From: Chitinophagaceae bacterium IBVUCB2 | GTDB lineage: Bacteria; Bacteroidota; Bacteroidia; Chitinophagales; Chitinophagaceae | Length of the DNA: 64,000 nt | Direction of reading: 5' to 3' | Assembly: GCA_002127295.1 (NCBI GenBank) | Contig: NFUV01000001.1 | Coordinates: 744,001 to 808,000 of the forward strand | In this document: piece by piece, positions 1-64,000 of the stretch | How positions within the stretch are numbered: the first letter of the stretch is position 1 | Layout: each line of letters opens with the position of its first letter | Notes under the pieces: generated by a model | Told to the model about the DNA's origin: nothing | The model's input: the letters and a program-made list of their open reading frames with translations, nothing else | Databases searched by the model: none | Translations under genes and position numbers: made by a program

Positions 1-226
1 CTACTACATCGTTTACAGATATGCAAGAGTTAAAAGGATATCCATTATAATTCAAAAAAGAAGGGATAGCCCCATTATCCCTGATGAATTCACCAATCAT
101 TTTATCAATGTTGATAGTAGGAAGGCCTGGCTTGAGGATTTTAGCGACTTCCGTCAAAGTCTTACTTACCAGCAATGCACTTTGCCGCATTAATTCTACC
201 TGCTCATTGGTTTTTAAAATCATCAT
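1..226 (-). CDS. map: Methionine aminopeptidase type I, N-terminal part (runs off the left edge)
   Basis: The enzyme removes the initiator methionine from new proteins in the cytoplasm and uses two metal ions. About 75 N-terminal residues are visible. They begin MMILKTNEQVELMRQSALLV and reach the segment SFLNYNGYPFNSCISVNDVV, which is typical of MetAP-I just before the first catalytic histidine (CHGIP), here outside the window. The start at 226 is followed directly by a second ATG, so either could be used. It lies downstream of secY on the same strand, the usual order in Bacteroidota, but a terminator hairpin separates the two. The metal ligands cannot be checked because the gene is cut by the window. 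Confidence 0.9.
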   Translation of the reverse strand, partial: MMILKTNEQVELMRQSALLVSKTLTEVAKILKPGLPTINIDKMIGEFIRDNGAIPSFLNYNGYPFNSCISVNDVV

Positions 227-240
227 AATGCAAATATCAG

Positions 241-280
241 AAAAAAAAACAAACCCGTCTCGCTTGAGGCGGGACGGGTT
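241..280 (-). terminator. Terminator after secY
   Basis: A 12-bp stem (252-263 with 269-280, one G:T pair, 5-nt loop) is followed on the minus strand by a run of T opposite the A-tract at 241-251. It lies between the secY stop and the map start, so it probably ends much of the S10-operon transcript and lowers read-through into map. Confidence 0.8.
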
Positions 281-301
281 GCTGTATAAAAATTAATTTT
301 T

Positions 302-1639
302 TTACATCTGAACGGCAGAAGTTGTTTGTCTGCCTTGGATACGACCACTCTTCATCAATCCATCATATTGACGCATCAATAATTGGGTCTCTATTTGTTG
401 CAAAGTATCCAATACAACACCTACCATAATCAACAGTGATGTACCACCGAAGAAAGTAGAGAACTGCTGCGTCACACCTAAACGCTCTGCAATACCAGGA
501 AGAATACCCACAAAGGCAAGTAAGAATGCACCCGGAAGTGTAATCCTGTCCATGATGGTTCCAATATAATCTGCAGTTGGTTGTCCTGGTTTTACTCCGG
601 GAATGAATCCATTGTTTTGCTTCAGGTTATCCGCAATTTGTTTAGGATTAAATATCAAAGCCGTATATAAGAAGGTAAAGCCGATTACTACAATGGAGTA
701 AATCAACATATACCAAAGACTCTTATGATCATTTAATTGCTGTAAGAATCCTCCACTTGTTGGATTAAAATTCGTAAAGATTGTAGGAATGAAAATAATA
801 GCCTGGGCAAAGATGATTGGCATTACACCAGCACTGTTAACCTTCAATGGTAAAAATTGTCTTGCACCGCCAAACTGCCTGTTACCAACAATTTGTTTTG
901 CATAGTTTACAGGAACTTTTCTTACACCTTGAATCAGCAGGATACAACCCATGATGATAGCGATAAGAATAGCTATCTCTATAATGAAAACTAATATTTG
1001 TCCATTACGTACTGACTTAGCACTTAACTCTTGCAAGAATGACTGTGGAAGACGGGCTAAGATACCAATCATAATGATTAATGAAGTACCATTACCTAAT
1101 CCCTTATCAGTAATTTTTTCACCCATCCACATTACAAACATAGTTCCCGCTGTAAGTACCAATAGACTTGACAACCAGAAGTAAGCAGAGAATGCAGGCA
1201 TTATAGCGCCTGACTGATCAAACATCCCACGGAGATACGATACATAAGCAGAAGCCTGCAACAATGTAACTATTACAGTAAGATATCGGGTGTATTGGGT
1301 AATTTTTTTACGTCCACTTTCTCCTTCCTTCTGCATTTTTTGAAAACGGGGTACTAAAACTGTCATCAACTGCATAAAAATAGATGCAGAGATGTAAGGC
1401 ATGATACCTAATGCAAAAATGGACGCATTACTAAATGCGCCTCCGGAAAAGGCATCTATCAATCCAAGAATACCGGTATTGCTACCAGAGCCTGCATCAA
1501 TCTTTGTAGGGTCAATACCTGGTAGAACAATATGAGAACCTAAGCGATAGACAGCTATCATCATGATGGTAAATAAAATTTTACCTCTCAGTTCTTCTAT
1601 GCTCCAGATATTTTTTAGTGTCTGTATTAATTTCTTCAC
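302..1639 (-). CDS. secY: Preprotein translocase subunit SecY
   Basis: This is the channel-forming subunit of the Sec translocon in the inner membrane. The 445 residues give about ten hydrophobic segments. The N-terminus (MKKLIQTLKNIWSIEELRGK) and the segments NKGLGNG-like DKGLGNGTSLIIMIGIL and PGIRPGQPT-like IPGVKPGQPTADYIG are characteristic of SecY. The length matches the family. It is the last gene of the S10 operon before a terminator, 75 bp downstream of rplO, so it is co-expressed with the ribosomal proteins. Confidence 0.97.
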   Translation of the reverse strand: MKKLIQTLKNIWSIEELRGKILFTIMMIAVYRLGSHIVLPGIDPTKIDAGSGSNTGILGLIDAFSGGAFSNASIFALGIMPYISASIFMQLMTVLVPRFQKMQKEGESGRKKITQYTRYLTVIVTLLQASAYVSYLRGMFDQSGAIMPAFSAYFWLSSLLVLTAGTMFVMWMGEKITDKGLGNGTSLIIMIGILARLPQSFLQELSAKSVRNGQILVFIIEIAILIAIIMGCILLIQGVRKVPVNYAKQIVGNRQFGGARQFLPLKVNSAGVMPIIFAQAIIFIPTIFTNFNPTSGGFLQQLNDHKSLWYMLIYSIVVIGFTFLYTALIFNPKQIADNLKQNNGFIPGVKPGQPTADYIGTIMDRITLPGAFLLAFVGILPGIAERLGVTQQFSTFFGGTSLLIMVGVVLDTLQQIETQLLMRQYDGLMKSGRIQGRQTTSAVQM

Positions 1640-1714
1640 GGTGATAAAACAAATTTAAAAGCACTTTAAACATAAAAGACGCATGGTCAGTGCGTCAATG
1701 CAATTTAGTGAAAT

Positions 1715-2164
1715 TTACTTTACTATTTCCACCGAACCACCTGCAGCCTCAATTGCTGATTTAGCTTTTTCACTAACAGCATTTACTTTGAAGGTAAATT
1801 TGCCTGTCAATTCTCCATTACCTAAAACCTTTACTCTATCAGTCTGACTTATCAGTCCATTGATGTAAAGATTTTCCAAAGAAAACTCCGTGATACCATA
1901 TTTCTCAGAAAGTTGAACAACCTGTCCAAGGTTAATCACTTTATATTCTATACGGTTGTAGTTTGTAAATCCACGTTTTGGTACACGACGCTGAATTGGC
2001 ATTTGACCACCTTCATGCGCCATTTTATTTTTAAAGCCAGTACGGGCTTGCGCACCTTTTGTACCTTTTGTAGATGTTCCGCCATGTCCGGAACCATCAC
2101 CCCGACCAATACGTTTTACTTTGTGTGTTGAACCTTTTGCAGGTTTTAATTCGTGTAGTTTCAT
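1715..2164 (-). CDS. rplO: 50S ribosomal protein L15
   Basis: L15 is a late-assembling large-subunit protein. The 149 residues have the glycine-rich N-terminal extension of the family (KRIGRGDGSGHGGTSTKG) that threads into 23S rRNA, and a C-terminal globular part ending EAAGGSVEIVK. The length is normal. It lies between rpmD and secY as in most bacteria. The 95-bp gap to rpmD is longer than most in this operon and holds an AT-rich inverted repeat near 2220-2258. Confidence 0.97.
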   Translation of the reverse strand: MKLHELKPAKGSTHKVKRIGRGDGSGHGGTSTKGTKGAQARTGFKNKMAHEGGQMPIQRRVPKRGFTNYNRIEYKVINLGQVVQLSEKYGITEFSLENLYINGLISQTDRVKVLGNGELTGKFTFKVNAVSEKAKSAIEAAGGSVEIVK

Positions 2165-2259
2165 GTTAATTAATTTTTACTCATCGGGGTTTATTCCCCT
2201 CGCTTGTTTAATAATTAAAAAATCAAAAGCAGAAATTCCGTTTTGATTTTTTGATTTCG

Positions 2260-2442
2260 TTATGCTATTTCTTCCACTTTCAACAGATGATCCACTTTAC
2301 GAATCATACCCAATACTTGTGGAGTAGCAACTACTTCTTTAGTAGAATTAGTTTTACCAAGTCCTAATGCCTGAACAGTCAATTTCTGACGCTCCGATCT
2401 GTCGATTGGACTTTTTACTAATGTTATCTTTAATTTTTTCAT
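2260..2442 (-). CDS. rpmD: 50S ribosomal protein L30
   Basis: This small large-subunit protein of 60 residues has the usual bacterial length. It matches L30 from the KITLVKSPI strand through the GLGKTN motif and the helix [17 protein letters not shown]. It sits between rpsE and rplO in the spc part of the operon. An unusual 75-bp spacer rich in repeated GTTGTAAG-like words separates it from rpsE. Confidence 0.96.
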
Positions 2443-2517
2443 TTTTATTAGTTGTAGGTTGTAAGCTAGATGTTGTAAGCAGAGAATTCAAACCTTACAA
2501 CGCTTCACTTATAACTT
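2443..2517. repeat. Spacer of GTTGTAAG-like words between rpsE and rpmD
   Basis: The spacer contains GTTGTAGGTTGTAAGC, GTTGTAAGC and, inverted, CTTACAAC and CTTATAAC. It looks like a run of degenerate direct and inverted copies of one octamer. Similar word-repeat spacers occur elsewhere in the window with other words. Confidence 0.5.
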
Positions 2518-3036
2518 TTATCCGTTAAATACTTTCTTCAAACCCATTGTACGGGTTTTAGCAACAGTAATTGGTTCACGCAACAAAGCCAGGGCTTTGA
2601 AAGTTGCTTTTACCACATTGTGTGGATTAGCAGAACCCAATGACTTAGCCAATACGTCGGTAACACCAGCAGCTTCCAATACGGCACGCATAGAACCTCC
2701 GGCGATTACACCAGTACCATGAGCCGCTGGTTTAATCAACACCTTTGCAGCACCTTCTTTAGCCCACTGATCATGAGGGATAGTACCCTTCATTACCGGA
2801 ACTTTAATGAGGTTCTTTTTAGCATCCTCAATTCCTTTAGTAATGGCTTCCTGTACTTCTTTGGCTTTACCAAGGCCATGACCTACGATACCGTTTTCAT
2901 TGCCCACTACAACCAGTGCAGAGAAACTGAAGGCACGGCCACCTTTCGTTGTTTTTACAACACGATTGATAGCAACGACTTTATCTTTCAGCTCCAGGTC
3001 TCCGGCTTTAACCTTGTTTACGTTAAACTTTGACAT
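2518..3036 (-). CDS. rpsE: 30S ribosomal protein S5
   Basis: S5 is a small-subunit protein near the decoding site and the mRNA entry channel that supports translational accuracy. The 172 residues contain the N-terminal double-stranded RNA-binding fold ([27 protein letters not shown]) and the C-terminal fold ([20 protein letters not shown]). The length is typical. It lies between rplR and rpmD. Confidence 0.97.
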
Positions 3037-3071
3037 TTATACTTGTAATTAAAAGTTTGAATGTTGTTTTC

Positions 3072-3434
3072 TTAAAATTTCAGACCACCTTCTCTTGCAC
3101 CATCAGCAACAGACTTCACACGGCCATGATATAAATAACCACCACGGTCAAAAGTTACATCCTGGATACCTAGCGCTACAGCTTTCTTTGCGATAGCCTC
3201 ACCAACCATTTTGCTCTTATCAACTTTATTAGCTGTTTGAGCTTTGATGTCTTTATCTCTTGAAGAAGCAGACGCTAATGTTTGTCCGTTTGCATCATCT
3301 ATTAATTGTACATAGATATCTGCATTACTTCTGAAAACAGACAACCTTGGCTTTTGAGCCGACCCTTCGCCAATTTTACGGCGAATGCGGTAGCGGATGT
3401 TTTGTCTTCTTTGTGATTTAATTTTTGGATTCAT
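3072..3434 (-). CDS. rplR: 50S ribosomal protein L18
   Basis: L18 binds 5S rRNA in the central protuberance. The 120 residues show the basic N-terminus ([20 protein letters not shown]), the [19 protein letters not shown] strand pair and the C-terminal [20 protein letters not shown] motif of the family. The gene sits between rplF and rpsE, and its length is normal. Confidence 0.97.
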
Positions 3435-3483
3435 CTCTTTTATTTTTTGAACCTTGATTCTGCCAAGGTCATACTTTACTTAA

Positions 3484-4038
3484 TTATTTACCAGCTGCTT
3501 TACCAGCTTTCTTACGTACAACTTCACCAACATAACGAACACCTTTTCCTTTGTACGGCTCAGGCTTACGCAGGCTTCTCAATTTAGCTGCTACCTGTCC
3601 TATCAATTGTTTGTCGATTCCTTCCAGGGTGATGATTGGATTTTGTCCTTTCTCCTGTGCAGTTGCAACTTTAATTTCTTTAGGCACTTCGAATATGATG
3701 TTGTGAGAATAACCTAAAGCAAGGTCCAGTACATTTCCCTGGTTTGCAGCTTTAAACCCCACACCAATTAATTCTAATTTTCTTTCGTATCCATCAGTTA
3801 CACCTTTTACAAGGTTAGAAACTAATGAACGATATAAGCCATGCAATGCACGGTGACGGATCTGATCTGTAGGCCGGGCAAAAGTGATAGTACCATCTTT
3901 TACTTCTACAGTGATATCACGGTCAATAGCTTGTTTCAATTCGCCTTTTGGTCCTTTAACAGTAACCACATTGTCTTTACCCACGGAAATGGTAACACCA
4001 TTGGGAGCAACGACCGGCTGTTTTCCTATACGAGACAT
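3484..4038 (-). CDS. rplF: 50S ribosomal protein L6
   Basis: L6 is a two-domain protein near the sarcin-ricin loop and the GTPase centre. The 184 residues start MSRIGKQPVVAPNGVTI and carry the C-terminal signature PEPYKGKGVRYVGEVVRKK, as in other bacteria. It lies between rpsH and rplR. A perfect 12-bp palindrome (4074-4085) occupies the spacer on its 5' side. Confidence 0.97.
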   Translation of the reverse strand: MSRIGKQPVVAPNGVTISVGKDNVVTVKGPKGELKQAIDRDITVEVKDGTITFARPTDQIRHRALHGLYRSLVSNLVKGVTDGYERKLELIGVGFKAANQGNVLDLALGYSHNIIFEVPKEIKVATAQEKGQNPIITLEGIDKQLIGQVAAKLRSLRKPEPYKGKGVRYVGEVVRKKAGKAAGK

Positions 4039-4131
4039 AATTACTTAGTTTATCTTTTATTTTTAATTGTTTACTGACCGGTCAGCTTAGTATAGTTTCA
4101 GCTTAATGTATCAGTAACTTTTCTTGTTCTA

Positions 4132-4530
4132 TTAATAGATGTAGCAAAGTACTTCACCACCTACGTTCTGCACTTTTGCATCTTTATCCGTCATTACTCC
4201 TTTAGAAGTAGACAGGATTGCAACACCTAAACCATTCTTTACTCTGCGAAACTCAGCAGGAGAAGCATACTGGCGCAAACCAGGACGGCTAACTCTCTCC
4301 ATACTTTGGATAGCAGGCTGTTTAGTAGCAGCATCATACTTTAAGGCTATTTTGATTACACCTTGTTTGTTATCTTCTTCAAATTTGTACTTCAGAATAT
4401 ATCCTTGTGCGTACAGAATTTCTGTCATACGCTTCTTAAGATTAGAAGCAGGAATATCTACTACACGATGGCCTGCCATCTGTGCGTTACGAATTCTTGT
4501 CAAAAAATCTGCTATAGGATCTGTTACCAT
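4132..4530 (-). CDS. rpsH: 30S ribosomal protein S8
   Basis: S8 binds helix 21 of 16S rRNA early in assembly and in enterobacteria also represses the spc operon. The 132 residues begin MVTDPIADFLTRIRNAQ and end with the RNA-binding motif STSKGVMTDKDA followed by GGEVLCYIY. It lies between rpsN and rplF. Whether S8 autoregulates here cannot be told from the sequence. Confidence 0.97.
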   Translation of the reverse strand: MVTDPIADFLTRIRNAQMAGHRVVDIPASNLKKRMTEILYAQGYILKYKFEEDNKQGVIKIALKYDAATKQPAIQSMERVSRPGLRQYASPAEFRRVKNGLGVAILSTSKGVMTDKDAKVQNVGGEVLCYIY

Positions 4531-4605
4531 GTTATATCTAATTAAATCAGTTCAAAATTTTGTTTCTATTCTCCCTGCCGGAGCAGGTGAGTTATAGTAG
4601 CTGAG

Positions 4606-4875
4606 TTACCAGCTAGCTTTTTTCAATCCTGGAATTTTTCCATTCAATGCCATATCTCTCACCATAATTCTTGAAAGACCGAAGTAGCGAACATATCCTT
4701 TAGGACGACCTGTTAACTGGCAACGATTTTTCAAACGAACTTTAGAAGAATTTTTCGGCATATCGTCAAGAGCTTTCCAGTCGCCAGCTTTCTTTAACTC
4801 CTCTCTCTTGGCTGCATGCTGGGCTACCATCTTTTCTCTTTTTCTCTGCCTGGCTTTTATTGATGTTTTTGCCAT
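4606..4875 (-). CDS. rpsN: 30S ribosomal protein S14, zinc-free type
   Basis: S14 belongs to the head of the small subunit. The 89 residues show the family C-terminus ([20 protein letters not shown] then GLKKASW). They lack the two CxxC pairs of the short zinc-binding form, so this is the longer zinc-independent form. It lies 17 bp downstream of rplE and before rpsH. Confidence 0.96.
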
Positions 4876-4892
4876 GTTATATTATTTCTTGT

Positions 4893-5471
4893 TTAGTTTG
4901 AATTAGATTTAGCTGCATTTTTGAAAGGCATACCCAGTTCTTTCAACAATTCGTATGCTTCCTCGTCTGTACCAGCGGTTGTTACAAAAGTGATATCAAG
5001 GCCAGTAATTTTATTTACTTTATCAATGTCAATCTCCGGGAAAATGATTTGTTCTGTTACACCCATTGTGTAATTACCACGACCATCAAAAGATTTTTCG
5101 TTGATACCTTTAAAGTCACGAACACGGGGTAACGCCACAGAGATCAAACGATCTAAGAATTCATACATCTTTACTCCGCGAAGCGTAACTCTTGCGCCGA
5201 TTGGCATGTTCTTACGCAACTTAAAGTTGGAGATGTCTTTTTTAGACATCGTTGCTACTGCTTTTTGACCAGTGATAGTGCTCAATTCGTCTAAAGCGAT
5301 GTCCACTAGTTTTTTATCAGTAACAGCTCCGTTTACGCCACGGTTAACACAAATCTTCTCCAAGCGAGGAGTCTGCATTACAGTGTCGTAAGAGAATTTT
5401 TTTACCAAAGCAGGTACTACTTCTTTAGTGTACTTATCTGCTAATCTTGGGGTATATTTTTTTGTGCTCAT
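4893..5471 (-). CDS. rplE: 50S ribosomal protein L5
   Basis: L5 binds 5S rRNA and contacts the P-site tRNA. The 192 residues are slightly longer than the E. coli protein. Recognisable segments are [35 protein letters not shown] and the C-terminal [19 protein letters not shown]. Its ATG overlaps the stop codon of rplX by one base (TAATG), which suggests translational coupling. Confidence 0.97.
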
Positions 5472-5815
5472 TATTTTTTACCTCCCTGAGTTTTTTTGAT
5501 TTTAAAAACCCTTTCAGTTTTACCTTCAGTTCTTACTCTTGAAATTTTTGCACCGGTTTTTTGTGCAGCATCCCAAAGCATAACATTGCTGATGTGGATT
5601 GGTGCTTCTTTTTTTACAATACCACCTTTAGTGTTTTGTGCAGAAGGCTTAGTATGTTTTGTAATGATATTTACACCTTCTACTATCACTTTACCATCTT
5701 CTACCAATACTTCTTTTACAATGCGGGGCTTATCCAATGCTTTATCGTCACCGGTAATAACCACTACACTGTCTCCTTTGCGGATGTTGTACTTGGGTTT
5801 AAATCTTGCTTTCAT
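5471..5815 (-). CDS. rplX: 50S ribosomal protein L24
   Basis: L24 initiates large-subunit assembly by binding 23S rRNA. The 114 residues contain the KOW motif near the N-terminus ([16 protein letters not shown]) and the segment [19 protein letters not shown]. It follows rplN, and its stop codon shares a base with the rplE start. Confidence 0.97.
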
Positions 5816-5888
5816 TTTTTATTCTTTACTCCGATTTTGCGGAATGATTTACTTTTTTGTTCTTTTCAGCTACAAAGCCTCTTTTGTC

Positions 5889-6257
5889 TTACAACACTTC
5901 CGGTGCCAATGAAATGATTTTCATATAGCCTTTATCACGGAGTTCTCTTGCCACTGGCCCAAAAATACGGGTGCCACGGGGCTCATCAGCCTGGTTCAAT
6001 ATCACCACTGCATTGTCATCAAAGCGGATATAAGAACCATCCTTACGACGTAATTTGTTAGTAGTACGAACGATTACTGCTTTAGCAACTGTACCTTTTT
6101 TGATACCGCCGGCAGGAATTGCATCCTTAACTGTTACAACTATTTTATCGCCAATTCTTGCATAACGCTGACCGCTATTACCGAGTACACGGATACAAAG
6201 CACCTCTTTGGCACCACTGTTGTCCGCTACATTTAACCGGCTTTCTTGCTGAATCAT
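5889..6257 (-). CDS. rplN: 50S ribosomal protein L14
   Basis: L14 lies at the subunit interface. The open frame extends upstream to 6305, but the family N-terminus [19 protein letters not shown] begins at 6257. That start gives 122 residues, the standard length, so the upstream 16 codons are rejected. The motifs [20 protein letters not shown] and [16 protein letters not shown] are diagnostic. The extra frame falls in the repeat-rich spacer between rpsQ and rplN. Confidence 0.97.
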
Positions 6258-6370
6258 TTTATTTAAGCTTTGAGCTATTGGCTGCGAGTTGCGAGCCTTT
6301 AGCAATTAATACTAATCTGTTTATTTGATCGATACGGCTCGTAGCTTTTAACTCGTAGCTCGTAGCTTTC
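6258..6370. repeat. Spacer of CTCGTAGCT-like words between rpsQ and rplN
   Basis: The spacer of 113 bp includes CTGCGAGTTGCGAGCC and, further on, GGCTCGTAGCTTTTAACTCG and TAGCTCGTAGC, which are direct and inverted copies of a GAGTT(G/A)CGAG word. The same words appear at 40657-40776 in an unrelated context. Confidence 0.6.
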
Positions 6371-6628
6371 TTATTTAACTTTCTCTACCACTTCCACCAA
6401 TCTCCAACGCTTTGTTTTGCTAAGTGGACGGGTTTCCATGATTTTAACTATATCTCCAATGCTGCATTCGTTCTTATCATCATGCGCATGGAACTTGGTA
6501 GTCTTTTTTACAAACTTACCATAGATAGGGTGCTTTACTTTTCTTTCCACTGCAACAGTGATAGTCTTTGCCATCTTGTTGCTGGTAACAACCCCTGTTC
6601 TGGTCTTTCTTAAATTTCTTGCTTCCAT
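6371..6628 (-). CDS. rpsQ: 30S ribosomal protein S17
   Basis: S17 is an early-binding OB-fold protein of the small subunit. The 85 residues include [19 protein letters not shown], the [19 protein letters not shown] strand and [16 protein letters not shown], all typical. It starts 13 bp after rpmC. The spacer after it (6258-6370) is over 100 bp and repetitive, which is unusual inside this operon. Confidence 0.97.
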
Positions 6629-6641
6629 TGTATTCGCTTTA

Positions 6642-6851
6642 TTATGCTTGCTGTTGCTTTAACTTCAATTCCGTTATCAGACGAGCTACATCCCTGCGTA
6701 ATCCGCGGATGGTCATCGGGTTCTCCAATGGAGAAATAGTATGAGCAAATTCCAGTTTCTTCAAACGTTGTTTGTCTTCTTCCAGGCGGGCCTTCAGGTC
6801 CTGCTCATTCATCCCGTGAATGCTTTTTACAAAATCAGATTTCTTTGACAT
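6642..6851 (-). CDS. rpmC: 50S ribosomal protein L29
   Basis: This small helical protein lies at the exit tunnel near the SRP and trigger factor docking site. The 69 residues have the L29 pattern [19 protein letters not shown] followed by [19 protein letters not shown]. It lies between rplP and rpsQ with short spacers. Confidence 0.95.
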
Positions 6852-6871
6852 CGTATTCGATTTATAAATTA

Positions 6872-7294
6872 TTACGCTGTAACAAGGTCACGACGTACTA
6901 TGAACTTTGTTTTGATTGGTAACTTACCAGCTGCTAATGCTAAAGAAGCACGGGCAACTTTCTCGTCAACACCGTCAATCTCAAACATGATACGGCCTGG
7001 TCTTACTACAGCAGCCCAGAACTCCAGGTTACCTTTACCTTTACCCATCCTTACCTCTGCAGGTTTTGCAGTAATTGGTTTGTCAGGGAAAATGCGGATC
7101 CACACATTACCTTCTCTTTTCATTTCACGGGTTAATGCCTGACGGGCAGCTTCAATCTGACGATCAGTAATCCAATGACTTTCTAGTGCTTTCAAAGCAA
7201 ATGAACCAAAGGAAATGGTAGTGCCTCTTTTAGCATCGCCTTTCATACGGCCCCTTTGCATTTTCCTGTGCTTCGATCTTTTCGGTTGTAACAT
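6872..7294 (-). CDS. rplP: 50S ribosomal protein L16
   Basis: L16 organises the A-site tRNA region of the large subunit. The 140 residues match the family throughout, starting [19 protein letters not shown] and including [19 protein letters not shown] and [18 protein letters not shown]. It lies 39 bp downstream of rpsC. Confidence 0.97.
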
Positions 7295-7333
7295 TGTATA
7301 AAATTTCTAGTTACTTGATTCTTGTTTCAAAAA

Positions 7334-8140
7334 TTAGTTTCTTCTCTCTCCACCACGACCACCGCCGCCTCTTCTATCTCCACCGCCGCCGCCTCTTCTG
7401 TCATCACGACGATCACCACCACCTCTTCTGTCATCACGACGTTCACCACCTTGTGCACCACCTTCATTCTTGCCTCCACCAGCTATGAAGTTTGGATTCA
7501 AATCTCTCTTCGTAAGAACTTCACCTTTACAGATCCATACTTTGATACCAATTTTACCATATACTGTTTGTGCAAACACATTGGCATAATCAATATCCAT
7601 ACGGAATGTATGTAATGGCACACGGCCTTGTTTGAATTCTTCGCTACGGGCAATCTCAGAACCGTTCAATCGTCCGCTCAATTTTACTTTAATACCTTCT
7701 GCACCCATACGAAGTGAAGAAGCGATTGCCATTTTAGTAGCTCTCTTAAAGTTGATACGGTTTTCGATTTGACGTGCAATAGTATCACCAACGATCATTG
7801 CATCTAATTCCGGGCGACGTATTTCAAGAATGTTGATCTGCACATCATCTTTGCCAGTCAATTTCTTCAACTCTTCTTTGATACGATCAACCTCTCCACC
7901 ACCTTTACCGATAATGATACCAGGCTTAGATGTATGAATCGTAATAATCAACTTACCCAACGTTCTCTCAATAACGATCTTAGAGATACCACCCTTATTA
8001 ATACGGGCATTCAGATAAGTTCTAATCTTATGATCCTCGATTAGTTTGCCGGCATAATCTTTTTTTGTTGCGAACCAGTTGGATTCCCATCCACGGATGA
8101 TGCCTAACCTGTTACCAATCGGATTTGCTTTTTGACCCAT
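7334..8140 (-). CDS. rpsC: 30S ribosomal protein S3 with an RG-rich C-terminal tail
   Basis: S3 helps form the mRNA entry channel and has RNA-unwinding activity in the ribosome. Residues 1-220 are standard S3: [20 protein letters not shown], the KH motif ending [19 protein letters not shown], and the C-terminal domain ending [10 protein letters not shown]. Residues 221-268 are a low-complexity tail of G, R and D with repeated DRRDDRRG and RGGGG units, absent from E. coli S3. The total of 268 residues is long for the family. The tail is encoded by tandem GC-rich repeats (7334-7480), so its length may vary between strains. Confidence 0.97.
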
Positions 8141-8149
8141 GTTTATTGG

Positions 8150-8554
8150 TTAATTCGTTAATTTATTTGTTTTCGGCCCTTGCTTGGCTGGCTTGTTTGT
8201 TTTTGCAGAAACAACTGTTGCTGCGTCATCAACAATCACTGTTACATGGTTGCTTCTTTTACGAACTCTGTAGCCACGACCTTGCGGAGCAGGGCGCATT
8301 CTTTTCAATGTTCTTGCACCATCAACAAAAATAGTTTTCACCACCAGTTGACTTTCGTCACCACCATCATTCTTTTGCTTCCAGTTACTGATAGCACTCA
8401 GTACCAGTTTGCGCAAAGGAACTGCAGGGTGTTTTGCATTATGTTCCAACTCAGCCAATGCTTTTTCTACTTTCTGGCCACGGATGAGGTCAGCCAGCAA
8501 ACGCATTTTGCGGGGTGATGTCGGATAGTTTCTCAGTTTAGCTACTGCTTCCAT
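8150..8554 (-). CDS. rplV: 50S ribosomal protein L22
   Basis: L22 lines the peptide exit tunnel and its loop is a site of macrolide resistance. The 134 residues show NYPTSPRKMRLLADLIRGQK and, toward the C-terminus, RMRPAPQGRGYRVRKRSNHV, the tunnel loop. A short lysine/asparagine-rich tail follows. The stop is 9 bp before the rpsC start. Confidence 0.97.
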   Translation of the reverse strand: MEAVAKLRNYPTSPRKMRLLADLIRGQKVEKALAELEHNAKHPAVPLRKLVLSAISNWKQKNDGGDESQLVVKTIFVDGARTLKRMRPAPQGRGYRVRKRSNHVTVIVDDAATVVSAKTNKPAKQGPKTNKLTN

Positions 8555-8571
8555 TTTAATTAATTTCTTTA

Positions 8572-8841
8572 TTAACCTTCTTTTTTAGAGTGTCCTTTAA
8601 ACTGGCGGGTAGGGGCAAATTCGCCTAGCTTATGACCCACCATAAATTCCGTTACATACACAGGAATAAATTTGTTGCCATTGTGCACCGCAAAAGTGTG
8701 ACCTACAAAGTCAGGTGAAATAGTAGAGCGACGGCTCCATGTCTTAATAACACCTTTTTTGTTTTTACCGTCATTCATTGCTGTCACCTTGTTATCAAGA
8801 TGAGTAGCGATGTAAGGACCTTTTTTAATCGAACGAGCCAT
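8572..8841 (-). CDS. rpsS: 30S ribosomal protein S19
   Basis: S19 lies in the head of the small subunit. The 89 residues begin [19 protein letters not shown] and contain the family motifs [20 protein letters not shown] and [19 protein letters not shown]. The length is normal, and it lies between rplB and rplV. Confidence 0.97.
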
Positions 8842-8870
8842 GTTTGTATCGTTGTATTAGTTAGTTATTA

Positions 8871-9707
8871 TTATTTAGCCAGCTTGTTTCCGTTCTTACG
8901 CTGGATAATCATCTTATCGCTTCCTTTTCCTTTTGTTCTTGTTTTCAGACCTCTTGAGTATTGACCATTTCTAGAACGAGGCTGCCCACCTGAAGCTTTT
9001 CCTTCACCACCACCCATGGGGTGATCTACAGGGTTCATCGCTACACCACGGTTTCTTGGCTTAATACCTTTCCACCTGTTACGTCCGGCTTTACCCATGC
9101 TCTGTAAGAAGTGGTCGCTGTTACTTACAACACCAACTGTTGCGTAGCAATTCACCAATACTTTTCTCAATTCACCAGAAGGCATTTTGAGGATCGCATA
9201 TTTTTCTTCTTTGTTCGTCAGCTGTGCTGAAGAACCTGCACTGCGGGCCAACTTACCACCCTGACCAGGCTGCATTTCAATATTGTGAACGTTAGTACCA
9301 AGCGGCATATTTTTCATTGGTAAAGCATTACCAACTTCAGGAGCCACATCAGCACCAGCTTCTACTTTAGCACCAACTTCTAATCCTTGCGGAGAAAGAA
9401 TATAACGCTTCTCACCATCAGCATATACAACAAGTGCAATGAATGCAGTACGATTTGGATCATACTGGATTGATTCTACTGTAGCTTCGCCAGTCTTATT
9501 TCTTTTAAAGTCGATTATACGATACTTCTTCTTATGTCCACCGCCTCTGTAGCGCATAGATAAGTGACCTGAAGAGTTACGGCCACCAGTTCTTGGTTTA
9601 GCTTCGACCAAACTCTTTTCAGGAACATTCGTAGTAACCTCTGCATACGCATTACCAATTCTCCAACGGGTTCCTGCAGTAATCGGTTTAAATTTTCTTA
9701 ATGCCAT
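8871..9707 (-). CDS. rplB: 50S ribosomal protein L2
   Basis: L2 is a conserved 23S rRNA-binding protein near the peptidyl transferase centre. The 278 residues contain [20 protein letters not shown], the SH3-like barrel region, and the C-terminal signature [20 protein letters not shown]. The conserved histidine of the HPMGGGEG loop is present. It lies between rplW and rpsS. Confidence 0.98.
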
Positions 9708-9768
9708 TGTTCAATTCGTTTTTTTAGTTCAACATTAGCGGCTGCTGAGGCCATTCAATTAATAAGGG

Positions 9769-10068
9769 TTAGATGTTTGAATACAAATCAATATTCTCAC
9801 CCTCCGCTACAGTTACAAATGCTTTTTTGTAAGCAGGTTTACGACCTGAGATTACACCAGCCTTTGTAAAGCGGCTTTTATTTTTACCTGGAACAACTGA
9901 AGTGTTTACATCTGTTACAGTAACACCGTAAAAGCTTTCAATTGCTTTTTTAATTTCCAGTTTGTTTGCTTTTCTGGCCACTTTGAAAGCATAGCGACGC
10001 AAAGACTCTTGCTGTGCATTTGCTTTTTCTGTCAAAATGGGTTTTATTAAAATATCAGAAGGTTTCAT
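9769..10068 (-). CDS. rplW: 50S ribosomal protein L23
   Basis: L23 lies at the tunnel exit and docks trigger factor and SRP. The 99 residues show the pattern IKPILTEKANAQQESLRRYA, then EIKKAIESFYGVTVTDVNT. The C-terminal extension is somewhat different from the E. coli protein, as often in Bacteroidota. It lies between rplD and rplB. Confidence 0.96.
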   Translation of the reverse strand: MKPSDILIKPILTEKANAQQESLRRYAFKVARKANKLEIKKAIESFYGVTVTDVNTSVVPGKNKSRFTKAGVISGRKPAYKKAFVTVAEGENIDLYSNI

Positions 10069-10091
10069 TTCTTGATTCTTTAAATTTTTAA

Positions 10092-10727
10092 TTAAGCCTC
10101 TGCTTTTTCATCATCAGCAAAAATCTTTGCTGCACTTTCAGTTAATACCAATACTTCAGAATTTACAATGTCGTAAGTGTTGATATCGCTTAGCAACATA
10201 CCTAATACTGAAGGCACATTACGTAGAGACAATTCTACATTCGCATTGTACTCCGGCTGGATAAACATGATCTTTTTATCAGCCATTTTCAAATTACCCA
10301 GGATATCAACAAAAGTTTTAGTCTTTGGAGTATCCATAGTAATATCTTCTATTACTACAATTGCATTGTCTTTTGCTTTGTAAGACAGTGCAGAAATTTT
10401 TGCAAGGTCTTTCACTTTACGATTCAATTTGAAATCATATAAGTGAGGTTTTGGACCAAAGATGGTACCACCACCCTTGTATAAAGGGTTTCTGATATTT
10501 CCTTTACGGGCACCACCGGTTCCTTTTTGACGATGCAGCTTGCGGCTTGCACCCTGTACTTCGGCACGGGTCTTTACTTTGTGTGTTCCCTGGCGTTGTG
10601 CAGCCAAGTATTGTTTTACTGCCAGGTAGATAACATGATTGTTTGGTTCAGCTCCAAAAATTTCTTCTGGTAACTCTACCGATCTGCCTGTAGCTTTTCC
10701 TTTTGTATTTAAAACTTCAACTTTCAT
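10092..10727 (-). CDS. rplD: 50S ribosomal protein L4
   Basis: L4 has a globular domain and a loop that reaches into the exit tunnel. In enterobacteria it also represses the S10 operon. The 211 residues contain the loop KLHRQKGTGGARKGNIRNPL and GGGTIFGPKPHLYDFKLNRK, both typical. It follows rplC. The structured gap upstream of rplC could be an L4-type regulatory site, but this is an inference. Confidence 0.97.
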   Translation of the reverse strand: MKVEVLNTKGKATGRSVELPEEIFGAEPNNHVIYLAVKQYLAAQRQGTHKVKTRAEVQGASRKLHRQKGTGGARKGNIRNPLYKGGGTIFGPKPHLYDFKLNRKVKDLAKISALSYKAKDNAIVVIEDITMDTPKTKTFVDILGNLKMADKKIMFIQPEYNANVELSLRNVPSVLGMLLSDINTYDIVNSEVLVLTESAAKIFADDEKAEA

Positions 10728-10767
10728 TTTCTTATCTTTTTAGATTCGGAACAGGGTTCCAAAATCC

Positions 10768-11385
10768 TTATTTCTGAATTAAAACAATTGAACCGTTATA
10801 ACCGGGTACAGAACCACTAACAAGAATGTAATTCTTCTCAGCAAAAATCTTTACCACTTTCAATCCTTTTAGTTTTACACGGTCGTTACCCATACGGCCC
10901 GCCATCTTCATACCTTTCATTACACGGGCAGCATCTGATGAGTTACCTAATGAACCTGGTGCTCTCTGACGATCATGCTGACCGTGAGATTGCTGACCAA
11001 CACCATGGAAACCGTGGCGCTTTACAACACCCTGGAAACCTTTACCCTTGGTCGTACCTACTACTTCAACAGAATCGCCTTCAGCGAAAATGTCAAGTGT
11101 AATAGTTTCTCCAATATTTTTTTCGAGAGAATAATTGCGGAATTCTTTTGTAAACTTCTTTGGTGCAGTCTGTGCTTTTGCGTAGTGGTTAACTTCAGAC
11201 TTAGTAGAGTGTTTTTCTTTTTTATCACCTAAAGAAAGTGAAAGTGCATTGTACCCGTCAGATTCGATTGTTTTAACCTGGGTAACTACACATGGACCAG
11301 CTTCAATGATCGTACAGGCTGTTTGTTTACCTGAGGAATCGAAGATACTGGTCATCCCAATTTTTTTCCCAATAATACCTTTCAT
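10768..11385 (-). CDS. rplC: 50S ribosomal protein L3
   Basis: L3 is an early-assembly protein with a loop reaching the peptidyl transferase centre. The open frame reaches 11427, but the family N-terminus [16 protein letters not shown] begins at 11385. That start gives 205 residues, the usual length. The loop motif [20 protein letters not shown] and [20 protein letters not shown] are diagnostic. A 250-bp gap precedes it, far longer than other gaps in the operon. Confidence 0.97.
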
Positions 11386-11636
11386 GGTTGTACTGTTTGT
11401 GCCTGCAAGGTTATTGGGACAATCCAAACTTTTGAAAGTCTGAACTTCAATCCCCGTTTGCCACCGACCTTTTCCTTTATGGGGAAGTACCGGCAGTAAA
11501 CAAACCCTGAATGGCTTGTTTTATGTTTATCAGCCAGAGCTCTTTTTTCAGTTGCTGTTAGTTTTGGGGCTAACAACTTTGATTGAGAGATAGCAATTTT
11601 TTTAATTTATAAGAACTAAAAGAGTTTTCCCTTATT
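11386..11636 (-). other. Long untranslated gap between rpsJ and rplC, possible regulatory leader
   Basis: This is 251 bp without a convincing gene in an operon whose spacers are mostly under 75 bp. Read on the minus strand it has a potential hairpin near the rpsJ side (GTTGTTAG with CTAACAGCAAC), another around AAACAAGCC/GGGTTTGTTT, and a GGTCGGTGGC-containing stretch near the middle. A 64-codon frame (11382-11576) overlaps the L3 start, has no recognisable domain and is probably fortuitous. A ribosomal protein binding site is plausible but unproven. Confidence 0.35.
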
Positions 11637-11942
11637 CTACGCTTTGATTTCTACTTCAACGCCACTTGGCAAATCCAACTTACTTAATGCATCCACCGTT
11701 CTTGAAGAAGAGGTGTAGATATCCAGCAAACGCTTATGCGTAGCTAACTGGAACTGCTCACGGCTTTTCTTATTAACGTGTGGTGAACGCAATACAGTAA
11801 ATATTTTACGGCGTGTAGGTAAAGGAATAGGACCTGTTACTACTGCACCAGTACTGCGTACTGTTTTTACGATTTTCTCTGCAGATTTATCTACCAGATT
11901 GTGATCGTAAGACTGTAATTTGATTCTGATTCGCTGCGACAT
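11637..11942 (-). CDS. rpsJ: 30S ribosomal protein S10
   Basis: S10 is a protein of the 30S head, known in other bacteria to double as NusE in antitermination. The open frame extends to 11975, but the family start [20 protein letters not shown] lies at 11942 and gives 101 residues. The motifs [20 protein letters not shown] and [20 protein letters not shown] are standard. It is the first gene of the operon, about 30 bp downstream of a consensus promoter. Confidence 0.97.
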
Positions 11943-11972
11943 GTGTGAATACCCAATTTTCTTTTGGGAGTG

Positions 11973-12004
11973 CAAAGGTAGGGTTGCAGTGCATACCTTC
12001 CAAA
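11973..12004 (-). promoter_or_regulatory. Primary promoter of the S10 operon
   Basis: On the minus strand TTTG (12001-12004) is followed after 20 bp by TACCTTTG (11973-11980). This matches the Bacteroidota housekeeping consensus TTTG-N19/21-TAnnTTTG exactly. Transcription should start around 11966-11969, leaving a 5' leader of roughly 25 nt before rpsJ. Confidence 0.75.
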
Positions 12005-12101
12005 TACTTGGGAAAGAATTTTTAGCCTGTGGACAAACTTATAATTAAAAGGCTGAATTCTGCGTACCTAATTGACTTTCAAGCTTAACTTAAGGGCTTG
12101 A

Positions 12102-12998
12102 ATGGAGACAATTACTGATAAAAAACCAGCCACCCACCGATACTTAAAACTGCTACTTAAAATAGGGGTTACGATCGCATGTCTTTGGTACGTTTTCGGC
12201 AAAATAAATCTTGCGGAAGCTGCCAAAACTTTACAAAAGGCTGATTGGGTATGGCTTTTGGCAGCTTTTCTAATTTATCTGACTTCAAAGATCATTGCAT
12301 CAAAAAGGTTGAATGTATATTTCAAGAATCTTGGCCTTGCACTCCCTTACTGGCAAAATCTAAAGCTTTATTGGCTCGGAATGTTTTATAACCTCTTTTT
12401 GCCGGGTGCTATTTCCGGCGATGCATACAAAGTAATCTTACTATCCAAAAAATTCTCCATCCCATACAAAAAAACTACTGCTGCGGTTTTATTAGACCGT
12501 TTTAGCGGCCTTCTTTCACTAGGTTTAATAGTTGCCATTTATGGCTTCCTTGTGGTAAAAGAAAAATGGATGATTGTTTTGCTGGTATCAGGAACTGTAG
12601 CATCAATTCCCAGCTTGTATTTCATTATAAAAAAATTCTTTCCTGCTTTTTTACCGGGATTCGGGTCTACTTTTTTATTAGGCCTGGCGGTGCAAATAAG
12701 TGTGCTGATTTGTATATATTTTATTTTATGGTCCTTAAATATCCATGAAGAAACAAACATCTATATTTTTATTTTTCTTATTGCTGCAATTGCATCCATA
12801 CTTCCTATATCTGTTGGGGGTGGATTAGGTATAAGAGAATTGGTGATAATTGAAGGTGCAAAATATGCAGGACTTGGAATGCAAGGACAGCATAATGCTT
12901 TCATGTTAAGTATGGTTTTCTATATTGTTACTGTTGCTTGTTCGTTGCTGGGTATACCTTTTGTTTTTAAAAGCCCCATGGAAAGCAAAAAAGTTTAA
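12102..12998 (+). CDS. Lysylphosphatidylglycerol synthase TM-type membrane protein (flippase-like)
   Basis: This is an integral membrane protein of 298 residues with about seven or eight hydrophobic segments. It resembles the UPF0104/LPG_synthase_TM family, a flippase-like fold found alone or fused to MprF enzymes. The family pattern is visible in YWLGMFYNLFLPGAISGDAY, followed by AAVLLDRFSGLLSLGLI and, near the end, LPISVGGGLGIRELVIIEG. There is no synthase domain, so it is unlikely to aminoacylate lipids and more likely moves a lipid-linked substrate. It lies 39 bp upstream of an FkbM methyltransferase on the same strand. The substrate is unknown. Confidence 0.8.
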   Translation: METITDKKPATHRYLKLLLKIGVTIACLWYVFGKINLAEAAKTLQKADWVWLLAAFLIYLTSKIIASKRLNVYFKNLGLALPYWQNLKLYWLGMFYNLFLPGAISGDAYKVILLSKKFSIPYKKTTAAVLLDRFSGLLSLGLIVAIYGFLVVKEKWMIVLLVSGTVASIPSLYFIIKKFFPAFLPGFGSTFLLGLAVQISVLICIYFILWSLNIHEETNIYIFIFLIAAIASILPISVGGGLGIRELVIIEGAKYAGLGMQGQHNAFMLSMVFYIVTVACSLLGIPFVFKSPMESKKV

Positions 12999-13037
12999 CG
13001 CAAATAGTTAAACTAAATTTGTAAGTATTATCATTTA

Positions 13038-13676
13038 ATGACTACTGCATTACTAAAAAGAAAAATTCTGAACGCCGGGGCTATTGTTATCAGCTATATC
13101 AAACTTCTTCCTGATTGGTTTAGGCTGGGAAAAAATTCTATAGTAATTGACTGTGGTGCTAATGTTGGACATATTTCTAAAATGCTGGCATCTACCGGTG
13201 CAACCGTTATAGCTTTTGAACCTGATCCGATTGCATTTAAAAAACTACAACAAAGGTGTAGATTTTCGAAGAATATAACCTTAATTAAAAAAGGTGTGTG
13301 GGATAAAGACACTGTTCTTCATTTATATGCGCATAAAGGTTCTACCGGAAAAGAAATAAGTTTTACGGTAGGGTCTTCGATTATTGCTGATAAAAAAAAT
13401 ATCGATATTTCAAAAACCCAGTCAATAGAAGTAATTGACCTGCTCGCATTCATGCAACAATTAAATAAAAAAGTTGATCTGGTGAAACTTGATGTGGAAG
13501 GAGCAGAAATAGAAATCCTGAAAAAAATTATTGCTACGGAAAGCTGGGATTTATTCGACCGCATGTATGTAGAAACACATGAAACAAAAATCCCTTCTCA
13601 TGTTGAAGAACTACTGACGATAAAAAAACAATTAGCAGAAAAAAAAATTAAACATATAAAGCTAAACTGGGTTTGA
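13038..13676 (+). CDS. FkbM-family SAM-dependent methyltransferase
   Basis: The 212 residues have a Rossmann methyltransferase core. SAM motif I is VIDCGANVGHISKML (about residues 34-48), the acidic strand end is VIAFEPDP, and the FkbM-type motif DLVKLDVEGAEIEILKK lies near residue 153. FkbM enzymes methylate hydroxyls of small molecules or glycans. It probably shares a transcript with the upstream flippase-like gene, which suggests modification of an envelope glycan or lipid. The acceptor is not known. A terminator follows at once. Confidence 0.85.
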   Translation: MTTALLKRKILNAGAIVISYIKLLPDWFRLGKNSIVIDCGANVGHISKMLASTGATVIAFEPDPIAFKKLQQRCRFSKNITLIKKGVWDKDTVLHLYAHKGSTGKEISFTVGSSIIADKKNIDISKTQSIEVIDLLAFMQQLNKKVDLVKLDVEGAEIEILKKIIATESWDLFDRMYVETHETKIPSHVEELLTIKKQLAEKKIKHIKLNWV

Positions 13677-13684
13677 TAAAAAAG

Positions 13685-13717
13685 AAGCCGTTTGAAGGAT
13701 TATTCTTCAAGCGGCTT
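13685..13717. terminator. Bidirectional terminator between convergent genes
   Basis: A 13-bp stem (13685-13697 with 13705-13717, one G:T pair) has a 7-nt loop and short A/T runs on both sides. It lies between the FkbM stop on the plus strand and the DUF4382 stop on the minus strand. Confidence 0.65.
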
Positions 13718-13741
13718 TGATGCTTAAAATGTATGTTATAA

Positions 13742-14548
13742 TTACTGTGCTAATCTCATTGTATCAACAATTGTTACTTGCGCATTATTGACATTAATTC
13801 CAGAAATAACTGTGTCTCTGTAAAGCGGATCAGAAGGGATAAAATGTAAAGAGTAAGCACCGGGTACTAGTCCTCTAATCTTATATCCTCCATTCAATAA
13901 ACTGCTGTAAGTACTCGCAACCGTATCGTTAGGACCCCTGAAAACCAATATCGCCGATTGAAAATTAAAAGGTTTTACATTTCCCTGTATGGTTCCGCCA
14001 GCCGCTTCTAAAACAGTTCGTATAACAGGCTTCAACATATATTTCCCACTTCCCGTTTTAACGATTGATTTAGCTACATCAAAATCCATTGTAAGTTTAT
14101 ATAATAACCCAGCTTCCACATCCTGATGAATATTCAATTTCAACCCTGATTGCTGCGCACTGGGAGTAGTTAACTTAATTAAGTTACCATCTACCTGTAC
14201 ATAATTCTCCGTTCCTAATATGAGGCGTATTTGCTGAATTCGTCCGGGTAACAATTCTGCATCTGCTAATATGGTGTCTTCATCATTTACTAATTTTAAT
14301 AAATCATATTGGCCAGTTGCTACATTCGCCAAACTTTCCCAACCAGTATTAGCATCATTGCTATAATTTATTTTTATATCCTGCACATCAATTAAAACGG
14401 CTTCATAATTACCCGGATCATCTGTTAAAGCAATTTGCAGTCTTGCTTTATTCGAGCTCGATCCTCCTTTATCTAATCGGGAACAAGCCGATAAAAAAAT
14501 AACAGCAGTGGTCATTACAAAAAATGTTCTTAGAACTGATAATCTCAT
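13742..14548 (-). CDS. DUF4382 lipoprotein with a carboxypeptidase-regulatory-like C-terminus
   Basis: This is a 268-residue predicted lipoprotein. The signal ends in FLSACSR, with the lipid-attachment cysteine at about residue 22. Residues 35-165 match DUF4382 (RLQIALTDDPGNYEAVLIDV, then a beta-rich region containing LLPGRIQQIRLILG). Residues 180-265 look like a single Ig-like CarboxypepD_reg module (GNVKPFN through LVPGAYSLHFIPSD). Such proteins are common on Bacteroidota surfaces and have no assigned function. It lies between the flippase/FkbM pair and fusA. Confidence 0.8.
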   Translation of the reverse strand: MRLSVLRTFFVMTTAVIFLSACSRLDKGGSSSNKARLQIALTDDPGNYEAVLIDVQDIKINYSNDANTGWESLANVATGQYDLLKLVNDEDTILADAELLPGRIQQIRLILGTENYVQVDGNLIKLTTPSAQQSGLKLNIHQDVEAGLLYKLTMDFDVAKSIVKTGSGKYMLKPVIRTVLEAAGGTIQGNVKPFNFQSAILVFRGPNDTVASTYSSLLNGGYKIRGLVPGAYSLHFIPSDPLYRDTVISGINVNNAQVTIVDTMRLAQ

Positions 14549-14628
14549 AATTCGTTTTTTGGGTAAACTTCAAGGATAGTGCCAGAGGAATTTAAAGAAT
14601 GAAAATGTGGAAAACCTTCATAACAAAA

Positions 14629-14652
14629 AAGGACTCAACTAATTGAGTCCTT
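14629..14652 (-). terminator. Second minus-strand terminator downstream of fusA
   Basis: A perfect 10-bp stem AAGGACTCAA/TTGAGTCCTT has a 4-nt loop and is followed on the minus strand by TTTTTTG. It lies 80 bp before the DUF4382 start, so it ends whatever is transcribed from 14653-14799. Confidence 0.7.
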
Positions 14653-14683
14653 AACCATAGAACATTGTGTTTTTCATAATCAG

Positions 14684-14737
14684 CCAAAAGCCAAGTAGAA
14701 TTGAAATCTTAAAAACGGGGCAATTTCTTGCATTTTT
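14684..14737 (-). CDS. Possible 17-codon small ORF
   Basis: This is a short frame reading MQEIAPFLRFQFYLAFG, with an A-rich run (GCAGAAAAA) directly upstream that could serve as a Bacteroidota ribosome-binding region. Six of the 17 residues are Phe or Tyr. It lies between two same-strand terminators. It could be a small protein, part of a leader for DUF4382, or chance. No family is recognised. Confidence 0.25.
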
Positions 14738-14799
14738 TCTGCAAACACAGTGCCACTGAGGGTAATCAGAGTTGATTTGAGTTAAGTTGTTTAAAAGAA

Positions 14800-14828
14800 A
14801 ACCCCTCCTGATTATCTCCGGAGGGGTT
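14800..14828 (-). terminator. Terminator of fusA
   Basis: A 9-bp stem AACCCCTCC/GGAGGGGTT with an 11-nt loop is followed on the minus strand by a T-rich tract (TTTTCTTTT). It begins 22 bp after the fusA stop codon. Confidence 0.75.
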
Positions 14829-14850
14829 AATATAAAATTTATAAGAAATA

Positions 14851-16995
14851 TTAAGCACTTACTTTACCCTTCACCTTTGCTATCACTTCCTCAGCGATAT
14901 TGTTAGGTGCTGGTGAATAGTGCGAAAACTCCATAGTAGAAGATGCACGGCCAGATGACAATGAACGAAGTTGGGTTACATAACCAAACATTTCACTCAA
15001 TGGTACTTTTGCCTTGATAACTTCGGCTCCTGCACGGGTATCCATACCTTCCATCATACCACGACGACGGTTCAAGTCACCAGTTACATCTCCCATGTAT
15101 TGTGCTGGCGTAATAACTTCTACTTTCATGATCGGCTCCAACAAAACAGGCTTTGCTTTTCTTGCTGCTTCACGGAAGCCTTGCTTAGCGCAAAGTTCAA
15201 ATGACATCGCATCTGAGTCAACTGCGTGGAAGCTGCCATCAAACACACGGATCTTCATATTATCAACCGGGTAGCTTGCTAATACTCCTGTAGTCATTGA
15301 TTGCTCGAAACCTTTTGTGATAGCCGGAACGAATTCCTTAGGAATTGATCCTCCGAACAAGCCATTTACAAACTGGTAATGTTTATCAGGATTTTCTGCT
15401 TTCCATTCTGCATCAACAGGCCCAAGCTCAAACTGGATGTCGGCGAATTTACCACGACCACCGGTTTGCTTTTTCAATGTCTCACGATGTTGAACAGTTG
15501 TATTGAAAGCCTCTTTATAAGCTACCTGAGGCGCACCCTGGTTAACTTCTACTTTAAATTCACGACGCATACGATCAATGATGATCTCCAGGTGCAACTC
15601 ACCCATTCCACGAAGGATGGTTTGTCCTGTTTCTTCATCTGTGTTTACACGAAGTGTAGGATCTTCCTCTACCAATTTAGAAATTGCCATTCCCATTTTA
15701 TCTACGTCGGCCTGGGTTTTTGGCTCAATAGCTACAGCGATAACCGGTTCTGGAATAAACATATTCTCTAGGGTGATTGGATGATTTTCATCACACAAAG
15801 TATCACCGGTTTTAATTTCTTTAAATCCAACGGCTGCGCCAATATCACCTGCTTCAATGAAGTCGATTGGGTTTTGCTTATTAGCAAACATCTTCATAAT
15901 ACGGCTGATACGTTCTTTCTTACCACTTCTTACATTTAGTACATAAGATCCAGCATCCAGGTGACCTGAATAGCACCGGAAGAATGCAAGACGACCCACA
16001 AATGGATCCGTCATGATTTTAAATGCTAATGCTGCGAAAGGAGCTTTAGGGTCTGCTTTACGAGTTTCTTCTGCACCTGTATCAGGATTAGTACCTACGG
16101 TATCGGGAATATCAATTGGTGAAGGAAGGTAACGGCATACAGCATCTAATGCAGTCTGTACTCCTTTATTTTTGAACGAAGAGCCGCACATCATCGGAAC
16201 GATAGTAAGATCAACGGTAGCTTTACGAACAGCTTCATGTATTTCATCTTCACTGATGGTATCCGGATTATCGAAGAATTTTTCCATCAATTTATCATCA
16301 TATTCTGCAACAGCTTCTACCAGATTAGCTCTCCATTCTTTCGCTTCTTCCAGCATATCTGCAGGAATTTCTATTTCATCAAATGTCATACCTTCTGTTT
16401 CCATATGCCAGATGATGCCTTTCATTTTGATCAAGTCAACCACACCTTTAAAATCATCTTCAGCACCAATTGGTAACTGTAACGGAACTGCTTTAGAACC
16501 CAGCATTTCTTTAACCTGCTTAACCACCATCAGGAAGTCTGCACCAGAACGATCCATTTTATTTACAAACCCGATACGTGGAACACCATAGCGGTTAGCC
16601 TGGCGCCACACTGTTTCTGATTGTGGTTCTACTCCATCAACAGCTGAGAACAATGCAATCAAACCATCCAATACTCTCATTGAACGTTCTACCTCCACGG
16701 TAAAGTCAACGTGACCGGGAGTATCAATAATGTTGAAAGAATATTTTTTAGTATCTGCAGATTCTTTACCCTTGATAGTCGGAAAATTCCACTGGCAGCT
16801 AACGGCAGCAGAAGTAATGGTAATACCCCTTTCTTTCTCTTGCTCCATCCAGTCGGTGGTAGCCGCACCATCGTGTACTTCACCAATGCGGTGAATCATA
16901 CCAGTGTAACGAAGGATACGTTCCGTCGTTGTAGTTTTGCCCGCATCAATGTGTGCGGCAATACCAAAGTTTCTTTGAAATTTTAAGTCTGCCAT
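14851..16995 (-). CDS. fusA: Elongation factor G
   Basis: EF-G is the GTPase that drives translocation on the ribosome. The 714 residues hold the GTP-binding domain with G1 [17 protein letters not shown]3 DTPGHVDF and G4 NKMD, and the later domains through [20 protein letters not shown] and [12 protein letters not shown]. The length is normal. In many bacteria fusA follows rpsL and rpsG and precedes tuf or rpsJ. Here it stands alone, upstream of three unrelated genes and downstream of an OmpA gene. A TACCTTTG element at 17054-17061 is a likely promoter. Confidence 0.97.
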
Positions 16996-17053
16996 GACTG
17001 CTTTATTTTCAGTTGTTTAATTCAATAATAAAAACCCTATGGTTTTGGAGGCG

Positions 17054-17061
17054 CAAAGGTA
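17054..17061 (-). promoter_or_regulatory. Putative -7 element of the fusA promoter
   Basis: TACCTTTG on the minus strand matches the Bacteroidota -7 consensus TAnnTTTG. A clear TTTG 19-21 bp upstream is missing, so only the proximal element is supported. It would give a 5' leader of about 55 nt. Confidence 0.45.
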
Positions 17062-17189
17062 AGGGAAAAAGGCTGAAATTAGAGACCAGCTTATTTTGGA
17101 ATTGTTGCTGTGGATAAGTTTGAAAAACCTTCAATGAAGTCTTAACACCTAAAAAATGAACTTTTTAGAGATCAACCTTCTATAATAAA

Positions 17190-17213
17190 AAATGCCCCGT
17201 CTCCGGGGCATTT
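17190..17213 (-). terminator. Terminator of the OmpA-family gene
   Basis: A perfect 10-bp stem AAATGCCCCG/CGGGGCATTT has a 4-nt loop, followed on the minus strand by TTTATTATAG. It starts 20 bp after the OmpA-family stop codon. Confidence 0.8.
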
Positions 17214-17233
17214 GTGTATTTCTCATGTGTTTA

Positions 17234-18574
17234 TTATTTGTAATAGCTCAAGGTTAACTCTGAGCGGCGGTTTTGTTGACGGCCAGCAGCTGTTTTGTTA
17301 TCTGCAATTGGCATTGTTTCACCAAACCCTTGAGACGCAATTCTGCTTTCATCAACACCTTTACTTACAAGATATGCTTTTACAGAAGCAGCTCTGTTAT
17401 CACTTAATACCTGATTTTTTTCGTCTGTTCCCACATTATCAGTATGGCCATGAATTACAAGACTCATTCCAGGATTTTCAGTCATGATTTTAGCAACATC
17501 ATTCAACCCTTTGAAAGATTTAGATTGCAATTTGGCACTACCTGTTACAAACAAAATATTATTAGCTGCCACATTTACCCTTTTCTTAATTTCTTCAGGA
17601 ATGACAGGGCATCCCTGGTTTTCTCTTGGACCAGGTATTGTTACACACTTATCTTCTTCATCGTTCACACCATCGCCATCAGTATCTGGAATTGGACATC
17701 CCTGATAGCGGGCTACACCCGGAACAGTAGGACATTTGTCTTCTTCATCGTTGATACCGTCTTTATCTGTATCCGGTATTGGACAACCCTGATAGCGGGC
17801 AAGGCCCGGAACAGTTGGGCATTTGTCTTCTTCATCATTGATACCATCTTTATCTGTATCAGGAATCGGGCAACCGTCATATTTAGCGATACCTTTTACT
17901 GTAGGGCATTTATCAAGATTGTCTACTATTCCATCGCCATCTGTATCAACAGGTGGTGGCGGTGGTGGTGGTGGAATTACTACCGGTTCTTTCTTTTTAC
18001 CGATTCTCCCTGCCAAACCTATGCTATGTTGTAAATGATAATTTGCAGTTTCTGTAGTAACTGGTACACGATAGGAAGAATTAATAAACAAATGGGCTTC
18101 ATCAAAGAAGTTTACTTTCAAACCTAACCCAAGAGGAATAAAAGCTCCATAATAGTTAAGATATTTATGTGCACCAATACCCAACGAAATGTACGGTTGA
18201 ACCCAATACTTTTCGGAAACCATTTTAAAATTCATTGATGCATTTGACTCTAACAGAAAATTATCGTTAGTAAAAGATTTGCCTGTCATTGGATATCTTA
18301 TAAAAGATCCACCTAAAGTAGCTGCAAAATCAATATGCTTTCTGATACCCTTAAAATAAGTAATAGCTAATCCGGGAGTCATTTCCTTAAACCGTGCAAA
18401 CTGTTTGTTACTTATTACTGAACTTAGAGAAGTGCTTCTTATTCTGGATGGAGTTAAAAAGTCATTCATGAAAAAACTTACCCCTAATGCTTTTGGCCTA
18501 ATTTCATTATCCTGACCGTATGTGGCGGGAATAAGCATGTACAGTGCAAATAATGCAAAGATTATCTTCTTCAT
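17234..18574 (-). CDS. OmpA-family outer membrane protein with thrombospondin type 3 repeats
   Basis: This outer membrane protein tethers the membrane to peptidoglycan. The start at 18574 (MKKIIFALFALYMLIPATYG) gives a signal peptide ending YGQ; the open frame runs ten codons further upstream, which are rejected. The 446 residues comprise a beta-barrel-like region (to about 200), an eight-proline hinge, and four calcium-binding TSP3 repeats of the type DTDKDGINDEEDKCP. A C-terminal OmpA domain (about 335-445) has the binding pattern IHGHTDNVGTDEKNQVLSDN followed by RRSEL. Two repeats are nearly identical at the DNA level with an 87-bp period. A TATTTTTG element lies at 18602-18609. Confidence 0.92.
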   Translation of the reverse strand: MKKIIFALFALYMLIPATYGQDNEIRPKALGVSFFMNDFLTPSRIRSTSLSSVISNKQFARFKEMTPGLAITYFKGIRKHIDFAATLGGSFIRYPMTGKSFTNDNFLLESNASMNFKMVSEKYWVQPYISLGIGAHKYLNYYGAFIPLGLGLKVNFFDEAHLFINSSYRVPVTTETANYHLQHSIGLAGRIGKKKEPVVIPPPPPPPPVDTDGDGIVDNLDKCPTVKGIAKYDGCPIPDTDKDGINDEEDKCPTVPGLARYQGCPIPDTDKDGINDEEDKCPTVPGVARYQGCPIPDTDGDGVNDEEDKCVTIPGPRENQGCPVIPEEIKKRVNVAANNILFVTGSAKLQSKSFKGLNDVAKIMTENPGMSLVIHGHTDNVGTDEKNQVLSDNRAASVKAYLVSKGVDESRIASQGFGETMPIADNKTAAGRQQNRRSELTLSYYK

Positions 18575-18728
18575 AAAGAGATAGTTTGGTTTAAAACTGG
18601 ACAAAAATAACTGGTAAGTTCAATATCCTGAAATAAATTATTTACTTAATATTCACCACTTTGGAAGGCATTCCGAGTTCTCTTTAAAAATCCACCAATT
18701 TCGTTTCTCTACGTGTCAATTTTATGTC

Positions 18729-20423
18729 CTATTTCGAAGCAAAATATTTTTCCCTGATGAACTTGTCTTCAGCATATATATCATCAAAAAAAATAATTTT
18801 ACCGTTTTGCCCTTCGCAAGTCAGGTAGCGGATATAAACCGGGATTTTGTTCCTTACCACTATGTTTCTTTTTTCCTTTCTCTGTAACCAGGTTTTTACC
18901 GAATCGGCTTTGGTATAGTTACCATTCTTAGCATTTAGAAGGCTATCGTTTCGCAGAATATAATATGCAAGTTTCTCCCAATCCTGCACCCTAACACAAC
19001 CGTGACTTAATGACCGCATTGAATTGCCAAATAAATACCGCTGGTTTGTGTCATGTAAATAAACAGAATATTTGTTACTGAAAACAAACTTCATTATTCC
19101 AAGGGCATTATCATCTCCGCTACCCTGCACCACCCTGTATGGAATACCTTTTGTGTACCTGGACCAATCTACGGTGTAAGGATCAACTTCATTTCCCTTT
19201 GAATCAACCAAACTGAATCCTTTTTTGGCTAAATAACCGGGGTTCCTTTTAACCGCAGGCAATATTTCTTTTGAAACAATACTTGGGGGTGGCACCCATT
19301 GCGGATACGTAATCAGTGAAGTAATATCGCTAGTAAGAAGAGGTGTTCTTGTTTTGGGTTTGCCGCAAATAACTTTGCTGGTCATCTTTATTTCAGCACC
19401 CTCTACCAGTTCAAGATAATTGGAAGAAGCATTTACCCAAATATACCTGGAAGGCATTTTCTCCGGCAACATTTTATACTTATCCATGCTAATAGCAATA
19501 CGGATAAATTTTTCCCGGTCACTAACATTCAACATTCGTATAGTGGCTTCTCCGGCACGGCCATCAACGGTTATACCTTTTTTCTTTTGATATAATTTAA
19601 TTGCATCTGCCAATTGTATTGAATCTAAAGCCGTGCTATCAAATGCAATGAAACCAGCTTCGTGTAATCTTCTTTGCAAAGCTCTTTCAAACATTTTTTT
19701 ATCTTTTACCGGGTATGGCACTATTGTATACTGCTTATAATCAGCATTATCTAAGAAGTTTTTTATACCTGCTTTTAATTGATGATAGCCTTTTTGTTTC
19801 GGTTCCAATGATGTAATGACTGTTGCTAATCCTGATTGTTGCATTGCGATTATTTGTTGCTGGTAAAATTCAGCACTTAGTGTCGAATCCTTTCTTTGTG
19901 ATAAGCTATCATTTGGCAGCCGTCCAAGTTTTATATCTTTTATAATTTGTACAAAAGCATCAGTAAGCATTATATCAGATAACGACCAAAGCTTTGCATC
20001 TTTCCTATCTCCTGTCCCAAGACTATCTGCTTCTATTTTTTCCCGGATGCTATTCAATTGTTTCAGATGATAATCTTCCGGAAATAATCCAAATAATTGC
20101 GAAGTTTTAATAAAACGAAATAATGAATCCCCAATAGGAAGCCATTGACCCTGTTTACTCCATATAGAGCTAAATGATGTTTTCTCGTATAGTAATTTGG
20201 ATATAATAGGCTGGTTTAGCCTGATAGCTGAATCACCCAGCTTGCCTGTAGAACCAATATGATTTATAAGCTCCTGTATTAGATCAATGGTTTTTTGTGA
20301 GAGTTCTTCCGGGGAATTAGCAATGGTATCACCTCTCTTAGTTTTGGTGTTGCAGGATATAGTCACTAAAAAGCATAATAGTGCAGCAATAAGACACGGA
20401 TACTTCTTGTTGGACATATACAT
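18729..20423 (-). CDS. L,D-transpeptidase (YkuD domain, YcbB-like), probable lipoprotein
   Basis: The enzyme makes 3-3 peptidoglycan cross-links or attaches proteins to the wall, acting in the periplasm. The 564 residues start with a short hydrophobic segment ending TISC (Cys24), a plausible lipobox. A long N-terminal domain resembling the YcbB/LdtD scaffold follows, then a peptidoglycan-binding motif near 260-300 (YQKKKGITVDGRAGEATIRM), then the YkuD domain with the catalytic motif SHGCVRV (Cys476) and the upstream histidine in VYLHDTNQRY. Length and order fit the large LdtD type. It is transcribed separately from the aromatic operon. Confidence 0.92.
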   Translation of the reverse strand: MYMSNKKYPCLIAALLCFLVTISCNTKTKRGDTIANSPEELSQKTIDLIQELINHIGSTGKLGDSAIRLNQPIISKLLYEKTSFSSIWSKQGQWLPIGDSLFRFIKTSQLFGLFPEDYHLKQLNSIREKIEADSLGTGDRKDAKLWSLSDIMLTDAFVQIIKDIKLGRLPNDSLSQRKDSTLSAEFYQQQIIAMQQSGLATVITSLEPKQKGYHQLKAGIKNFLDNADYKQYTIVPYPVKDKKMFERALQRRLHEAGFIAFDSTALDSIQLADAIKLYQKKKGITVDGRAGEATIRMLNVSDREKFIRIAISMDKYKMLPEKMPSRYIWVNASSNYLELVEGAEIKMTSKVICGKPKTRTPLLTSDITSLITYPQWVPPPSIVSKEILPAVKRNPGYLAKKGFSLVDSKGNEVDPYTVDWSRYTKGIPYRVVQGSGDDNALGIMKFVFSNKYSVYLHDTNQRYLFGNSMRSLSHGCVRVQDWEKLAYYILRNDSLLNAKNGNYTKADSVKTWLQRKEKRNIVVRNKIPVYIRYLTCEGQNGKIIFFDDIYAEDKFIREKYFASK

Positions 20424-20493
20424 TGAGGTGTAGTGGCGTCGGGCAGCATATCCATCGTTTGCACTAATTTACTTCCTAATCACACAGCCGGAT

Positions 20494-20667
20494 ATGTATA
20501 ACAATATAATAAATCGTTTTTATACTACCCATTTCCTGTTCCTGTTTTTCTTAAAAGGCTTATTGCCAAATGCTTTTGGCCAGGAGAATACTTACATAAA
20601 AACCGCCATTACAGATAATGGGAAAGGATTTATAAAGAAATCACATCAATTACTGCATCAGTATTAA
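20494..20667 (+). pseudogene. Possible remnant: signal peptide and first residues of a secreted protein
   Basis: A 57-codon plus-strand frame begins with a good Sec signal (TTHFLFLFFLKGLLPNAFGQ) followed by about 15 residues (ENTYIKTAITDNGKG). It then runs into the antisense of the DUF952 3' end and stops. The N-terminal part looks like a genuine exported Bacteroidota protein, whereas the C-terminal part cannot be. It may be the 5' stub of a gene truncated by rearrangement next to the aro operon. No family is recognised, and chance is possible. Confidence 0.35.
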
Positions 20668-20929
20668 TGGGTCCGTACACATGAGGAAATGTATCAGCGG
20701 TAGAAGGTGACCAATCAAAAACATGTTTGCTGATTAACTTATCAGTGTCGATTACAAGTTGTACCAAATCATTTTGTCCGGCAAAATATCTTTCGAGTAC
20801 GCCAGCTACCTGGTGCCCTTGAGAGCAATGAATAAACCCTTCATCTTTTAATGAAGGATGCACATAAAATCCATTTGCTTTAGCTTTTTCCCAATTATCG
20901 TTAGTGGTTACATGAAATATAATGGGCAT
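20630..20929 (-). CDS. DUF952 family protein
   Basis: This is a 99-residue protein of the DUF952 family, function unknown. The start MPIIFHVTTNDNWEKAKANG at 20929 fits the family; the open frame extends 33 codons further into aroC and is rejected. The conserved GFIHCSQ and FPHVYGPI motifs are present. The start overlaps the aroC stop by one base (TAATG), so translation is probably coupled and it is the last cistron of the aromatic operon. Its relation to aromatic synthesis is unknown. Confidence 0.85.
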   Translation of the reverse strand: MPIIFHVTTNDNWEKAKANGFYVHPSLKDEGFIHCSQGHQVAGVLERYFAGQNDLVQLVIDTDKLISKHVFDWSPSTADTFPHVYGPINTDAVIDVISL

Positions 20930-21921
20930 TATAATATTCTTTTTATTTTTTGTTCTAATAACATGAAGTCGGCTAGTACCAATGCAGTTACAGCTTCTAC
21001 AATTACCGGTGCTCTTAATGCCACACAAAGATCGTGACGGCCTTTGATGGAGAAGTCTTCTGTATTTCCCGTATCCCAGTTTAAACTATTTTGTTCTTTA
21101 GGTGTGGAGGATGTTGGTTTTACGGCTAAGCGAAATATTAGTTCATTGCCATTGCTTATTCCGCCAACTATTCCACCGGCATGATTGGTTCTTGTTTTGC
21201 CTTCCATGTTTTCAATAGCATCATTATGCTCGCTGCCGAACATTTTTGATGCTGCGAAACCTGCTCCGAATTCAACACCTTTTACTGCAGGTATGGCAAA
21301 AAGAATATGCGACAATACTGATTCGATTGAATCGAAATACGGTTCACCTAAACCAACCGGCAAACCATTTACACGACACTCAATAATTCCGCCAACTGAA
21401 TCTTTTGCATCGATGGCTCTTTGTAATCCTTTTTCTAAATCTTTTTCTCCTGCGATCTCTGTTACTTCGGCCTGAATGGTTAAATCACTCATTAACTTCT
21501 TTGCAATAGCACCTGCGGCAACAATGCCTGTTGTTAATCTTGCACTGAAATGACCACCGCCCCTGTAATCTTCATTGCCACCAAACTTTTGATGAGCTAC
21601 CCAATCCGCATGGCCGGGACGTGGAATACTTCTTTGTTTATTATAATCTTCGCTGCGGGTATTTTTATTTTCGAATAAAATAGTGATTGGAAAACCTGTT
21701 GTTTTACCATTGAAGATGCCGCTTTTAAAAATTGGAAGGTCTTCTTCCTGTCGTGGGGTTGTTCCTTTTTGTTTACCACCTTTTCTTCTTTCTAAATCAG
21801 GTAATAAATCTTCAGGAGTTAATAATAAGCCTGCGGGACAACCATCTATTGTAATACCTATACATTCACCATGTGATTCTCCAAAAATGGAAATGCGGAA
21901 TATGCGACCGAATGAATTCAA
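20929..21921 (-). CDS. aroC: Chorismate synthase
   Basis: The enzyme converts EPSP to chorismate using reduced FMN, the last shikimate step. The 330 residues include the N-terminal GRIFRISIFGESHGECIG, the segment PRPGHADW and the flavin-site region GGHFSARLTTGIVAAGAIA, and later NHAGGIVGGISNG. The length is slightly shorter than the E. coli enzyme but within the family range. It lies 3 bp after aroA. Confidence 0.97.
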   Translation of the reverse strand: MNSFGRIFRISIFGESHGECIGITIDGCPAGLLLTPEDLLPDLERRKGGKQKGTTPRQEEDLPIFKSGIFNGKTTGFPITILFENKNTRSEDYNKQRSIPRPGHADWVAHQKFGGNEDYRGGGHFSARLTTGIVAAGAIAKKLMSDLTIQAEVTEIAGEKDLEKGLQRAIDAKDSVGGIIECRVNGLPVGLGEPYFDSIESVLSHILFAIPAVKGVEFGAGFAASKMFGSEHNDAIENMEGKTRTNHAGGIVGGISNGNELIFRLAVKPTSSTPKEQNSLNWDTGNTEDFSIKGRHDLCVALRAPVIVEAVTALVLADFMLLEQKIKRIL

Positions 21922-21924
21922 GGT

Positions 21925-23220
21925 TTATAAATTGTATTGTTGATTAGGTAAAGATACTGATGCGCCAAGGCTTTTCAAATCATTATAGAAATCCGGATAA
22001 GATTTTTTTACCGCCTGCGCTTCTTCTATTACAGTTTCCTCAGTTGCTTTTAATGCAGCTACTGCACAAGCCATTGCAATACGGTGATCATGTTGTGAGT
22101 GAACATCAGCGCCTTTTACTGTTCCGCCACCATGGATTATCATTTTATCGTCTTCCAAATCTATCGTTACTCCCATTTTATCAAATTCATCCTGTAACGT
22201 AATTGCTCTATTACTTTCTTTATGGGTTAATCTGCTTACTCCTTTAATTGTTGTTTTACCATTGCAGTAAGCAGCAAGAGCAACTAGCGGAGGAAAAAGA
22301 TCAGGACAATCTGTTGCGTCAAAATAAAACCCATTCATTTCTGTAGGATGAATAACAATTCCTTTCGCATCCATTGCAATGCCGGCATTCGCAGCCATCA
22401 ATGCATCAATGATCGCTTTATCAGCTTGTGTTGATGACAGGTCTAATCCACGTACTGTTATCGGACCAGCAATAGCTCCTGCCACTAACAAGAATGCACC
22501 ACCGCTCCAATCACCTTCTACGGTGTAGTCGTGAGTTGGTAGCTTTGAGTCGGGAGCAGAGTCATTAGAGAAAATAAACTCCTCGTAGTTTTTATTTTCT
22601 GGCACTTTCATTCCAAATTGCTTCATTACATCCAATGTCAAATCTATATAAGGCCTGCTATTAAGATTATTAACCTTAATAGAAATATCGCTGGCATCTG
22701 CAGCTCCAAAAGCCATCAACAAGCCAGTGAGAAATTGAGAACTCAAAGAACCGTCTACTTCAATATTTTTTGGCTGCAATGGCCCCTGAATAGTCATTGG
22801 CAATTTGCCATCATTACTTTTGATCTTAACTCCAAGCTGTGGCAATATTTCATCAAAGAAATCCATTGGTCTTGATGCAAGACTACCAGAACCGTTGATC
22901 GTAATTTCTTTATCGCTTAAAGCTACAAGAGGAGTGAACATTCTAATACTCAATCCTGATTCACCACAATTAATTTCATTCTCAATTGGATTGACTCCTG
23001 AACTATTAATTATTAACTCTTCATTCTTAATTAATACTTCTGCTCCGAGGGCTTTTATTATTCCCAATGCAGCTTTATCATCATTACTATGACCAGGCTT
23101 CAAAATTCTCGTTTCTCCATTAATCAACAACGCAGCAGCACAAGCTCTTTGCATTGAACTTTTAGAAGCGGGCGCCTGTATTGTTCCTTTTAATTTGGAC
23201 GGATGTATTGTTACTTTCAC
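21925..23220 (-). CDS. aroA: 3-phosphoshikimate 1-carboxyvinyltransferase (EPSP synthase)
   Basis: The enzyme transfers enolpyruvyl from PEP to shikimate 3-phosphate. The 431 residues show PASKSSMQRACAAALLI near the N-terminus, the NCGESGLSIRMFTPLVALS substrate loop (family NSGTTxR variant), DGSLSSQFLTGLLMAFG, and the C-terminal DHRIAMACAVAAL. The start is GTG, 2 bp after the aroB stop; no upstream ATG fits. The sequence is divergent from E. coli AroA, and the GESGLSIR loop would be of interest for inhibitor response. Confidence 0.93.
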   Translation of the reverse strand: MKVTIHPSKLKGTIQAPASKSSMQRACAAALLINGETRILKPGHSNDDKAALGIIKALGAEVLIKNEELIINSSGVNPIENEINCGESGLSIRMFTPLVALSDKEITINGSGSLASRPMDFFDEILPQLGVKIKSNDGKLPMTIQGPLQPKNIEVDGSLSSQFLTGLLMAFGAADASDISIKVNNLNSRPYIDLTLDVMKQFGMKVPENKNYEEFIFSNDSAPDSKLPTHDYTVEGDWSGGAFLLVAGAIAGPITVRGLDLSSTQADKAIIDALMAANAGIAMDAKGIVIHPTEMNGFYFDATDCPDLFPPLVALAAYCNGKTTIKGVSRLTHKESNRAITLQDEFDKMGVTIDLEDDKMIIHGGGTVKGADVHSQHDHRIAMACAVAALKATEETVIEEAQAVKKSYPDFYNDLKSLGASVSLPNQQYNL

Positions 23221-23222
23221 TA

Positions 23223-24242
23223 TTAAAATTCTTGAATGATTTTCTCTAATTGTTTTAACGAAATACTTTTTACTATTCCCTTTCCTATTCTTTCAAGCAA
23301 CACATAATTCATTTCTTTTCTTTCCCGTTTCTTATCCATCTTCAATATTTCAAAAACTTTTTGTTTGTCGAATGACGCATAAGTTGGAAGATTATACTTT
23401 TCTAAAACTGCTACAACTTTTTCTGTTTGCTTAAAGCCCGCCAATTTTTCCGAAATGTGACAAGCATAGGTCATGCCGATGGAAATTGCTTGCCCGTGCA
23501 ATAGTTCATACTGTGTTTCTAATGCATGCCCTAATGTATGGCCGAAATTTAACAATCGTCTCTCCTCTTTTTCAAACTCATCTTTCTGCACTACTTTAAT
23601 TTTTATCAAAGCGTTTCGTTGTATCAACTCGCAGATCGACTTTTGTCTTCCTCGATAGGTTTTCAATGAATTAGTTTCCAATTGTGAAAACATAGCCGCA
23701 TCCTTTATGCAAGCATGTTTTATTACTTCTGCAAAACCATTTTCCCATTCCTGCTGTGGCAATGAATTAAGAAACACCATATCCTGTAAAATGAAAGAAG
23801 GCTGACGAATGATGCCGACCATATTTTTATATTCGCCAACATCTATTCCATTTTTTCCGCCGATCGATGCATCAACTAATCCTAATATTGATGTAGGTAA
23901 AAAGCCAAACCGAATTCCCCGCATATATACCGATGCTACATAACCTGTGATATCAGTTATTACTCCACCACCAATACCAACCAATGTTGTTTTTCGGTCA
24001 GCTTCCATCTCTATAAGCTTTTCAATGACTGCATCTACTGTAGCCTGTACTTTAAATTCTTCGCCGGGTTTTAATACAATTGTGTTCCAGCCTTTGAAAC
24101 GTTTTTCATGAGCCCTGAAAACATTTTCGTCAGTTATCAATACTGTGGTCTTAGGATCAGTTATCTTTTTGAGATGACTAATACCCGAAGCAAAGTGTAT
24201 CTCAGTTGAAGCTGATGAAAATTTAAAAATCTTTGTTGTCAT
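23223..24242 (-). CDS. aroB: 3-dehydroquinate synthase
   Basis: The enzyme converts DAHP to 3-dehydroquinate with NAD and a divalent metal. The 339 residues contain the NAD-binding GIGGGVITDITGYVASVYMR, the active-site GGKNGIDVGEYKNMVG, and the metal-ligand region LNFGHTLGHALETQ. The size is normal. It lies in the operon between the DAHP synthase fusion and aroA. Confidence 0.96.
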   Translation of the reverse strand: MTTKIFKFSSASTEIHFASGISHLKKITDPKTTVLITDENVFRAHEKRFKGWNTIVLKPGEEFKVQATVDAVIEKLIEMEADRKTTLVGIGGGVITDITGYVASVYMRGIRFGFLPTSILGLVDASIGGKNGIDVGEYKNMVGIIRQPSFILQDMVFLNSLPQQEWENGFAEVIKHACIKDAAMFSQLETNSLKTYRGRQKSICELIQRNALIKIKVVQKDEFEKEERRLLNFGHTLGHALETQYELLHGQAISIGMTYACHISEKLAGFKQTEKVVAVLEKYNLPTYASFDKQKVFEILKMDKKRERKEMNYVLLERIGKGIVKSISLKQLEKIIQEF

Positions 24243-24302
24243 TTTATTTTATTTCTCTCAAAGACGCAACGACTTTATGAATATTGTTACATGGCTACTG
24301 AC

Positions 24303-25391
24303 TTAAGAATCCAACACTTTCTTCTGATGATTGATACTTTCCATATGCACCGCATCAAAATATTTGGTGATAAATTCTTTGCTCAAGCCGATCTTATCGC
24401 CTTTGGCAGTTGCTCTTTCAATGATCTCGTTCCAACGATTGGTTTGTAAGATGGTAATATTATTTTCCTTCTTGTACTTACCGATCTGTTCTGCTATTTT
24501 CATCCGCTGACTTAAAATCTGCATCAACTCATCATCCAACTGGTTTATTTGCTGACGCAATTTTTCCAATGCTGCATGATATTCTTCTGAGCTAATATCT
24601 TCTTTTCTCCAAATAATTGTATCCAGCATTTCAGCCAACCGTTCAGGTGTTACCTGTTGCTTCGCATCGCTCCACGCATTGTCGGGATCTATGTGGCTTT
24701 CGATCATCAATCCATCATAATCAAGATCGATTGCTCTTTGCATTGTGTCCAGTAATATATCACGGCGGCCACAGATATGTGAAGGATCATTGATGAAAAC
24801 CAGGTCAGGATATTTCAATTTCATTTCAATGGCCAAATGCCACATGGGTGCATTCCGAAATTCAGTATTCCCATACGAACTAAAACCCCGATGTATCAAT
24901 CCAATTTGTTTTACACCGGCCCTTGCAATTCTTTCCACTGCTCCCGCCCACAATTCCAGGTCTGGGTTGATCGGATTTTTTATCATCACAGGAACATTTG
25001 TTCCCCGCAATGCATCTGCGACTTCCTGCACACTAAATGGGTTCACCGTTGTTCTTGCGCCAATCCATAGTACATCCACATCGAATGTCAATGCATCTTG
25101 CACTTGTTTGCCAGTAGCAACTTCAACTGTTGTTGGCAATCCCGTTAACTTTTTTGCCTGTTGTAGCCAGGGTAATCCTTTTGCACCTACTCCTTCAAAC
25201 ATACCGGGTTTAGTTCGTGGTTTCCAGATACCAGCCCGAATCATATCAACTTTTCCAGTGGCTGCTAATCGCTGCGCTGTTGTTACTAATTGTTCTTCTG
25301 TTTCTGCACTGCATGGGCCACTAATGATGAGCGGACGTTTGCCCCAGGCCTGTTGCACTGTTTCGTTTGTTGCTTGCTCTGTTGTTTGCAT
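24303..25391 (-). CDS. Bifunctional DAHP synthase / chorismate mutase (type II AroQ fold at C-terminus)
   Basis: The N-terminal part (about 1-265) is a type I-beta DAHP synthase: LIISGPCSAETEEQLV, then AGIWKPRTKPGMFEGVG, IGARTTVNPFSVQEVADAL, IHRGFSSYG and FINDPSHICGRRD with the metal ligands. The C-terminal 90 residues are an AroQ chorismate mutase (LRQQINQLDDELMQILSQRM, then KIAEQIGKYKK). This order of fusion is known from Bacteroidota such as Porphyromonas and Prevotella, where the mutase domain lets prephenate inhibit the synthase. The first committed step and the branch-point step are thus on one polypeptide inside the attenuated operon. Confidence 0.95.
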   Translation of the reverse strand: MQTTEQATNETVQQAWGKRPLIISGPCSAETEEQLVTTAQRLAATGKVDMIRAGIWKPRTKPGMFEGVGAKGLPWLQQAKKLTGLPTTVEVATGKQVQDALTFDVDVLWIGARTTVNPFSVQEVADALRGTNVPVMIKNPINPDLELWAGAVERIARAGVKQIGLIHRGFSSYGNTEFRNAPMWHLAIEMKLKYPDLVFINDPSHICGRRDILLDTMQRAIDLDYDGLMIESHIDPDNAWSDAKQQVTPERLAEMLDTIIWRKEDISSEEYHAALEKLRQQINQLDDELMQILSQRMKIAEQIGKYKKENNITILQTNRWNEIIERATAKGDKIGLSKEFITKYFDAVHMESINHQKKVLDS

Positions 25392-25420
25392 TTGTACAAA
25401 TTTAATTTATTTAGCTTTCC

Positions 25421-26272
25421 TTATTTTATAATTCTCCTGATCTTATTCGCATTTTCAATTAGCTTCATTAAGTATTCGTTATCCTCTTTTTCAATACTCT
25501 CTTTAAATCTTGAGAGCTGCGCAATATGCTCTTTTAAAACATCCAGCACATTCTCTTTATTCTGCATAAATATCGGAACCCACATAGCAGGATTACTTTT
25601 TGCCAATCTCACCGTACTTTCAAAACCTGCAGAGGCTAATTCGAAAATGGCATTCTCTTCTTTTTCTTTTTCTAATACCGTATTGGCCAATGCAAATGAA
25701 GTGATATGAGAAATATGACTTACATAGGCTGCATGCAGGTCATGTGCTTTGGCTTCCATTTCTAATAAATGCATTCCTATTTTCTTGTACATATTTTTCA
25801 CCCATTCCAATGCATCAATATCGCTTTCGTCTGCATTGCAAATAATTACTGCCTTGTTTTCATAGGCACCACGCACTGCCGATTGCGGACCGCTGTACTC
25901 GGTTCCCCACATAGGATGTGTGGCTACATATCTTCCCCTTTTAGGATGATTTTTTATTGTATCTATTAATTGACTTTTTGTAGAACCCAGGTCAACAACG
26001 ATCTGCTGGTCTATTTTATCCATGATAGATGGCAACAGGCTTACTAGTTTATCAACCGGTATGGCAAGAACAATTACATCAGATTGCTCTATTGCTTCAT
26101 GCAAGGGCATTGTTTCATCTACCAATTCCAATTCTACAGCTTGCTTAGCATGTTCTTCATTGGCATCTACACCAATCAGTCTTGATGATAATTTCTTTTC
26201 ATGCAGTTGTATAGCCAATGATCCGCCTATCAGCCCCACACCAACAATAGCAACTCTTTTTCTTTGTGACAT
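25421..26272 (-). CDS. tyrA: Prephenate dehydrogenase
   Basis: The enzyme makes 4-hydroxyphenylpyruvate for tyrosine, using NAD(P). The 283 residues begin with the Rossmann motif VAIVGVGLIGGSLAIQL, continue with DVIVLAIPVDKL and VVDLGSTKSQLI, and hold the active-site segment THPMWGTEYSGPQSA with its histidine. An all-helical C-terminal half includes SHISHITSFALAN. No chorismate mutase or ACT domain is attached. It starts 4 bp after the aminotransferase. Confidence 0.94.
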   Translation of the reverse strand: MSQRKRVAIVGVGLIGGSLAIQLHEKKLSSRLIGVDANEEHAKQAVELELVDETMPLHEAIEQSDVIVLAIPVDKLVSLLPSIMDKIDQQIVVDLGSTKSQLIDTIKNHPKRGRYVATHPMWGTEYSGPQSAVRGAYENKAVIICNADESDIDALEWVKNMYKKIGMHLLEMEAKAHDLHAAYVSHISHITSFALANTVLEKEKEENAIFELASAGFESTVRLAKSNPAMWVPIFMQNKENVLDVLKEHIAQLSRFKESIEKEDNEYLMKLIENANKIRRIIK

Positions 26273-26276
26273 AATT

Positions 26277-27431
26277 TTAATTTTTTATTCTCAGAATCGC
26301 TTCCTCAAACTTCTCGACCGGAGCACATAAACTAACTCTTATATATTTGTTACCGGCATTTCCAAATATTCCACCCGGGGTTATAAACACATTTGATTTA
26401 TACAATACCTCATCGCTTAACACATATCCATCTTTATATGATCCGGGTATTCTTGCCCAAACAAACATGCCCACCTGTTCTTTTGAAAATTCGCAATTAA
26501 GTAATTGCAATAGTTCAAATACCTTTTCCCTTCTTGCCCGGTAAATAGCATTTACCTCATCATGCCATTCTTTTCCCAGACCTAATGCTGTTGCTGCAGC
26601 CAATTGTGCCGGTAAAAACATACCACTGTCCATATTACTTTTAAATCGCAATACTTCTTCTATTCTTTCTTTAGCACCACATAACATTCCAACTCTCCAA
26701 CCAGCCATATTATGACTTTTGCTCAATGAGTTGAGTTCAATCACACAATCCGTGGCTCCTTCAACTGACAATAAACTCGCCGGCTCTTCATTTAAAATAA
26801 AAGAATATGGATTATCATGGATAATGAGAATATTATGCTTCTTTCCAAATGCTACCAATTTTTCAAATAATTCTTTCGTTGATAACTGACCTGTTGGCAT
26901 CTGCGGATAATTTACAAACATCAGCTTTACTTTCTTCAGTTTACTTTTCGATAACTTATCAAAGTCAGGATGGTAATTATTTTTTTCGGTTAATTTATAT
27001 TCTACACATTTTCCGCCCGCCAATTTTACTGCACTTCTGTAAGTGGGATAGCCGGGATTAGGAACCAGCACTTTATCCCCTTTATCAAGATAAGTCATGC
27101 AGATATGCATAATACCTTCTTTGCTTCCTATCAAAGGCAATACTTCTGTGTCTGGATCCAATTCAACCCTGTACCATTTTCTATACCACTCACAAACCGC
27201 TTTTCGCAACACCACTGAACCTTTGTAAGATTGATAGGCATGTGTGGTTGGTTTTGCACTTTCTTCCTGCAATGTTTTTATTACATCCGGGTGGGGTGGC
27301 ATATCAGGACTCCCAATACCTAAATTGATAATATTCTTTCCTGCTTTATTTAATTCTTCTATTTCTCTCAATTTTTGAGAGAAATAATATTCGCCAATAC
27401 CTTCTAAACGCTTGCTTATTTTCATTTCCAA
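26277..27431 (-). CDS. PLP-dependent class I/II aminotransferase, probably aromatic or aspartate
   Basis: The 384 residues are of fold type I. The PLP lysine lies in ELNSLSKSHNMAGWRVGML, and upstream are NLGIGSPDMPPHPDV and the segment VPNPGYPTYRSAVKLAGG. Position between pheA and tyrA suggests it transaminates phenylpyruvate, 4-hydroxyphenylpyruvate or prephenate. The family also includes aspartate and LL-diaminopimelate aminotransferases, so specificity is inferred only from context. Its first 10 bases overlap the end of pheA, which suggests coupling. Confidence 0.9.
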   Translation of the reverse strand: MEMKISKRLEGIGEYYFSQKLREIEELNKAGKNIINLGIGSPDMPPHPDVIKTLQEESAKPTTHAYQSYKGSVVLRKAVCEWYRKWYRVELDPDTEVLPLIGSKEGIMHICMTYLDKGDKVLVPNPGYPTYRSAVKLAGGKCVEYKLTEKNNYHPDFDKLSKSKLKKVKLMFVNYPQMPTGQLSTKELFEKLVAFGKKHNILIIHDNPYSFILNEEPASLLSVEGATDCVIELNSLSKSHNMAGWRVGMLCGAKERIEEVLRFKSNMDSGMFLPAQLAAATALGLGKEWHDEVNAIYRARREKVFELLQLLNCEFSKEQVGMFVWARIPGSYKDGYVLSDEVLYKSNVFITPGGIFGNAGNKYIRVSLCAPVEKFEEAILRIKN

Positions 27432-28249
27432 ATTCCTTTTTTATAAACTCCGTAAATTTTTGTCTCTGCTGTTAATTTTTTCATTTGTGCAATCACCCCA
27501 TTAAACTGACTTAAGGTATCAAATTCCATATCTGCATGAAAGCTGTATTTAAAATCGGTGCCCGGAATCGGAAAGCTTTGCAACTTGCTTAAGTTAATTC
27601 CTCCCGCTGCGATCGCTGTTAAAACTTTTGCCAGACTTCCTTTTGAATGATCGGTATGAAAATTAACCGATGCTTTATTTGCACCTTCCACCGGCTTTGC
27701 CACATCTTCTCTTTGCACAACAAGAAATCTTGTATAGTTATTTTTCATTGTCTGAATACTCGGTGCAATCATATCAAGGTTGTATAATTCTGCGGCCAGC
27801 TTACTTGCAATAGCCGCTATATGCTTACTTTTATGCTGGTGAATATGTTTTGCACTTATTGCGGTATCATCTGTTTCAACCAACTTCCATTTATGCTTAT
27901 CTAAAAAATCATAGCACTGCTGCAATGCCATGGTATGAGAATGCACTTCCCGGATGTCTTCCAATTTTACCCCGGGATTAACTAACAGATTTTGTCGTAT
28001 CTGTAAATAAATTTCGCCAACGATCTTCAAATTGCTTTTCTGCAGCAAATTGTAGTTCGGCAAAATGCTTCCGGCGATAGAATTTTCTATGGCCATAATA
28101 CCGCCATCGCTTTCCTTTTTATTACCGGCGATCTTTACTACTTCTTTAAAAGTGTTACAGGTAACTACTTCAACTCCCTTACCAAAGAAAAGCTGTGCCG
28201 CCACCTGGTGAAAGCTGCCTTCGTAACCTTGTATAGAAATCTTAGCCAT
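27422..28249 (-). CDS. pheA: Prephenate dehydratase
   Basis: The enzyme decarboxylates and dehydrates prephenate to phenylpyruvate. The 275 residues start MAKISIQGYEGSFHQVAAQL and contain GGIMAIENSIAGSILPNYNL and a TRFLV motif (NYTRFLVVQR). A C-terminal ACT domain (SVNFHTDHSKGSLAKVLTAI and the LSKLQSFPIPG effector motif) should confer phenylalanine inhibition. No mutase domain is fused, since the mutase sits on the DAHP synthase. It is the first structural gene after the attenuator. Confidence 0.95.
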   Translation of the reverse strand: MAKISIQGYEGSFHQVAAQLFFGKGVEVVTCNTFKEVVKIAGNKKESDGGIMAIENSIAGSILPNYNLLQKSNLKIVGEIYLQIRQNLLVNPGVKLEDIREVHSHTMALQQCYDFLDKHKWKLVETDDTAISAKHIHQHKSKHIAAIASKLAAELYNLDMIAPSIQTMKNNYTRFLVVQREDVAKPVEGANKASVNFHTDHSKGSLAKVLTAIAAGGINLSKLQSFPIPGTDFKYSFHADMEFDTLSQFNGVIAQMKKLTAETKIYGVYKKGIWK

Positions 28250-28264
28250 ATAGTATTAAAACAA

Positions 28265-28291
28265 GAATCCCGGCCAAGCTGGCCGGGATTC
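28265..28291 (-). terminator. Attenuator terminator upstream of pheA
   Basis: A perfect 11-bp stem GAATCCCGGCC/GGCCGGGATTC with a 5-nt loop is followed on the minus strand by TTGTTTTAATAC. It ends 16 bp before the pheA ATG. Its 5' arm can pair instead with a segment inside the upstream leader ORF (28338-28345), making it the terminator of an attenuator. Confidence 0.85.
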
Positions 28292-28400
28292 TTTATGTTG
28301 TTTTTTAGTTATTCTAGTTTGTTTTCAACAAAAGCATTCCCGGCCTCTTATTAAAGAAGTAATAAAAATAGAAACCAAAATATGTACTTGTTGTTGTCAT
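28292..28400 (-). promoter_or_regulatory. Phe/Tyr transcription attenuator: leader region with competing antiterminator segment
   Basis: The leader RNA carries GGCCGGGA (28345 down to 28338, in leader codons 19-21). This is identical to the 3' arm of the terminator and fully complementary over 8 bp to its 5' arm (28288-28281), so the two hairpins exclude each other. The eight bases lie 8 nt after the last codon of the Phe/Tyr run. A ribosome stalled in the early or middle part of the run would leave them free to form the antiterminator, whereas rapid translation would disrupt them and let the terminator form. No clear protector hairpin (1:2) was found, so basal control is uncertain. Confidence 0.8.
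28314..28400 (-). CDS. Leader peptide of the aromatic amino acid operon, rich in Phe and Tyr
   Basis: This is a 28-codon ORF. Residues 1-6 are MTTTST, residues 7-16 are YFGFYFYYFF (five Phe, four Tyr, one Gly), and the rest is NKRPGMLLLKTN before a TAG stop. Nine aromatic codons in ten, directly before genes for Phe and Tyr synthesis, is the hallmark of a ribosome-sensing leader peptide. Its ATG is 6 bp from the -7 element, so the mRNA is probably almost leaderless. It is not expected to have any other function. Confidence 0.85.
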   Translation of the reverse strand: MTTTSTYFGFYFYYFFNKRPGMLLLKTN

Positions 28401-28406
28401 CCTGAA

Positions 28407-28437
28407 CAAATATAGTTGTCCTGATTAGTAAATCAAA
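28407..28437 (-). promoter_or_regulatory. Promoter of the aromatic amino acid operon
   Basis: On the minus strand TTTG (28434-28437) is followed after 19 bp by TATATTTG (28407-28414), a full match to the Bacteroidota consensus. It starts 12 bp after the helicase stop codon. Transcription should begin about 3-6 bp downstream, only a few bases before the leader ATG. Confidence 0.8.
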
Positions 28438-28449
28438 CTTTTAATCACT

Positions 28450-30135
28450 TTATTTTCCTCTGCCGCCGCCAGACTCTGCATCATTCATACGAATCTTACG
28501 TCCCCGATAATTCTTACCATCTATCGCTTTTATCATTTTCTTACCTGCTGTCGGTTCAATTTCGATCCAGCTTGTCATTTCCTTCATGTCGATTCTGCCC
28601 AGCACTTCCTTTTTCAAATCACTCATATCTAAAATAAACTGAAGAAAACTTGCTTTGTAAAAACCATCCTTAGTTCCAAGATTTACAAACAAGCGTTGGT
28701 AATTACCACCGCCGCTAAAGCTTCTTCCTTTTGTATCTCTGTCTCTTTCTCTTGGGGCACCTCTTTCGCCTCTATCTGCTCCTCTTCTATCATCTCTTCT
28801 GTCGTTGCCTCTCATATTAAGATCGGCCGCATTTTCATAATATTTCAGGAAACGATCAAATTCTAATGCAGCTACTCTTTGTAATATTTCTTCCTTATCT
28901 ACAGATGCAAATTTTTCTCTTAACGTTGGTAAATATGCTTCGTATTCGCCATGGCTAATATCAGCACTCAGCATTTTATCAATAAAGTGAAAAAATTGTT
29001 TGCGGCAAACATCTTTACCACTTGGTATATCCATTTTATGAAACTGCGTCTTCACTATTCTTTCTACCTGGCGTAGCCGATATACTTCTTTAGGTGTAAC
29101 AATTGAAACAGAAACTCCGCTGCTCCCTGCCCGGCCAGTACGTCCACTTCTATGTGTGTACACTTCCACATCATCAGGTAATTCGTAATTAATTACATGT
29201 GTAATGCCTTTCACATCGATACCCCTTGCAGCCACATCAGTTGCAACAAGCAGCTTCACACTCTTATCTCTGAACAATCCCATCACTTTATCTCTCTGTT
29301 GCTGGGTAAGGTCACCATGTATCGCATCTATATCATAGCCTTCTCTTGTCAACTTCTCCGCAATATCTTGTGTATCCGCTTTAGTTCGTGCAAACACAAT
29401 TCCGTAGATGCCGGGATTAAAGTCGATAATTCTTTTTAATACTTCGTACCGGTTATGGTGCTGGGTAGCATAATACTGATGATCAATATTTGCAGCTCCC
29501 TCATTTGTTTTTCCAATAGTGATTTCAAATGGCTTATCCATGTACTTTTTGCTCACCTGCCTGATCTCTGCTGGCATTGTAGCACTGAATAACCAGGTGC
29601 TCTGACGGTTGGGAGTATTTTTTAAGATAAACTCGATATCATCTTTAAAGCCCATGTTCAGCATTTCATCCGCTTCATCCAATACAACGTAATGTATCTT
29701 TTCGAGGTTGATGGCTTTCCTTTCGATCAAATCAATTAAACGGCCGGGAGTAGCAACTACAATGTGAGTGCCTCGTTTAAGATCCCGGATTTGCATAGTG
29801 ATTGAGGTACCACCATATACAGCCGTAACGCTTATATTTATTTTTTTGCTCTTGAATTTTTCAAGATCACTTGCTATTTGTAAACAAAGTTCTCTAGTGG
29901 GGCAAACGATTAAAGCTTGCGGAAAACGGTCTTCTTTATTAATTAGTTGTAATAAAGGCAAGCCGAATGCAGCCGTTTTACCGGTGCCGGTTTGTGCAAG
30001 ACCGATAAAGTCTTTTGTCCCTTGTAATAAAACAGGGATCGCTTTTTCCTGGATGGGTGTGGGCTGAGTGAACCCTAAAGTGGTGATGGACTGTATTAAT
30101 CCTTCTTCAACTCCTAATTCTTGAAATGTAGTCAC
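28450..30135 (-). CDS. DEAD-box RNA helicase with DbpA-type RNA-binding domain
   Basis: This is an ATP-dependent RNA helicase of 561 residues, probably acting in ribosome assembly or RNA turnover. Motifs: Q motif GFTQPTPIQ, AQTGTGKT (47-54), DEAD (153-156), SAT (184-186), HRSGRTGR (328-335). A low-complexity R/D/G linker (about 442-475, with DRRDDRRG) leads to a DbpA RNA-binding domain (about 479-553), which in DbpA recognises 23S rRNA hairpin 92. The closest type is DeaD/DbpA. A TACCTTTG element at 30170-30177 is a likely promoter. Confidence 0.94.
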   Translation of the reverse strand: MTTFQELGVEEGLIQSITTLGFTQPTPIQEKAIPVLLQGTKDFIGLAQTGTGKTAAFGLPLLQLINKEDRFPQALIVCPTRELCLQIASDLEKFKSKKINISVTAVYGGTSITMQIRDLKRGTHIVVATPGRLIDLIERKAINLEKIHYVVLDEADEMLNMGFKDDIEFILKNTPNRQSTWLFSATMPAEIRQVSKKYMDKPFEITIGKTNEGAANIDHQYYATQHHNRYEVLKRIIDFNPGIYGIVFARTKADTQDIAEKLTREGYDIDAIHGDLTQQQRDKVMGLFRDKSVKLLVATDVAARGIDVKGITHVINYELPDDVEVYTHRSGRTGRAGSSGVSVSIVTPKEVYRLRQVERIVKTQFHKMDIPSGKDVCRKQFFHFIDKMLSADISHGEYEAYLPTLREKFASVDKEEILQRVAALEFDRFLKYYENAADLNMRGNDRRDDRRGADRGERGAPRERDRDTKGRSFSGGGNYQRLFVNLGTKDGFYKASFLQFILDMSDLKKEVLGRIDMKEMTSWIEIEPTAGKKMIKAIDGKNYRGRKIRMNDAESGGGRGK

Positions 30136-30169
30136 AATATAAATTAAATTGATTTGCAGATTGCGGCGG

Positions 30170-30177
30170 CAAAGGTA
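30170..30177 (-). promoter_or_regulatory. Putative -7 element for the helicase gene
   Basis: TACCTTTG on the minus strand lies 34 bp upstream of the helicase ATG and matches TAnnTTTG. No convincing TTTG partner lies 19-21 bp upstream, so the support is partial. Confidence 0.4.
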
Positions 30178-30329
30178 ACCTATTTAAGCTGAGCATTGCT
30201 AAGTAGCCGCTCTGCTACTGATCAAGGTATTAAGTACTCTTCTCAAATGCAGAATAACGAACCGGACGATGAAGAGTGCGACGCAACAGGTGATGATTGT
30301 AGTAATTCAGCCTGGCCAATAATAAGCTG

Positions 30330-30383
30330 CGTCAAAATCTGGTAATCAGTAAAATCCTTTCAAAAAACCGTCAAAATCTGGTA
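30330..30383. repeat. Direct repeat of 15 bp, two copies
   Basis: CGTCAAAATCTGGTA occurs at 30330-30344 and again at 30369-30383, identical in both, with 24 bp between. Its role is unknown; it borders the possible transposase remnant. Confidence 0.8.
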
Positions 30384-30390
30384 TAAAATA

Positions 30391-30421
30391 AAAAGCCCTC
30401 CGCCAGTTGGGGAAGGCTTTT
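30391..30421 (-). terminator. Probable terminator of the small lipoprotein gene
   Basis: AAAAGCC/GGCTTTT forms a 7-bp outer stem, with a mismatch and a few inner pairs, followed on the minus strand by TATTTTATA. It begins 19 bp after the lipoprotein stop. Confidence 0.5.
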
Positions 30422-30439
30422 AGTTGCTTGCCTAAAAAA

Positions 30440-30649
30440 TTATTTTTTAGTAGTATCAGTGTCAGTCGTCTTCTTAATAGTAGTGTCACCAGGAGCTGTT
30501 ACAGTAGTGTCACTATTAGTAACTGTTGTTACAGTGTCAGAACCTGAAACTACAGTAGTAGTTGTGTCAGAACCTTCTGTTTTTTCACCAGAATTGTTAC
30601 AAGCTACTGCAAAAGAAGCGATAGCGATGATTGCTAAGAATTTTTTCAT
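30440..30649 (-). CDS. Small Thr/Asp-rich lipoprotein
   Basis: This is a 69-residue predicted lipoprotein. The signal MKKFLAIIAIASFAVACNNS has a good lipobox with the cysteine at residue 17. The mature part is a low-complexity chain of T, D, V and S (GSDTTTTVV, SDTVTTVTNSDTTV) ending in lysines. Such short lipoproteins are frequent and divergent in Chitinophagaceae. There is no domain and the function is unknown. It is transcribed away from the sigma factor gene next door. Confidence 0.7.
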   Translation of the reverse strand: MKKFLAIIAIASFAVACNNSGEKTEGSDTTTTVVSGSDTVTTVTNSDTTVTAPGDTTIKKTTDTDTTKK

Positions 30650-30787
30650 TTTTCGATTTTTTGTTATTTGTTGAAATATTTCGTTGTTAATACCCGGAAC
30701 GGAAAAAGGTAACCCGGTTATTTTAATATTTTTTTTCAGGTGGCTAAGGGTTACTATTTTTAAAAAAATGTATTAAACATAGGAATA

Positions 30788-31363
30788 GTGAAAGCTGAGA
30801 ATAACGAAAGACTTTTATTAGAAGGATTAGCTGTAAACGATAAAAAGGCAGTTGAAGCTATTTACCGGGAGAACTATAACATGGTTCAGTCCTTGGTAAT
30901 CAACAACAACGGCTCTGCAGATGATGCGAAAGATGTGTTCCAGGAAGCCATGATAGTTCTTTATGAAAATGTAAGATCGGGGACTTTTGAGCTAAACTGC
31001 CAGATCAAGACCTATGTTTACTCGGTCGCCAGGCGATTATGGCTTAAAAGATTGCAACAACTTAGCCGTTATTCCCCTCCTGTAGAAAGTATGGAGCAGG
31101 TGGTGCCGGTTGAAGAAGAGATTGAGGAGCATGAAAAGAGAAATGTTGAGTTTGAAATGATGGATAAAGCCATCAGCAGTTTGGGTGAACCCTGTAAAAG
31201 TTTATTAGAGGCTTACTACCTGCAAAAACAGAACATGCAGGTAATTGCAGCCAATTTTGGATATACGAATGCCGATAATGCGAAAAACCAGAAGTACAAG
31301 TGCCTGATGAGACTGAAAAAACTATTTTTTGCACATTATAAAAACGGGAACAGTGATGAATGA
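30788..31363 (+). CDS. ECF-type RNA polymerase sigma factor
   Basis: The 191 residues include a sigma2 region (YRENYNMVQSLVINNNGSAD then DAKDVFQEAMIVLYENV) and a sigma4 region near the C-terminus (SLGEPCKSLLEAYYLQKQNM then AANFGYTNADNAKNQKYKCL). The start is GTG; no ATG in frame upstream fits. It would redirect RNA polymerase to an extracytoplasmic stress regulon. The stop overlaps the next gene by 8 bp, which suggests that the partner downstream controls it. An inverted repeat GTAACCC/GGGTTAC lies upstream (30709-30754). Confidence 0.88.
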   Translation: MKAENNERLLLEGLAVNDKKAVEAIYRENYNMVQSLVINNNGSADDAKDVFQEAMIVLYENVRSGTFELNCQIKTYVYSVARRLWLKRLQQLSRYSPPVESMEQVVPVEEEIEEHEKRNVEFEMMDKAISSLGEPCKSLLEAYYLQKQNMQVIAANFGYTNADNAKNQKYKCLMRLKKLFFAHYKNGNSDE

Positions 31364-32459
31364 TATTAAAATTTTAGAAGCTGTTGAACGCTATATCAGG
31401 GGTGAAATGAACCCTGATGAAAGGTTACTATTTGAAAACCTCCGCAAAACGAATACTGAAATTGATCAACTGGTAGTAGAGCATACGCTTTTCCTGCAAC
31501 AGATGAATCGTTTTGGCGAATGGAAGAAATTCCGTTCTTCTTTAAATGAGGTTCATACTGATCTTACTGAACAAGGTAAAATTGACTCTGCAAGACTGAA
31601 AGGAAAAGCAAAAGTTGTTTACTTATGGAACAGGTATAAAAGAGTGGGGGCTATTGCGGCGTCTATTGCTCTTGTTACCACACTTGCCATAAGTGGATTG
31701 GTTGGTGCATTTGCTCCCAAAGCTCCTACTTCAGAACTTGCTCTTTTGAAAGGCCAGATTAAAGTTCTCGCTAAGAAAACCAAAGAGCAGGACAACGAAA
31801 TCAATAAGGTTAATAACCGAATAAATAGTGCAGGAAATCCTATTGTTTACACAACCGGTGGTACTGGCTTTATAATTGACGCAAAAGGTTACCTGGTAAC
31901 AAATGCCCACGTTGTTGAGGGTGCAGATAATATTGCTGTGCAGAACAGCAAAGGAGATTTTGTGGCTAAGGTGGTTTTTAAAGACAAAGAAAAAGATATT
32001 GCCATCCTGAAAATTGAAGATGAAAATTTTAAACCTTATTCTTCTATACCATATTCGATCAGCAAATCCTCCGGCAAATTGGCGGAGCCAATTTTCACCT
32101 TGGGTTATCCGAGAAATGAAATTGTTTACGGCCAAGGTTACTTAAGTGCAAAAACAGGCTTTAATGGCGATACATTGAGCTGTCAGATTGAAATTGCTGC
32201 AAACCATGGCAACAGTGGTAGTCCTATTTTGAATAAAAAAGGGGAAGTGATTGGCATTCTTAATGGCCGTCAAAAAAATACAGAAGGTTTTGCCTTTGCT
32301 ATACAAGGCAAACATATTTACAAAGTACTCGACGAGTTAAAAAAAGATACCAGCTACCAGCGGGTGAAAATATCTACCAAATCTGCCTTAGGCGGACTTG
32401 ATTTTCAACAGCAGGTTGAAAAAGTAGAAGACTACGTATTCATGGTGAAGGTGAATTAA
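31356..32459 (+). CDS. Membrane protein fusing an anti-sigma-like N-terminus to a trypsin-like serine protease
   Basis: The start at 31356 (MNDIKILEAVERYIRGEMNP) is preferred over one nine codons upstream because it overlaps the sigma factor stop (ATGAATGA). The 367 residues comprise a cytoplasmic domain (1-95) resembling Bacteroidota anti-sigma N-termini, one membrane segment (about 97-119), a heptad-like linker (125-158) and an S1/DegP-type protease domain (160-330). The catalytic triad is visible: TNAHVVEG (His185), KDIAILKI (Asp214), GNSGSP (Ser287). No PDZ domain follows. The overlap with the sigma gene suggests regulated release of that sigma factor. Confidence 0.85.
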   Translation: MNDIKILEAVERYIRGEMNPDERLLFENLRKTNTEIDQLVVEHTLFLQQMNRFGEWKKFRSSLNEVHTDLTEQGKIDSARLKGKAKVVYLWNRYKRVGAIAASIALVTTLAISGLVGAFAPKAPTSELALLKGQIKVLAKKTKEQDNEINKVNNRINSAGNPIVYTTGGTGFIIDAKGYLVTNAHVVEGADNIAVQNSKGDFVAKVVFKDKEKDIAILKIEDENFKPYSSIPYSISKSSGKLAEPIFTLGYPRNEIVYGQGYLSAKTGFNGDTLSCQIEIAANHGNSGSPILNKKGEVIGILNGRQKNTEGFAFAIQGKHIYKVLDELKKDTSYQRVKISTKSALGGLDFQQQVEKVEDYVFMVKVN

Positions 32460-32476
32460 AATAAATTGTTACTTAC

Positions 32477-32515
32477 AAAAAGACCCGTCTTGTTTTGAAC
32501 AAGACGGGTCTTTTT
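32477..32515. terminator. Strong bidirectional terminator
   Basis: A perfect 18-bp stem (32477-32494 with 32498-32515, 3-nt loop) has A-runs on the left and T-runs on the right, so it works in both directions. It lies between the convergent protease and nucleotidyltransferase genes. Confidence 0.9.
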
Positions 32516-32536
32516 CATTCTTTTATACTCTCTGTA

Positions 32537-33436
32537 TTATACTTCCCAAAGATTTTTTGGATACTCCCCATTGGTGATCAATTCGTTCAAACTTTTTGCA
32601 ACAAAAGGGGCATCTTCCTTATAGGTAACACCAAACCATAACGAGGTAGTTGGGATCACTTCAATTTTCCCACCTTCCTTTATAAATTGATCCGCAACGA
32701 TTGGAATAAAGAACTCTGATTTTAATTCATTCCCATACTTCTTTAAAAATTCAACAAACAGGTTTTGTGTGTACGAAAAAAAAGAAGGATCAAAACACCA
32801 AAAGTTCATAGAGACCCTTGTTTTCAACGATAATTCTTTTGGCTCCAGTCCGTCATCAGCTATTACCTTATCATCTTTTTTTGCAATATTGATACGTTCT
32901 GTAACGCCGGCAAGATTACCATCATTATCCAATTCACAAACACCCCTGTTGACGGTTCCATGTTCGGATAAAGTTCTCAACAAGTCATAGCCAACAATTG
33001 CATAATTCTTTTCATTGCAACCGACATTTAAAAAAGCAGCTGCATTTTCAAAAGCATTTTTCCCATAGAAATCATCTGCATTAATTACAGCGAAAGGTTC
33101 CTTCACTACATCTTTAGCACACAATACTGCATGTGCAGTTCCCCATGGTTTTGTTCTCCCTTCAGGAATGGAATAGCCATCCAGGTATGACCCAAGATCC
33201 TGGTACACATATGCTGTTTCAATCCTTCCTTTCAACTTAGGCTCAAATTTGGTTTTAAAATTTTCTGCAAATTCTTCCCGGATTATGAATACGACTTTAC
33301 CAAAGCCTGCACGCATAGCATCAAATATAGAGTAATCCATAATGGTTTCGCCGGATGGACCAAACCCTTCTACTTGTTTCATACTCCCATATCGGGATGC
33401 CATTCCTGCTGCTAATATTACCAATGTTGGTTTCAT
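32537..33436 (-). CDS. Sugar-phosphate nucleotidyltransferase family protein
   Basis: The 299 residues have the NTP_transferase fold. The nucleotide-binding loop LAAGMASRYGSMKQVEGFGP is at the N-terminus, INADDFYGKNAFENAA gives the metal-binding aspartates (about 105), and a Gly-rich sugar-binding region follows. Members couple NTP and sugar 1-phosphate to an NDP-sugar or transfer nucleotidyl groups in capsule synthesis. The substrate cannot be told. It stands alone between convergent and divergent neighbours. Confidence 0.85.
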   Translation of the reverse strand: MKPTLVILAAGMASRYGSMKQVEGFGPSGETIMDYSIFDAMRAGFGKVVFIIREEFAENFKTKFEPKLKGRIETAYVYQDLGSYLDGYSIPEGRTKPWGTAHAVLCAKDVVKEPFAVINADDFYGKNAFENAAAFLNVGCNEKNYAIVGYDLLRTLSEHGTVNRGVCELDNDGNLAGVTERINIAKKDDKVIADDGLEPKELSLKTRVSMNFWCFDPSFFSYTQNLFVEFLKKYGNELKSEFFIPIVADQFIKEGGKIEVIPTTSLWFGVTYKEDAPFVAKSLNELITNGEYPKNLWEV

Positions 33437-33505
33437 ATGTTCTCTAGATTAAAATTGCGGACGAAATTAAAGTAAATTCGCCAAGCCACTTATTTATTTT
33501 ACATA

Positions 33506-34393
33506 ATGGATATAAACACTAATGCCATTGCAGTTGACAATCTATCTATACCACTATTTATAGAAAAAGGTATTGAAGTTTCTGTATTGCGGCTCGACAA
33601 AATCCATCCACTTATTTCGGGCAACAAATGGTTTAAGCTTCGTTACTATTTAGAAGATGCTAAAGAACAAAATAAGAAAACGATTGTAACTTTTGGTGGA
33701 GCATGGTCAAACCATATACTTGCCACTGCTGCTTCATGTAAGCTTAGTGGATTAAATAGTATTGGTATTATTCGTGGAGAAGAATCATCAAATCTCTCCC
33801 CAGCGCTTCTCCAAGCCAAAGCAGAAGGAATGCAATTTTTTTTTATAAGCCGGGAAGACTACCACTTTAAGACGATACCTGCAGAACTTAATAATGATGA
33901 AAATTATTTCATTAACGAAGGGGGTTATGGAAGAAATGGCGCAGCGGGGGCAGCTACCATCTTAGACTATTGCAAAAAAGAAGCGTATGATAAAATTTGC
34001 TGTGCTTGCGGAACGGGAACAATGATAGCTGGCTTAATAAATTCAGCCACTCCCCACCAGGAAATAATTGGCATAAGTGTTTTGAAGAATAATCATGAAC
34101 TGGATAAAAAAATCCGAACACTGCTAAATACCGATACTGCCAGCTTTCAACTAATTCATGATTATCATTTTGGTGGTTACGCTAAGTATAAACCCGAACT
34201 AATAGATTTTATGAATAAATTTTACCAGCAAACAGCAATACCCAGCGATTTTGTTTATACTGGCAAGTTATTTTTTTCGATACACCAGCTGGCTAAAGAC
34301 AATTTCTTTATGCCCGGCAGTAAATTATTGCTCATACATAGCGGCGGGCTTACAGGTAATTATTCTCTTAAAAACGGGATGTTAATATTTTAA
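33506..34393 (+). CDS. PLP-dependent deaminase of the ACC deaminase / D-cysteine desulfhydrase family
   Basis: The 295 residues are of fold type II. The PLP lysine is in SGNKWFKLRYYL (Lys41), TFGGAWSNHILATAAS lies near 68-83, and GTGTMIAGLI is the phosphate loop. This is the D-cysteine desulfhydrase/1-aminocyclopropane-1-carboxylate deaminase family, in which desulfhydrase activity is more common in bacteria of this kind. The protein is a little shorter than the E. coli enzyme. It is a single gene with no clear operon partner. Confidence 0.85.
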   Translation: MDINTNAIAVDNLSIPLFIEKGIEVSVLRLDKIHPLISGNKWFKLRYYLEDAKEQNKKTIVTFGGAWSNHILATAASCKLSGLNSIGIIRGEESSNLSPALLQAKAEGMQFFFISREDYHFKTIPAELNNDENYFINEGGYGRNGAAGAATILDYCKKEAYDKICCACGTGTMIAGLINSATPHQEIIGISVLKNNHELDKKIRTLLNTDTASFQLIHDYHFGGYAKYKPELIDFMNKFYQQTAIPSDFVYTGKLFFSIHQLAKDNFFMPGSKLLLIHSGGLTGNYSLKNGMLIF

Positions 34394-34412
34394 GTTTTTA
34401 AGCCTCCTACCC

Positions 34413-34420
34413 TATCTTTG
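34413..34420 (+). promoter_or_regulatory. Putative -7 element upstream of the secreted protein gene
   Basis: TATCTTTG matches TAnnTTTG and lies 38 bp before the next start codon. The expected TTTG partner is only TTTA-like, so support is moderate. Confidence 0.4.
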
Positions 34421-34458
34421 AACTTACTTATAAAAGAATCCAATCCTTTTTTCGTTTT

Positions 34459-35187
34459 ATGAATATGAAAAAACTGGTTTTGTCCCTACTTCTAATAGTT
34501 GCTGCCGGAACAACCTTGTTGCAGGCGCAGGACACCCTTCCCAAGTTTTCATTGAAGAATGTAGGAAACAACCGTATTATTATAGGCTGGACCAATACAT
34601 TCGAAAGCATTAAGCAAATAAGTATTCAACGTTCATTTGACAGTCTGAAGGGTTTTAAAACTATTCTTACAGTTGCCGATCCCACTATTCCACAAAATGG
34701 ATACATGGACACCAAAGCAACAAATGATCATATGTTTTACAGACTTTATATCATGCTCGATAAAGGTGTTTATTTCTTTAGTGACACCAAACGACCTGTA
34801 AAAGATTCAATGCAAAAAACTGATCCGATAACAAATAAGCTAATTGATAAATTCCCCGGTACAGATTCTGTTGCGGTTCCTAATATTGGCAATAATAAAC
34901 CCAGGCCCAATGCTTTTACTCCCTCACTCTATGTGTACACACACCGGGATGGCTATGTCCGCATTAGCCTTCCGGATGAAGAGAAGCCCAAGAAATATTC
35001 AATCAAATTTTTTGACGATACCGATACTTTTATATTTGAGCTAAAAGAAATAAAAGAGAAAGAATTTAAAATCGATAAAACTAATTTTTACCGGGCGGGA
35101 TGGTTCAGGTTTGAACTGTATGAAGATGGTAAACTATTTGAGAAGCATAAGTTTTATTTGGACAAAGAACTTGTGCCGACCCCCTAA
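34459..35187 (+). CDS. Secreted protein of unknown function with an Ig/FN3-like segment
   Basis: The 242 residues have a signal peptide (MKKLVLSLLLIVAAGTTLLQ followed by AQ). An Ig-like or fibronectin-like segment starts around residue 30 (FSLKNVGNNRIIIGWTN), typical of domains that anchor repeats in Bacteroidota surface proteins. A Lys/Asp-rich C-terminal half ends in a beta-strand-rich part (YRAGWFRFELYEDGKLF). No family is recognised. The start may be at 34459 or the second Met at 34465. Confidence 0.6.
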   Translation: MNMKKLVLSLLLIVAAGTTLLQAQDTLPKFSLKNVGNNRIIIGWTNTFESIKQISIQRSFDSLKGFKTILTVADPTIPQNGYMDTKATNDHMFYRLYIMLDKGVYFFSDTKRPVKDSMQKTDPITNKLIDKFPGTDSVAVPNIGNNKPRPNAFTPSLYVYTHRDGYVRISLPDEEKPKKYSIKFFDDTDTFIFELKEIKEKEFKIDKTNFYRAGWFRFELYEDGKLFEKHKFYLDKELVPTP

Positions 35188-35255
35188 AGAGAAAATTCAA
35201 TTTACTAGCCGTTACAAAGACTTATCTATAGCAAATAGAGTTTTGTTCAGTCATT

Positions 35256-35990
35256 TTATCCTTTTAGCTCAACCTCAAATATTTCTGCAAAATTTCTTTT
35301 GACTTTCTCCTTCACTTCCTGCATGTCTAATTTGCGACTTAATTCCTTTTCCAATGATGTAACCTGTTTATTATTTATACCACAGGGAATGATATAATTA
35401 AAATAAGAAAGATCAGTATTGACATTAAAAGCAAAGCCATGCATGGTAATCCAGCGACTGCAACGGACACCAATAGCACAAATTTTCCGTTCCTTACCGG
35501 GTATACCCGGATCGATCCACACTCCTGTTTCGCCACTTGACCGTTCACCTTTTAATCCATATTCCGCCATTGTTTGGATGATCACTTCTTCAAGGTTTCG
35601 CAGGTACTTACCGATATCCGTATAGAATTTTTCCAGATCAAGAATAGGGTAACCAACTATCTGGTCATTTCCATGAAAAGTAATATCACCACCCCGATTT
35701 GTATTAAAGAATTGAATATTTTTTTCTTTCAACTCATCATCACCTAAAAGCACATTTGCTTTGTTCCCACTTTTGCCCAAAGTATAAACAGGAGTATGCT
35801 CTACGAAAAGAAGGTGGTGTTGGGTAGGGAGACTAAATTCAGAAACCGAATTATCAGTCACTCGGTCCTGAAGCCCATGAACTAACGACTTTCTTCTAAC
35901 GTTTTCCTGCAATAGTTTTTCCTGCAAATCCCACGCAGACTGATAATCCATCAACCCTAAATCCTTAAATAATACTTCCTGTTTTTCCAT
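35256..35990 (-). CDS. lipB: Octanoyl-ACP:protein N-octanoyltransferase (lipoate biosynthesis)
   Basis: LipB transfers octanoate from acyl carrier protein to lipoyl domains. The start is set at 35990 (MEKQEVLFKDLGLMDYQSAW), giving 244 residues; the open frame extends 85 codons upstream across the rluD-type promoter and is rejected. Motifs: NRGGDITFHGNDQIVGYPIL, then KICAIGVRCSRWITMHGFAF (catalytic lysine in KICAIGVR) and IIPCGI with the catalytic cysteine. It is divergent from the pseudouridine synthase gene, with overlapping promoters. Confidence 0.93.
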   Translation of the reverse strand: MEKQEVLFKDLGLMDYQSAWDLQEKLLQENVRRKSLVHGLQDRVTDNSVSEFSLPTQHHLLFVEHTPVYTLGKSGNKANVLLGDDELKEKNIQFFNTNRGGDITFHGNDQIVGYPILDLEKFYTDIGKYLRNLEEVIIQTMAEYGLKGERSSGETGVWIDPGIPGKERKICAIGVRCSRWITMHGFAFNVNTDLSYFNYIIPCGINNKQVTSLEKELSRKLDMQEVKEKVKRNFAEIFEVELKG

Positions 35991-35999
35991 ATTGAGATA

Positions 36000-36034
36000 C
36001 AAATTTACAGCAAAGCAAGCATCCATTACCTTTG
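36000..36034. promoter_or_regulatory. Overlapping divergent promoters for lipB and the rluD-type gene
   Basis: On the minus strand TAAATTTG (36000-36007) points toward lipB. On the plus strand TACCTTTG (36027-36034) with a TTTA 19 bp upstream (36004-36007) points toward the pseudouridine synthase, only 5 bp from its ATG. The two sets of elements overlap, so the promoters cannot both be filled at once. Confidence 0.5.
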
Positions 36035-36039
36035 CCATT

Positions 36040-37095
36040 ATGCAAGATGAATCAGCCGTAAATAATTCGGAAGTACAGGATAGCAACGATGAACTTTTTG
36101 AAAGGTTTACAATTACTATTGATAAAGGCCAGGAACCAATACGAATAGACAAATTCCTCGTAAACAGGATTGAAGGTGCTACCCGTAATAAGATCCAGCA
36201 GGCTATTAGCTTAGGAATGGTAACCGTAAATGGAAAAGAGATCAAGTCAAATTACAAAATAAAGCCACTTGACTCGGTCATTGTTTTTTCTGATATGCAT
36301 CCCGATGAAACAGATGTAGTACCAGAAAAGATGGACCTGAATATTGTTTATGAAGATACTGACCTGATGATCATCAATAAACCAGCCGGCATGGTAGTGC
36401 ATCCGAGCAGTGGCAACTACAGCGGTACTTTATTAAATGGAGTATCGTATTATCTCCAGCAAATAAATCCGAATATTTCAGAAGACAGTTTGCCCCGTTT
36501 TGGATTGGTACATCGTATCGATAAAAACACAACCGGCTTGCTGGTACTTGCTAAAACGGACAAAGCTATGCGAACCCTTGCTAAACAATTCTTTGATCAT
36601 ACCGTAAAACGACAATATGTAGCATTAGTGTGGGGTGATGTTACAGAAGATAGCGGTACTATAATAGCACATGTGGGCCGCAACTTACGATTCAGAAAAC
36701 TGTTCGAAGCCTATCCTGAAGGTGATCACGGTAAAGAAGCTATCACCCATTATAAAGTAATTGAAAGGTTTGGTTATGTAACACTGGTACAATGTATTTT
36801 AGAAACTGGCCGTACCCACCAGATTCGTGTACATATGAAGCATCTCGGTCATCCATTATTTAATGACGATACATATGGCGGTGATAAAATTGTAAAAGGC
36901 ACTGTATTTACCAAGTATAAACAGTTTGTAGATAATTGTTTTGCTATTTGTAAGCGGCAGGCTCTGCATGCAAAAACATTAGGGTTCATACACCCAACTT
37001 CCAATAAAGAAATGTTTTTTGAAACAGATTTACCGGAAGACATGGAACAGGTAATTGATAAGTGGAGAAAATATTCGCAATCAATAGGTAAATAA
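36040..37095 (+). CDS. rluD: RluA-family 23S rRNA pseudouridine synthase (RluD type)
   Basis: The enzyme converts uridines in 23S rRNA to pseudouridine. The start at 36040 (MQDESAVNNSEVQDSNDEL) gives 351 residues; the upstream 16 codons are rejected because the promoter lies there. An S4-like RNA-binding domain (RIDKFLVNRIEG) precedes the catalytic domain with INKPAGMVVHPSSGNYSGTL and the catalytic aspartate in GLVHRIDKNTTGLLV. RGRTHQIRVH-like TGRTHQIRVHMKHLGHPLFN follows. RluD is inferred from the family and not certain over RluC. Confidence 0.9.
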   Translation: MQDESAVNNSEVQDSNDELFERFTITIDKGQEPIRIDKFLVNRIEGATRNKIQQAISLGMVTVNGKEIKSNYKIKPLDSVIVFSDMHPDETDVVPEKMDLNIVYEDTDLMIINKPAGMVVHPSSGNYSGTLLNGVSYYLQQINPNISEDSLPRFGLVHRIDKNTTGLLVLAKTDKAMRTLAKQFFDHTVKRQYVALVWGDVTEDSGTIIAHVGRNLRFRKLFEAYPEGDHGKEAITHYKVIERFGYVTLVQCILETGRTHQIRVHMKHLGHPLFNDDTYGGDKIVKGTVFTKYKQFVDNCFAICKRQALHAKTLGFIHPTSNKEMFFETDLPEDMEQVIDKWRKYSQSIGK

Positions 37096-37099
37096 CTTA

Positions 37100-38038
37100 T
37101 CAGTTCTTAAAATCAAATAAGGTTGCCGTAAATAATCCCCGCTCTCTCTTTTTAAACATCACATCAAAATTGCCGATGTAGCGCAACAGTTTCGGTACGA
37201 GGTATTCGCCGAATTTTGTCATCTGCACTTCCATGTGCACATTAAAATCATATACACCTGCATCGTAACTCATATCATAGTTACGGGCCATTACTTCCAT
37301 TGTTTTCATATTGAACCAGGTAATCATACTGTCGATCACAATACCGCTACGGCTGCCAAGATCTTTTCTTGCCTTAATAGAAAATACGTAACAGGATTGT
37401 CCTTCATAATCACCAAAGTCAATAGCAAAATCATATTTTTCAGCCCTCTCCGGATCGAAGATGTCTATCTTATCACCAATAAAAGGAATACCTGGAATTT
37501 TTTTACCGGGATTGAAGAATAACATTTTCAATTGCTCCTTATGCTTGGCCATTCCACTGAGCGAACGGGGATTGAAATCAATTCCTTTTACAATATTATT
37601 TTCTCCGCAAATAGTTCCTTTGGTAAAAAAGAGACCTGCATACATTTCGCCGGTATTATAATTGTGACTTCCATCATCCTCATAAAAATCACCGGAAGTT
37701 TTTTCCTCCAGCACTTCCATACTTCGGCACCCATTAGCCCGGGATTGTTTTGTTTTGCTTAATAAGCTTGCTTTTGTTTTTCCTTTTTTATCTCTAATTC
37801 GTACATCGTTCCATGATGTATAGCCCAACACCCGAAGGTTCCGAAAGGCTTTATAAAAAGTAGTGTCATTCTTTACAATGTTCATAAAACGGGGGACATT
37901 CAGGTCTGTTCGAATAATTACTTCTGACAGATCTACCATTTTTGCGAGCCGTTCATTGTCAAGGGAGTCTTCCTGCTGTGCGGCAGCTGTCTTTATCAAA
38001 GCAAACAATAATAAGCCTAACAGCACTTTTCTTTTCAT
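37100..38038 (-). CDS. Secreted protein of unknown function
   Basis: This is an exported protein of 312 residues starting MKRKVLLGLLLFALIKTAAA with cleavage before QQED (start at 38038; seven codons upstream rejected). It is rich in beta structure and charged residues. Conserved-looking blocks are YEGQSCYVFSIKARKDLGSR and VYDFNVHMEVQMTKFGEYLV. It may be a lipid- or ligand-binding barrel, but no family is recognised. It lies just after the pseudouridine synthase on the opposite strand and may be co-transcribed with def. Confidence 0.6.
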   Translation of the reverse strand: MKRKVLLGLLLFALIKTAAAQQEDSLDNERLAKMVDLSEVIIRTDLNVPRFMNIVKNDTTFYKAFRNLRVLGYTSWNDVRIRDKKGKTKASLLSKTKQSRANGCRSMEVLEEKTSGDFYEDDGSHNYNTGEMYAGLFFTKGTICGENNIVKGIDFNPRSLSGMAKHKEQLKMLFFNPGKKIPGIPFIGDKIDIFDPERAEKYDFAIDFGDYEGQSCYVFSIKARKDLGSRSGIVIDSMITWFNMKTMEVMARNYDMSYDAGVYDFNVHMEVQMTKFGEYLVPKLLRYIGNFDVMFKKRERGLFTATLFDFKN

Positions 38039-38065
38039 ACGAAAAATATTATTCAACACAACGAA

Positions 38066-38644
38066 CTATCCTGGAAATGACATTTTATAATCTACATTCA
38101 CTTTCCCTTTTGATATATCATTCAGTTTCCCCTTCATTAATTTCCTTTTTAGCGGAGAGAGATGGTCAATAAATAACTTTCCTTCAATATGATCGTACTC
38201 ATGCAAAATCACTCTTGCGGATAACCCTGTAAATGTTTTTATTTGAGGTTCAAATTGTTCATTTACATATTCCAGCGTTACGGTTTCCATCCGATAAATA
38301 TCTTCCCTTACTTTAGGAATACTAAGGCAACCTTCATTGTAAGGCCACTCATCCCCTTCCAGTTCGGTAATATGTGCATTGATAAACACTGCTTTTATTC
38401 CTTCATCACAGGGATATTCCTTTTTCTCATCTTCATTCATGTTGGCAAACATTTGCTCGGTATCAACCACAAACAAGCGAATATCTTTATTTACCTGTGG
38501 TGCTGCCAAACCCACACCACTGCTGGCATACATGGTCTCCCACATATCATCAATAAATTTTGCTAATTGCGGATGATCAGGCTGTATGTCTTTCGCCACT
38601 TTTCGTAATACCGGTGTGCCGTATGCCACGATGGGTAAAATCAT
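38066..38644 (-). CDS. def: Peptide deformylase
   Basis: The enzyme removes formyl groups from N-terminal methionine and needs a metal ion. The 192 residues show motif 1 GVGLAAPQV, motif 2 EGCLSIP with the metal-binding cysteine, and motif 3 HEYDHIEGKLF with the two histidines. The protein is slightly longer than the E. coli form because of a loop around AFINAHITELEGDEWPY. It is in a run with ruvX and a UbiA gene. Confidence 0.95.
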   Translation of the reverse strand: MILPIVAYGTPVLRKVAKDIQPDHPQLAKFIDDMWETMYASSGVGLAAPQVNKDIRLFVVDTEQMFANMNEDEKKEYPCDEGIKAVFINAHITELEGDEWPYNEGCLSIPKVREDIYRMETVTLEYVNEQFEPQIKTFTGLSARVILHEYDHIEGKLFIDHLSPLKRKLMKGKLNDISKGKVNVDYKMSFPG

Positions 38645-38672
38645 TTTTCCAAATTTGAGGGCAAATTTACAA

Positions 38673-39086
38673 CTATCCGTTCACCCGCAGGTACTCTTGC
38701 AGCATAATAGTAGCTGCTATTTCATCTACGAGGGCTTTATTGCGGCGCTGCATCTTCTTGAGGCCCATTTCAAGCATGGCATCTTTCGCCATTTTAGAAG
38801 TGTAGCGTTCATCCACTTTTGTGATGGGCATTTGGGGAAAATTCTTTTGTAACTCTTTAATCATTTTTTCTACCAGTGGTGTAGCATGAGTGGCTGAATC
38901 ATCCCAATTGGTTGGCCACCCAATAATAATCCGCTCTACTGGTTCTTTGGTAAAATAATCTTTTAGAAAAGGGATAAGCTCCTTGGAATGTAATGTTGTT
39001 AATCCTGTTGCAATTATTTGCAAGGGGTCTGTAACGGCAATGCCGGTACGCTTTAGGCCGTAGTCGATGCAGAGAATTCGGGGCAT
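38673..39086 (-). CDS. ruvX: Putative Holliday junction resolvase / pre-16S rRNA nuclease (YqgF)
   Basis: The 137 residues start MPRILCIDYGLKRTGIAVTD, containing the RNase H-like DYGxKRxGIAVTD motif, and carry the downstream aspartate region around VDERYTSKMAKDAML. The family processes the 5' end of 16S rRNA, and a resolvase role is disputed. It lies 28 bp upstream of def. A repeat-like AT-rich spacer precedes it. Confidence 0.9.
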   Translation of the reverse strand: MPRILCIDYGLKRTGIAVTDPLQIIATGLTTLHSKELIPFLKDYFTKEPVERIIIGWPTNWDDSATHATPLVEKMIKELQKNFPQMPITKVDERYTSKMAKDAMLEMGLKKMQRRNKALVDEIAATIMLQEYLRVNG

Positions 39087-39162
39087 AAGGGAAAGTCAAA
39101 AGTGAAAAATCAAAATGCAAAATGCCAGCGTCCCAACTTTTGAATTTTCAATTTTGGTTTTT

Positions 39163-40104
39163 TTAATTTATAAAAAGGTCTGCAATAACAAAGATGGCGA
39201 AAACAACTGAAGCAATTCCATTGGCTGTCATAAATGCCACATTTACTTTTCTTAGATCTGTTGGCTTTACAATTGAATGCTGGTACACTAACATACCGGC
39301 AAATACTGCTACACCGATCCAGTAGAGCCAGCCAAAATTTCCATACACACCTGCATATACAACCGCTGCTGCACTTAAAAGATGTAAGAACTCCGATACT
39401 CTTAATGCTTTTGCTTTACCCAACCATGCAGGAATGGAATATAGCTGCTGTGATTTATCAAACTCTTCATCCTGCAAGGCATAAATAATATCAAAGCCAC
39501 TTACCCAAAATATCACAGCTAAAGAAAAGAGAATGGGCAGTAAATCGAATTTACCTGTTACTGCTAAGTATGCTCCTATCGGGGCCAGTGACAAACCAAG
39601 TCCTAATATTAAATGACAAAGCGGGGTAAATCTTTTGGTATAACTATATCCTAAAACGACAGCTAAAGCTACTGGAGATAGGTAAAAACAAATGCGGTTA
39701 ATAAAAAAAGTACAACCAATAAAAAGCAAGCTGCTGATTATGGTAAATGCCAAAGCATTTTTTTCTGAAATAACGCCTGATGGAATTTCCCGTATTGCCG
39801 TTCTTGGATTTTTTGCATCAAATTTTCTATCTAGATAGCGGTTGAATGCCATGGCAGCACTGCGGGCAAACACCATGCAGAGGATTACCAATAAAAGCAG
39901 TATTCCCAATTCTTTCCATGCCTGAAGTTCTAAATTACTTTCCTCGCTGCCAGACCATCCAATGGTTTTGTTCAGGTTCCATTGTTCAACACCATAAACA
40001 ACTTCTGTTTTTAATGGAAGGAAGAAACCAATTAACGCAAAAGGCATTGCGAAAATAGTATGAGAGAATTTTATAAGAGAGAGATAACTTTTTACTTTAC
40101 TCAT
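39163..40104 (-). CDS. UbiA-family prenyltransferase
   Basis: This membrane protein of 313 residues with about eight hydrophobic segments attaches a polyprenyl chain to an aromatic ring. The first Asp motif is NRYLDRKFDAKNPRT (about 88-102) and the second lies near YALQDEEFDKSQQLYSIPA (about 216-234). In Bacteroidota this family serves menaquinone synthesis, probably as the MqnP-type enzyme of the futalosine route or as MenA; which one cannot be told from the sequence. It follows the TrmH-type gene with a 15-bp gap. Confidence 0.88.
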   Translation of the reverse strand: MSKVKSYLSLIKFSHTIFAMPFALIGFFLPLKTEVVYGVEQWNLNKTIGWSGSEESNLELQAWKELGILLLLVILCMVFARSAAMAFNRYLDRKFDAKNPRTAIREIPSGVISEKNALAFTIISSLLFIGCTFFINRICFYLSPVALAVVLGYSYTKRFTPLCHLILGLGLSLAPIGAYLAVTGKFDLLPILFSLAVIFWVSGFDIIYALQDEEFDKSQQLYSIPAWLGKAKALRVSEFLHLLSAAAVVYAGVYGNFGWLYWIGVAVFAGMLVYQHSIVKPTDLRKVNVAFMTANGIASVVFAIFVIADLFIN

Positions 40105-40119
40105 TTCCTTTTAATCGTT

Positions 40120-40656
40120 TTAATCCTCCAAAATCCTGGTTCTGACAAGTTCCCACAACACAACACCCACTGCCGTTGCAATATTCAATGAATGCTTCAT
40201 TCCTAATTGTGGTATTTCAATACAGCCATCACACAGTGCGATAGTTGTTTGCTCCACTCCCGTTACTTCATTTCCAAATATCACGGCGATTTTTTCATCG
40301 GCATCAAAACCAATGGCGTTTAATTTATAACTGCCTTCCGCCTGTTCAGCAGCATACACATTAAATCCCTGTATCCTTAATTCATCAATTGCTTCTGCAG
40401 ATGTAGTAAAATGTTTCCATTCCACGGATTCTTCGGCACCGAGTGCTGTTTTCTTTATTTCTTTATGCGGAGGTTGGGCAGTGTAACCCACAATGTGAAT
40501 GGCTTCAATCAAAAAAGCATCTGAAGTGCGGAACACACTTCCTACATTATAAGCACTTCGGATATTTTCCAGTACTACAATAACGGGAGTTTTGGCAGAC
40601 TGTTTAAATTCTTCTACCGATTTGCGGCCCAGTTCTTCCATGCTTAATTTTCGCAT
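40120..40656 (-). CDS. TrmH-family (SpoU) RNA 2'-O-methyltransferase
   Basis: The enzyme methylates a ribose of tRNA or rRNA with SAM, using a knotted fold. The start at 40656 (MRKLSMEELGRKSVEEF) gives 178 residues; the upstream 21 codons lie in a repeat-rich spacer. Motif 1 VLENIRSAYNVGSVFRTSDA, motif 2 IFGNEVTGV and motif 3 IPQLGMKHSLNIATAVGVVL are clear. The target base is not known. Confidence 0.9.
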   Translation of the reverse strand: MRKLSMEELGRKSVEEFKQSAKTPVIVVLENIRSAYNVGSVFRTSDAFLIEAIHIVGYTAQPPHKEIKKTALGAEESVEWKHFTTSAEAIDELRIQGFNVYAAEQAEGSYKLNAIGFDADEKIAVIFGNEVTGVEQTTIALCDGCIEIPQLGMKHSLNIATAVGVVLWELVRTRILED

Positions 40657-40776
40657 AGCGCAAATATAGCTATGAGAAATGAGTTGCGAGTTACGAGAAA
40701 GGAAACCACTAAAAGGCAAATAAATATTGCTCTTTCGGGAACTACTCGTAACTCGAAACTTTTAACTCAGAACTTT
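40657..40776. repeat. Intergenic degenerate repeat (GAGTTGCGAGTTACGAG words)
   Basis: A spacer of about 120 bp is built from variants of a short word: GAGTTGCGAGTTACGAG near 40680-40697, and ACTACTCGTAACTCGAAACT then AACTCAGAAC further on in the inverse sense. The two halves could form a weak hairpin. The same words occur between rpsQ and rplN (6258-6370). Confidence 0.6.
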
Positions 40777-42498
40777 TTATTTCAAGTTCACAATCTTTTG
40801 GTCTTTCGGATATTTTACTACATAGCTAAACCGGACCTTCTTACTTTCCCCTGGTTTCAAATCCAGTTTCCATGTAAGCACACCAGTTTCCGCATTTACC
40901 ATAGCGTCGCTTCCATCTTCCAGGGTTACAGTTACCTCTTTTATATTACTTAACGGATATTGGTCTTTCAGCAATAGGTTTACATCGGTAATTTTATTAT
41001 TCTTCACCAATATTTCATAAGTAAATGTTTGCTTACTTTCTTTACCACTGGTTTTAATACTACTTAGTTCTTTTATCAGCGAACGTTTAACCGCTACTCT
41101 TTTATCTCTGCCTAATGATAGGTTTAATGTGTCAGCTGTTGTATTGGGATCAATGATCGATTTACCAATGTAGGTATCATCCATTATGATATTGGCATCT
41201 CCTGGCAACAGATCAAGGTTTTGCCAATCGGCCACTTCAGCCAGCAGGTATGCATCTTTATCAATGCGGGGTACGGCATAATTTTTCAACGTACAGTTTA
41301 TTTCCTGGTCTTTGATGGTAACACTATGCAATTCTCCATCACTTGTTATATCGTAAGGCAGATCAATTTCAAAATTGGTATTCAGTTGTCCTTCATTCAG
41401 CGTGGTGTATTGTTGTAAAGTGCTTGGGTCAATTCCGTCCAATTCCTTTTTTGTCTTTACCCGGTCCACACCGTACCCTGTAATAACCACTTCTTCTGCC
41501 AATTGCTTATCATCTTTATACGATTGAATCATATTCCGCTGTGCATTACCAGCTGCTGCTCTTCTTTGCAGATCTGTATAAATGCCCGGCACATACAATT
41601 GCAAATACCAGGGCGTTAACACAGGAGCTGCCACTCCAAAGTTTGGCGTACCGGTACTCAATGTCAGTTTGGTTTTCTTCCAGTCAATTCCACTTGTTTG
41701 TGTCAAAGATGCTTTATACACCATTTTCACCTTATTGGTCTTTGAGTTTACCCGCACATCATATACTGCAGTCCAACCGGCGTTGGTAGTATAATACGAC
41801 AGGTCAACAGGAATTTCACCTGACCTTTTGCACATCACTTGCAAAATAACCCGGCCATAAGGTTTTTGTTTTACAGGAGCTAACGCAGTAATAGAGGCAA
41901 TTTTTTTCCGGATCTCTGCAATGCGAATATTTTGCGCAACAATATTTTGCTTGTGATTATAAATATTCGTTTTAGATTTTTCGATCTTGTTATTATAATA
42001 TTCCAGAAGTTTCAATACTTCATCACTTGTAACTGTTTTATTGCCGCTGGTATTAATGGTTGTTTCAATCAGCAAACCCGTCTTTGTTAATATTTCCTGG
42101 TCAATTACGATCAGGTTGTCAATACGGCCAATTTCTTTTTGCACCAACGTAATACTGTCTTCCAGTCTTTCCACTTCTCTCGTTTTAGCAATAGGTGGCA
42201 CCACGGGATAATACACACTGTAGCGTTGCGATAACAAAGCCACATCTTCTGGCACACTTATTTGCAAACTGTTTACATCTATCGTAGTACTTAAATAGTT
42301 AATAACAATGATTCTTGTACTGGCATCCACTTTTGCTTTTGAGTTATGTGTCAGTTCGGCACCATAGCCGAAATAAACAGTGGCATTACTGATTGTCGCA
42401 TCCGTTCGTACGGTATCGGAGGCCGGAGCTACGGTGCTTTGAGCATTCGCCAGGGCACAAGAGTATACCAGCCCGGCAAGCAGGAGCATTTTTTTCAT
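40777..42498 (-). CDS. MuiA-like protein (DUF4140/DUF4139) with a SusC-like motif
   Basis: This is an exported protein of 573 residues (signal MKKMLLLAGLVYSCALANAQ). The N-terminal DUF4140-like part is followed by a coiled-coil stretch (about 105-200) and a DUF4139 beta domain (from about 205), as in the mucoidy inhibitor A family. The role is unknown in this phylum. Residues 333-346 (LAEEVVITGYGVDR) resemble the EVVVTGYG motif of SusC/RagA receptor plugs, set inside an otherwise unrelated protein. It lies in a minus-strand run between a TrmH enzyme and a transglutaminase-like gene. Confidence 0.85.
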   Translation of the reverse strand: MKKMLLLAGLVYSCALANAQSTVAPASDTVRTDATISNATVYFGYGAELTHNSKAKVDASTRIIVINYLSTTIDVNSLQISVPEDVALLSQRYSVYYPVVPPIAKTREVERLEDSITLVQKEIGRIDNLIVIDQEILTKTGLLIETTINTSGNKTVTSDEVLKLLEYYNNKIEKSKTNIYNHKQNIVAQNIRIAEIRKKIASITALAPVKQKPYGRVILQVMCKRSGEIPVDLSYYTTNAGWTAVYDVRVNSKTNKVKMVYKASLTQTSGIDWKKTKLTLSTGTPNFGVAAPVLTPWYLQLYVPGIYTDLQRRAAAGNAQRNMIQSYKDDKQLAEEVVITGYGVDRVKTKKELDGIDPSTLQQYTTLNEGQLNTNFEIDLPYDITSDGELHSVTIKDQEINCTLKNYAVPRIDKDAYLLAEVADWQNLDLLPGDANIIMDDTYIGKSIIDPNTTADTLNLSLGRDKRVAVKRSLIKELSSIKTSGKESKQTFTYEILVKNNKITDVNLLLKDQYPLSNIKEVTVTLEDGSDAMVNAETGVLTWKLDLKPGESKKVRFSYVVKYPKDQKIVNLK

Positions 42499-42575
42499 GG
42501 CGTATCTTTTATTTTATACGGGATGCAGCGAAAAGAGGGGTTACATAAATGGAGGGAGAAAATTATTGGGTAATC

Positions 42576-43538
42576 CTATTTCACCTCCAATCTATACCCA
42601 AGTAAAGTGCGGATTTCAATAATGTTTTCGAAATATCCGATATACAAATAGTAATATCCCGTTTTTTTAACAGGAAATCTAAGTTCAAGCCATCCATTCT
42701 CATAGCTTGTGGTTCCAGTATGGGTAATTTTTTGGTGGTCTTCTGAAAAAACAGAGAGAGAATTTATTCTTTTTTCTGTCTTTAATTTGAACGTTAATGT
42801 ATCACCTACTTTAGCTTTTATTAAAGAAACATGAGGAAATACTTCTGAAATATCGTCCCCTAAAAAGTCAGACATAAATAGTGGAGAATCTCTAAAATCC
42901 TTTTTGTCGGTTTTTTTATTCGTGAGTTGAAATTTCTTATTCTCAGGCAGGTGATTCAAAATGAGCTTTTCAGGCGGCGTGAAATAATAGACTTCTTTAA
43001 ATTTTTTATGAAACTTTTTTTTGCTATCATCTACATCGTCAGTATATCCGGATGCCCATGTAGGATCTAGTAATCTCCATGTGCCATTAATCTTGACAGC
43101 ATTCCATGCATGATTAGAACGTAGACTATTTTGGTTTAGAAAAATTGTCCTCTTACCCGTTCTGGCATATCCTTGAACTATTTCATTTTCAATAGCGAAA
43201 GCATCACAAAAATACTTTAACAGAGATGCATAGCCTCCGCAAATAGTTTTTTTATATCGTACTACATACGAAAGGTTAGCTACGGAAAAGTCTTCCCTTA
43301 TTACAGCCTTTACATCATAAGCAATGTTCTCCGTAATCCAGATAAAAGAAGCTCTTAAACGTAGTGAATCAGCGTCGAAATTTGTTCGGATATAGTATAC
43401 GACCTTATACAAGTCATCTACGGATTTTATTTTTTCCTTGTACACCCTCATTAAACTATCCACTTTAGAATAGGGGCCTTCTTGCGAGAAAACGGAAAAA
43501 GATAAAAAAATAAGTACAGATAATAAAAACAATCGCAT
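42576..43538 (-). CDS. Transglutaminase-like exported protein
   Basis: The 320 residues have a signal peptide (MRLFLLSVLIFLSFSVFS, then Q). The transglutaminase-like core has the Cys in TICGGYASLLKYFCDAF, the His in LRSNHAWNAVKINGTWRLLD and the Asp in LLDPTWASGY. The family includes protein cross-linkers, peptidases and inactive relatives; all three catalytic residues are present here. A C-terminal beta domain ends the protein (KTGYYYLYIGYFENIIEI). The substrate is unknown. Confidence 0.8.
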   Translation of the reverse strand: MRLFLLSVLIFLSFSVFSQEGPYSKVDSLMRVYKEKIKSVDDLYKVVYYIRTNFDADSLRLRASFIWITENIAYDVKAVIREDFSVANLSYVVRYKKTICGGYASLLKYFCDAFAIENEIVQGYARTGKRTIFLNQNSLRSNHAWNAVKINGTWRLLDPTWASGYTDDVDDSKKKFHKKFKEVYYFTPPEKLILNHLPENKKFQLTNKKTDKKDFRDSPLFMSDFLGDDISEVFPHVSLIKAKVGDTLTFKLKTEKRINSLSVFSEDHQKITHTGTTSYENGWLELRFPVKKTGYYYLYIGYFENIIEIRTLLGYRLEVK

Positions 43539-43593
43539 TAAGACAGTTGATTTAGTATCAAAATTACGATTTCGAAATAGCTATTAAAGCAGT

Positions 43594-43601
43594 TATTTTT
43601 G
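43594..43601 (+). promoter_or_regulatory. Putative -7 element of the mutS promoter
   Basis: TATTTTTG matches TAnnTTTG, 28 bp before the mutS ATG. A TTTC sits about 20 bp upstream as a weak -33 element. Confidence 0.4.
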
Positions 43602-43628
43602 TCACCTTCCGACAAAATCGGCCAATAA

Positions 43629-46250
43629 ATGTCAAAAACAGCGAGCAGTGATACACCAATGATGCAACAGCACCGGGCTATTAAGCAAAAATACCCGGAT
43701 GCCATACTGTTGTTTCGTGTAGGCGATTTTTATGAAACCTTCGGCCAGGATGCTGTGCTGACATCACAAATACTTGGTATTACATTAACCAAAAGAAATA
43801 ATGGTGCGGCTTCTTCCTCTGAACTGGCTGGTTTTCCTCACCATGCATTAGATACCTATTTACATAAATTGGTAAGAGCTGGTCACAGGGTTGCTATCTG
43901 CGACCAATTGGAGGATCCCAAACTAGCAAAAGGAATTGTAAAAAGAGGTGTTACCGATATGGTAACTCCCGGCACAACAGTTAACGATAAATTACTGGAA
44001 CATCATAGCAATAATTTTTTAGCGGCTGTCCATTTTGCTGCAGATGAGAAATATGGTTTGGCCTTTCTCGATATTTCTACCGGTGAATTTTTTATTGCTG
44101 AAGGTGACAGAGAATATGCTGATAAATTATTACAAAGCTTTAAGCCGGCCGAAGTAATTTTTCAACGACAGCAGCAAAAGAAATTTAAAGAATACTTCAA
44201 CAGCAAGATTTATACTTATACACTGGACGAATGGATCTTTGATACTGTATATGCAGAAGATACATTACTGAAACATTTTCAAACACACTCTTTAAAAGGT
44301 TTTGGTGTAGATGAATTAAAAAATGGACTGATAGCAGCCGGGGCCATCATCCACTATTTAAAAGATACCGAGCATCCAAACTTACAACATATCACTTCGC
44401 TTCAAAGAATAGACAGGGAAGATTTTCTATGGATGGACCGCTTCACCATTCGTAACCTGGAATTGGTATATGGCAACTCAGAAGGTAATCACACCTTATT
44501 AAGTGTGCTCGATAATACTGTTTCCCCAATGGGAGCAAGATTACTGAAACGCTGGATCGTTTTTCCGTTAAAAGATATTCAGAAGATAAATGAACGGTTA
44601 GATACAGTTGCTTTTTTGATCAAAGAAACGGACCTGAGAAATAAAATCAGTCAGCACATAAAACAATGCGGGGATATTGAACGGTTGGTGTCGAAAATCC
44701 CTATGAAGAAAATTAACCCAAGAGAAGTTTTGCAATTAGCCAGGGGATTGAAACAGGTAGACGCTGTGAAACAGCTTTGCCTATCCACTGCCAACGAATA
44801 TTTAAAACGGCTGGGTGATGCCTTAAATCCCTGTCCGTATATAGCCGATAAAATTTTACAAGAAATTGTTGATAATCCTCCTGCCTTAGCTGCTAAAGGT
44901 GGGATGATGAATAGCCATGTTAGCACTGAGTTGGACGAACTTCGCAAAATATCATTCAGTGGTAAAGAATACCTGGCCCAGCTACAACAAAAAGAAGCTG
45001 AACGTACAGGCATTGGTTCGTTAAAAATAGGTTTCAATAATGTGTTTGGTTATTACCTGGAAGTAACGAATTCACAAAAAAATAAAGTACCCCCGGAGTG
45101 GATGCGTAAACAAACACTGGCCAATGCAGAACGATATATTACTCCGGAGCTAAAAGAATATGAGGAAAAAATAACAGGCGCTGAAGAGAAGATTTTGAAA
45201 ATTGAACTTGAATTATTTGAAGCGTTACTGAATGAACTGTCAGATTATTTAGGCCCCGTTCAGATCAATGGTAATTTATTAGCCATACAGGATTGTCTTT
45301 GTTGCTTTGCCAATAATGCGATTCAATACCACTACAAAAAACCACAACTGCATACTGGCGATGAATTAATTATTACCGAAGGTCGCCACCCGGTTATAGA
45401 AAGAAACCTACCCATTGGGGAAAGCTATATCAGCAATGATTTAGAATTAAATAAAGCGGATCAGCAGCTAATTATTTTGACAGGCCCCAACATGAGCGGT
45501 AAGTCGGCTCTGTTACGACAAACTGCTTTGATTACTTTGATGGCACATACCGGAAGTTTTGTTCCGGCCACAGAAGCCAAGATTTCATTGACCGATAGAA
45601 TATTTACCAGGGTTGGAGCATCCGATAATTTGAGTGGTGGTGAATCTACCTTTATGGTTGAGATGAATGAAACGGCGAGTATCATCAATAACATCACCGA
45701 CAGAAGTTTGATTCTTCTGGATGAAATTGGACGTGGCACTTCTACGTATGATGGTATTTCAATAGCCTGGAGTATTGCTGAACATTTGCATAATTCTCCT
45801 CATCAGCCTAAAACATTATTCGCTACACATTACCATGAGTTGAATGAGTTGGAAGAAAAAATGGCAAGAGCCAAGAACTTTCATGTTACAAATAAAGAAG
45901 TAGGCAACAAGATCATATTCCTTCGTAAACTGGCAAGCGGCGGAAGCACCCATAGCTTTGGTATTCATGTGGCTAAAATGGCAGGCATGCCACCATCACT
46001 GATAGACCGGGCCAATGAAATTCTAAAACACCTTGAAGATAGCCGGGAGACGGGAGTTGGAAGTGGCGAGCCAAAACATCTTGACAAAATAAAATCCCTG
46101 TCTTCTTCCAAAATGCAACTTTCAATTTTTGATGCACATACTGAAACTTTCGAAGAAATTCGAAAATTGCTAGAAGGAATAGATATTAATCGTCTTACTC
46201 CGGTTGAAGCATTGTTGAAGCTCCAGGAAATCAAGGGACGACTTAAATAA
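43629..46250 (+). CDS. mutS: DNA mismatch repair protein MutS
   Basis: MutS recognises mismatches and starts repair with MutL. The 873 residues have the N-terminal domain with RVGDFYETFGQDA (containing the mismatch-probing Phe), core and clamp domains, and a C-terminal ABC ATPase. Walker A is LTGPNMSGKSALLRQ (about 617), Walker B is LILLDEIGRGTSTYDG (about 694), and TLFATHYHELNELEE follows. The length is normal and there is no frameshift. It is transcribed alone from the plus strand. Confidence 0.97.
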   Translation: MSKTASSDTPMMQQHRAIKQKYPDAILLFRVGDFYETFGQDAVLTSQILGITLTKRNNGAASSSELAGFPHHALDTYLHKLVRAGHRVAICDQLEDPKLAKGIVKRGVTDMVTPGTTVNDKLLEHHSNNFLAAVHFAADEKYGLAFLDISTGEFFIAEGDREYADKLLQSFKPAEVIFQRQQQKKFKEYFNSKIYTYTLDEWIFDTVYAEDTLLKHFQTHSLKGFGVDELKNGLIAAGAIIHYLKDTEHPNLQHITSLQRIDREDFLWMDRFTIRNLELVYGNSEGNHTLLSVLDNTVSPMGARLLKRWIVFPLKDIQKINERLDTVAFLIKETDLRNKISQHIKQCGDIERLVSKIPMKKINPREVLQLARGLKQVDAVKQLCLSTANEYLKRLGDALNPCPYIADKILQEIVDNPPALAAKGGMMNSHVSTELDELRKISFSGKEYLAQLQQKEAERTGIGSLKIGFNNVFGYYLEVTNSQKNKVPPEWMRKQTLANAERYITPELKEYEEKITGAEEKILKIELELFEALLNELSDYLGPVQINGNLLAIQDCLCCFANNAIQYHYKKPQLHTGDELIITEGRHPVIERNLPIGESYISNDLELNKADQQLIILTGPNMSGKSALLRQTALITLMAHTGSFVPATEAKISLTDRIFTRVGASDNLSGGESTFMVEMNETASIINNITDRSLILLDEIGRGTSTYDGISIAWSIAEHLHNSPHQPKTLFATHYHELNELEEKMARAKNFHVTNKEVGNKIIFLRKLASGGSTHSFGIHVAKMAGMPPSLIDRANEILKHLEDSRETGVGSGEPKHLDKIKSLSSSKMQLSIFDAHTETFEEIRKLLEGIDINRLTPVEALLKLQEIKGRLK

Positions 46251-46336
46251 ACAGTTTACCCACAGTATTTTAGGCCTCATTTTAAAAATATTGCTAATCC
46301 AAAAAACTTCTTATTTTTACCGGAAATACATCAATT

Positions 46337-46834
46337 ATGAGATTGATCAAACTAACTGCTTTACCTTTTTTATTGGCTGCTTTATTTATTGGTTCAACGG
46401 GATGCATGAAAAATGCAGACAAAAGAATCTCAAGAGAATTCGTAAATACTGGTATTGTTTTATCTGGCGCACAGGAAACTCCTTCGGTACCATCATCTGC
46501 TGTTGGCACAATGGATGTTTTTTATACCCGAGAAACCAGGATACTATCCTATAATTTAAAATGGTCAGGTTTAACTGGTAACGTAGCGGCGATGCACATT
46601 CATGGACTTGGCCCTACAGGTTTTATTGCCGGTATAGTACAAACGTTTTCTACTTCCAGTATTGTAAGATGCCCAACAATTAATAATACTACCTGTGGAA
46701 GCTTTTCAGGTACTTTATTTGTAGACGGCGTAGTTGTTAAAGAAAATGATTTGCTGAATGGATTTTACTATCTAAACATTCACACCGCAGCTTATCCGGG
46801 CGGAGAAATAAGAGGCCAAATTACTTTTCAATAA
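46337..46834 (+). CDS. CHRD-domain lipoprotein
   Basis: The 165 residues have a lipoprotein signal MRLIKLTALPFLLAALFIGS with the cysteine in STGCMKN (residue 23). The rest is a CHRD (chordin) domain: SGAQETPSVPSSAVGTMDVF, then AAMHIHGLGPTGFIAGIV and the C-terminal FYYLNIHTAAYPGGEIRGQI, which are the HxH and GGEIRGQ motifs. CHRD proteins are secreted or surface proteins of unknown biochemical role. It lies between mutS and a SET gene and ends at a terminator. Confidence 0.9.
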   Translation: MRLIKLTALPFLLAALFIGSTGCMKNADKRISREFVNTGIVLSGAQETPSVPSSAVGTMDVFYTRETRILSYNLKWSGLTGNVAAMHIHGLGPTGFIAGIVQTFSTSSIVRCPTINNTTCGSFSGTLFVDGVVVKENDLLNGFYYLNIHTAAYPGGEIRGQITFQ

Positions 46835-46855
46835 GAAGTTTCTGAAAAAAAATAT

Positions 46856-46890
46856 TAAAACCCGGCTTGTTCCTTACGAGCCGGGTTTTA
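46856..46890. terminator. Bidirectional terminator between convergent genes
   Basis: A 14-bp stem (46856-46869 with 46877-46890, one G:T pair, 7-nt loop) has A/T runs on both sides. Its right arm overlaps the stop codon of the SET-domain gene. Confidence 0.8.
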
Positions 46891-47271
46891 TTTTGCTTCA
46901 AACCATAGTGGAGTTTCATCATTCCACTCACCATTATAATTTATAAATAACTCTTCTCCTGTTTTTATAGAGCGGACTGTCTTTATTTGAATCAACTCTC
47001 CTTTGAAGTCCATCTCGTACTCACAGTTACTTTTATACGAATGATTATAAACAGGTACATAGCCTAATGCCATACAACATTTTTGTAAATCATCTCCCCA
47101 TTCAAAAATATAATCATGCAGTAATGTTTGATCCAATAGTTTTCGTTCTTCTCCTGACATTACAATCACCGGAGCAATCTCAATTACTACTCCGGCATCA
47201 ATATTTTCTGATGTAAAAACACCCCTACCCATTGAATCGGTGGGAGCAATAAATAAGAATGGAAGAACCAT
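46888..47271 (-). CDS. SET-domain protein
   Basis: This 127-residue protein is made almost entirely of a SET domain. The N-terminal DSMGRGVFTSENIDAGVVIE resembles the GRG loop, NHSYKSNCEY is the NHS motif that forms the SAM pocket, and GEELFINYNGEW is the C-terminal YxG motif. SET enzymes methylate lysines, and the substrates of bacterial members are unclear. The size suggests a compact catalytic core without a regulatory domain. The start at 47271 is a plain ATG. Confidence 0.85.
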   Translation of the reverse strand: MVLPFLFIAPTDSMGRGVFTSENIDAGVVIEIAPVIVMSGEERKLLDQTLLHDYIFEWGDDLQKCCMALGYVPVYNHSYKSNCEYEMDFKGELIQIKTVRSIKTGEELFINYNGEWNDETPLWFEAK

Positions 47272-47357
47272 TGCTTAGTAAAATTTTGAATTACGAAGTA
47301 AGGGCTTTCTTAACAAGCAAAGAAACTTTACATACTCTTCCTTCGTATTTTTGAACT

Positions 47358-48746
47358 ATGTCATTAGAACTGGAACAACCCAACCTGCAAGAGCAGTTTG
47401 AGACCGTTATCAAAACGGAAGACAAGCTACTCATCCGTGATTTTTTGGACAACCAGAATATCAGTGATGTTGCCGACCTGGTGTACGAATTTGAAGATTA
47501 CGAGAGTAATATTATTGCAGGTATGTCTATTAACAGGGCAGCTAGCGTTTTTAAAATTCTGGATTTGTCGGTCCAGAAAAGGATTATTCATGACCTGCCT
47601 CCAAATACGACAGCTTCACTGCTTAACGAACTCCCTGCGGATGACCGGACAGATTTCCTGGAAGAATTGCCCAGCAATGTTGTTCGGGAACTGATCAAAC
47701 TAATGGACCCCGAAGAAAGAAAAATCACACTTTCTTTATTGGGTTATCCTGAAAACAGTATTGGGCGTTTGATGACACCTGATTATGTATATGTATATCC
47801 GTGGAATACAATTGAAGAAGTATTCGCTACCATTCGTAAATATGGTAAGGATAGTGAAACTATCAATGTTATATATGTAATTAACGATAAAGGAGAATTG
47901 CTGGATGATATACGTATCCGTGACTTTATTTTAAATCCGCCGGATAAAAAAGTATCGGAACTAATGGATGAACGTTTTATTTCTTTACATCCGGAAGACG
48001 ATCAGGAAACCGCCAGTGAAATTTTTAAAATGAACAACCGGGTAGCTTTACCCGTAATAAGTAAAAGCAATAAACTGCTCGGCATTGTTACCATTGATGA
48101 TATTTTATGGGTAGCTACGGAAGAATTTAGTGAGGATATGCAAAAAATGGGAGGTACGGAGGCGTTGGATGAACCATACCTCGATGTGCCCCTTTTCAAA
48201 TTGTATAAGAAAAGAATTATCTGGTTAATTATTCTTTTCGTTGGAGAAACATTGACTATCGCTGCAATGTCCAGCTTTCAGGAAACGTTAGAGCAGGTAT
48301 TAGTGCTATCTACATTTATTCCGTTGATCATTTCTAGTGGTGGTAATAGTGGCTCGCAAGCAGCTACTTTAATTATACAAGCTATGGCGTTGGGTGAAAT
48401 AACTGTGAAGGATTGGTGGCGCATTGCAAGAAGGGAAATTCAATCAGGTCTTTACATGGGCATCACTCTTGGTATCATGGGCTTTTTCATAGTGTATGGC
48501 GGGAACCAGTTTTTTGGTTTATTTGGGGAACATTATATCCGTATCGGGTTTGCCATTGGTACAGCAGTAGTCGGTGTTGTGCTATGGGGCACTATAATGG
48601 GTTCAATGTTACCATTGCTTTTAAAAAGATTAGGCGCTGACCCTGCTACTTCCTCTACCCCATTTATTGCTACACTTGTTGATGTTACTGGATTACTGAT
48701 CTATTTTGGTACAGCATTTTTATTACTGAAAGGAGTACTATTATAA
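47358..48746 (+). CDS. mgtE: Magnesium transporter MgtE
   Basis: This is a magnesium channel of the inner membrane. The 462 residues comprise an N-terminal helical superhelix with repeats such as LNELPADDRTDFLEELPSNV, a CBS pair (about 140-260, with SIGRLMTPDYVYVYPWNTIE and NRVALPVISKSNKLLGIVTI), and five C-terminal transmembrane segments starting near 285. The family signature SGGNSGSQAATLIIQAMALG lies in the membrane part. The start is 7 bp after a TATTTTTG element. Confidence 0.95.
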   Translation: MSLELEQPNLQEQFETVIKTEDKLLIRDFLDNQNISDVADLVYEFEDYESNIIAGMSINRAASVFKILDLSVQKRIIHDLPPNTTASLLNELPADDRTDFLEELPSNVVRELIKLMDPEERKITLSLLGYPENSIGRLMTPDYVYVYPWNTIEEVFATIRKYGKDSETINVIYVINDKGELLDDIRIRDFILNPPDKKVSELMDERFISLHPEDDQETASEIFKMNNRVALPVISKSNKLLGIVTIDDILWVATEEFSEDMQKMGGTEALDEPYLDVPLFKLYKKRIIWLIILFVGETLTIAAMSSFQETLEQVLVLSTFIPLIISSGGNSGSQAATLIIQAMALGEITVKDWWRIARREIQSGLYMGITLGIMGFFIVYGGNQFFGLFGEHYIRIGFAIGTAVVGVVLWGTIMGSMLPLLLKRLGADPATSSTPFIATLVDVTGLLIYFGTAFLLLKGVLL

Positions 48747-48805
48747 AATCAATTAAAATACTTGCGGTTTTTTGCGGTTTCACAACAGTCAATAAATGAA
48801 TTCAA

Positions 48806-48813
48806 TACATTTG
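48806..48813 (+). promoter_or_regulatory. Putative -7 element of the glmS promoter
   Basis: TACATTTG matches TAnnTTTG. It would start transcription about 65 bp before the glmS ATG. No clear TTTG partner at the right distance was found. Confidence 0.4.
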
Positions 48814-48884
48814 CAGCCAATTAGGTGAAATTGAAAATTGATTTCTAAACCCTTGAGATACACGAAAAATTAATTATTACCATT

Positions 48885-50723
48885 ATGTGCGGAATTGTTG
48901 GATACACCGGACCCAGGGAAGCCTACCCTGTTATTATTAAAGGATTAAAGCGACTTGAATATCGTGGATATGATAGTACAGGTGTGGCTTTACAAAACAG
49001 CACAGGGCTAAAGGTCTATAAGAAAAAAGGCAAAGTGGCCGAGCTTGAAGATTTTGTTGTAGGCAAGGACTTACATGCACATGTTGGCATTGGTCATACC
49101 CGTTGGGCTACACATGGTGAGCCAAGTGATAAAAATGCACATCCCCATCAATCGGCGAGTGGCAAGTTAGCGATGATACATAACGGTATCATCGAAAATT
49201 ATTCTCAATTAAAAAAAGAATTAATCAGCAAAGGTTATTCTTTTACCAGCGACACTGATACAGAAGTCCTGTTGAATTTTATTGAAGAAATTAAGAAGAA
49301 CAATAATTGTTCGTTGGAAGAAGCGGTAAGAGTGGCTTTGAAAAGAGTTACGGGTGCTTATGTTATTTTATTACTAGATGAAGATGACCCCGGTACTATC
49401 ATCGCAGCAAGAAAAGGAAGCCCCCTAGTAATTGGTGTTGGTAAAGGAGAACATTTTCTTGGCTCCGATGCATCTCCAATGTTAGAATATACAAAAGAAG
49501 TAGTGTATGTAAACGATTATGAACTGGCCATTATTCGACCAGATGAGTTGATCCTTAAAAACCTGGGCAACGAAAAACTAACTCCATACGTACAGAAGCT
49601 GGACCTGGAACTGGCCGCTATTGAAAAAGGTGGTTACGAACATTTCATGTTAAAAGAGATCTTTGAACAGCCACAAACTATTTATGATTGTTTGCGGGGT
49701 AGATTAGATGCTACTGAAGGAACCATTACGATGGCCGGTATTCAGCAATATGCCGAACAGATAGTGAGTGCCAATCGTATCATCATGGTAGCATGTGGTA
49801 CAAGCTGGCATGCAGGATTAGCTGCAGAATATATTTTTGAAGAACTGTGCCGCATTAATGTAGAGGTGGAATATGCCTCTGAGTTCCGCTATCGTAATCC
49901 TGTTATTAATAAAGGCGATGTTATTATTGCTATTTCCCAAAGCGGAGAAACAGCCGATACTCTTGTTGCGATTGAAAATGCTAAAGAAAAAGGTGCTATA
50001 ATATTAGGCGTGGTAAATGTAGTAGGCTCATCTATTGCCAGAACAACACATGGGGGAGCTTATACACATGCCGGACCAGAAATAGGAGTTGCAAGTACAA
50101 AAGCATTTACTGCTCAGCTGGCCGTGCTAACTATGATTGCACTCAAAATTGGTTATATAAAAGGAACCATCTCGCAAGAACGCTACATGAACTTGTTGAA
50201 AGAACTGGAGGAAATACCAGAAAAAGTAGCCTGGGTATTAAAACAAAATGATTCCATTAAAAAAATCGCAGAGAAATATAAAGATGCCCGTGATTTTCTT
50301 TATCTCGGTCGTGGCTACAATTTTCCTGTTGCATTAGAAGGTGCATTAAAGTTGAAAGAAATTTCTTACATACATGCCGAAGGCTATCCCGCTGCAGAAA
50401 TGAAGCATGGTCCTATTGCATTGGTTGATGAAGATTTACCAGTAGTGTTTGTCGCCACTAAAGATACTTATCATGAAAAAGTGGTAAGTAACATGCAGGA
50501 AATTAAAGCCCGCAAAGGTAAAGTTATCTCTGTAATTACAGAAGGTGATGAGGTTTCAACAGGTCTTTCACTTGATGTAATGATTGTTCCGGAAGCAGAT
50601 GAAATATTGGCACCAATGTTAAGTGTGGTTCCATTACAGTTATTAGCTTATCATATTGGCGTGGCAAAAGGTTGTGATGTTGATAAGCCAAGAAATTTGG
50701 CAAAATCTGTTACTGTTGAATAA
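48885..50723 (+). CDS. glmS: Glutamine-fructose-6-phosphate aminotransferase (isomerizing)
   Basis: GlmS makes glucosamine 6-phosphate from fructose 6-phosphate and glutamine, the entry to UDP-GlcNAc for peptidoglycan and lipopolysaccharide. The 612 residues start with the catalytic cysteine (MCGIVGYTGPREAYPVIIKG), include the GHTRWATHGEPSDKNAHPH loop, and carry two SIS domains (VACGTSWHAGLAAEYIF and the ISQSGETADTLVAIENAKE segment) with the C-terminal NLAKSVTVE. No glmS ribozyme was seen in the 140-bp leader. A DUF4954 gene follows 6 bp later. Confidence 0.97.
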   Translation: MCGIVGYTGPREAYPVIIKGLKRLEYRGYDSTGVALQNSTGLKVYKKKGKVAELEDFVVGKDLHAHVGIGHTRWATHGEPSDKNAHPHQSASGKLAMIHNGIIENYSQLKKELISKGYSFTSDTDTEVLLNFIEEIKKNNNCSLEEAVRVALKRVTGAYVILLLDEDDPGTIIAARKGSPLVIGVGKGEHFLGSDASPMLEYTKEVVYVNDYELAIIRPDELILKNLGNEKLTPYVQKLDLELAAIEKGGYEHFMLKEIFEQPQTIYDCLRGRLDATEGTITMAGIQQYAEQIVSANRIIMVACGTSWHAGLAAEYIFEELCRINVEVEYASEFRYRNPVINKGDVIIAISQSGETADTLVAIENAKEKGAIILGVVNVVGSSIARTTHGGAYTHAGPEIGVASTKAFTAQLAVLTMIALKIGYIKGTISQERYMNLLKELEEIPEKVAWVLKQNDSIKKIAEKYKDARDFLYLGRGYNFPVALEGALKLKEISYIHAEGYPAAEMKHGPIALVDEDLPVVFVATKDTYHEKVVSNMQEIKARKGKVISVITEGDEVSTGLSLDVMIVPEADEILAPMLSVVPLQLLAYHIGVAKGCDVDKPRNLAKSVTVE

Positions 50724-50729
50724 GCAATC

Positions 50730-52934
50730 ATGAATCAAATAAATAAAAAACCACTTTCTTCTCTCGGTTATGGCTTTATAGCCAAAGAATACATTCCAAA
50801 AGGGAAGAATGAATACCACCTGCGCAATATTCAAAACAGAAGCGGTACCCGTTATCGTAAACTAAGTGATGCAGAAAGAAAAATTTTGCTACGTAATGGA
50901 AATAGTGCTGATGACTGGGAGAAAATATTAGTAGCCGAAACCTTTAATCCTGATTTGGTCAAAAATTGCAAATTCTTTGGTTTGGTACGCATCGGAAAGC
51001 TGGAAGCGATGTTTGCTGAATTTAATGATCTCCAAATGCCTGTTGGCTTATACAATAGCACTATTGTAAGTTGTGATATTGGTAACAATGCTGTAATTGA
51101 TAATGTGAATTTCATGAGTCATTACATAACAGGCGACGATGTGATGCTGGTCAATATCAATGAGCTGGTTACCTCCAATCATTCAAAATTTGGTAACGGT
51201 GTATTAAAACAGGGTGAAACAGAATCCATACGTATCTGGATGGAGATCTGTAATGAAAATGCCGGCCGGAGTATTCTTCCATTTAATGGAATGAAAGCAG
51301 CAGATGCATGGCTTTGGTCAAAATACCGGGCTGATGAAAAACTTTTGCAACAATTCAAAGATTTTACTGATAAAAGATTTGATACCCAACGTGGATACTA
51401 TGGTAAGATTGGCGACAGAACCGTCATTAAAAATACGAGTATCATAAAAGATGTCTGGGTTGGTAGTGATGCTTATATAAAAGGCGCCAATAAACTTAAA
51501 AATTTAACGATCAATTCAGACGCCAACGCAAAATCCCAGATAGGTGAAGGTTGCGAATTAGTAAACGGCATTATTGGTTTTGGCAGCAGGGTATTCTATG
51601 GAGTAAAAGCTGTGCGATTTATGATGGGATCAAATTCACAGTTGAAATATGGCGCAAGATTGATCAACTCTTACCTGGGCGACAACTCTACTATTTCTTG
51701 CTGCGAGGTATTGAATTCGCTGATTTTTTCTGCACATGAGCAGCATCATAACAACTCTTTCCTATGTGCCGCCACCATAATGGGGCAAAGCAATATGGCG
51801 GCAGGTGCAACGATCGGCTCCAACCATAACTCCAGAGGTGCTGATGGCGAATTGATTGCGGGTAGAGGTTTTTGGCCAGCATTATGTGTAAGCCTTAAAC
51901 ACAATTCCAAGTTTGCATGCTTCACATTAATTGCAAAAGGCGATTTTCAATCTGAGCTTAATATTCCTCTTCCTTTTTCTTTAATCAGTAATGATGTAAG
52001 TAATGACCAATTAACAATTATGCCTGGTTATTGGTTCTTATATAATATGTATGCATTGGCCAGAAATGCCGGGAAGTATGAAGCCAGAGACAATAGAGTT
52101 GATAAGACGCAGCAGATCGAGTACAATTTTCTTGGCCCGGATAGTGTGAACGAAATGTTTGACGGTTTGCACTTGCTAAAAAAATATACTGCAAAAGCTT
52201 ACGCCACAAAATCAAAAAAACAAATTGCCGAAAAAGATCTGGTAAGAACCGGAGAGCAAATATTAGAAAAAAATGAGCCTGCACTAGCCCAACTGGAAAT
52301 ACTGGCCGAAAATTTTGAAAACAGCAATCGCAAAGTACGCCTTATAAAAACTGCAGAAGCTTATCACATTTTTAAAGAGATGATTGTTTACTATGGCATT
52401 ACAGAGCTGGTTCAATTTATTGAAAAAAGAAAAATCACCTCCTGGCAAAATTTACTACCTGCATTGCCGATAGCAACCGAAAGAACTGAATGGAAAAACA
52501 TTGGTGGCCAATTGATACCCGAAAAACCACTGAATACATTGCTAAAAAACATCCGTACTGGAAAAATAAGTAGTTGGGATGAAGTACATAATTTTTATGC
52601 AAAGAAAAGTATACAATACAATGCTGATAAATTTCAGCATGCTTTTGCTTCTTTGCTTGAGATTTGTTCTCTCACTCCTAAAAAGCTGACCAAGAAAATA
52701 TTCATCCAGCTACTTACGCAAGCCATTAAAACCAGTCAATGGATGACAGAACAGATTATCCGTTCTAGAGAAAAAGATTATCAGAATCCGTTCCGTCAAA
52801 TGGTATACGACAACCCACAGGAAATGGAAAAAGTAATCGGAAAATTATCGGATAACAGTTTCATTCAACAGCAAAACAAAGAAAGCCAATTGTTTTGTAA
52901 CCGGGTTACTACTATCATTGAACAGTTTGGATAA
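50730..52934 (+). CDS. DUF4954 protein with a left-handed beta-helix domain
   Basis: This is a 734-residue protein of the DUF4954 family, function unknown. Residues 200-420 show hexapeptide-like repeats of a left-handed beta-helix (VWVGSDAYIKGANKLKNLTI, QIGEGCELVNGIIGFGSRVF, IMGQSNMAAGATIGSNHNSR), the fold seen in GlmU and other acyltransferases. The block GSNHNSRGADGE looks highly conserved. The rest is largely alpha-helical. It begins 6 bp after glmS, so they are one transcript and a role in amino-sugar metabolism is likely but unproven. Confidence 0.8.
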   Translation: MNQINKKPLSSLGYGFIAKEYIPKGKNEYHLRNIQNRSGTRYRKLSDAERKILLRNGNSADDWEKILVAETFNPDLVKNCKFFGLVRIGKLEAMFAEFNDLQMPVGLYNSTIVSCDIGNNAVIDNVNFMSHYITGDDVMLVNINELVTSNHSKFGNGVLKQGETESIRIWMEICNENAGRSILPFNGMKAADAWLWSKYRADEKLLQQFKDFTDKRFDTQRGYYGKIGDRTVIKNTSIIKDVWVGSDAYIKGANKLKNLTINSDANAKSQIGEGCELVNGIIGFGSRVFYGVKAVRFMMGSNSQLKYGARLINSYLGDNSTISCCEVLNSLIFSAHEQHHNNSFLCAATIMGQSNMAAGATIGSNHNSRGADGELIAGRGFWPALCVSLKHNSKFACFTLIAKGDFQSELNIPLPFSLISNDVSNDQLTIMPGYWFLYNMYALARNAGKYEARDNRVDKTQQIEYNFLGPDSVNEMFDGLHLLKKYTAKAYATKSKKQIAEKDLVRTGEQILEKNEPALAQLEILAENFENSNRKVRLIKTAEAYHIFKEMIVYYGITELVQFIEKRKITSWQNLLPALPIATERTEWKNIGGQLIPEKPLNTLLKNIRTGKISSWDEVHNFYAKKSIQYNADKFQHAFASLLEICSLTPKKLTKKIFIQLLTQAIKTSQWMTEQIIRSREKDYQNPFRQMVYDNPQEMEKVIGKLSDNSFIQQQNKESQLFCNRVTTIIEQFG

Positions 52935-52941
52935 TATTACC

Positions 52942-53334
52942 ATGCGAAGTGTTGATGAATATATCGAATCATTGCCGGATGAAAGAAAGAAAATTTGCGA
53001 GATAGCAAGGGAGCTTATACTTACCAATGTTCCTGGTATAGAAGAGAAATTAAGTTTTAAAATCCCATTCTACCATTATTTTGGAATGTTCATGTACCTT
53101 AACAATACAAAAGAAGGAGTGGATGTCGCCTTTTGCAGGGGCAAAGATCTACTGGAAGAATTTCCTCAATTGAATATCAAAAAGAGAGCTGCGATAGCAA
53201 CTATCACTATCCAAACAAAAAATGATATTGCAAAGCTTAATCTTCGTGAGCTTATTGTTGCAGCTGCGGCATGGAATGAAGAAGCAAAACGGCTCAAAAT
53301 TCCAATGATAAAATCTTCCCGAAGCAACCAATAA
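52942..53334 (+). CDS. DUF1801 (YdhG-like) family protein
   Basis: The 130-residue protein starts at 52942 (MRSVDEYIESLPDERKKICE); an alternative TTG at 52918 lies inside the DUF4954 gene and is less likely. It contains PGIEEKLSFKIPFYHYFGMF and GVDVAFCRG, and ends with LRELIVAAAAWNEEAK, as in the DUF1801/YdhG family, whose function is not known. It starts just after DUF4954 ends and is probably the last gene of the glmS transcript. Confidence 0.75.
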   Translation: MRSVDEYIESLPDERKKICEIARELILTNVPGIEEKLSFKIPFYHYFGMFMYLNNTKEGVDVAFCRGKDLLEEFPQLNIKKRAAIATITIQTKNDIAKLNLRELIVAAAAWNEEAKRLKIPMIKSSRSNQ

Positions 53335-53339
53335 CCTAC

Positions 53340-53837
53340 TTATTTCCCCCTGTATTTATTGAAGGGATAATAAGTAGCAGCAAAACCTGCCTGGTGACAA
53401 AGTGTATAGTAAAGAAAATCGAACAGGTAATGCTTGAATGATTTTTTTCCTTCTCCTATTTTAATGATCAATGCGGAACCCCATGCCAATTTATTAATAA
53501 AATTATTCAGGTGATATTGATCGGTAAACATAACCAGTACAGATGTTGACAATGGGAATTTGGCACCAGCGGACGGGTCATTATTTTTATACTTATTTTT
53601 CCAGCTCACTGAAGGATTAAACCATGCTGCATTAGCATTAGGAAATTTCCGATGAAATTCTTTCCAATGAAAACTAAGTGTTTCATTAAATCCTTTAGAA
53701 GCACCAGCTGTAAAAACAAGTCCCCCTGTCAATAATTTATTCCGGTCAATTTTCCATTTACCTTTTGTATCAGTATTGGGTTGGGCATGCGTCATCGCCG
53801 CAATAAGCAGCAATGCAGTTAGCAGGTTCAGTTTCAT
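53340..53837 (-). CDS. Exported protein of unknown function
   Basis: The 165 residues have a signal peptide (MKLNLLTALLLIAAMTHA followed by Q). The mature part has aromatic-rich segments (NAAWFNPSVSWKNKYKNND) and ends with LFDFLYYTLCHQAGFAATYY followed by a short charged tail. It may be membrane-associated. No domain is recognised. It is convergent with the DUF1801 gene, only 5 bp apart. Confidence 0.55.
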   Translation of the reverse strand: MKLNLLTALLLIAAMTHAQPNTDTKGKWKIDRNKLLTGGLVFTAGASKGFNETLSFHWKEFHRKFPNANAAWFNPSVSWKNKYKNNDPSAGAKFPLSTSVLVMFTDQYHLNNFINKLAWGSALIIKIGEGKKSFKHYLFDFLYYTLCHQAGFAATYYPFNKYRGK

Positions 53838-54132
53838 TGTAAGTGGTGTTGAGTGATTGGTAGCGGCTCTCAGAGGAAGTAATAAATGAGTAGATGTTAT
53901 AGCCAGCTAATCATTATTGACATAGTGAATATTAAGGGAGGCTTTGTAGAGGATAGATTTCCGGTTTGTACTAGACTATAGAAAAGTCCGGCATCTAAAA
54001 TAGATACAGATTTTTGCTAATGCAAGCAATAATGAATAAAAATTATTGAGCTCGTAGTTTTACGGTATCAAAACAATTCAGCCTCTCTGTGAAAGTCAGA
54101 GAGGCTGAATTGTTATTTTATCTGCTATATGA
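53838..54132. other. Intergenic region upstream of the unknown exported gene
   Basis: In these 295 bp only the terminator of der (54074-54112) was recognised. The rest is AT-rich sequence without a supported gene or promoter. Confidence 0.5.
54074..54112 (-). terminator. Terminator of der
   Basis: A perfect 15-bp stem (54074-54088 with 54098-54112, 9-nt loop) is followed on the minus strand by TTTTGATACC. It starts 21 bp after the der stop and should end the era-der transcript. Confidence 0.8.
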
Positions 54133-55446
54133 TTATTTTTTCCTAAAGAAAATTCGTACCGGCACACCTGTTAGGTTATAATTCTGCCGCAATTGATTTT
54201 CCAGGTAATTCTTATACGGTGTTTTAATATCATCAGGGAAATTGCAGAAAAAGGCAAATGATGGTACAGCCGTAGGTAATTGAGTAATAAATTTTATTTT
54301 GATCGGATGACCTCTTACCACCGGCGGATTATATGATTGAATGGCCTTTAACATTATATCATTCAATGAAGAAGTAGATATTTTTTGCTTGCGGTTTTCA
54401 TATACTTCCAATCCAATTTCAATGGCTTTGAAAATTCTTGTTTTTTCTTTTGCAGAAACAAACAAGATGGGTACATCGGAAAAAGGAGCCAGCCGCTTTT
54501 TTATTTCCTTTTCCTGATCCTTCGCTGTATTGGTTTCTTTTCCTATCAAGTCCCATTTGTTGACCAACACTACTATTCCTTTCCCCTTTTTAACAGCCAG
54601 GCTAAAAATATTCAAGTCTTGTGCTGTTACACCTTTTTCAGCATCTAATAATAGCAAACAAACATCTGCTTCATCCAACGCTTTGATAGCTCTTATAACG
54701 GAATAAAACTCCAGGTCTTCATGAACTTTTGCTTTCCGGCGTATACCTGCTGTATCAATCAGTACAAACTCTTTCTGAAATAAATTATAATGAGTATGAA
54801 TTGAATCTCTTGTTGTTCCTGCGATGGTGCTTACAATTGTTCTTTCCTCTCCAATTAATGCATTCAACAAAGATGATTTACCTACATTGGGCTGGCCAAT
54901 AATAGCAAACTTGGGCAAAGCACCCATTTCTGCGATTTGCTCAGAAGAATCTTCGATAATAAGATCAGCAACTGCATCTAATAGTTCACCTGTACCACTT
55001 CCACTGGCAGCAGCAATAAAGAAAATACGTTCAAATCCCAATGCATAAAATTCAGCGGCTTCCATTAACCGTTCATTATTATCCACTTTATTAACTACTA
55101 AAAAAACTGGCTTGGGGCTCTTGCGAAGTAGCTGTGCTACGGCGTCATCTAAATCTATCAAGCCCGTATGTGCATCTACAACAAATACAATTGCATTGGC
55201 TTCTTCAACAGCCACCAATACTTGCTTTGCAATTTCCTTTTCAAAAATATCTTCGCTACCCGCTACAAAACCACCAGTGTCAATTACATTAAAGGTTTTT
55301 CCATTCCAATCACTAACACCATATTGGCGGTCACGGGTTACACCACTCTCATCATCTACAATGGCTTTACGTTCCTCCAACAAGCGGTTGAAGAGTGTAC
55401 TTTTTCCCACATTGGGTCTTCCTACTATAGCTAATGTAAACGACAT
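54133..55446 (-). CDS. der: Ribosome-associated GTPase Der (EngA)
   Basis: Der is a 50S assembly factor with two tandem GTPase domains. The 437 residues show domain 1 (AIVGRPNVGKSTLFNRLLE, IDTGGF, NKVDN) and domain 2 (AIIGQPNVGKSSLLNALIG, IDTAGI, NKWDL), followed by a KH-like C-terminal domain ending VPVRIFFRKK. The length is normal. It lies 10 bp downstream of era and is probably in the same transcript. Confidence 0.97.
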   Translation of the reverse strand: MSFTLAIVGRPNVGKSTLFNRLLEERKAIVDDESGVTRDRQYGVSDWNGKTFNVIDTGGFVAGSEDIFEKEIAKQVLVAVEEANAIVFVVDAHTGLIDLDDAVAQLLRKSPKPVFLVVNKVDNNERLMEAAEFYALGFERIFFIAAASGSGTGELLDAVADLIIEDSSEQIAEMGALPKFAIIGQPNVGKSSLLNALIGEERTIVSTIAGTTRDSIHTHYNLFQKEFVLIDTAGIRRKAKVHEDLEFYSVIRAIKALDEADVCLLLLDAEKGVTAQDLNIFSLAVKKGKGIVVLVNKWDLIGKETNTAKDQEKEIKKRLAPFSDVPILFVSAKEKTRIFKAIEIGLEVYENRKQKISTSSLNDIMLKAIQSYNPPVVRGHPIKIKFITQLPTAVPSFAFFCNFPDDIKTPYKNYLENQLRQNYNLTGVPVRIFFRKK

Positions 55447-55456
55447 ATCTTAATTA

Positions 55457-56323
55457 TTAATAACCATATTCTTTTAATTGCAAATCATTCTCTCTCCACT
55501 TCGGCTTCACTTTTACAAACAATTCTAAAAAAACTTTTTGCTGAATGAATGCTTCAATATCTTTTCTTGCTTCTGTGCCTAATTTTTTTATCATTGAGCC
55601 CTTATCGCCGATCAGAATTGCCTTTTGTGTTTCCCGGTGGACAATAATATCCGCTACAATTTTTACCAGGGTTGTTTTTTCCTTGTACTCTCTTACCAGC
55701 ACAGCAGTATGATAAGGCAATTCATCATGGGCCTGCTCATAAATCTTTTCTCTTATTATTTCGCTTACAAAGAACTTGGTATTTAAATCCGATATATCAT
55801 CACCATCGTAAAAGGGTTCCCCTTCAGGTAAAAACTCAAGTAATCCATTTATCAATTTCTTCTTATTAATTCCTGATAAGGCTGAAATGGTAATTACTTT
55901 CTTACAATACGATTTTGAAGCAAAGTAATCGACTGCTTCTTTTATTGTTGCTTCGCTTACCAGGTCAATTTTATTAAGCACTACCACTGCTGGTACTCTT
56001 AACTTTAATGCAGAAAATATTGCATCACATTCTTCCCATTTTTCTTTTACATCTACAATCAGCAATGCTACATCTGCATCTTCTAATGCACCTTTAACTG
56101 CCGCCATCATTTTTTCATGCAGCTTATATTTTGGCTCAATAATACCAGGAGTATCCGAAAAAATAATCTGGTATTCTTTTTCCGTTAAAATTCCTTTTAT
56201 GCGATGCCTTGTAGTTTGCACTTTATGGGAAACAATAGCCAGCTTTTCTCCCATAAGAGCATTCAGCAAAGTGCTTTTACCCGCATTGGGTCTGCCAAAT
56301 ATGTTTACAAAACCTGATTTCAT
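55457..56323 (-). CDS. era: GTPase Era
   Basis: Era is a 30S assembly GTPase that binds the 3' end of 16S rRNA. The 288 residues show NIFGRPNAGKSTLLNALMGE, SDTPGI, LNKIDLV, and a C-terminal KH domain with ETQKAILIGDKGSMIKKLGT, ending in FLELFVKVKPKWRENDLQLK. The size is normal. Placing era before der, both ribosome assembly GTPases, suggests joint expression. Confidence 0.97.
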   Translation of the reverse strand: MKSGFVNIFGRPNAGKSTLLNALMGEKLAIVSHKVQTTRHRIKGILTEKEYQIIFSDTPGIIEPKYKLHEKMMAAVKGALEDADVALLIVDVKEKWEECDAIFSALKLRVPAVVVLNKIDLVSEATIKEAVDYFASKSYCKKVITISALSGINKKKLINGLLEFLPEGEPFYDGDDISDLNTKFFVSEIIREKIYEQAHDELPYHTAVLVREYKEKTTLVKIVADIIVHRETQKAILIGDKGSMIKKLGTEARKDIEAFIQQKVFLELFVKVKPKWRENDLQLKEYGY

Positions 56324-56504
56324 TTATATAATTCTATAGAATGTTGACTGGATACTTGCCTCACTATTTTTTGCTATTCTTTCCCAACAGGGACTAATAG
56401 CTCATTTTCATTGTTAAAGCCTGAAGATGTATGCTTCTGGCGGCAATAAGAGAGGAGGTAATCAGTCCTTACCAGTTTAAAATTCAACTGTTTTGGAAAA
56501 ATTA

Positions 56505-56540
56505 AAAAAGCCACTCACCACTGGGGCGGAATGGCTTTTT
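56505..56540 (-). terminator. Terminator of the initiator tRNA gene
   Basis: A 9-bp stem AAAAAGCCA/TGGCTTTTT (56505-56513 with 56532-56540) has an 18-nt loop and is followed on the minus strand by TAATTTTTCC. It lies 5 bp after the tRNA 3' end. Confidence 0.65.
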
Positions 56541-56545
56541 CTTTG

Positions 56546-56617
<72 letters not shown>

Positions 56618-56620
56618 GTG

Positions 56621-56652
56621 CAAAGGTAGCCGTATGAAGGTTATTTTCCAAA
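56621..56652 (-). promoter_or_regulatory. Promoter of the initiator tRNA
   Basis: On the minus strand TTTG (56649-56652) is followed after 20 bp by TACCTTTG (56621-56628), a full consensus match. The -7 element ends only 3 bp before C1 of the tRNA, so transcription would start at or inside the mature 5' end. Confidence 0.65.
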
Positions 56653-56692
56653 CAAAAAAGGTCGTTCTGTCTAAATAACAGGCATAAAAAAA

Positions 56693-56709
56693 CCGGAACT
56701 ATGTTCCGG
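56693..56709 (-). terminator. Terminator of the first head GIN gene
   Basis: A 7-bp stem CCGGAAC/GTTCCGG with a 3-nt loop is followed on the minus strand by TTTTTTTATGCC. It lies 30 bp after the stop of the gene at 56739. Confidence 0.75.
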
Positions 56710-56738
56710 CGGGACTTGCTCTCTTTTATTCTGCTTAA

Positions 56739-57446
56739 CTAACCTTTTGAAACGCTGCTCGAGCCGCTGCTCTTAACATCTTTTGTAGTTCCTGCTCCCC
56801 TGTATTTAACATCGCTGGCACCACTGGCTTGTGCAGATAATTCTTTATTCACAGTAATTCTTATATCACTGGCGCCGCTTGCTCTTGCATTACAAACATC
56901 AGTTACTAAATCATACCCTTTAAAACCACTGGCACCGCTTGCTTCTACAGAAGCCTGTGTTGCTTTACCTGTTACCGTCATGTCCGAAGCACCACTTAAA
57001 TCCACTGTTAATTTATTTACATCCAATGCTCCTTTTATATCGCTGGCACCAGATTGGTCAATACTTAATGCATCTGCTTTTAAAATTCCAGATATATAAA
57101 CATCACAAGCTCCGCTTACTTTTAACTGATCAATTTGTTTGAACGATACATAGGCTTTCAGTTTTTTATTCCCTTTCGTCCATTTCCAATCTTTTTCCAA
57201 AGAGATATGAAGGATACCGCTCTTAACTTCTACTTTAATCATGTCACGGTCTTTGACACTTGCTGCACTTACTGCTACTGCTTCTTCATTTCCCTGGCTC
57301 AAATAAACATCAAATGCATTTGATACATTGATACCATGAAAATCTTTTGCAGCTCTTACTTCTGCATTGGGATCATTTACCTGTTGTGCAGACAAACTTA
57401 AACTGATGAACAGCACAGCTACAATTGTTGTTATCTTTCTCATCAC
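56739..57446 (-). CDS. Head GIN domain (DUF2807) protein, copy 1
   Basis: This is an exported protein of 235 residues (signal MMRKITTIVAVLFISLSLSA, then QQ) with a single head GIN/DUF2807 domain. Its core is a beta-helix-like series in which the unit SGASD recurs five times at regular spacing (DQSGASDIKG, DLSGASDMTV, ASGASDIRIT, QASGASDVKY). The family is common in Bacteroidota and of unknown function. It is a tandem paralogue of the next gene, 31 bp away, and they are probably co-transcribed. Confidence 0.85.
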   Translation of the reverse strand: MMRKITTIVAVLFISLSLSAQQVNDPNAEVRAAKDFHGINVSNAFDVYLSQGNEEAVAVSAASVKDRDMIKVEVKSGILHISLEKDWKWTKGNKKLKAYVSFKQIDQLKVSGACDVYISGILKADALSIDQSGASDIKGALDVNKLTVDLSGASDMTVTGKATQASVEASGASGFKGYDLVTDVCNARASGASDIRITVNKELSAQASGASDVKYRGAGTTKDVKSSGSSSVSKG

Positions 57447-57477
57447 AATTATTTATTTTAAACTTTTTTATTTGATT

Positions 57478-58197
57478 TTAGATTTTAGATACAGAACCAC
57501 CTGTACTTGTTTTTACCTCCCGCACAGAAGGAGTTCCTTTGTACTTTACATTTCCACCAGTGCTGGCTTTTACCTGCAACTCTTTTTCCGCACTTACAGA
57601 AACAATTGCGCCAGTACTTACAGTAACACTGCAATTAGAAGTGGCCATATCTTCTCCTTTGAATTTACTACCGGTTGAGCCTTCCACATCCAAGGTACCT
57701 GCTTTGCCAGATAGTGTAACTTTTGAACCTGTAGTTTGATCTACTTTCAAATTTGTCACATCTACTTCACCAGTAACTAATGCGCCGGTGTTAACGGTCA
57801 TATCCAGTTTTGTTGATTGAAGTATTCCATTGATAGTAACTTCTGCACCGGTTGTTACATTCAATACACTTAAAGATTTGTATGACACATATGCTTTCAG
57901 GTCTTTCGTCTCTTTTCTTTTATTGATAGAGCCTGTTTTTGTTTCATAATAAATTCTCAGGATACCGTTCTCCACTTTCGTTATGATCTTATCCCGAAAT
58001 TCATTGGTTGCAGCACTTACTGCTACTTCTTCTTTAGTTCCGTTGGTTAAGACCAGGTCGATGCCTGTGGCTACACTGACACCATGAAAACTACCTACTT
58101 CTCTTTTTTCGGCATTCGCATCATTGATAACTTTCTGCGCATTGATGAATGGAGCTGTAATGGCAACTACTAAAAGGGATAATAATAACTTCTTCAT
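57478..58197 (-). CDS. Head GIN domain (DUF2807) protein, copy 2
   Basis: This 239-residue paralogue of the downstream gene shares the signal and overall layout (VINDANAEKREVGSFHGVSV) and the same beta-helix spacing. The turn residues differ: units read TGALV, TGSKV, TGSKF, TGAIV and TGGNV where copy 1 has GASD. It is therefore an old, diverged tandem duplication. Function is unknown. It is the first gene of the pair. Confidence 0.85.
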   Translation of the reverse strand: MKKLLLSLLVVAITAPFINAQKVINDANAEKREVGSFHGVSVATGIDLVLTNGTKEEVAVSAATNEFRDKIITKVENGILRIYYETKTGSINKRKETKDLKAYVSYKSLSVLNVTTGAEVTINGILQSTKLDMTVNTGALVTGEVDVTNLKVDQTTGSKVTLSGKAGTLDVEGSTGSKFKGEDMATSNCSVTVSTGAIVSVSAEKELQVKASTGGNVKYKGTPSVREVKTSTGGSVSKI

Positions 58198-58267
58198 TTT
58201 TGTTGGTTTAGAAGTGATACGAAAAGCAGGGTAGAAAAGTTACAGCCATTTGATAAATTTTTAGGCT

Positions 58268-58275
58268 TATTTTTG
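58268..58275 (+). promoter_or_regulatory. Putative -7 element before the TPP riboswitch
   Basis: TATTTTTG matches TAnnTTTG, about 46 bp before the riboswitch. A TTTG lies 15 bp upstream of it, short for the usual 19-21 bp. A hairpin AGCCTTTTA/TAAAAGGCT follows in the leader. Confidence 0.4.
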
Positions 58276-58320
58276 CAGCAGTTCTTAGCCTTTTAGGTGT
58301 AAAAGGCTTTAGTTCACAGT

Positions 58321-58412
58321 GTTCCCGGGGTGTTCCGTCTCTTGCCTAAAGCAAGACTGGGACTGAGATTATACCCGTTAAACCTGGTCAGGGTAATGCC
58401 TGCGTAGGGAAG
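58321..58412 (+). promoter_or_regulatory. Thiamine pyrophosphate (TPP) riboswitch
   Basis: The sequence shows the conserved THI-element parts in order: closing stem TTCCC/GGGAA (58322-58326 with 58407-58411), GGGGTG, the variable P3a hairpin CTTGCCTAAAGCAAG, GGACTGAGATTATACCCG (58369-58376 is CTGAGATT), AACCTGGTCAGGGTAATGCC, and GCGTAGGGA. These are the pyrimidine- and diphosphate-binding elements of the TPP aptamer. It lies 67 bp before the start of a TonB-dependent receptor, so thiamine probably represses that receptor. The expression platform was not resolved. Confidence 0.93.
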
Positions 58413-58478
58413 GATATCATCAATTGACCTTTCTCCACAGCATTTCCCTCTTATTTTTTAACCTGTAAACATTAAAAA

Positions 58479-60647
58479 ATGAAGAGGATTATTGTGCTTG
58501 GTTGTATTGTATTATCAGCAACCACATCATTTTCGCAACAAACAGAGCCTGTAAAAGACAGTTTTTACACTCTCACCCCTGTTGAGATCAGGGCCATTCG
58601 TGCCGGCGAGAATTCGCCATTTACCAAAACCAATATTTCTAAAAAAGAGATCAGCAAATTGAACCAGGGACAGGACATTCCTTTTTTGCTGAACCAAACA
58701 CCATCCGTAGTTATTAATGCAGATGCCGGAAATGGAATTGGTTACACCGGTATTCGCATCAGGGGAACAGATGCTACCAGGATTAATGTAACACTGAATG
58801 GTATTCCGTACAATGATGCCGAAAGCCAGGGAACATTTTTTGTTAATCTCCCGGACTTCAGTTCGTCTGTAAATTCTATACAGGTACAAAGAGGTGCTGG
58901 CACTTCCTCTAATGGAGCAGGAGCATTTGGCGCCAGTATTAATATGAGTACGAATGAGGTGAACAAAGAGGCTTATGCAGAAATCAATAATGGTTATGGT
59001 TCTTTCAAAAGCTGGAAGAACACAGTAAAAGTTGGCACTGGTTTATTAAATGACCATTTTACTGTTGACGCAAGACTTTCAAATATCACCAGTGATGGTT
59101 ATATAGACAGGGCAAAAAGTGATCTTAGTGCTGCTTATTTGTCCGCTGCATACTTGAATAAGAAAACAACCATAAGACTAAACATTTTTACAGGTAAAGA
59201 AAAAACTTACCAGGCATGGAATGGTATTTCTGAAGCTGATCTAAAAAATGGGAACCGTACTATTAACTATGCCGGCATGGAAAAAACAGGCGAGCCATAT
59301 GAGAATGAAACTGATAATTATACGCAAACCCATTCCCAGCTTTTTTTCAACCAGGAACTATCCACTACACTAACATTTAATACTGCATTGTTCTTAACAA
59401 GAGGGAAAGGTTATTATGAACAATACAAAGCAGAAAGAGAATATGCAGAATTTGGTTTGCCAAATCCTGTTTATGGTGGCAACACTATTACTGAATCAGA
59501 TTTTGTAAGACAGCTTTGGCTGGACAACTATTTCTATGGAAATATTTTTTCATTGCAATACAAAAAGAAAAAAACACAATTAGTTGTTGGCGGAGCGTAT
59601 ACGAAATATGATGGAAAACATTATGGCAAATTGATCTGGTCATCCAATGGAGGTTTACCTGAGCCAGCATACAAATGGTATGACCATAAGGCGGATAAAA
59701 CTGATTTCAATATTTATACAAAATGGCAACAGCAGCTTTCTGCTAATTGGAATTTATTTACGGATCTGCAATACCGCCATGTAGGCTATACAATTAATGG
59801 TTTTAGAGATAACCCATCTTTGTCCGTTGATAACGATTATAATTTCTTTAATCCAAAACTGGGTATAAGTTATAATAACAATGGATGGAATGCTTACTTA
59901 TCATATGGTGTAGCAGCTAAAGAGCCCAACCGGGACGATTTTGAAGCCGGCAGTACTCAAATACCAAAACCAGAACGATTACATGACATTGAAGCATCTA
60001 TTGAAAAAAGAAAAGCCAATTGTAATTGGTCAGCCACATTTTATTATATGAGTTATAATAACCAACTTGTATTAACAGGAAAAGTGAATGATGTAGGCGC
60101 CTATACAAGAACGAATATTCCTAATAGCTATCGCATGGGAGTAGAAATGCAGGGCGTCATCAAATTCAATTCCTGGATGAATGTAGCAGCTAACCTTGCA
60201 ATAAGTAAGAATGAAGTAAAAGACTTTACTGAATTCATTGACGATTATGATAATGGCGGACAAAAAACTAATACTTTTCAATCAACAGACATTGCGTTCT
60301 CGCCTGCTGTGGTGGGAAGTGCCACGATTAATTTTCTTCCGGTTAAAAATGTAGAGTTAAGTCTTTTGAGTAAATATGTTAGCAGACAATACCTGGATAA
60401 TACGGAAGACGAAAGCCGTTCCTTGAATTCATTTTACGTACAAGATTTTAGAGCTATTTATACTTTCAAAATAAAATGGCTGAAAGAAGTAAATATTATA
60501 GGTCAAGTAAATAATCTTTTTAGTAAAAAGTATGAACCGAATGGTTATACCTATAGCTATTTTGTTGGGGGAGAAACGGTAACTGAGAATTTCTATTTCC
60601 CAATGGCAGGAAGGAGTTTTATGATTGGGTTGAATGTGAAACTATAA
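58479..60647 (+). CDS. TonB-dependent outer membrane receptor, predicted thiamine uptake
   Basis: The 722 residues form a plug and a 22-strand barrel. The signal peptide ends TTSFSQ; the plug (about 45-165) includes GQDIPFLLNQTPSVVINADA and IRIRGTDATRINVTLNGIPY; the C-terminus ends in the aromatic residue-containing FPMAGRSFMIGLNVKL. The substrate is inferred from the TPP riboswitch upstream: receptors of this type in Bacteroidota have been predicted to import thiamine or a precursor. No transporter partner lies next to it. Confidence 0.9.
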   Translation: MKRIIVLGCIVLSATTSFSQQTEPVKDSFYTLTPVEIRAIRAGENSPFTKTNISKKEISKLNQGQDIPFLLNQTPSVVINADAGNGIGYTGIRIRGTDATRINVTLNGIPYNDAESQGTFFVNLPDFSSSVNSIQVQRGAGTSSNGAGAFGASINMSTNEVNKEAYAEINNGYGSFKSWKNTVKVGTGLLNDHFTVDARLSNITSDGYIDRAKSDLSAAYLSAAYLNKKTTIRLNIFTGKEKTYQAWNGISEADLKNGNRTINYAGMEKTGEPYENETDNYTQTHSQLFFNQELSTTLTFNTALFLTRGKGYYEQYKAEREYAEFGLPNPVYGGNTITESDFVRQLWLDNYFYGNIFSLQYKKKKTQLVVGGAYTKYDGKHYGKLIWSSNGGLPEPAYKWYDHKADKTDFNIYTKWQQQLSANWNLFTDLQYRHVGYTINGFRDNPSLSVDNDYNFFNPKLGISYNNNGWNAYLSYGVAAKEPNRDDFEAGSTQIPKPERLHDIEASIEKRKANCNWSATFYYMSYNNQLVLTGKVNDVGAYTRTNIPNSYRMGVEMQGVIKFNSWMNVAANLAISKNEVKDFTEFIDDYDNGGQKTNTFQSTDIAFSPAVVGSATINFLPVKNVELSLLSKYVSRQYLDNTEDESRSLNSFYVQDFRAIYTFKIKWLKEVNIIGQVNNLFSKKYEPNGYTYSYFVGGETVTENFYFPMAGRSFMIGLNVKL

Positions 60648-60651
60648 TAAA

Positions 60652-61173
60652 TCAGATCAATTTAATGATATAGTTTTCTTGAATAGCACAGCAAATTGTG
60701 TCTTTGGACCTTATTTTATTGTAATAAAATTTATTATAAAAAATTGTATCCTTTTTTAGTTGCAAAGAATTTATTGTGCCAGCCATGCTTATACTTTCTT
60801 GTGTACTGCCAGTTTCTAAATCAATAATAAAAAATTTAAATGATGTAAAATTTTTAGTACGAGCTTCTGATTTCACCAGCACTAACTTTTTTGAATCATC
60901 TGACCAAGCAAACTTATCCTGCCATAATGCTTGAGGCAAAGCAATTTTATTTGTGCCAAGAAACTCTACTTTACATACATTGTAGGAAGAGCCTGCATGA
61001 ATTGGAGTTACATCTTTAAATATTAATCGAAACGGCCTTTTAATTGTGTCTGGCTTGGCTGTAGCATTCTCGACAGTAGTATTATTATTTTTCGAAGCCA
61101 CTTTTTTATTTTCATTCTGAGGAAAATTGCAGCTAAAAAAGAAAAGAAGAAATATTAGTCGTGAAAAATTCAT
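60652..61173 (-). CDS. Putative lipoprotein of unknown function
   Basis: The 173 residues start with a short signal ending FFFSCNFP (lipobox cysteine at residue 15). The rest has a strand-rich C-terminal half with the pieces KLVLVKSEARTKNFTSFKFF and QLKKDTIFYNKFYYNK. No domain is recognised. It lies convergent to the TonB receptor and 20 bp upstream of the rhodanese gene's stop. Confidence 0.6.
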   Translation of the reverse strand: MNFSRLIFLLFFFSCNFPQNENKKVASKNNNTTVENATAKPDTIKRPFRLIFKDVTPIHAGSSYNVCKVEFLGTNKIALPQALWQDKFAWSDDSKKLVLVKSEARTKNFTSFKFFIIDLETGSTQESISMAGTINSLQLKKDTIFYNKFYYNKIRSKDTICCAIQENYIIKLI

Positions 61174-61192
61174 TCTGTTTCAGGAAATGCTT

Positions 61193-61507
61193 TTATTTAT
61201 TTGCTGGAAATTTCGCTTGCCAATCCAACATCCCTCCCGTTACATTCCATGTATTTTTAAATCCCATTGCATCTAAAAATAAGCAGGCTTGTCCACTGCG
61301 ATTACCGCTACGGCAATGGATAATTACTTCTTCGTCTTTGAGATCTTCCAGCTCGTCAATCTGCATAGATTGAATTTTTCCAAGGGGGATCAATGTAGCA
61401 CCGATGTTAAACTCTGCATACTCATGTGGCTCACGGCAATCAAATAAGTGTAGTTTTTCGCCGGCATCCATCCTGGCTTTTAATTCTTCAACTGAAATAT
61501 TCTGCAT
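61193..61507 (-). CDS. Rhodanese-like domain protein
   Basis: This is a single-domain protein of 104 residues. The start MQNISVEELKARMDAGEKLH and the segment LFDCREPHEYAEFNIG are typical, and the active loop is CRSGNRSG with the catalytic cysteine, so it could transfer sulfur. The C-terminal NTWNVTGGMLDWQAKFP is the usual ending. It is in a run with the PASTA gene (10 bp upstream) and ddl. Confidence 0.93.
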   Translation of the reverse strand: MQNISVEELKARMDAGEKLHLFDCREPHEYAEFNIGATLIPLGKIQSMQIDELEDLKDEEVIIHCRSGNRSGQACLFLDAMGFKNTWNVTGGMLDWQAKFPANK

Positions 61508-61517
61508 AAAAATTAAA

Positions 61518-62336
61518 TTATAATGGTAAAAGTTCAGAAGATTCTTTGACGGTACTGTCTTTAACTGGTTTATCTGTTTGCAGCCAAACGTCCATCAGTT
61601 GGCCCGAACGTATGCGGAGTAACCTTTTATCATCATCAAATCGTTCTGGATTTTGTTTATAGATATAAGCGTTCAACGTATCTGTAACATTCACATCAGT
61701 TACTATGGCTCCAATACCAAGTCCGGCTCCTTCCAATAAAGCTTTTGCTTCAGAAAAAGTCATTCCGGTAATAATGGGTACTGCAAACTCTCTTTTGCCA
61801 ACCCCATCTCCCAATACAAGAGAAATTGTACTCCCTTTCCTGATTTTTGTACCTGCGGTAATCAATGCACCATTATACCATTGCTCCAGCACTGCATTCT
61901 TTGCAAAGTCAGGTTTAAAGGTAGTATCGCCAATTTTCAAATCCATATTTTTTAATACCATTTCTGCATTCCTAAAGCTGTAGCCAACAAGATTTGGCAT
62001 TTCCATCTCCGGTGGTATAGCACGGCTGATGATCAAGAAAACTGTTCTGTTTGATTTGACCACTTCATCTGCATCCGGTATTTGCCGGATCACACTTAAG
62101 GGCCGCATCGTATCTACATAAACCGAATCCTGAATTTCCACATCGAAGCCTGCTTTCTTTAGTAGAACTTTTGCTTCTTCATAACTTTTGCCAGCAACCG
62201 ATGGAACGGTGGCCGCTTTTCCATGCCCGGTAAGCCAATTCAATGAAAGCAGGAATAAAGCAAAAATGGCAATGGCTAGAATAATACCCGTTAGGATATT
62301 AACCCACAAAGGACGATGTGTAAGAAATTTAAACAC
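61518..62336 (-). CDS. Membrane-anchored protein with three PASTA domains
   Basis: The 272 residues have a short cytoplasmic start (MFKFLTHRPLWVNILTG), one membrane segment (to about 35) and three PASTA repeats in the periplasm: VPSVAGKSYEEAKVLLKKAG, MPNLVGYSFRNAEMVLKNMD and VPIITGMTFSEAKALLEGAG. No kinase or transpeptidase domain is attached, unlike the PknB and PBP2x types. Placed next to ddl, it may bind peptidoglycan or muropeptides, but the function is unproven. Confidence 0.9.
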   Translation of the reverse strand: MFKFLTHRPLWVNILTGIILAIAIFALFLLSLNWLTGHGKAATVPSVAGKSYEEAKVLLKKAGFDVEIQDSVYVDTMRPLSVIRQIPDADEVVKSNRTVFLIISRAIPPEMEMPNLVGYSFRNAEMVLKNMDLKIGDTTFKPDFAKNAVLEQWYNGALITAGTKIRKGSTISLVLGDGVGKREFAVPIITGMTFSEAKALLEGAGLGIGAIVTDVNVTDTLNAYIYKQNPERFDDDKRLLRIRSGQLMDVWLQTDKPVKDSTVKESSELLPL

Positions 62337-62368
62337 AGTGTGATTTTTGAATTTTTATTAATTCAATT

Positions 62369-63358
62369 CTATTTCAAGGCTTCCTGAACTAATTTAGTAT
62401 AAAACTCTTTTAGACTCCAGCCCATCGCTTTTACCTGTTGCGGCACAATACTAGCTTCACTTTGCCCGGGTATTGTATTTACTTCAAGCATATAGGGCTG
62501 TCCTTTTTCTTCGTTATAAATAAAATCAATCCGTACAACCCCTTTACAATTGAAAACCGAATATACTTTTTTGGCGGTGTCTCTGATTTTATCAGCAACT
62601 GCTTCGTCCAGTATAGCAGGTGTAGTTTCAGTTGATTTGCCCTGGTATTTAGCCTCAAAGTCAAAAAAAGCTTTATCTGCATCTGCTTTTACTTCTGTAA
62701 GTGGTAATACGATAATATTTCCCTGAGATTTAAAAACACCCACCGTAAATTCTCTTCCGCTAATCATTTCCTCAATCAATACCTGGTCATCTTCTTTAAA
62801 TGCTTTTTCAATAGCAGCCTCAAGTCCATCAGCTGGGCTGGTTACTTTCGACATTCCAATACTTGAGCCCCCATTATTTGGTTTGATGAAAACCGGAAAA
62901 TTCAGATTATTTATTACATCATCAGTAGTGCCAACAGAGTCCTTAATCATTATAACTGATTTTGCAACCTGAATGCCCGATGTACCGGCTATTGCTGTGG
63001 CATATCTTTTATTAAAAGTTAGTGCAGAAGTTGCCGCATCGCAACCAGTATAAGGGATTTTCAGAGTATCAAAATAGCCTTGTAGTTTACCGTCTTCTCC
63101 CGGGGTTCCATGCATACCGATAAATACGGCTTCAAAATTTATTTTCTGATTATCAATTTGTAAAGAGAAATCATTTTTATCTACTTCGAGCTTGCGTCCA
63201 TCGGATAGTTCATAAAACCATCCTAGCGGGTTAATGTCGATTTTATAAACATTGAAATGATTGCGGTCAAGATTATTATCGATGGTAACTGCAGATTTAT
63301 AAGAGATTACCGCCTCGCCTGAAAAACCTCCGGTTACGAGGGCTATGTTTTTCTTCAT
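62369..63358 (-). CDS. ddl: D-alanine-D-alanine ligase
   Basis: Ddl makes D-Ala-D-Ala for peptidoglycan precursors in the cytoplasm. The 329 residues start MKKNIALVTGGFSGEAVISY (phosphate loop) and show the ATP-grasp parts KPNNGGSSIGMSKV, EEMISGREFTVGV and MLEVNTIPGQSEASIVPQQ. The length is normal. It is grouped with the PASTA protein on the same strand, which fits cell-wall synthesis. Confidence 0.95.
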   Translation of the reverse strand: MKKNIALVTGGFSGEAVISYKSAVTIDNNLDRNHFNVYKIDINPLGWFYELSDGRKLEVDKNDFSLQIDNQKINFEAVFIGMHGTPGEDGKLQGYFDTLKIPYTGCDAATSALTFNKRYATAIAGTSGIQVAKSVIMIKDSVGTTDDVINNLNFPVFIKPNNGGSSIGMSKVTSPADGLEAAIEKAFKEDDQVLIEEMISGREFTVGVFKSQGNIIVLPLTEVKADADKAFFDFEAKYQGKSTETTPAILDEAVADKIRDTAKKVYSVFNCKGVVRIDFIYNEEKGQPYMLEVNTIPGQSEASIVPQQVKAMGWSLKEFYTKLVQEALK

Positions 63359-63663
63359 GTAGGTTATTATGTGTTAACAGTGCAAATATTGCAGAAAAAA
63401 TTAAGATGCCCAACCTAAAGAGAATGAATCAAACAGCATTAACAAAAAATATCATAATCTAATAGTAAAAAGGCATATACAGGGGGAAAATAAGAAAGGT
63501 GAAGGCCGTTTCTCCTTCACCTTTTTACGACGGGAAATATCACCCGCCACTCTTTAGGCAGCTTTCACTGCTACATATCTATTACGATATACTTGTAAGT
63601 TATATAAAAACTAAGCCAAAAGCCTTTTTAAAGAGCATAAATTATGCACACCCGCAGCACAAA
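63359..63663. other. Intergenic region between the ferredoxin gene and ddl
   Basis: These 305 bp contain one terminator hairpin (63495-63524) and AT-rich sequence. No gene or complete promoter was recognised. Confidence 0.5.
63495..63524. terminator. Terminator between the ferredoxin and ddl genes
   Basis: A perfect 11-bp stem AAAGGTGAAGG/CCTTCACCTTT has an 8-nt loop. On the minus strand it is followed by CTTATTTTCC, and on the plus strand by TT. It should terminate transcripts from the ferredoxin gene about 140 bp after its stop. Confidence 0.65.
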
Positions 63664-64000
63664 TTACAGGTGCATCAGTTCTTTTTTGGCTAATAATTGC
63701 TCTACAGTTTCCTGGTACATTTCATCAGGTACACAACAATCAACAGGGCAAACAGCAGCACATTGCGGCTCCTCGTGAAATCCCTGGCACTCTGTGCATT
63801 TATTTGGTGTTATGTAATAAGTATCAACGGATACCGGAGCATTTTTTTGGTCAGCATCCACAACGGTACCATCCAGGAGTGTAAAAGGACCTTTCACGGA
63901 TGTTCCATCGGCGACGGCCCATTCCACGCCGCCTTCATAAATAGCATTGTTTGGACATTCTGGCTCGCAAGCCCCGCAGTTTATACATTCATCAGTTATC
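63664..64000 (-). CDS. Dicluster 4Fe-4S ferredoxin, N-terminus beyond the right edge
   Basis: The frame is open from the window edge ([20 protein letters not shown]) to the stop at 63664, so the start is just outside. A GTG at 63927 would cut off the first cluster and is rejected. Two cysteine clusters are visible: CxxCxxCxxxCP at the edge and, later, NKCTECxGF with [12 protein letters not shown]. An insertion of about 25 residues separates the two. This is a small electron carrier common in Bacteroidota; its partner is unknown. Confidence 0.9.

Follow-up and report, generated by a model that had tools for sequence, protein, structure and literature searches.

The pheA-led aromatic operon of Chitinophagaceae bacterium IBVUCB2 appears to be controlled by a ribosome-mediated attenuator responsive to how well tRNA-Phe and tRNA-Tyr are each charged, a reading to which we assign, on the strength of the sequence, a probability of about 0.9. 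The putative switch lies on the minus strand of the window, i.e., the whole 64,000-nt stretch of DNA that was analysed. Its leader ORF, promoter match, terminator and competing pairing are directly visible, as are conservation and covariation in relatives. Its parts are the following.

28434..28437, minus strand: -33 element TTTG, read directly, 19 nt before the -7 box
28407..28414, minus strand: -7 box TATATTTG, compared with the Bacteroidota sigma-A consensus TAnnTTTG
28401..28402, minus strand: predicted 5′UTR of 2 nt, from a predicted start at 28402 (-7 box position rule)
28314..28400, minus strand: leader peptide ORF MTTTSTYFGFYFYYFFNKRPGMLLLKTN, 28 codons plus stop, read directly and kept in relatives
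28353..28382, minus strand: regulatory codons 7-16, Y F G F Y F Y Y F F, nine of ten being Phe or Tyr, read directly
28326..28345, minus strand: antiterminator strand within the leader ORF, GGCCGGGA followed by the MLLL codons, from pairing search and covariation
28281..28300, minus strand: antiterminator partner, consisting of the spacer and the terminator 5′ arm, from pairing search
28263..28293, minus strand: intrinsic terminator hairpin with a 14-bp stem and a 3-nt loop, from terminator scan and folding
28254..28262, minus strand: U-rich tract of the terminator, read directly and by scan

The promoter (TTTG, 19 nt, TATATTTG) and the 28-codon leader with nine Phe/Tyr codons among ten, both described in an earlier note on this DNA, are present on the minus strand, and GGCCGGGA lies inside leader codons 19-21 as stated there (28345-28338). 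A DEAD-box helicase gene on the same strand ends at 28450, 12 nt before the promoter match. In Flavobacterium psychrophilum, the -7 box TAnnTTTG occupies positions -12 to -5 (PMC9723704), and it is this rule, applied here, that places the predicted start at 28402 and leaves a 5′UTR of 2 nt. The 158-nt region folds with a z-score of -5.6 relative to 200 shuffles. A terminator does precede pheA, but its stem measures 14 bp rather than the 11 bp first reported. Similarly, the competition of GGCCGGGA for the terminator 5′ arm is real, but the pairing extends beyond GGCCGGGA to 18 bp (28345-28326 with 28300-28281), because the MLLL codons pair with CAACAUAAAG ahead of the arm, which probably accounts for that tail of the leader. 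The CAACA/UGUUG extension of the window is found as such in only 37 of 116 family leaders. Calculated energies of the two alternative structures in the window are -24.9 kcal/mol for the antiterminator and -24.5 kcal/mol for the terminator.

Behind the element, seven ORFs follow on one strand, joined by an overlap or separated by gaps of 2 to 60 nt.

27422..28249, minus strand: pheA, prephenate dehydratase (Pfam PDT, 196 bits, over cut-off; NCBIfam prephenate dehydratase models below theirs)
26277..27431, minus strand: class I/II aminotransferase (Pfam Aminotran_1_2; NCBIfam matches shown all below cut-off)
25421..26272, minus strand: tyrA, prephenate dehydrogenase (NCBIfam PRK08507 over cut-off)
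24303..25391, minus strand: DAHP synthase fused to chorismate mutase (PF00793 and PF01817)
23223..24242, minus strand: aroB, 3-dehydroquinate synthase (TIGR01357 over cut-off)
21925..23220, minus strand: aroA, EPSP synthase (TIGR01356 over cut-off)
20929..21921, minus strand: aroC, chorismate synthase (TIGR00033 over cut-off)

What had been counted as an eight-gene operon thus comprises eight activities in seven ORFs, since a single ORF encodes both DAHP synthase and chorismate mutase. The aminotransferase is a member as claimed, being of class I/II by Pfam, but its substrate is not established; a homologue lies downstream of pheA in 79 of 80 named genome loci, the remaining locus being cut short. 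From gene order, the distal genes are likely to be under the leader promoter and the whole operon to be co-transcribed. A DUF952 ORF (window 20630-21028, minus strand) overlaps the end of aroC and may also belong to the operon. In a search of the genome, the one other PF00793 match was KdsA and no match to a class II DAHP synthase was obtained, so the sole DAHP synthase found lies behind the leader element.

How might such an arrangement work? Transcription is predicted to begin about 2 nt ahead of the leader AUG. Upon shortage of Phe or Tyr, a ribosome would stall in codons 7-14 and leave codons 19-25 free, which could then base-pair with spacer and terminator 5′ arm, so that the terminator would not form; RNA polymerase would read through pheA, the aminotransferase gene, tyrA, the DAHP synthase/chorismate mutase gene, aroB, aroA and aroC. 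A fast ribosome would cover codons 19-25 while the terminator forms, and transcription would stop. The transcription start, the translation of the leader, the timing of the ribosome and the response to Phe and Tyr are what we infer in this scheme.

The leader is widely kept among relatives. A family-wide search located pheA in 132 of 195 Chitinophagaceae genomes (133 matches, window included); 130 upstream regions, again including the window, were read first, and the three most diverged were added later. At least six Phe, Tyr or Trp residues within 11 codons are encoded upstream of pheA in 128 of the 130 loci, and in 129 of 133 with the stragglers. The stricter level of at least seven is reached by 126 of the 130 regions, by none of 130 mononucleotide shuffles and by one of 130 reverse strands. 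A clear leader is absent from L090, L114 and two of the three stragglers. One genome (G149) harbours two pheA copies, L090 and L104, with a Phe/Tyr leader on only one of them. A 2.0-Mb genome of the same genus (G155) gave no pheA match, which suggests loss of the pathway. Eighty named genome loci, which overlap the family set and several of which lie on contigs already in it, all carry the leader (e.g., Terrimonas, Niastella, Lacibacter, Flavihumibacter, Filimonas and Puia). Beyond the family we read 57 loci, hand-picked for family spread among the matches listed rather than at random. Forty of these are pheA loci of other families, one more remote and 39 sharing the order or class, and 37 have a leader; the three misses (L164, L166, L167) all come from a single family of the class, in which two of the five loci read possess the leader and three lack it, indicating loss or gain within that family. 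The remaining 17 loci represent more remote parts of the phylum; only two have a leader, and none was seen in six genomes with a diverged PheA (~30% identity).

Codon-level changes within the run bear indirectly on whether the leader is translated. We counted substitutions in 86 pairs of similar leaders, drawn from 172 distinct ORFs of 208 loci. In the Phe/Tyr run, codon positions 1, 2 and 3 differ 46, 119 and 151 times, and the codon changes comprise 96 synonymous ones, 70 Phe-Tyr exchanges and 66 others, i.e., 166 of 232 are synonymous or exchange Phe and Tyr. Both amino acids are kept in the leaders: an 11-codon stretch of a family leader contains on average 5.5 Phe and 3.4 Tyr codons, with at least two Tyr in 125 of 128.

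The terminator and its competitor are conserved alongside. The terminator scan was positive in 117 of the 128 family leaders, the match in L051 being false; on folding, L051 and the 11 leaders missed by the scan also display a hairpin followed by a U-rich stretch, L103 having the weakest. The leader stretch that pairs with the terminator 5′ arm falls mostly at about codons 18-25. Pairing of leaders with their own arm amounts to 18.8, versus 12.3 for codon-shuffled leaders and 16.5 with the arms of other genomes, and the shuffle test is modest when taken genome by genome (p <= 0.01 in 52 and p <= 0.05 in 87 of 117). Mean energies over 116 family leaders are -19.5 for the antiterminator and -18.2 for the terminator, compared with -15.7 for swapped partners. 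At 73 loci, the base before CCGGG in the leader and the base after CCCGG in the arm could be compared: they form G-C in 51 cases, A-T in 14 and G-T in two, and are mismatched in six. Among 27 arms with another core (alternatives include CCTCCGG, CCCGCC and CCTCAG), 18 have in their own leader a better partner than in at least 92% of other-class leaders, and nine show no specific match to their own leader. Own-leader pairing is poor or no better than that of others in L036, L063, L099, L105 and L106; the arms of L107, L113, L115 and L120 are of the CCCGG type and are fitted by many leaders. Across the family sequences, leader and terminator covary. The check proposed in the earlier note, i.e., to look in relatives for a conserved aromatic-rich ORF together with covarying hairpins, has thus been passed, and its interpretation of the region as an attenuator is supported by the conserved leader, the terminator and the covarying competing pairing.

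To relate ribosome position to RNA structure, we modelled the RNA as it would be just before the terminator 3′ arm; truncated RNAs were folded at equilibrium, and a crude 30-nt mask stood in for the ribosome. These state models cover 111 and 116 of the 128 family leaders, the larger set leaving out L051 and the 11 leaders without a scan terminator. In the window, the modelled probability that the arm is paired upstream is 0.88 without a ribosome and 0.87 with the A site at codons 7-14; it is 0.20-0.32 with the A site at codons 16-23 and 0.21-0.25 once the ribosome has left the run by one to three codons. Across the family (n=116), the mean is 0.81 when no ribosome is placed, 0.88 for a stall in mid-run and 0.30-0.33 when the ribosome has moved one to three codons beyond the run. 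A helix-specific measure (n=111) gives a similar picture, with 0.90, 0.98 and, for the last Phe/Tyr codon, 0.45. The model thus has the antiterminator as its default structure, which a moving ribosome removes. The scheme is weakest with the ribosome at the stop codon, where the antiterminator re-forms in the model (0.88 in the window; family mean 0.65, with at least 0.5 in 82 of 116). Termination in fed cells, we argue, would then need either timing or a ribosome situated between both strands, which we would expect to prevent this return. It should also need translation of the leader, since the model has no hairpin that hides the antiterminator strand when the ribosome is absent.

This last feature bears on a more conventional alternative, namely the classical design of E. 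coli pheL, with four segments, one hairpin of which serves as a protector and holds the operon off when the leader is untranslated. Indeed, the full-length fold pairs the 5′ codons of the leader with GGCCGGGAAUG and UUUUGUUG, and a hidden antiterminator strand, i.e., a probability of upstream pairing below 0.3 without a ribosome, is modelled in 4 of 116 family leaders. In the window, however, this 1:2 pairing shows only after the terminator has taken its own arm. The RNA modelled before the terminator 3′ arm forms no protector hairpin in the window, nor in most relatives, and we rejected the hairpin of the full-length fold as the main design because it is gone at that stage. The E. coli positive controls behave differently: without a ribosome pheL scores 0.16, trpL 0.07 and hisL 0.23, as opposed to 0.88 in the window and the mean of 0.81 in the family, and upon a mid-run stall they reach 0.88, 0.75 and 0.78, respectively, as classical attenuators should (thrL has no terminator by scan, hence no model score). 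The missing protector hairpin, listed as an open point by the earlier note, is hence a property that held up in the model. Leaders of other families agree: of 37, 28 could be folded (nine have no scan terminator), and in 26 of these the ribosome-free RNA has an antiterminator probability of 0.5 or more. We thus consider the classical design unlikely. The two readings make opposite predictions. In a classical attenuator, changing the leader AUG to a non-start codon should lower read-through. As the modelled RNA lacks a protector hairpin, loss of leader translation should here increase expression rather than lower it, opposite to the textbook case.

Other explanations fare worse. The hairpin might be a mere terminator of the upstream helicase gene, which is on the same strand and ends close to the promoter match, and the short ORF might be incidental. 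We rejected this possibility because the leader is present in 80 of 80 named loci and a helicase homologue in the upstream flank of only 30; the nearest upstream ORF is, moreover, on the other strand in 24 of 78 named loci (by a crude ORF count, two further loci having none), and covariation of leader and terminator speaks against it as well, so that it seems very improbable. A slightly greater, but still small, chance is given to the idea that the leader peptide or a short terminated RNA acts in trans, besides or instead of attenuation, in the manner of peTrpL and rnTrpL. A near-leaderless short transcript would resemble rnTrpL as described for Sinorhizobium meliloti (PMC7298713), whereas the C-terminal residues of the leader vary with the terminator arm, which is expected of RNA pairing and not of a conserved peptide function. 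Virtually no weight remains for a T-box or metabolite riboswitch before pheA, for which we found no supporting point: no Rfam family reaches its gathering score within 28230-28430, on which ground a known RNA family was rejected, and the best leader-type matches (Thr_leader, 26.7 bits; Phe_leader, RF01859, 26.2 bits) stay far below the gathering score of 55.

The leader is predicted to start almost at the 5′ end of the transcript. A TAnnTTTG box is found within 70 nt in 109 of 128 family leaders, and the predicted 5′UTR is 0-4 nt long in 92 of these 109 when the earliest in-frame ATG downstream of the predicted start is taken as its end, a procedure that favours short values; with the previously chosen start, the box lies 4-8 nt ahead of the ATG in 84 cases. 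As a prediction, then, the nearly leaderless start of the leader ORF that the earlier note had pointed out can be upheld. In other families, a box is present in 16 of 37 leaders and the predicted 5′UTR has a median of 16 nt, being at most 4 nt in three of the 16, apparently L134, L135 and L137, which are of the same order. Among 298 other genes with free upstream DNA, 16 have a -7 box within 90 nt, and three of these 16 lie at 4 nt or less; this control is small, with 29 genes from the window and 269 from fetched loci, and a stricter version left no usable genes. Genome-wide, 5.5% of mRNAs are reported as leaderless in F. psychrophilum (PMC9723704), and about 3.7% of 5′UTRs are shorter than 10 nt in Bacteroides thetaiotaomicron (PMC7366714). 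Judged against these figures, the short predicted start looks like a trait of Chitinophagaceae and their order. The phylum is also described as lacking Shine-Dalgarno sequences (PMC9723704). It is tempting to connect the short start with the missing protector hairpin, but we rejected such a link: leaders of other families are likewise without a protector (26 of 28), yet have the longer median 5′UTR, so the two features are uncoupled. The reverse case exists as well: in Chitinophagaceae, his and trp leaders are often near-leaderless, yet protector-like (<0.3) in 12 of 27 and 11 of 26 cases, respectively.

Those leaders belong to a wider set of attenuator-like leader peptides with a shared architecture. 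Upstream of hisG (L193-L222), a His-rich leader, e.g., MKINIHIHHHHFISNG, occurs in 27 of 30 loci, and upstream of trpE (L223-L252) at least three Trp within one scanned stretch occur in 26 of 30, of which 24 are of the WWW type; the leaders of L224 and L228 look spurious and are both within the 26 modelled. An Ile/Val-rich leader precedes ilvD (L253-L282) in 11 of 30 loci. With a relaxed box, the predicted 5′UTR is at most 4 nt in 11 of 25 his, 8 of 10 trp and 0 of 11 ilv leaders. When modelled, his and trp leaders alike show terminators and a switch that depends on stalling, and about four in ten are protector-like. In the genome to which the window belongs, hisG is preceded by a His leader, MIKHTHNHHHFLLPTSRL (L363:512-568; read by hand), with its own terminator and a -7 box ending 8 nt ahead of the ATG, and there is a Trp leader (L232) as well; the best ilvD match of this genome lies inside a gene cluster, with no leader directly before it. 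Elsewhere in the window, a TPP riboswitch exceeds the Rfam gathering score (58316-58427, plus strand).

Joining these strands into one picture is more tentative, and we would put its chances somewhat short of even. We envision a default-on form of attenuation, whereby an antiterminator matched in energy to the terminator is the resting structure and shut-off is achieved only if a ribosome loaded at the 5′ end covers codons 19-25 in time, such that leader translation would be required for termination, the reverse of E. coli pheL. A single Phe/Tyr sensor would thereby set the sole DAHP synthase found, and with it the entry to all aromatic synthesis. The spread of the leaders suggests that the layout is old in Bacteroidia and that in Chitinophagaceae and their order the leader start came to lie at the transcript end.

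More generally, the attenuator reading suggests that the charging of tRNA-Phe and tRNA-Tyr sets, through transcription, the sole DAHP synthase found, on which synthesis of Trp depends too. In place of a vague hint of attenuation in Bacteroidota, there is now a concrete and testable candidate switch across Chitinophagaceae and several other families, and annotators gain a search route to attenuator-like leaders (his, trp and some ilv) in a poorly covered phylum.

In the open-access literature, we found no account of a Phe/Tyr codon run, an ORF-embedded antiterminator or a near-leaderless start of this kind in Bacteroidota; work by Lopatovskaya et al. from 2010 is said to deal with attenuation in bacteria and may bear on this novelty. 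The earlier note knew of no description in this phylum, and in one respect this needs qualification: a 2021 transcriptome paper on F. psychrophilum reports strong clues that amino acid operons of this species are attenuated through leader peptides, and describes 5′ elements ahead of pheA and hisG whose conservation extends to other Flavobacteriaceae (PMC9723704). Gene, phylum and suggested mode of control are shared with the element studied here, which, compared by description, is likely to be that same pheA element; in the text consulted, the latter is presented without its sequence, its codons, a pairing or a mechanism. For B. thetaiotaomicron, short ORFs that recall the leader peptides of attenuators have been mentioned (PMC7366714), and the passages on leader peptides in Naville and Gautheret (2010; PMC2965389) name them in Proteobacteria, Actinobacteria and Firmicutes only.

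Partial parallels exist in other phyla. The trpL ORF of S. meliloti (PMC7298713) and several leaders of Streptomyces lividans (PMC8079986) are described as starting right at the transcript 5′ end or beside it, but they concern other amino acids, and the start proposed here is promoter-predicted, usually with 0-4 nt upstream of the ORF. In the uORFC-13-1 motif ahead of Acholeplasma aroF (PMC8632094), too, a short ORF containing Phe codons precedes a terminator and a DAHP synthase gene; as described, the motif has at least one Phe codon, with no mixed Phe/Tyr run in the description, and occurs in Acholeplasma and environmental sequences only. Another close relative in design is E. coli pheL (RF01859), which shares a short ORF rich in codons for the product, an intrinsic terminator before pheA and an antiterminator that competes for the terminator arm. 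Unlike pheL, the element described here mixes Phe and Tyr codons, carries its antiterminator strand inside the ORF past the codon run, has no protector in the model (0.88 versus 0.16 without a ribosome) and a predicted 5′UTR of 2 nt, and would also control tyrA, DAHP synthase, aroB, aroA and aroC. Hints of leader-peptide attenuation and of a pheA 5′ element were already on record for F. psychrophilum; what the sequences point to is a new form of this known type of switch.
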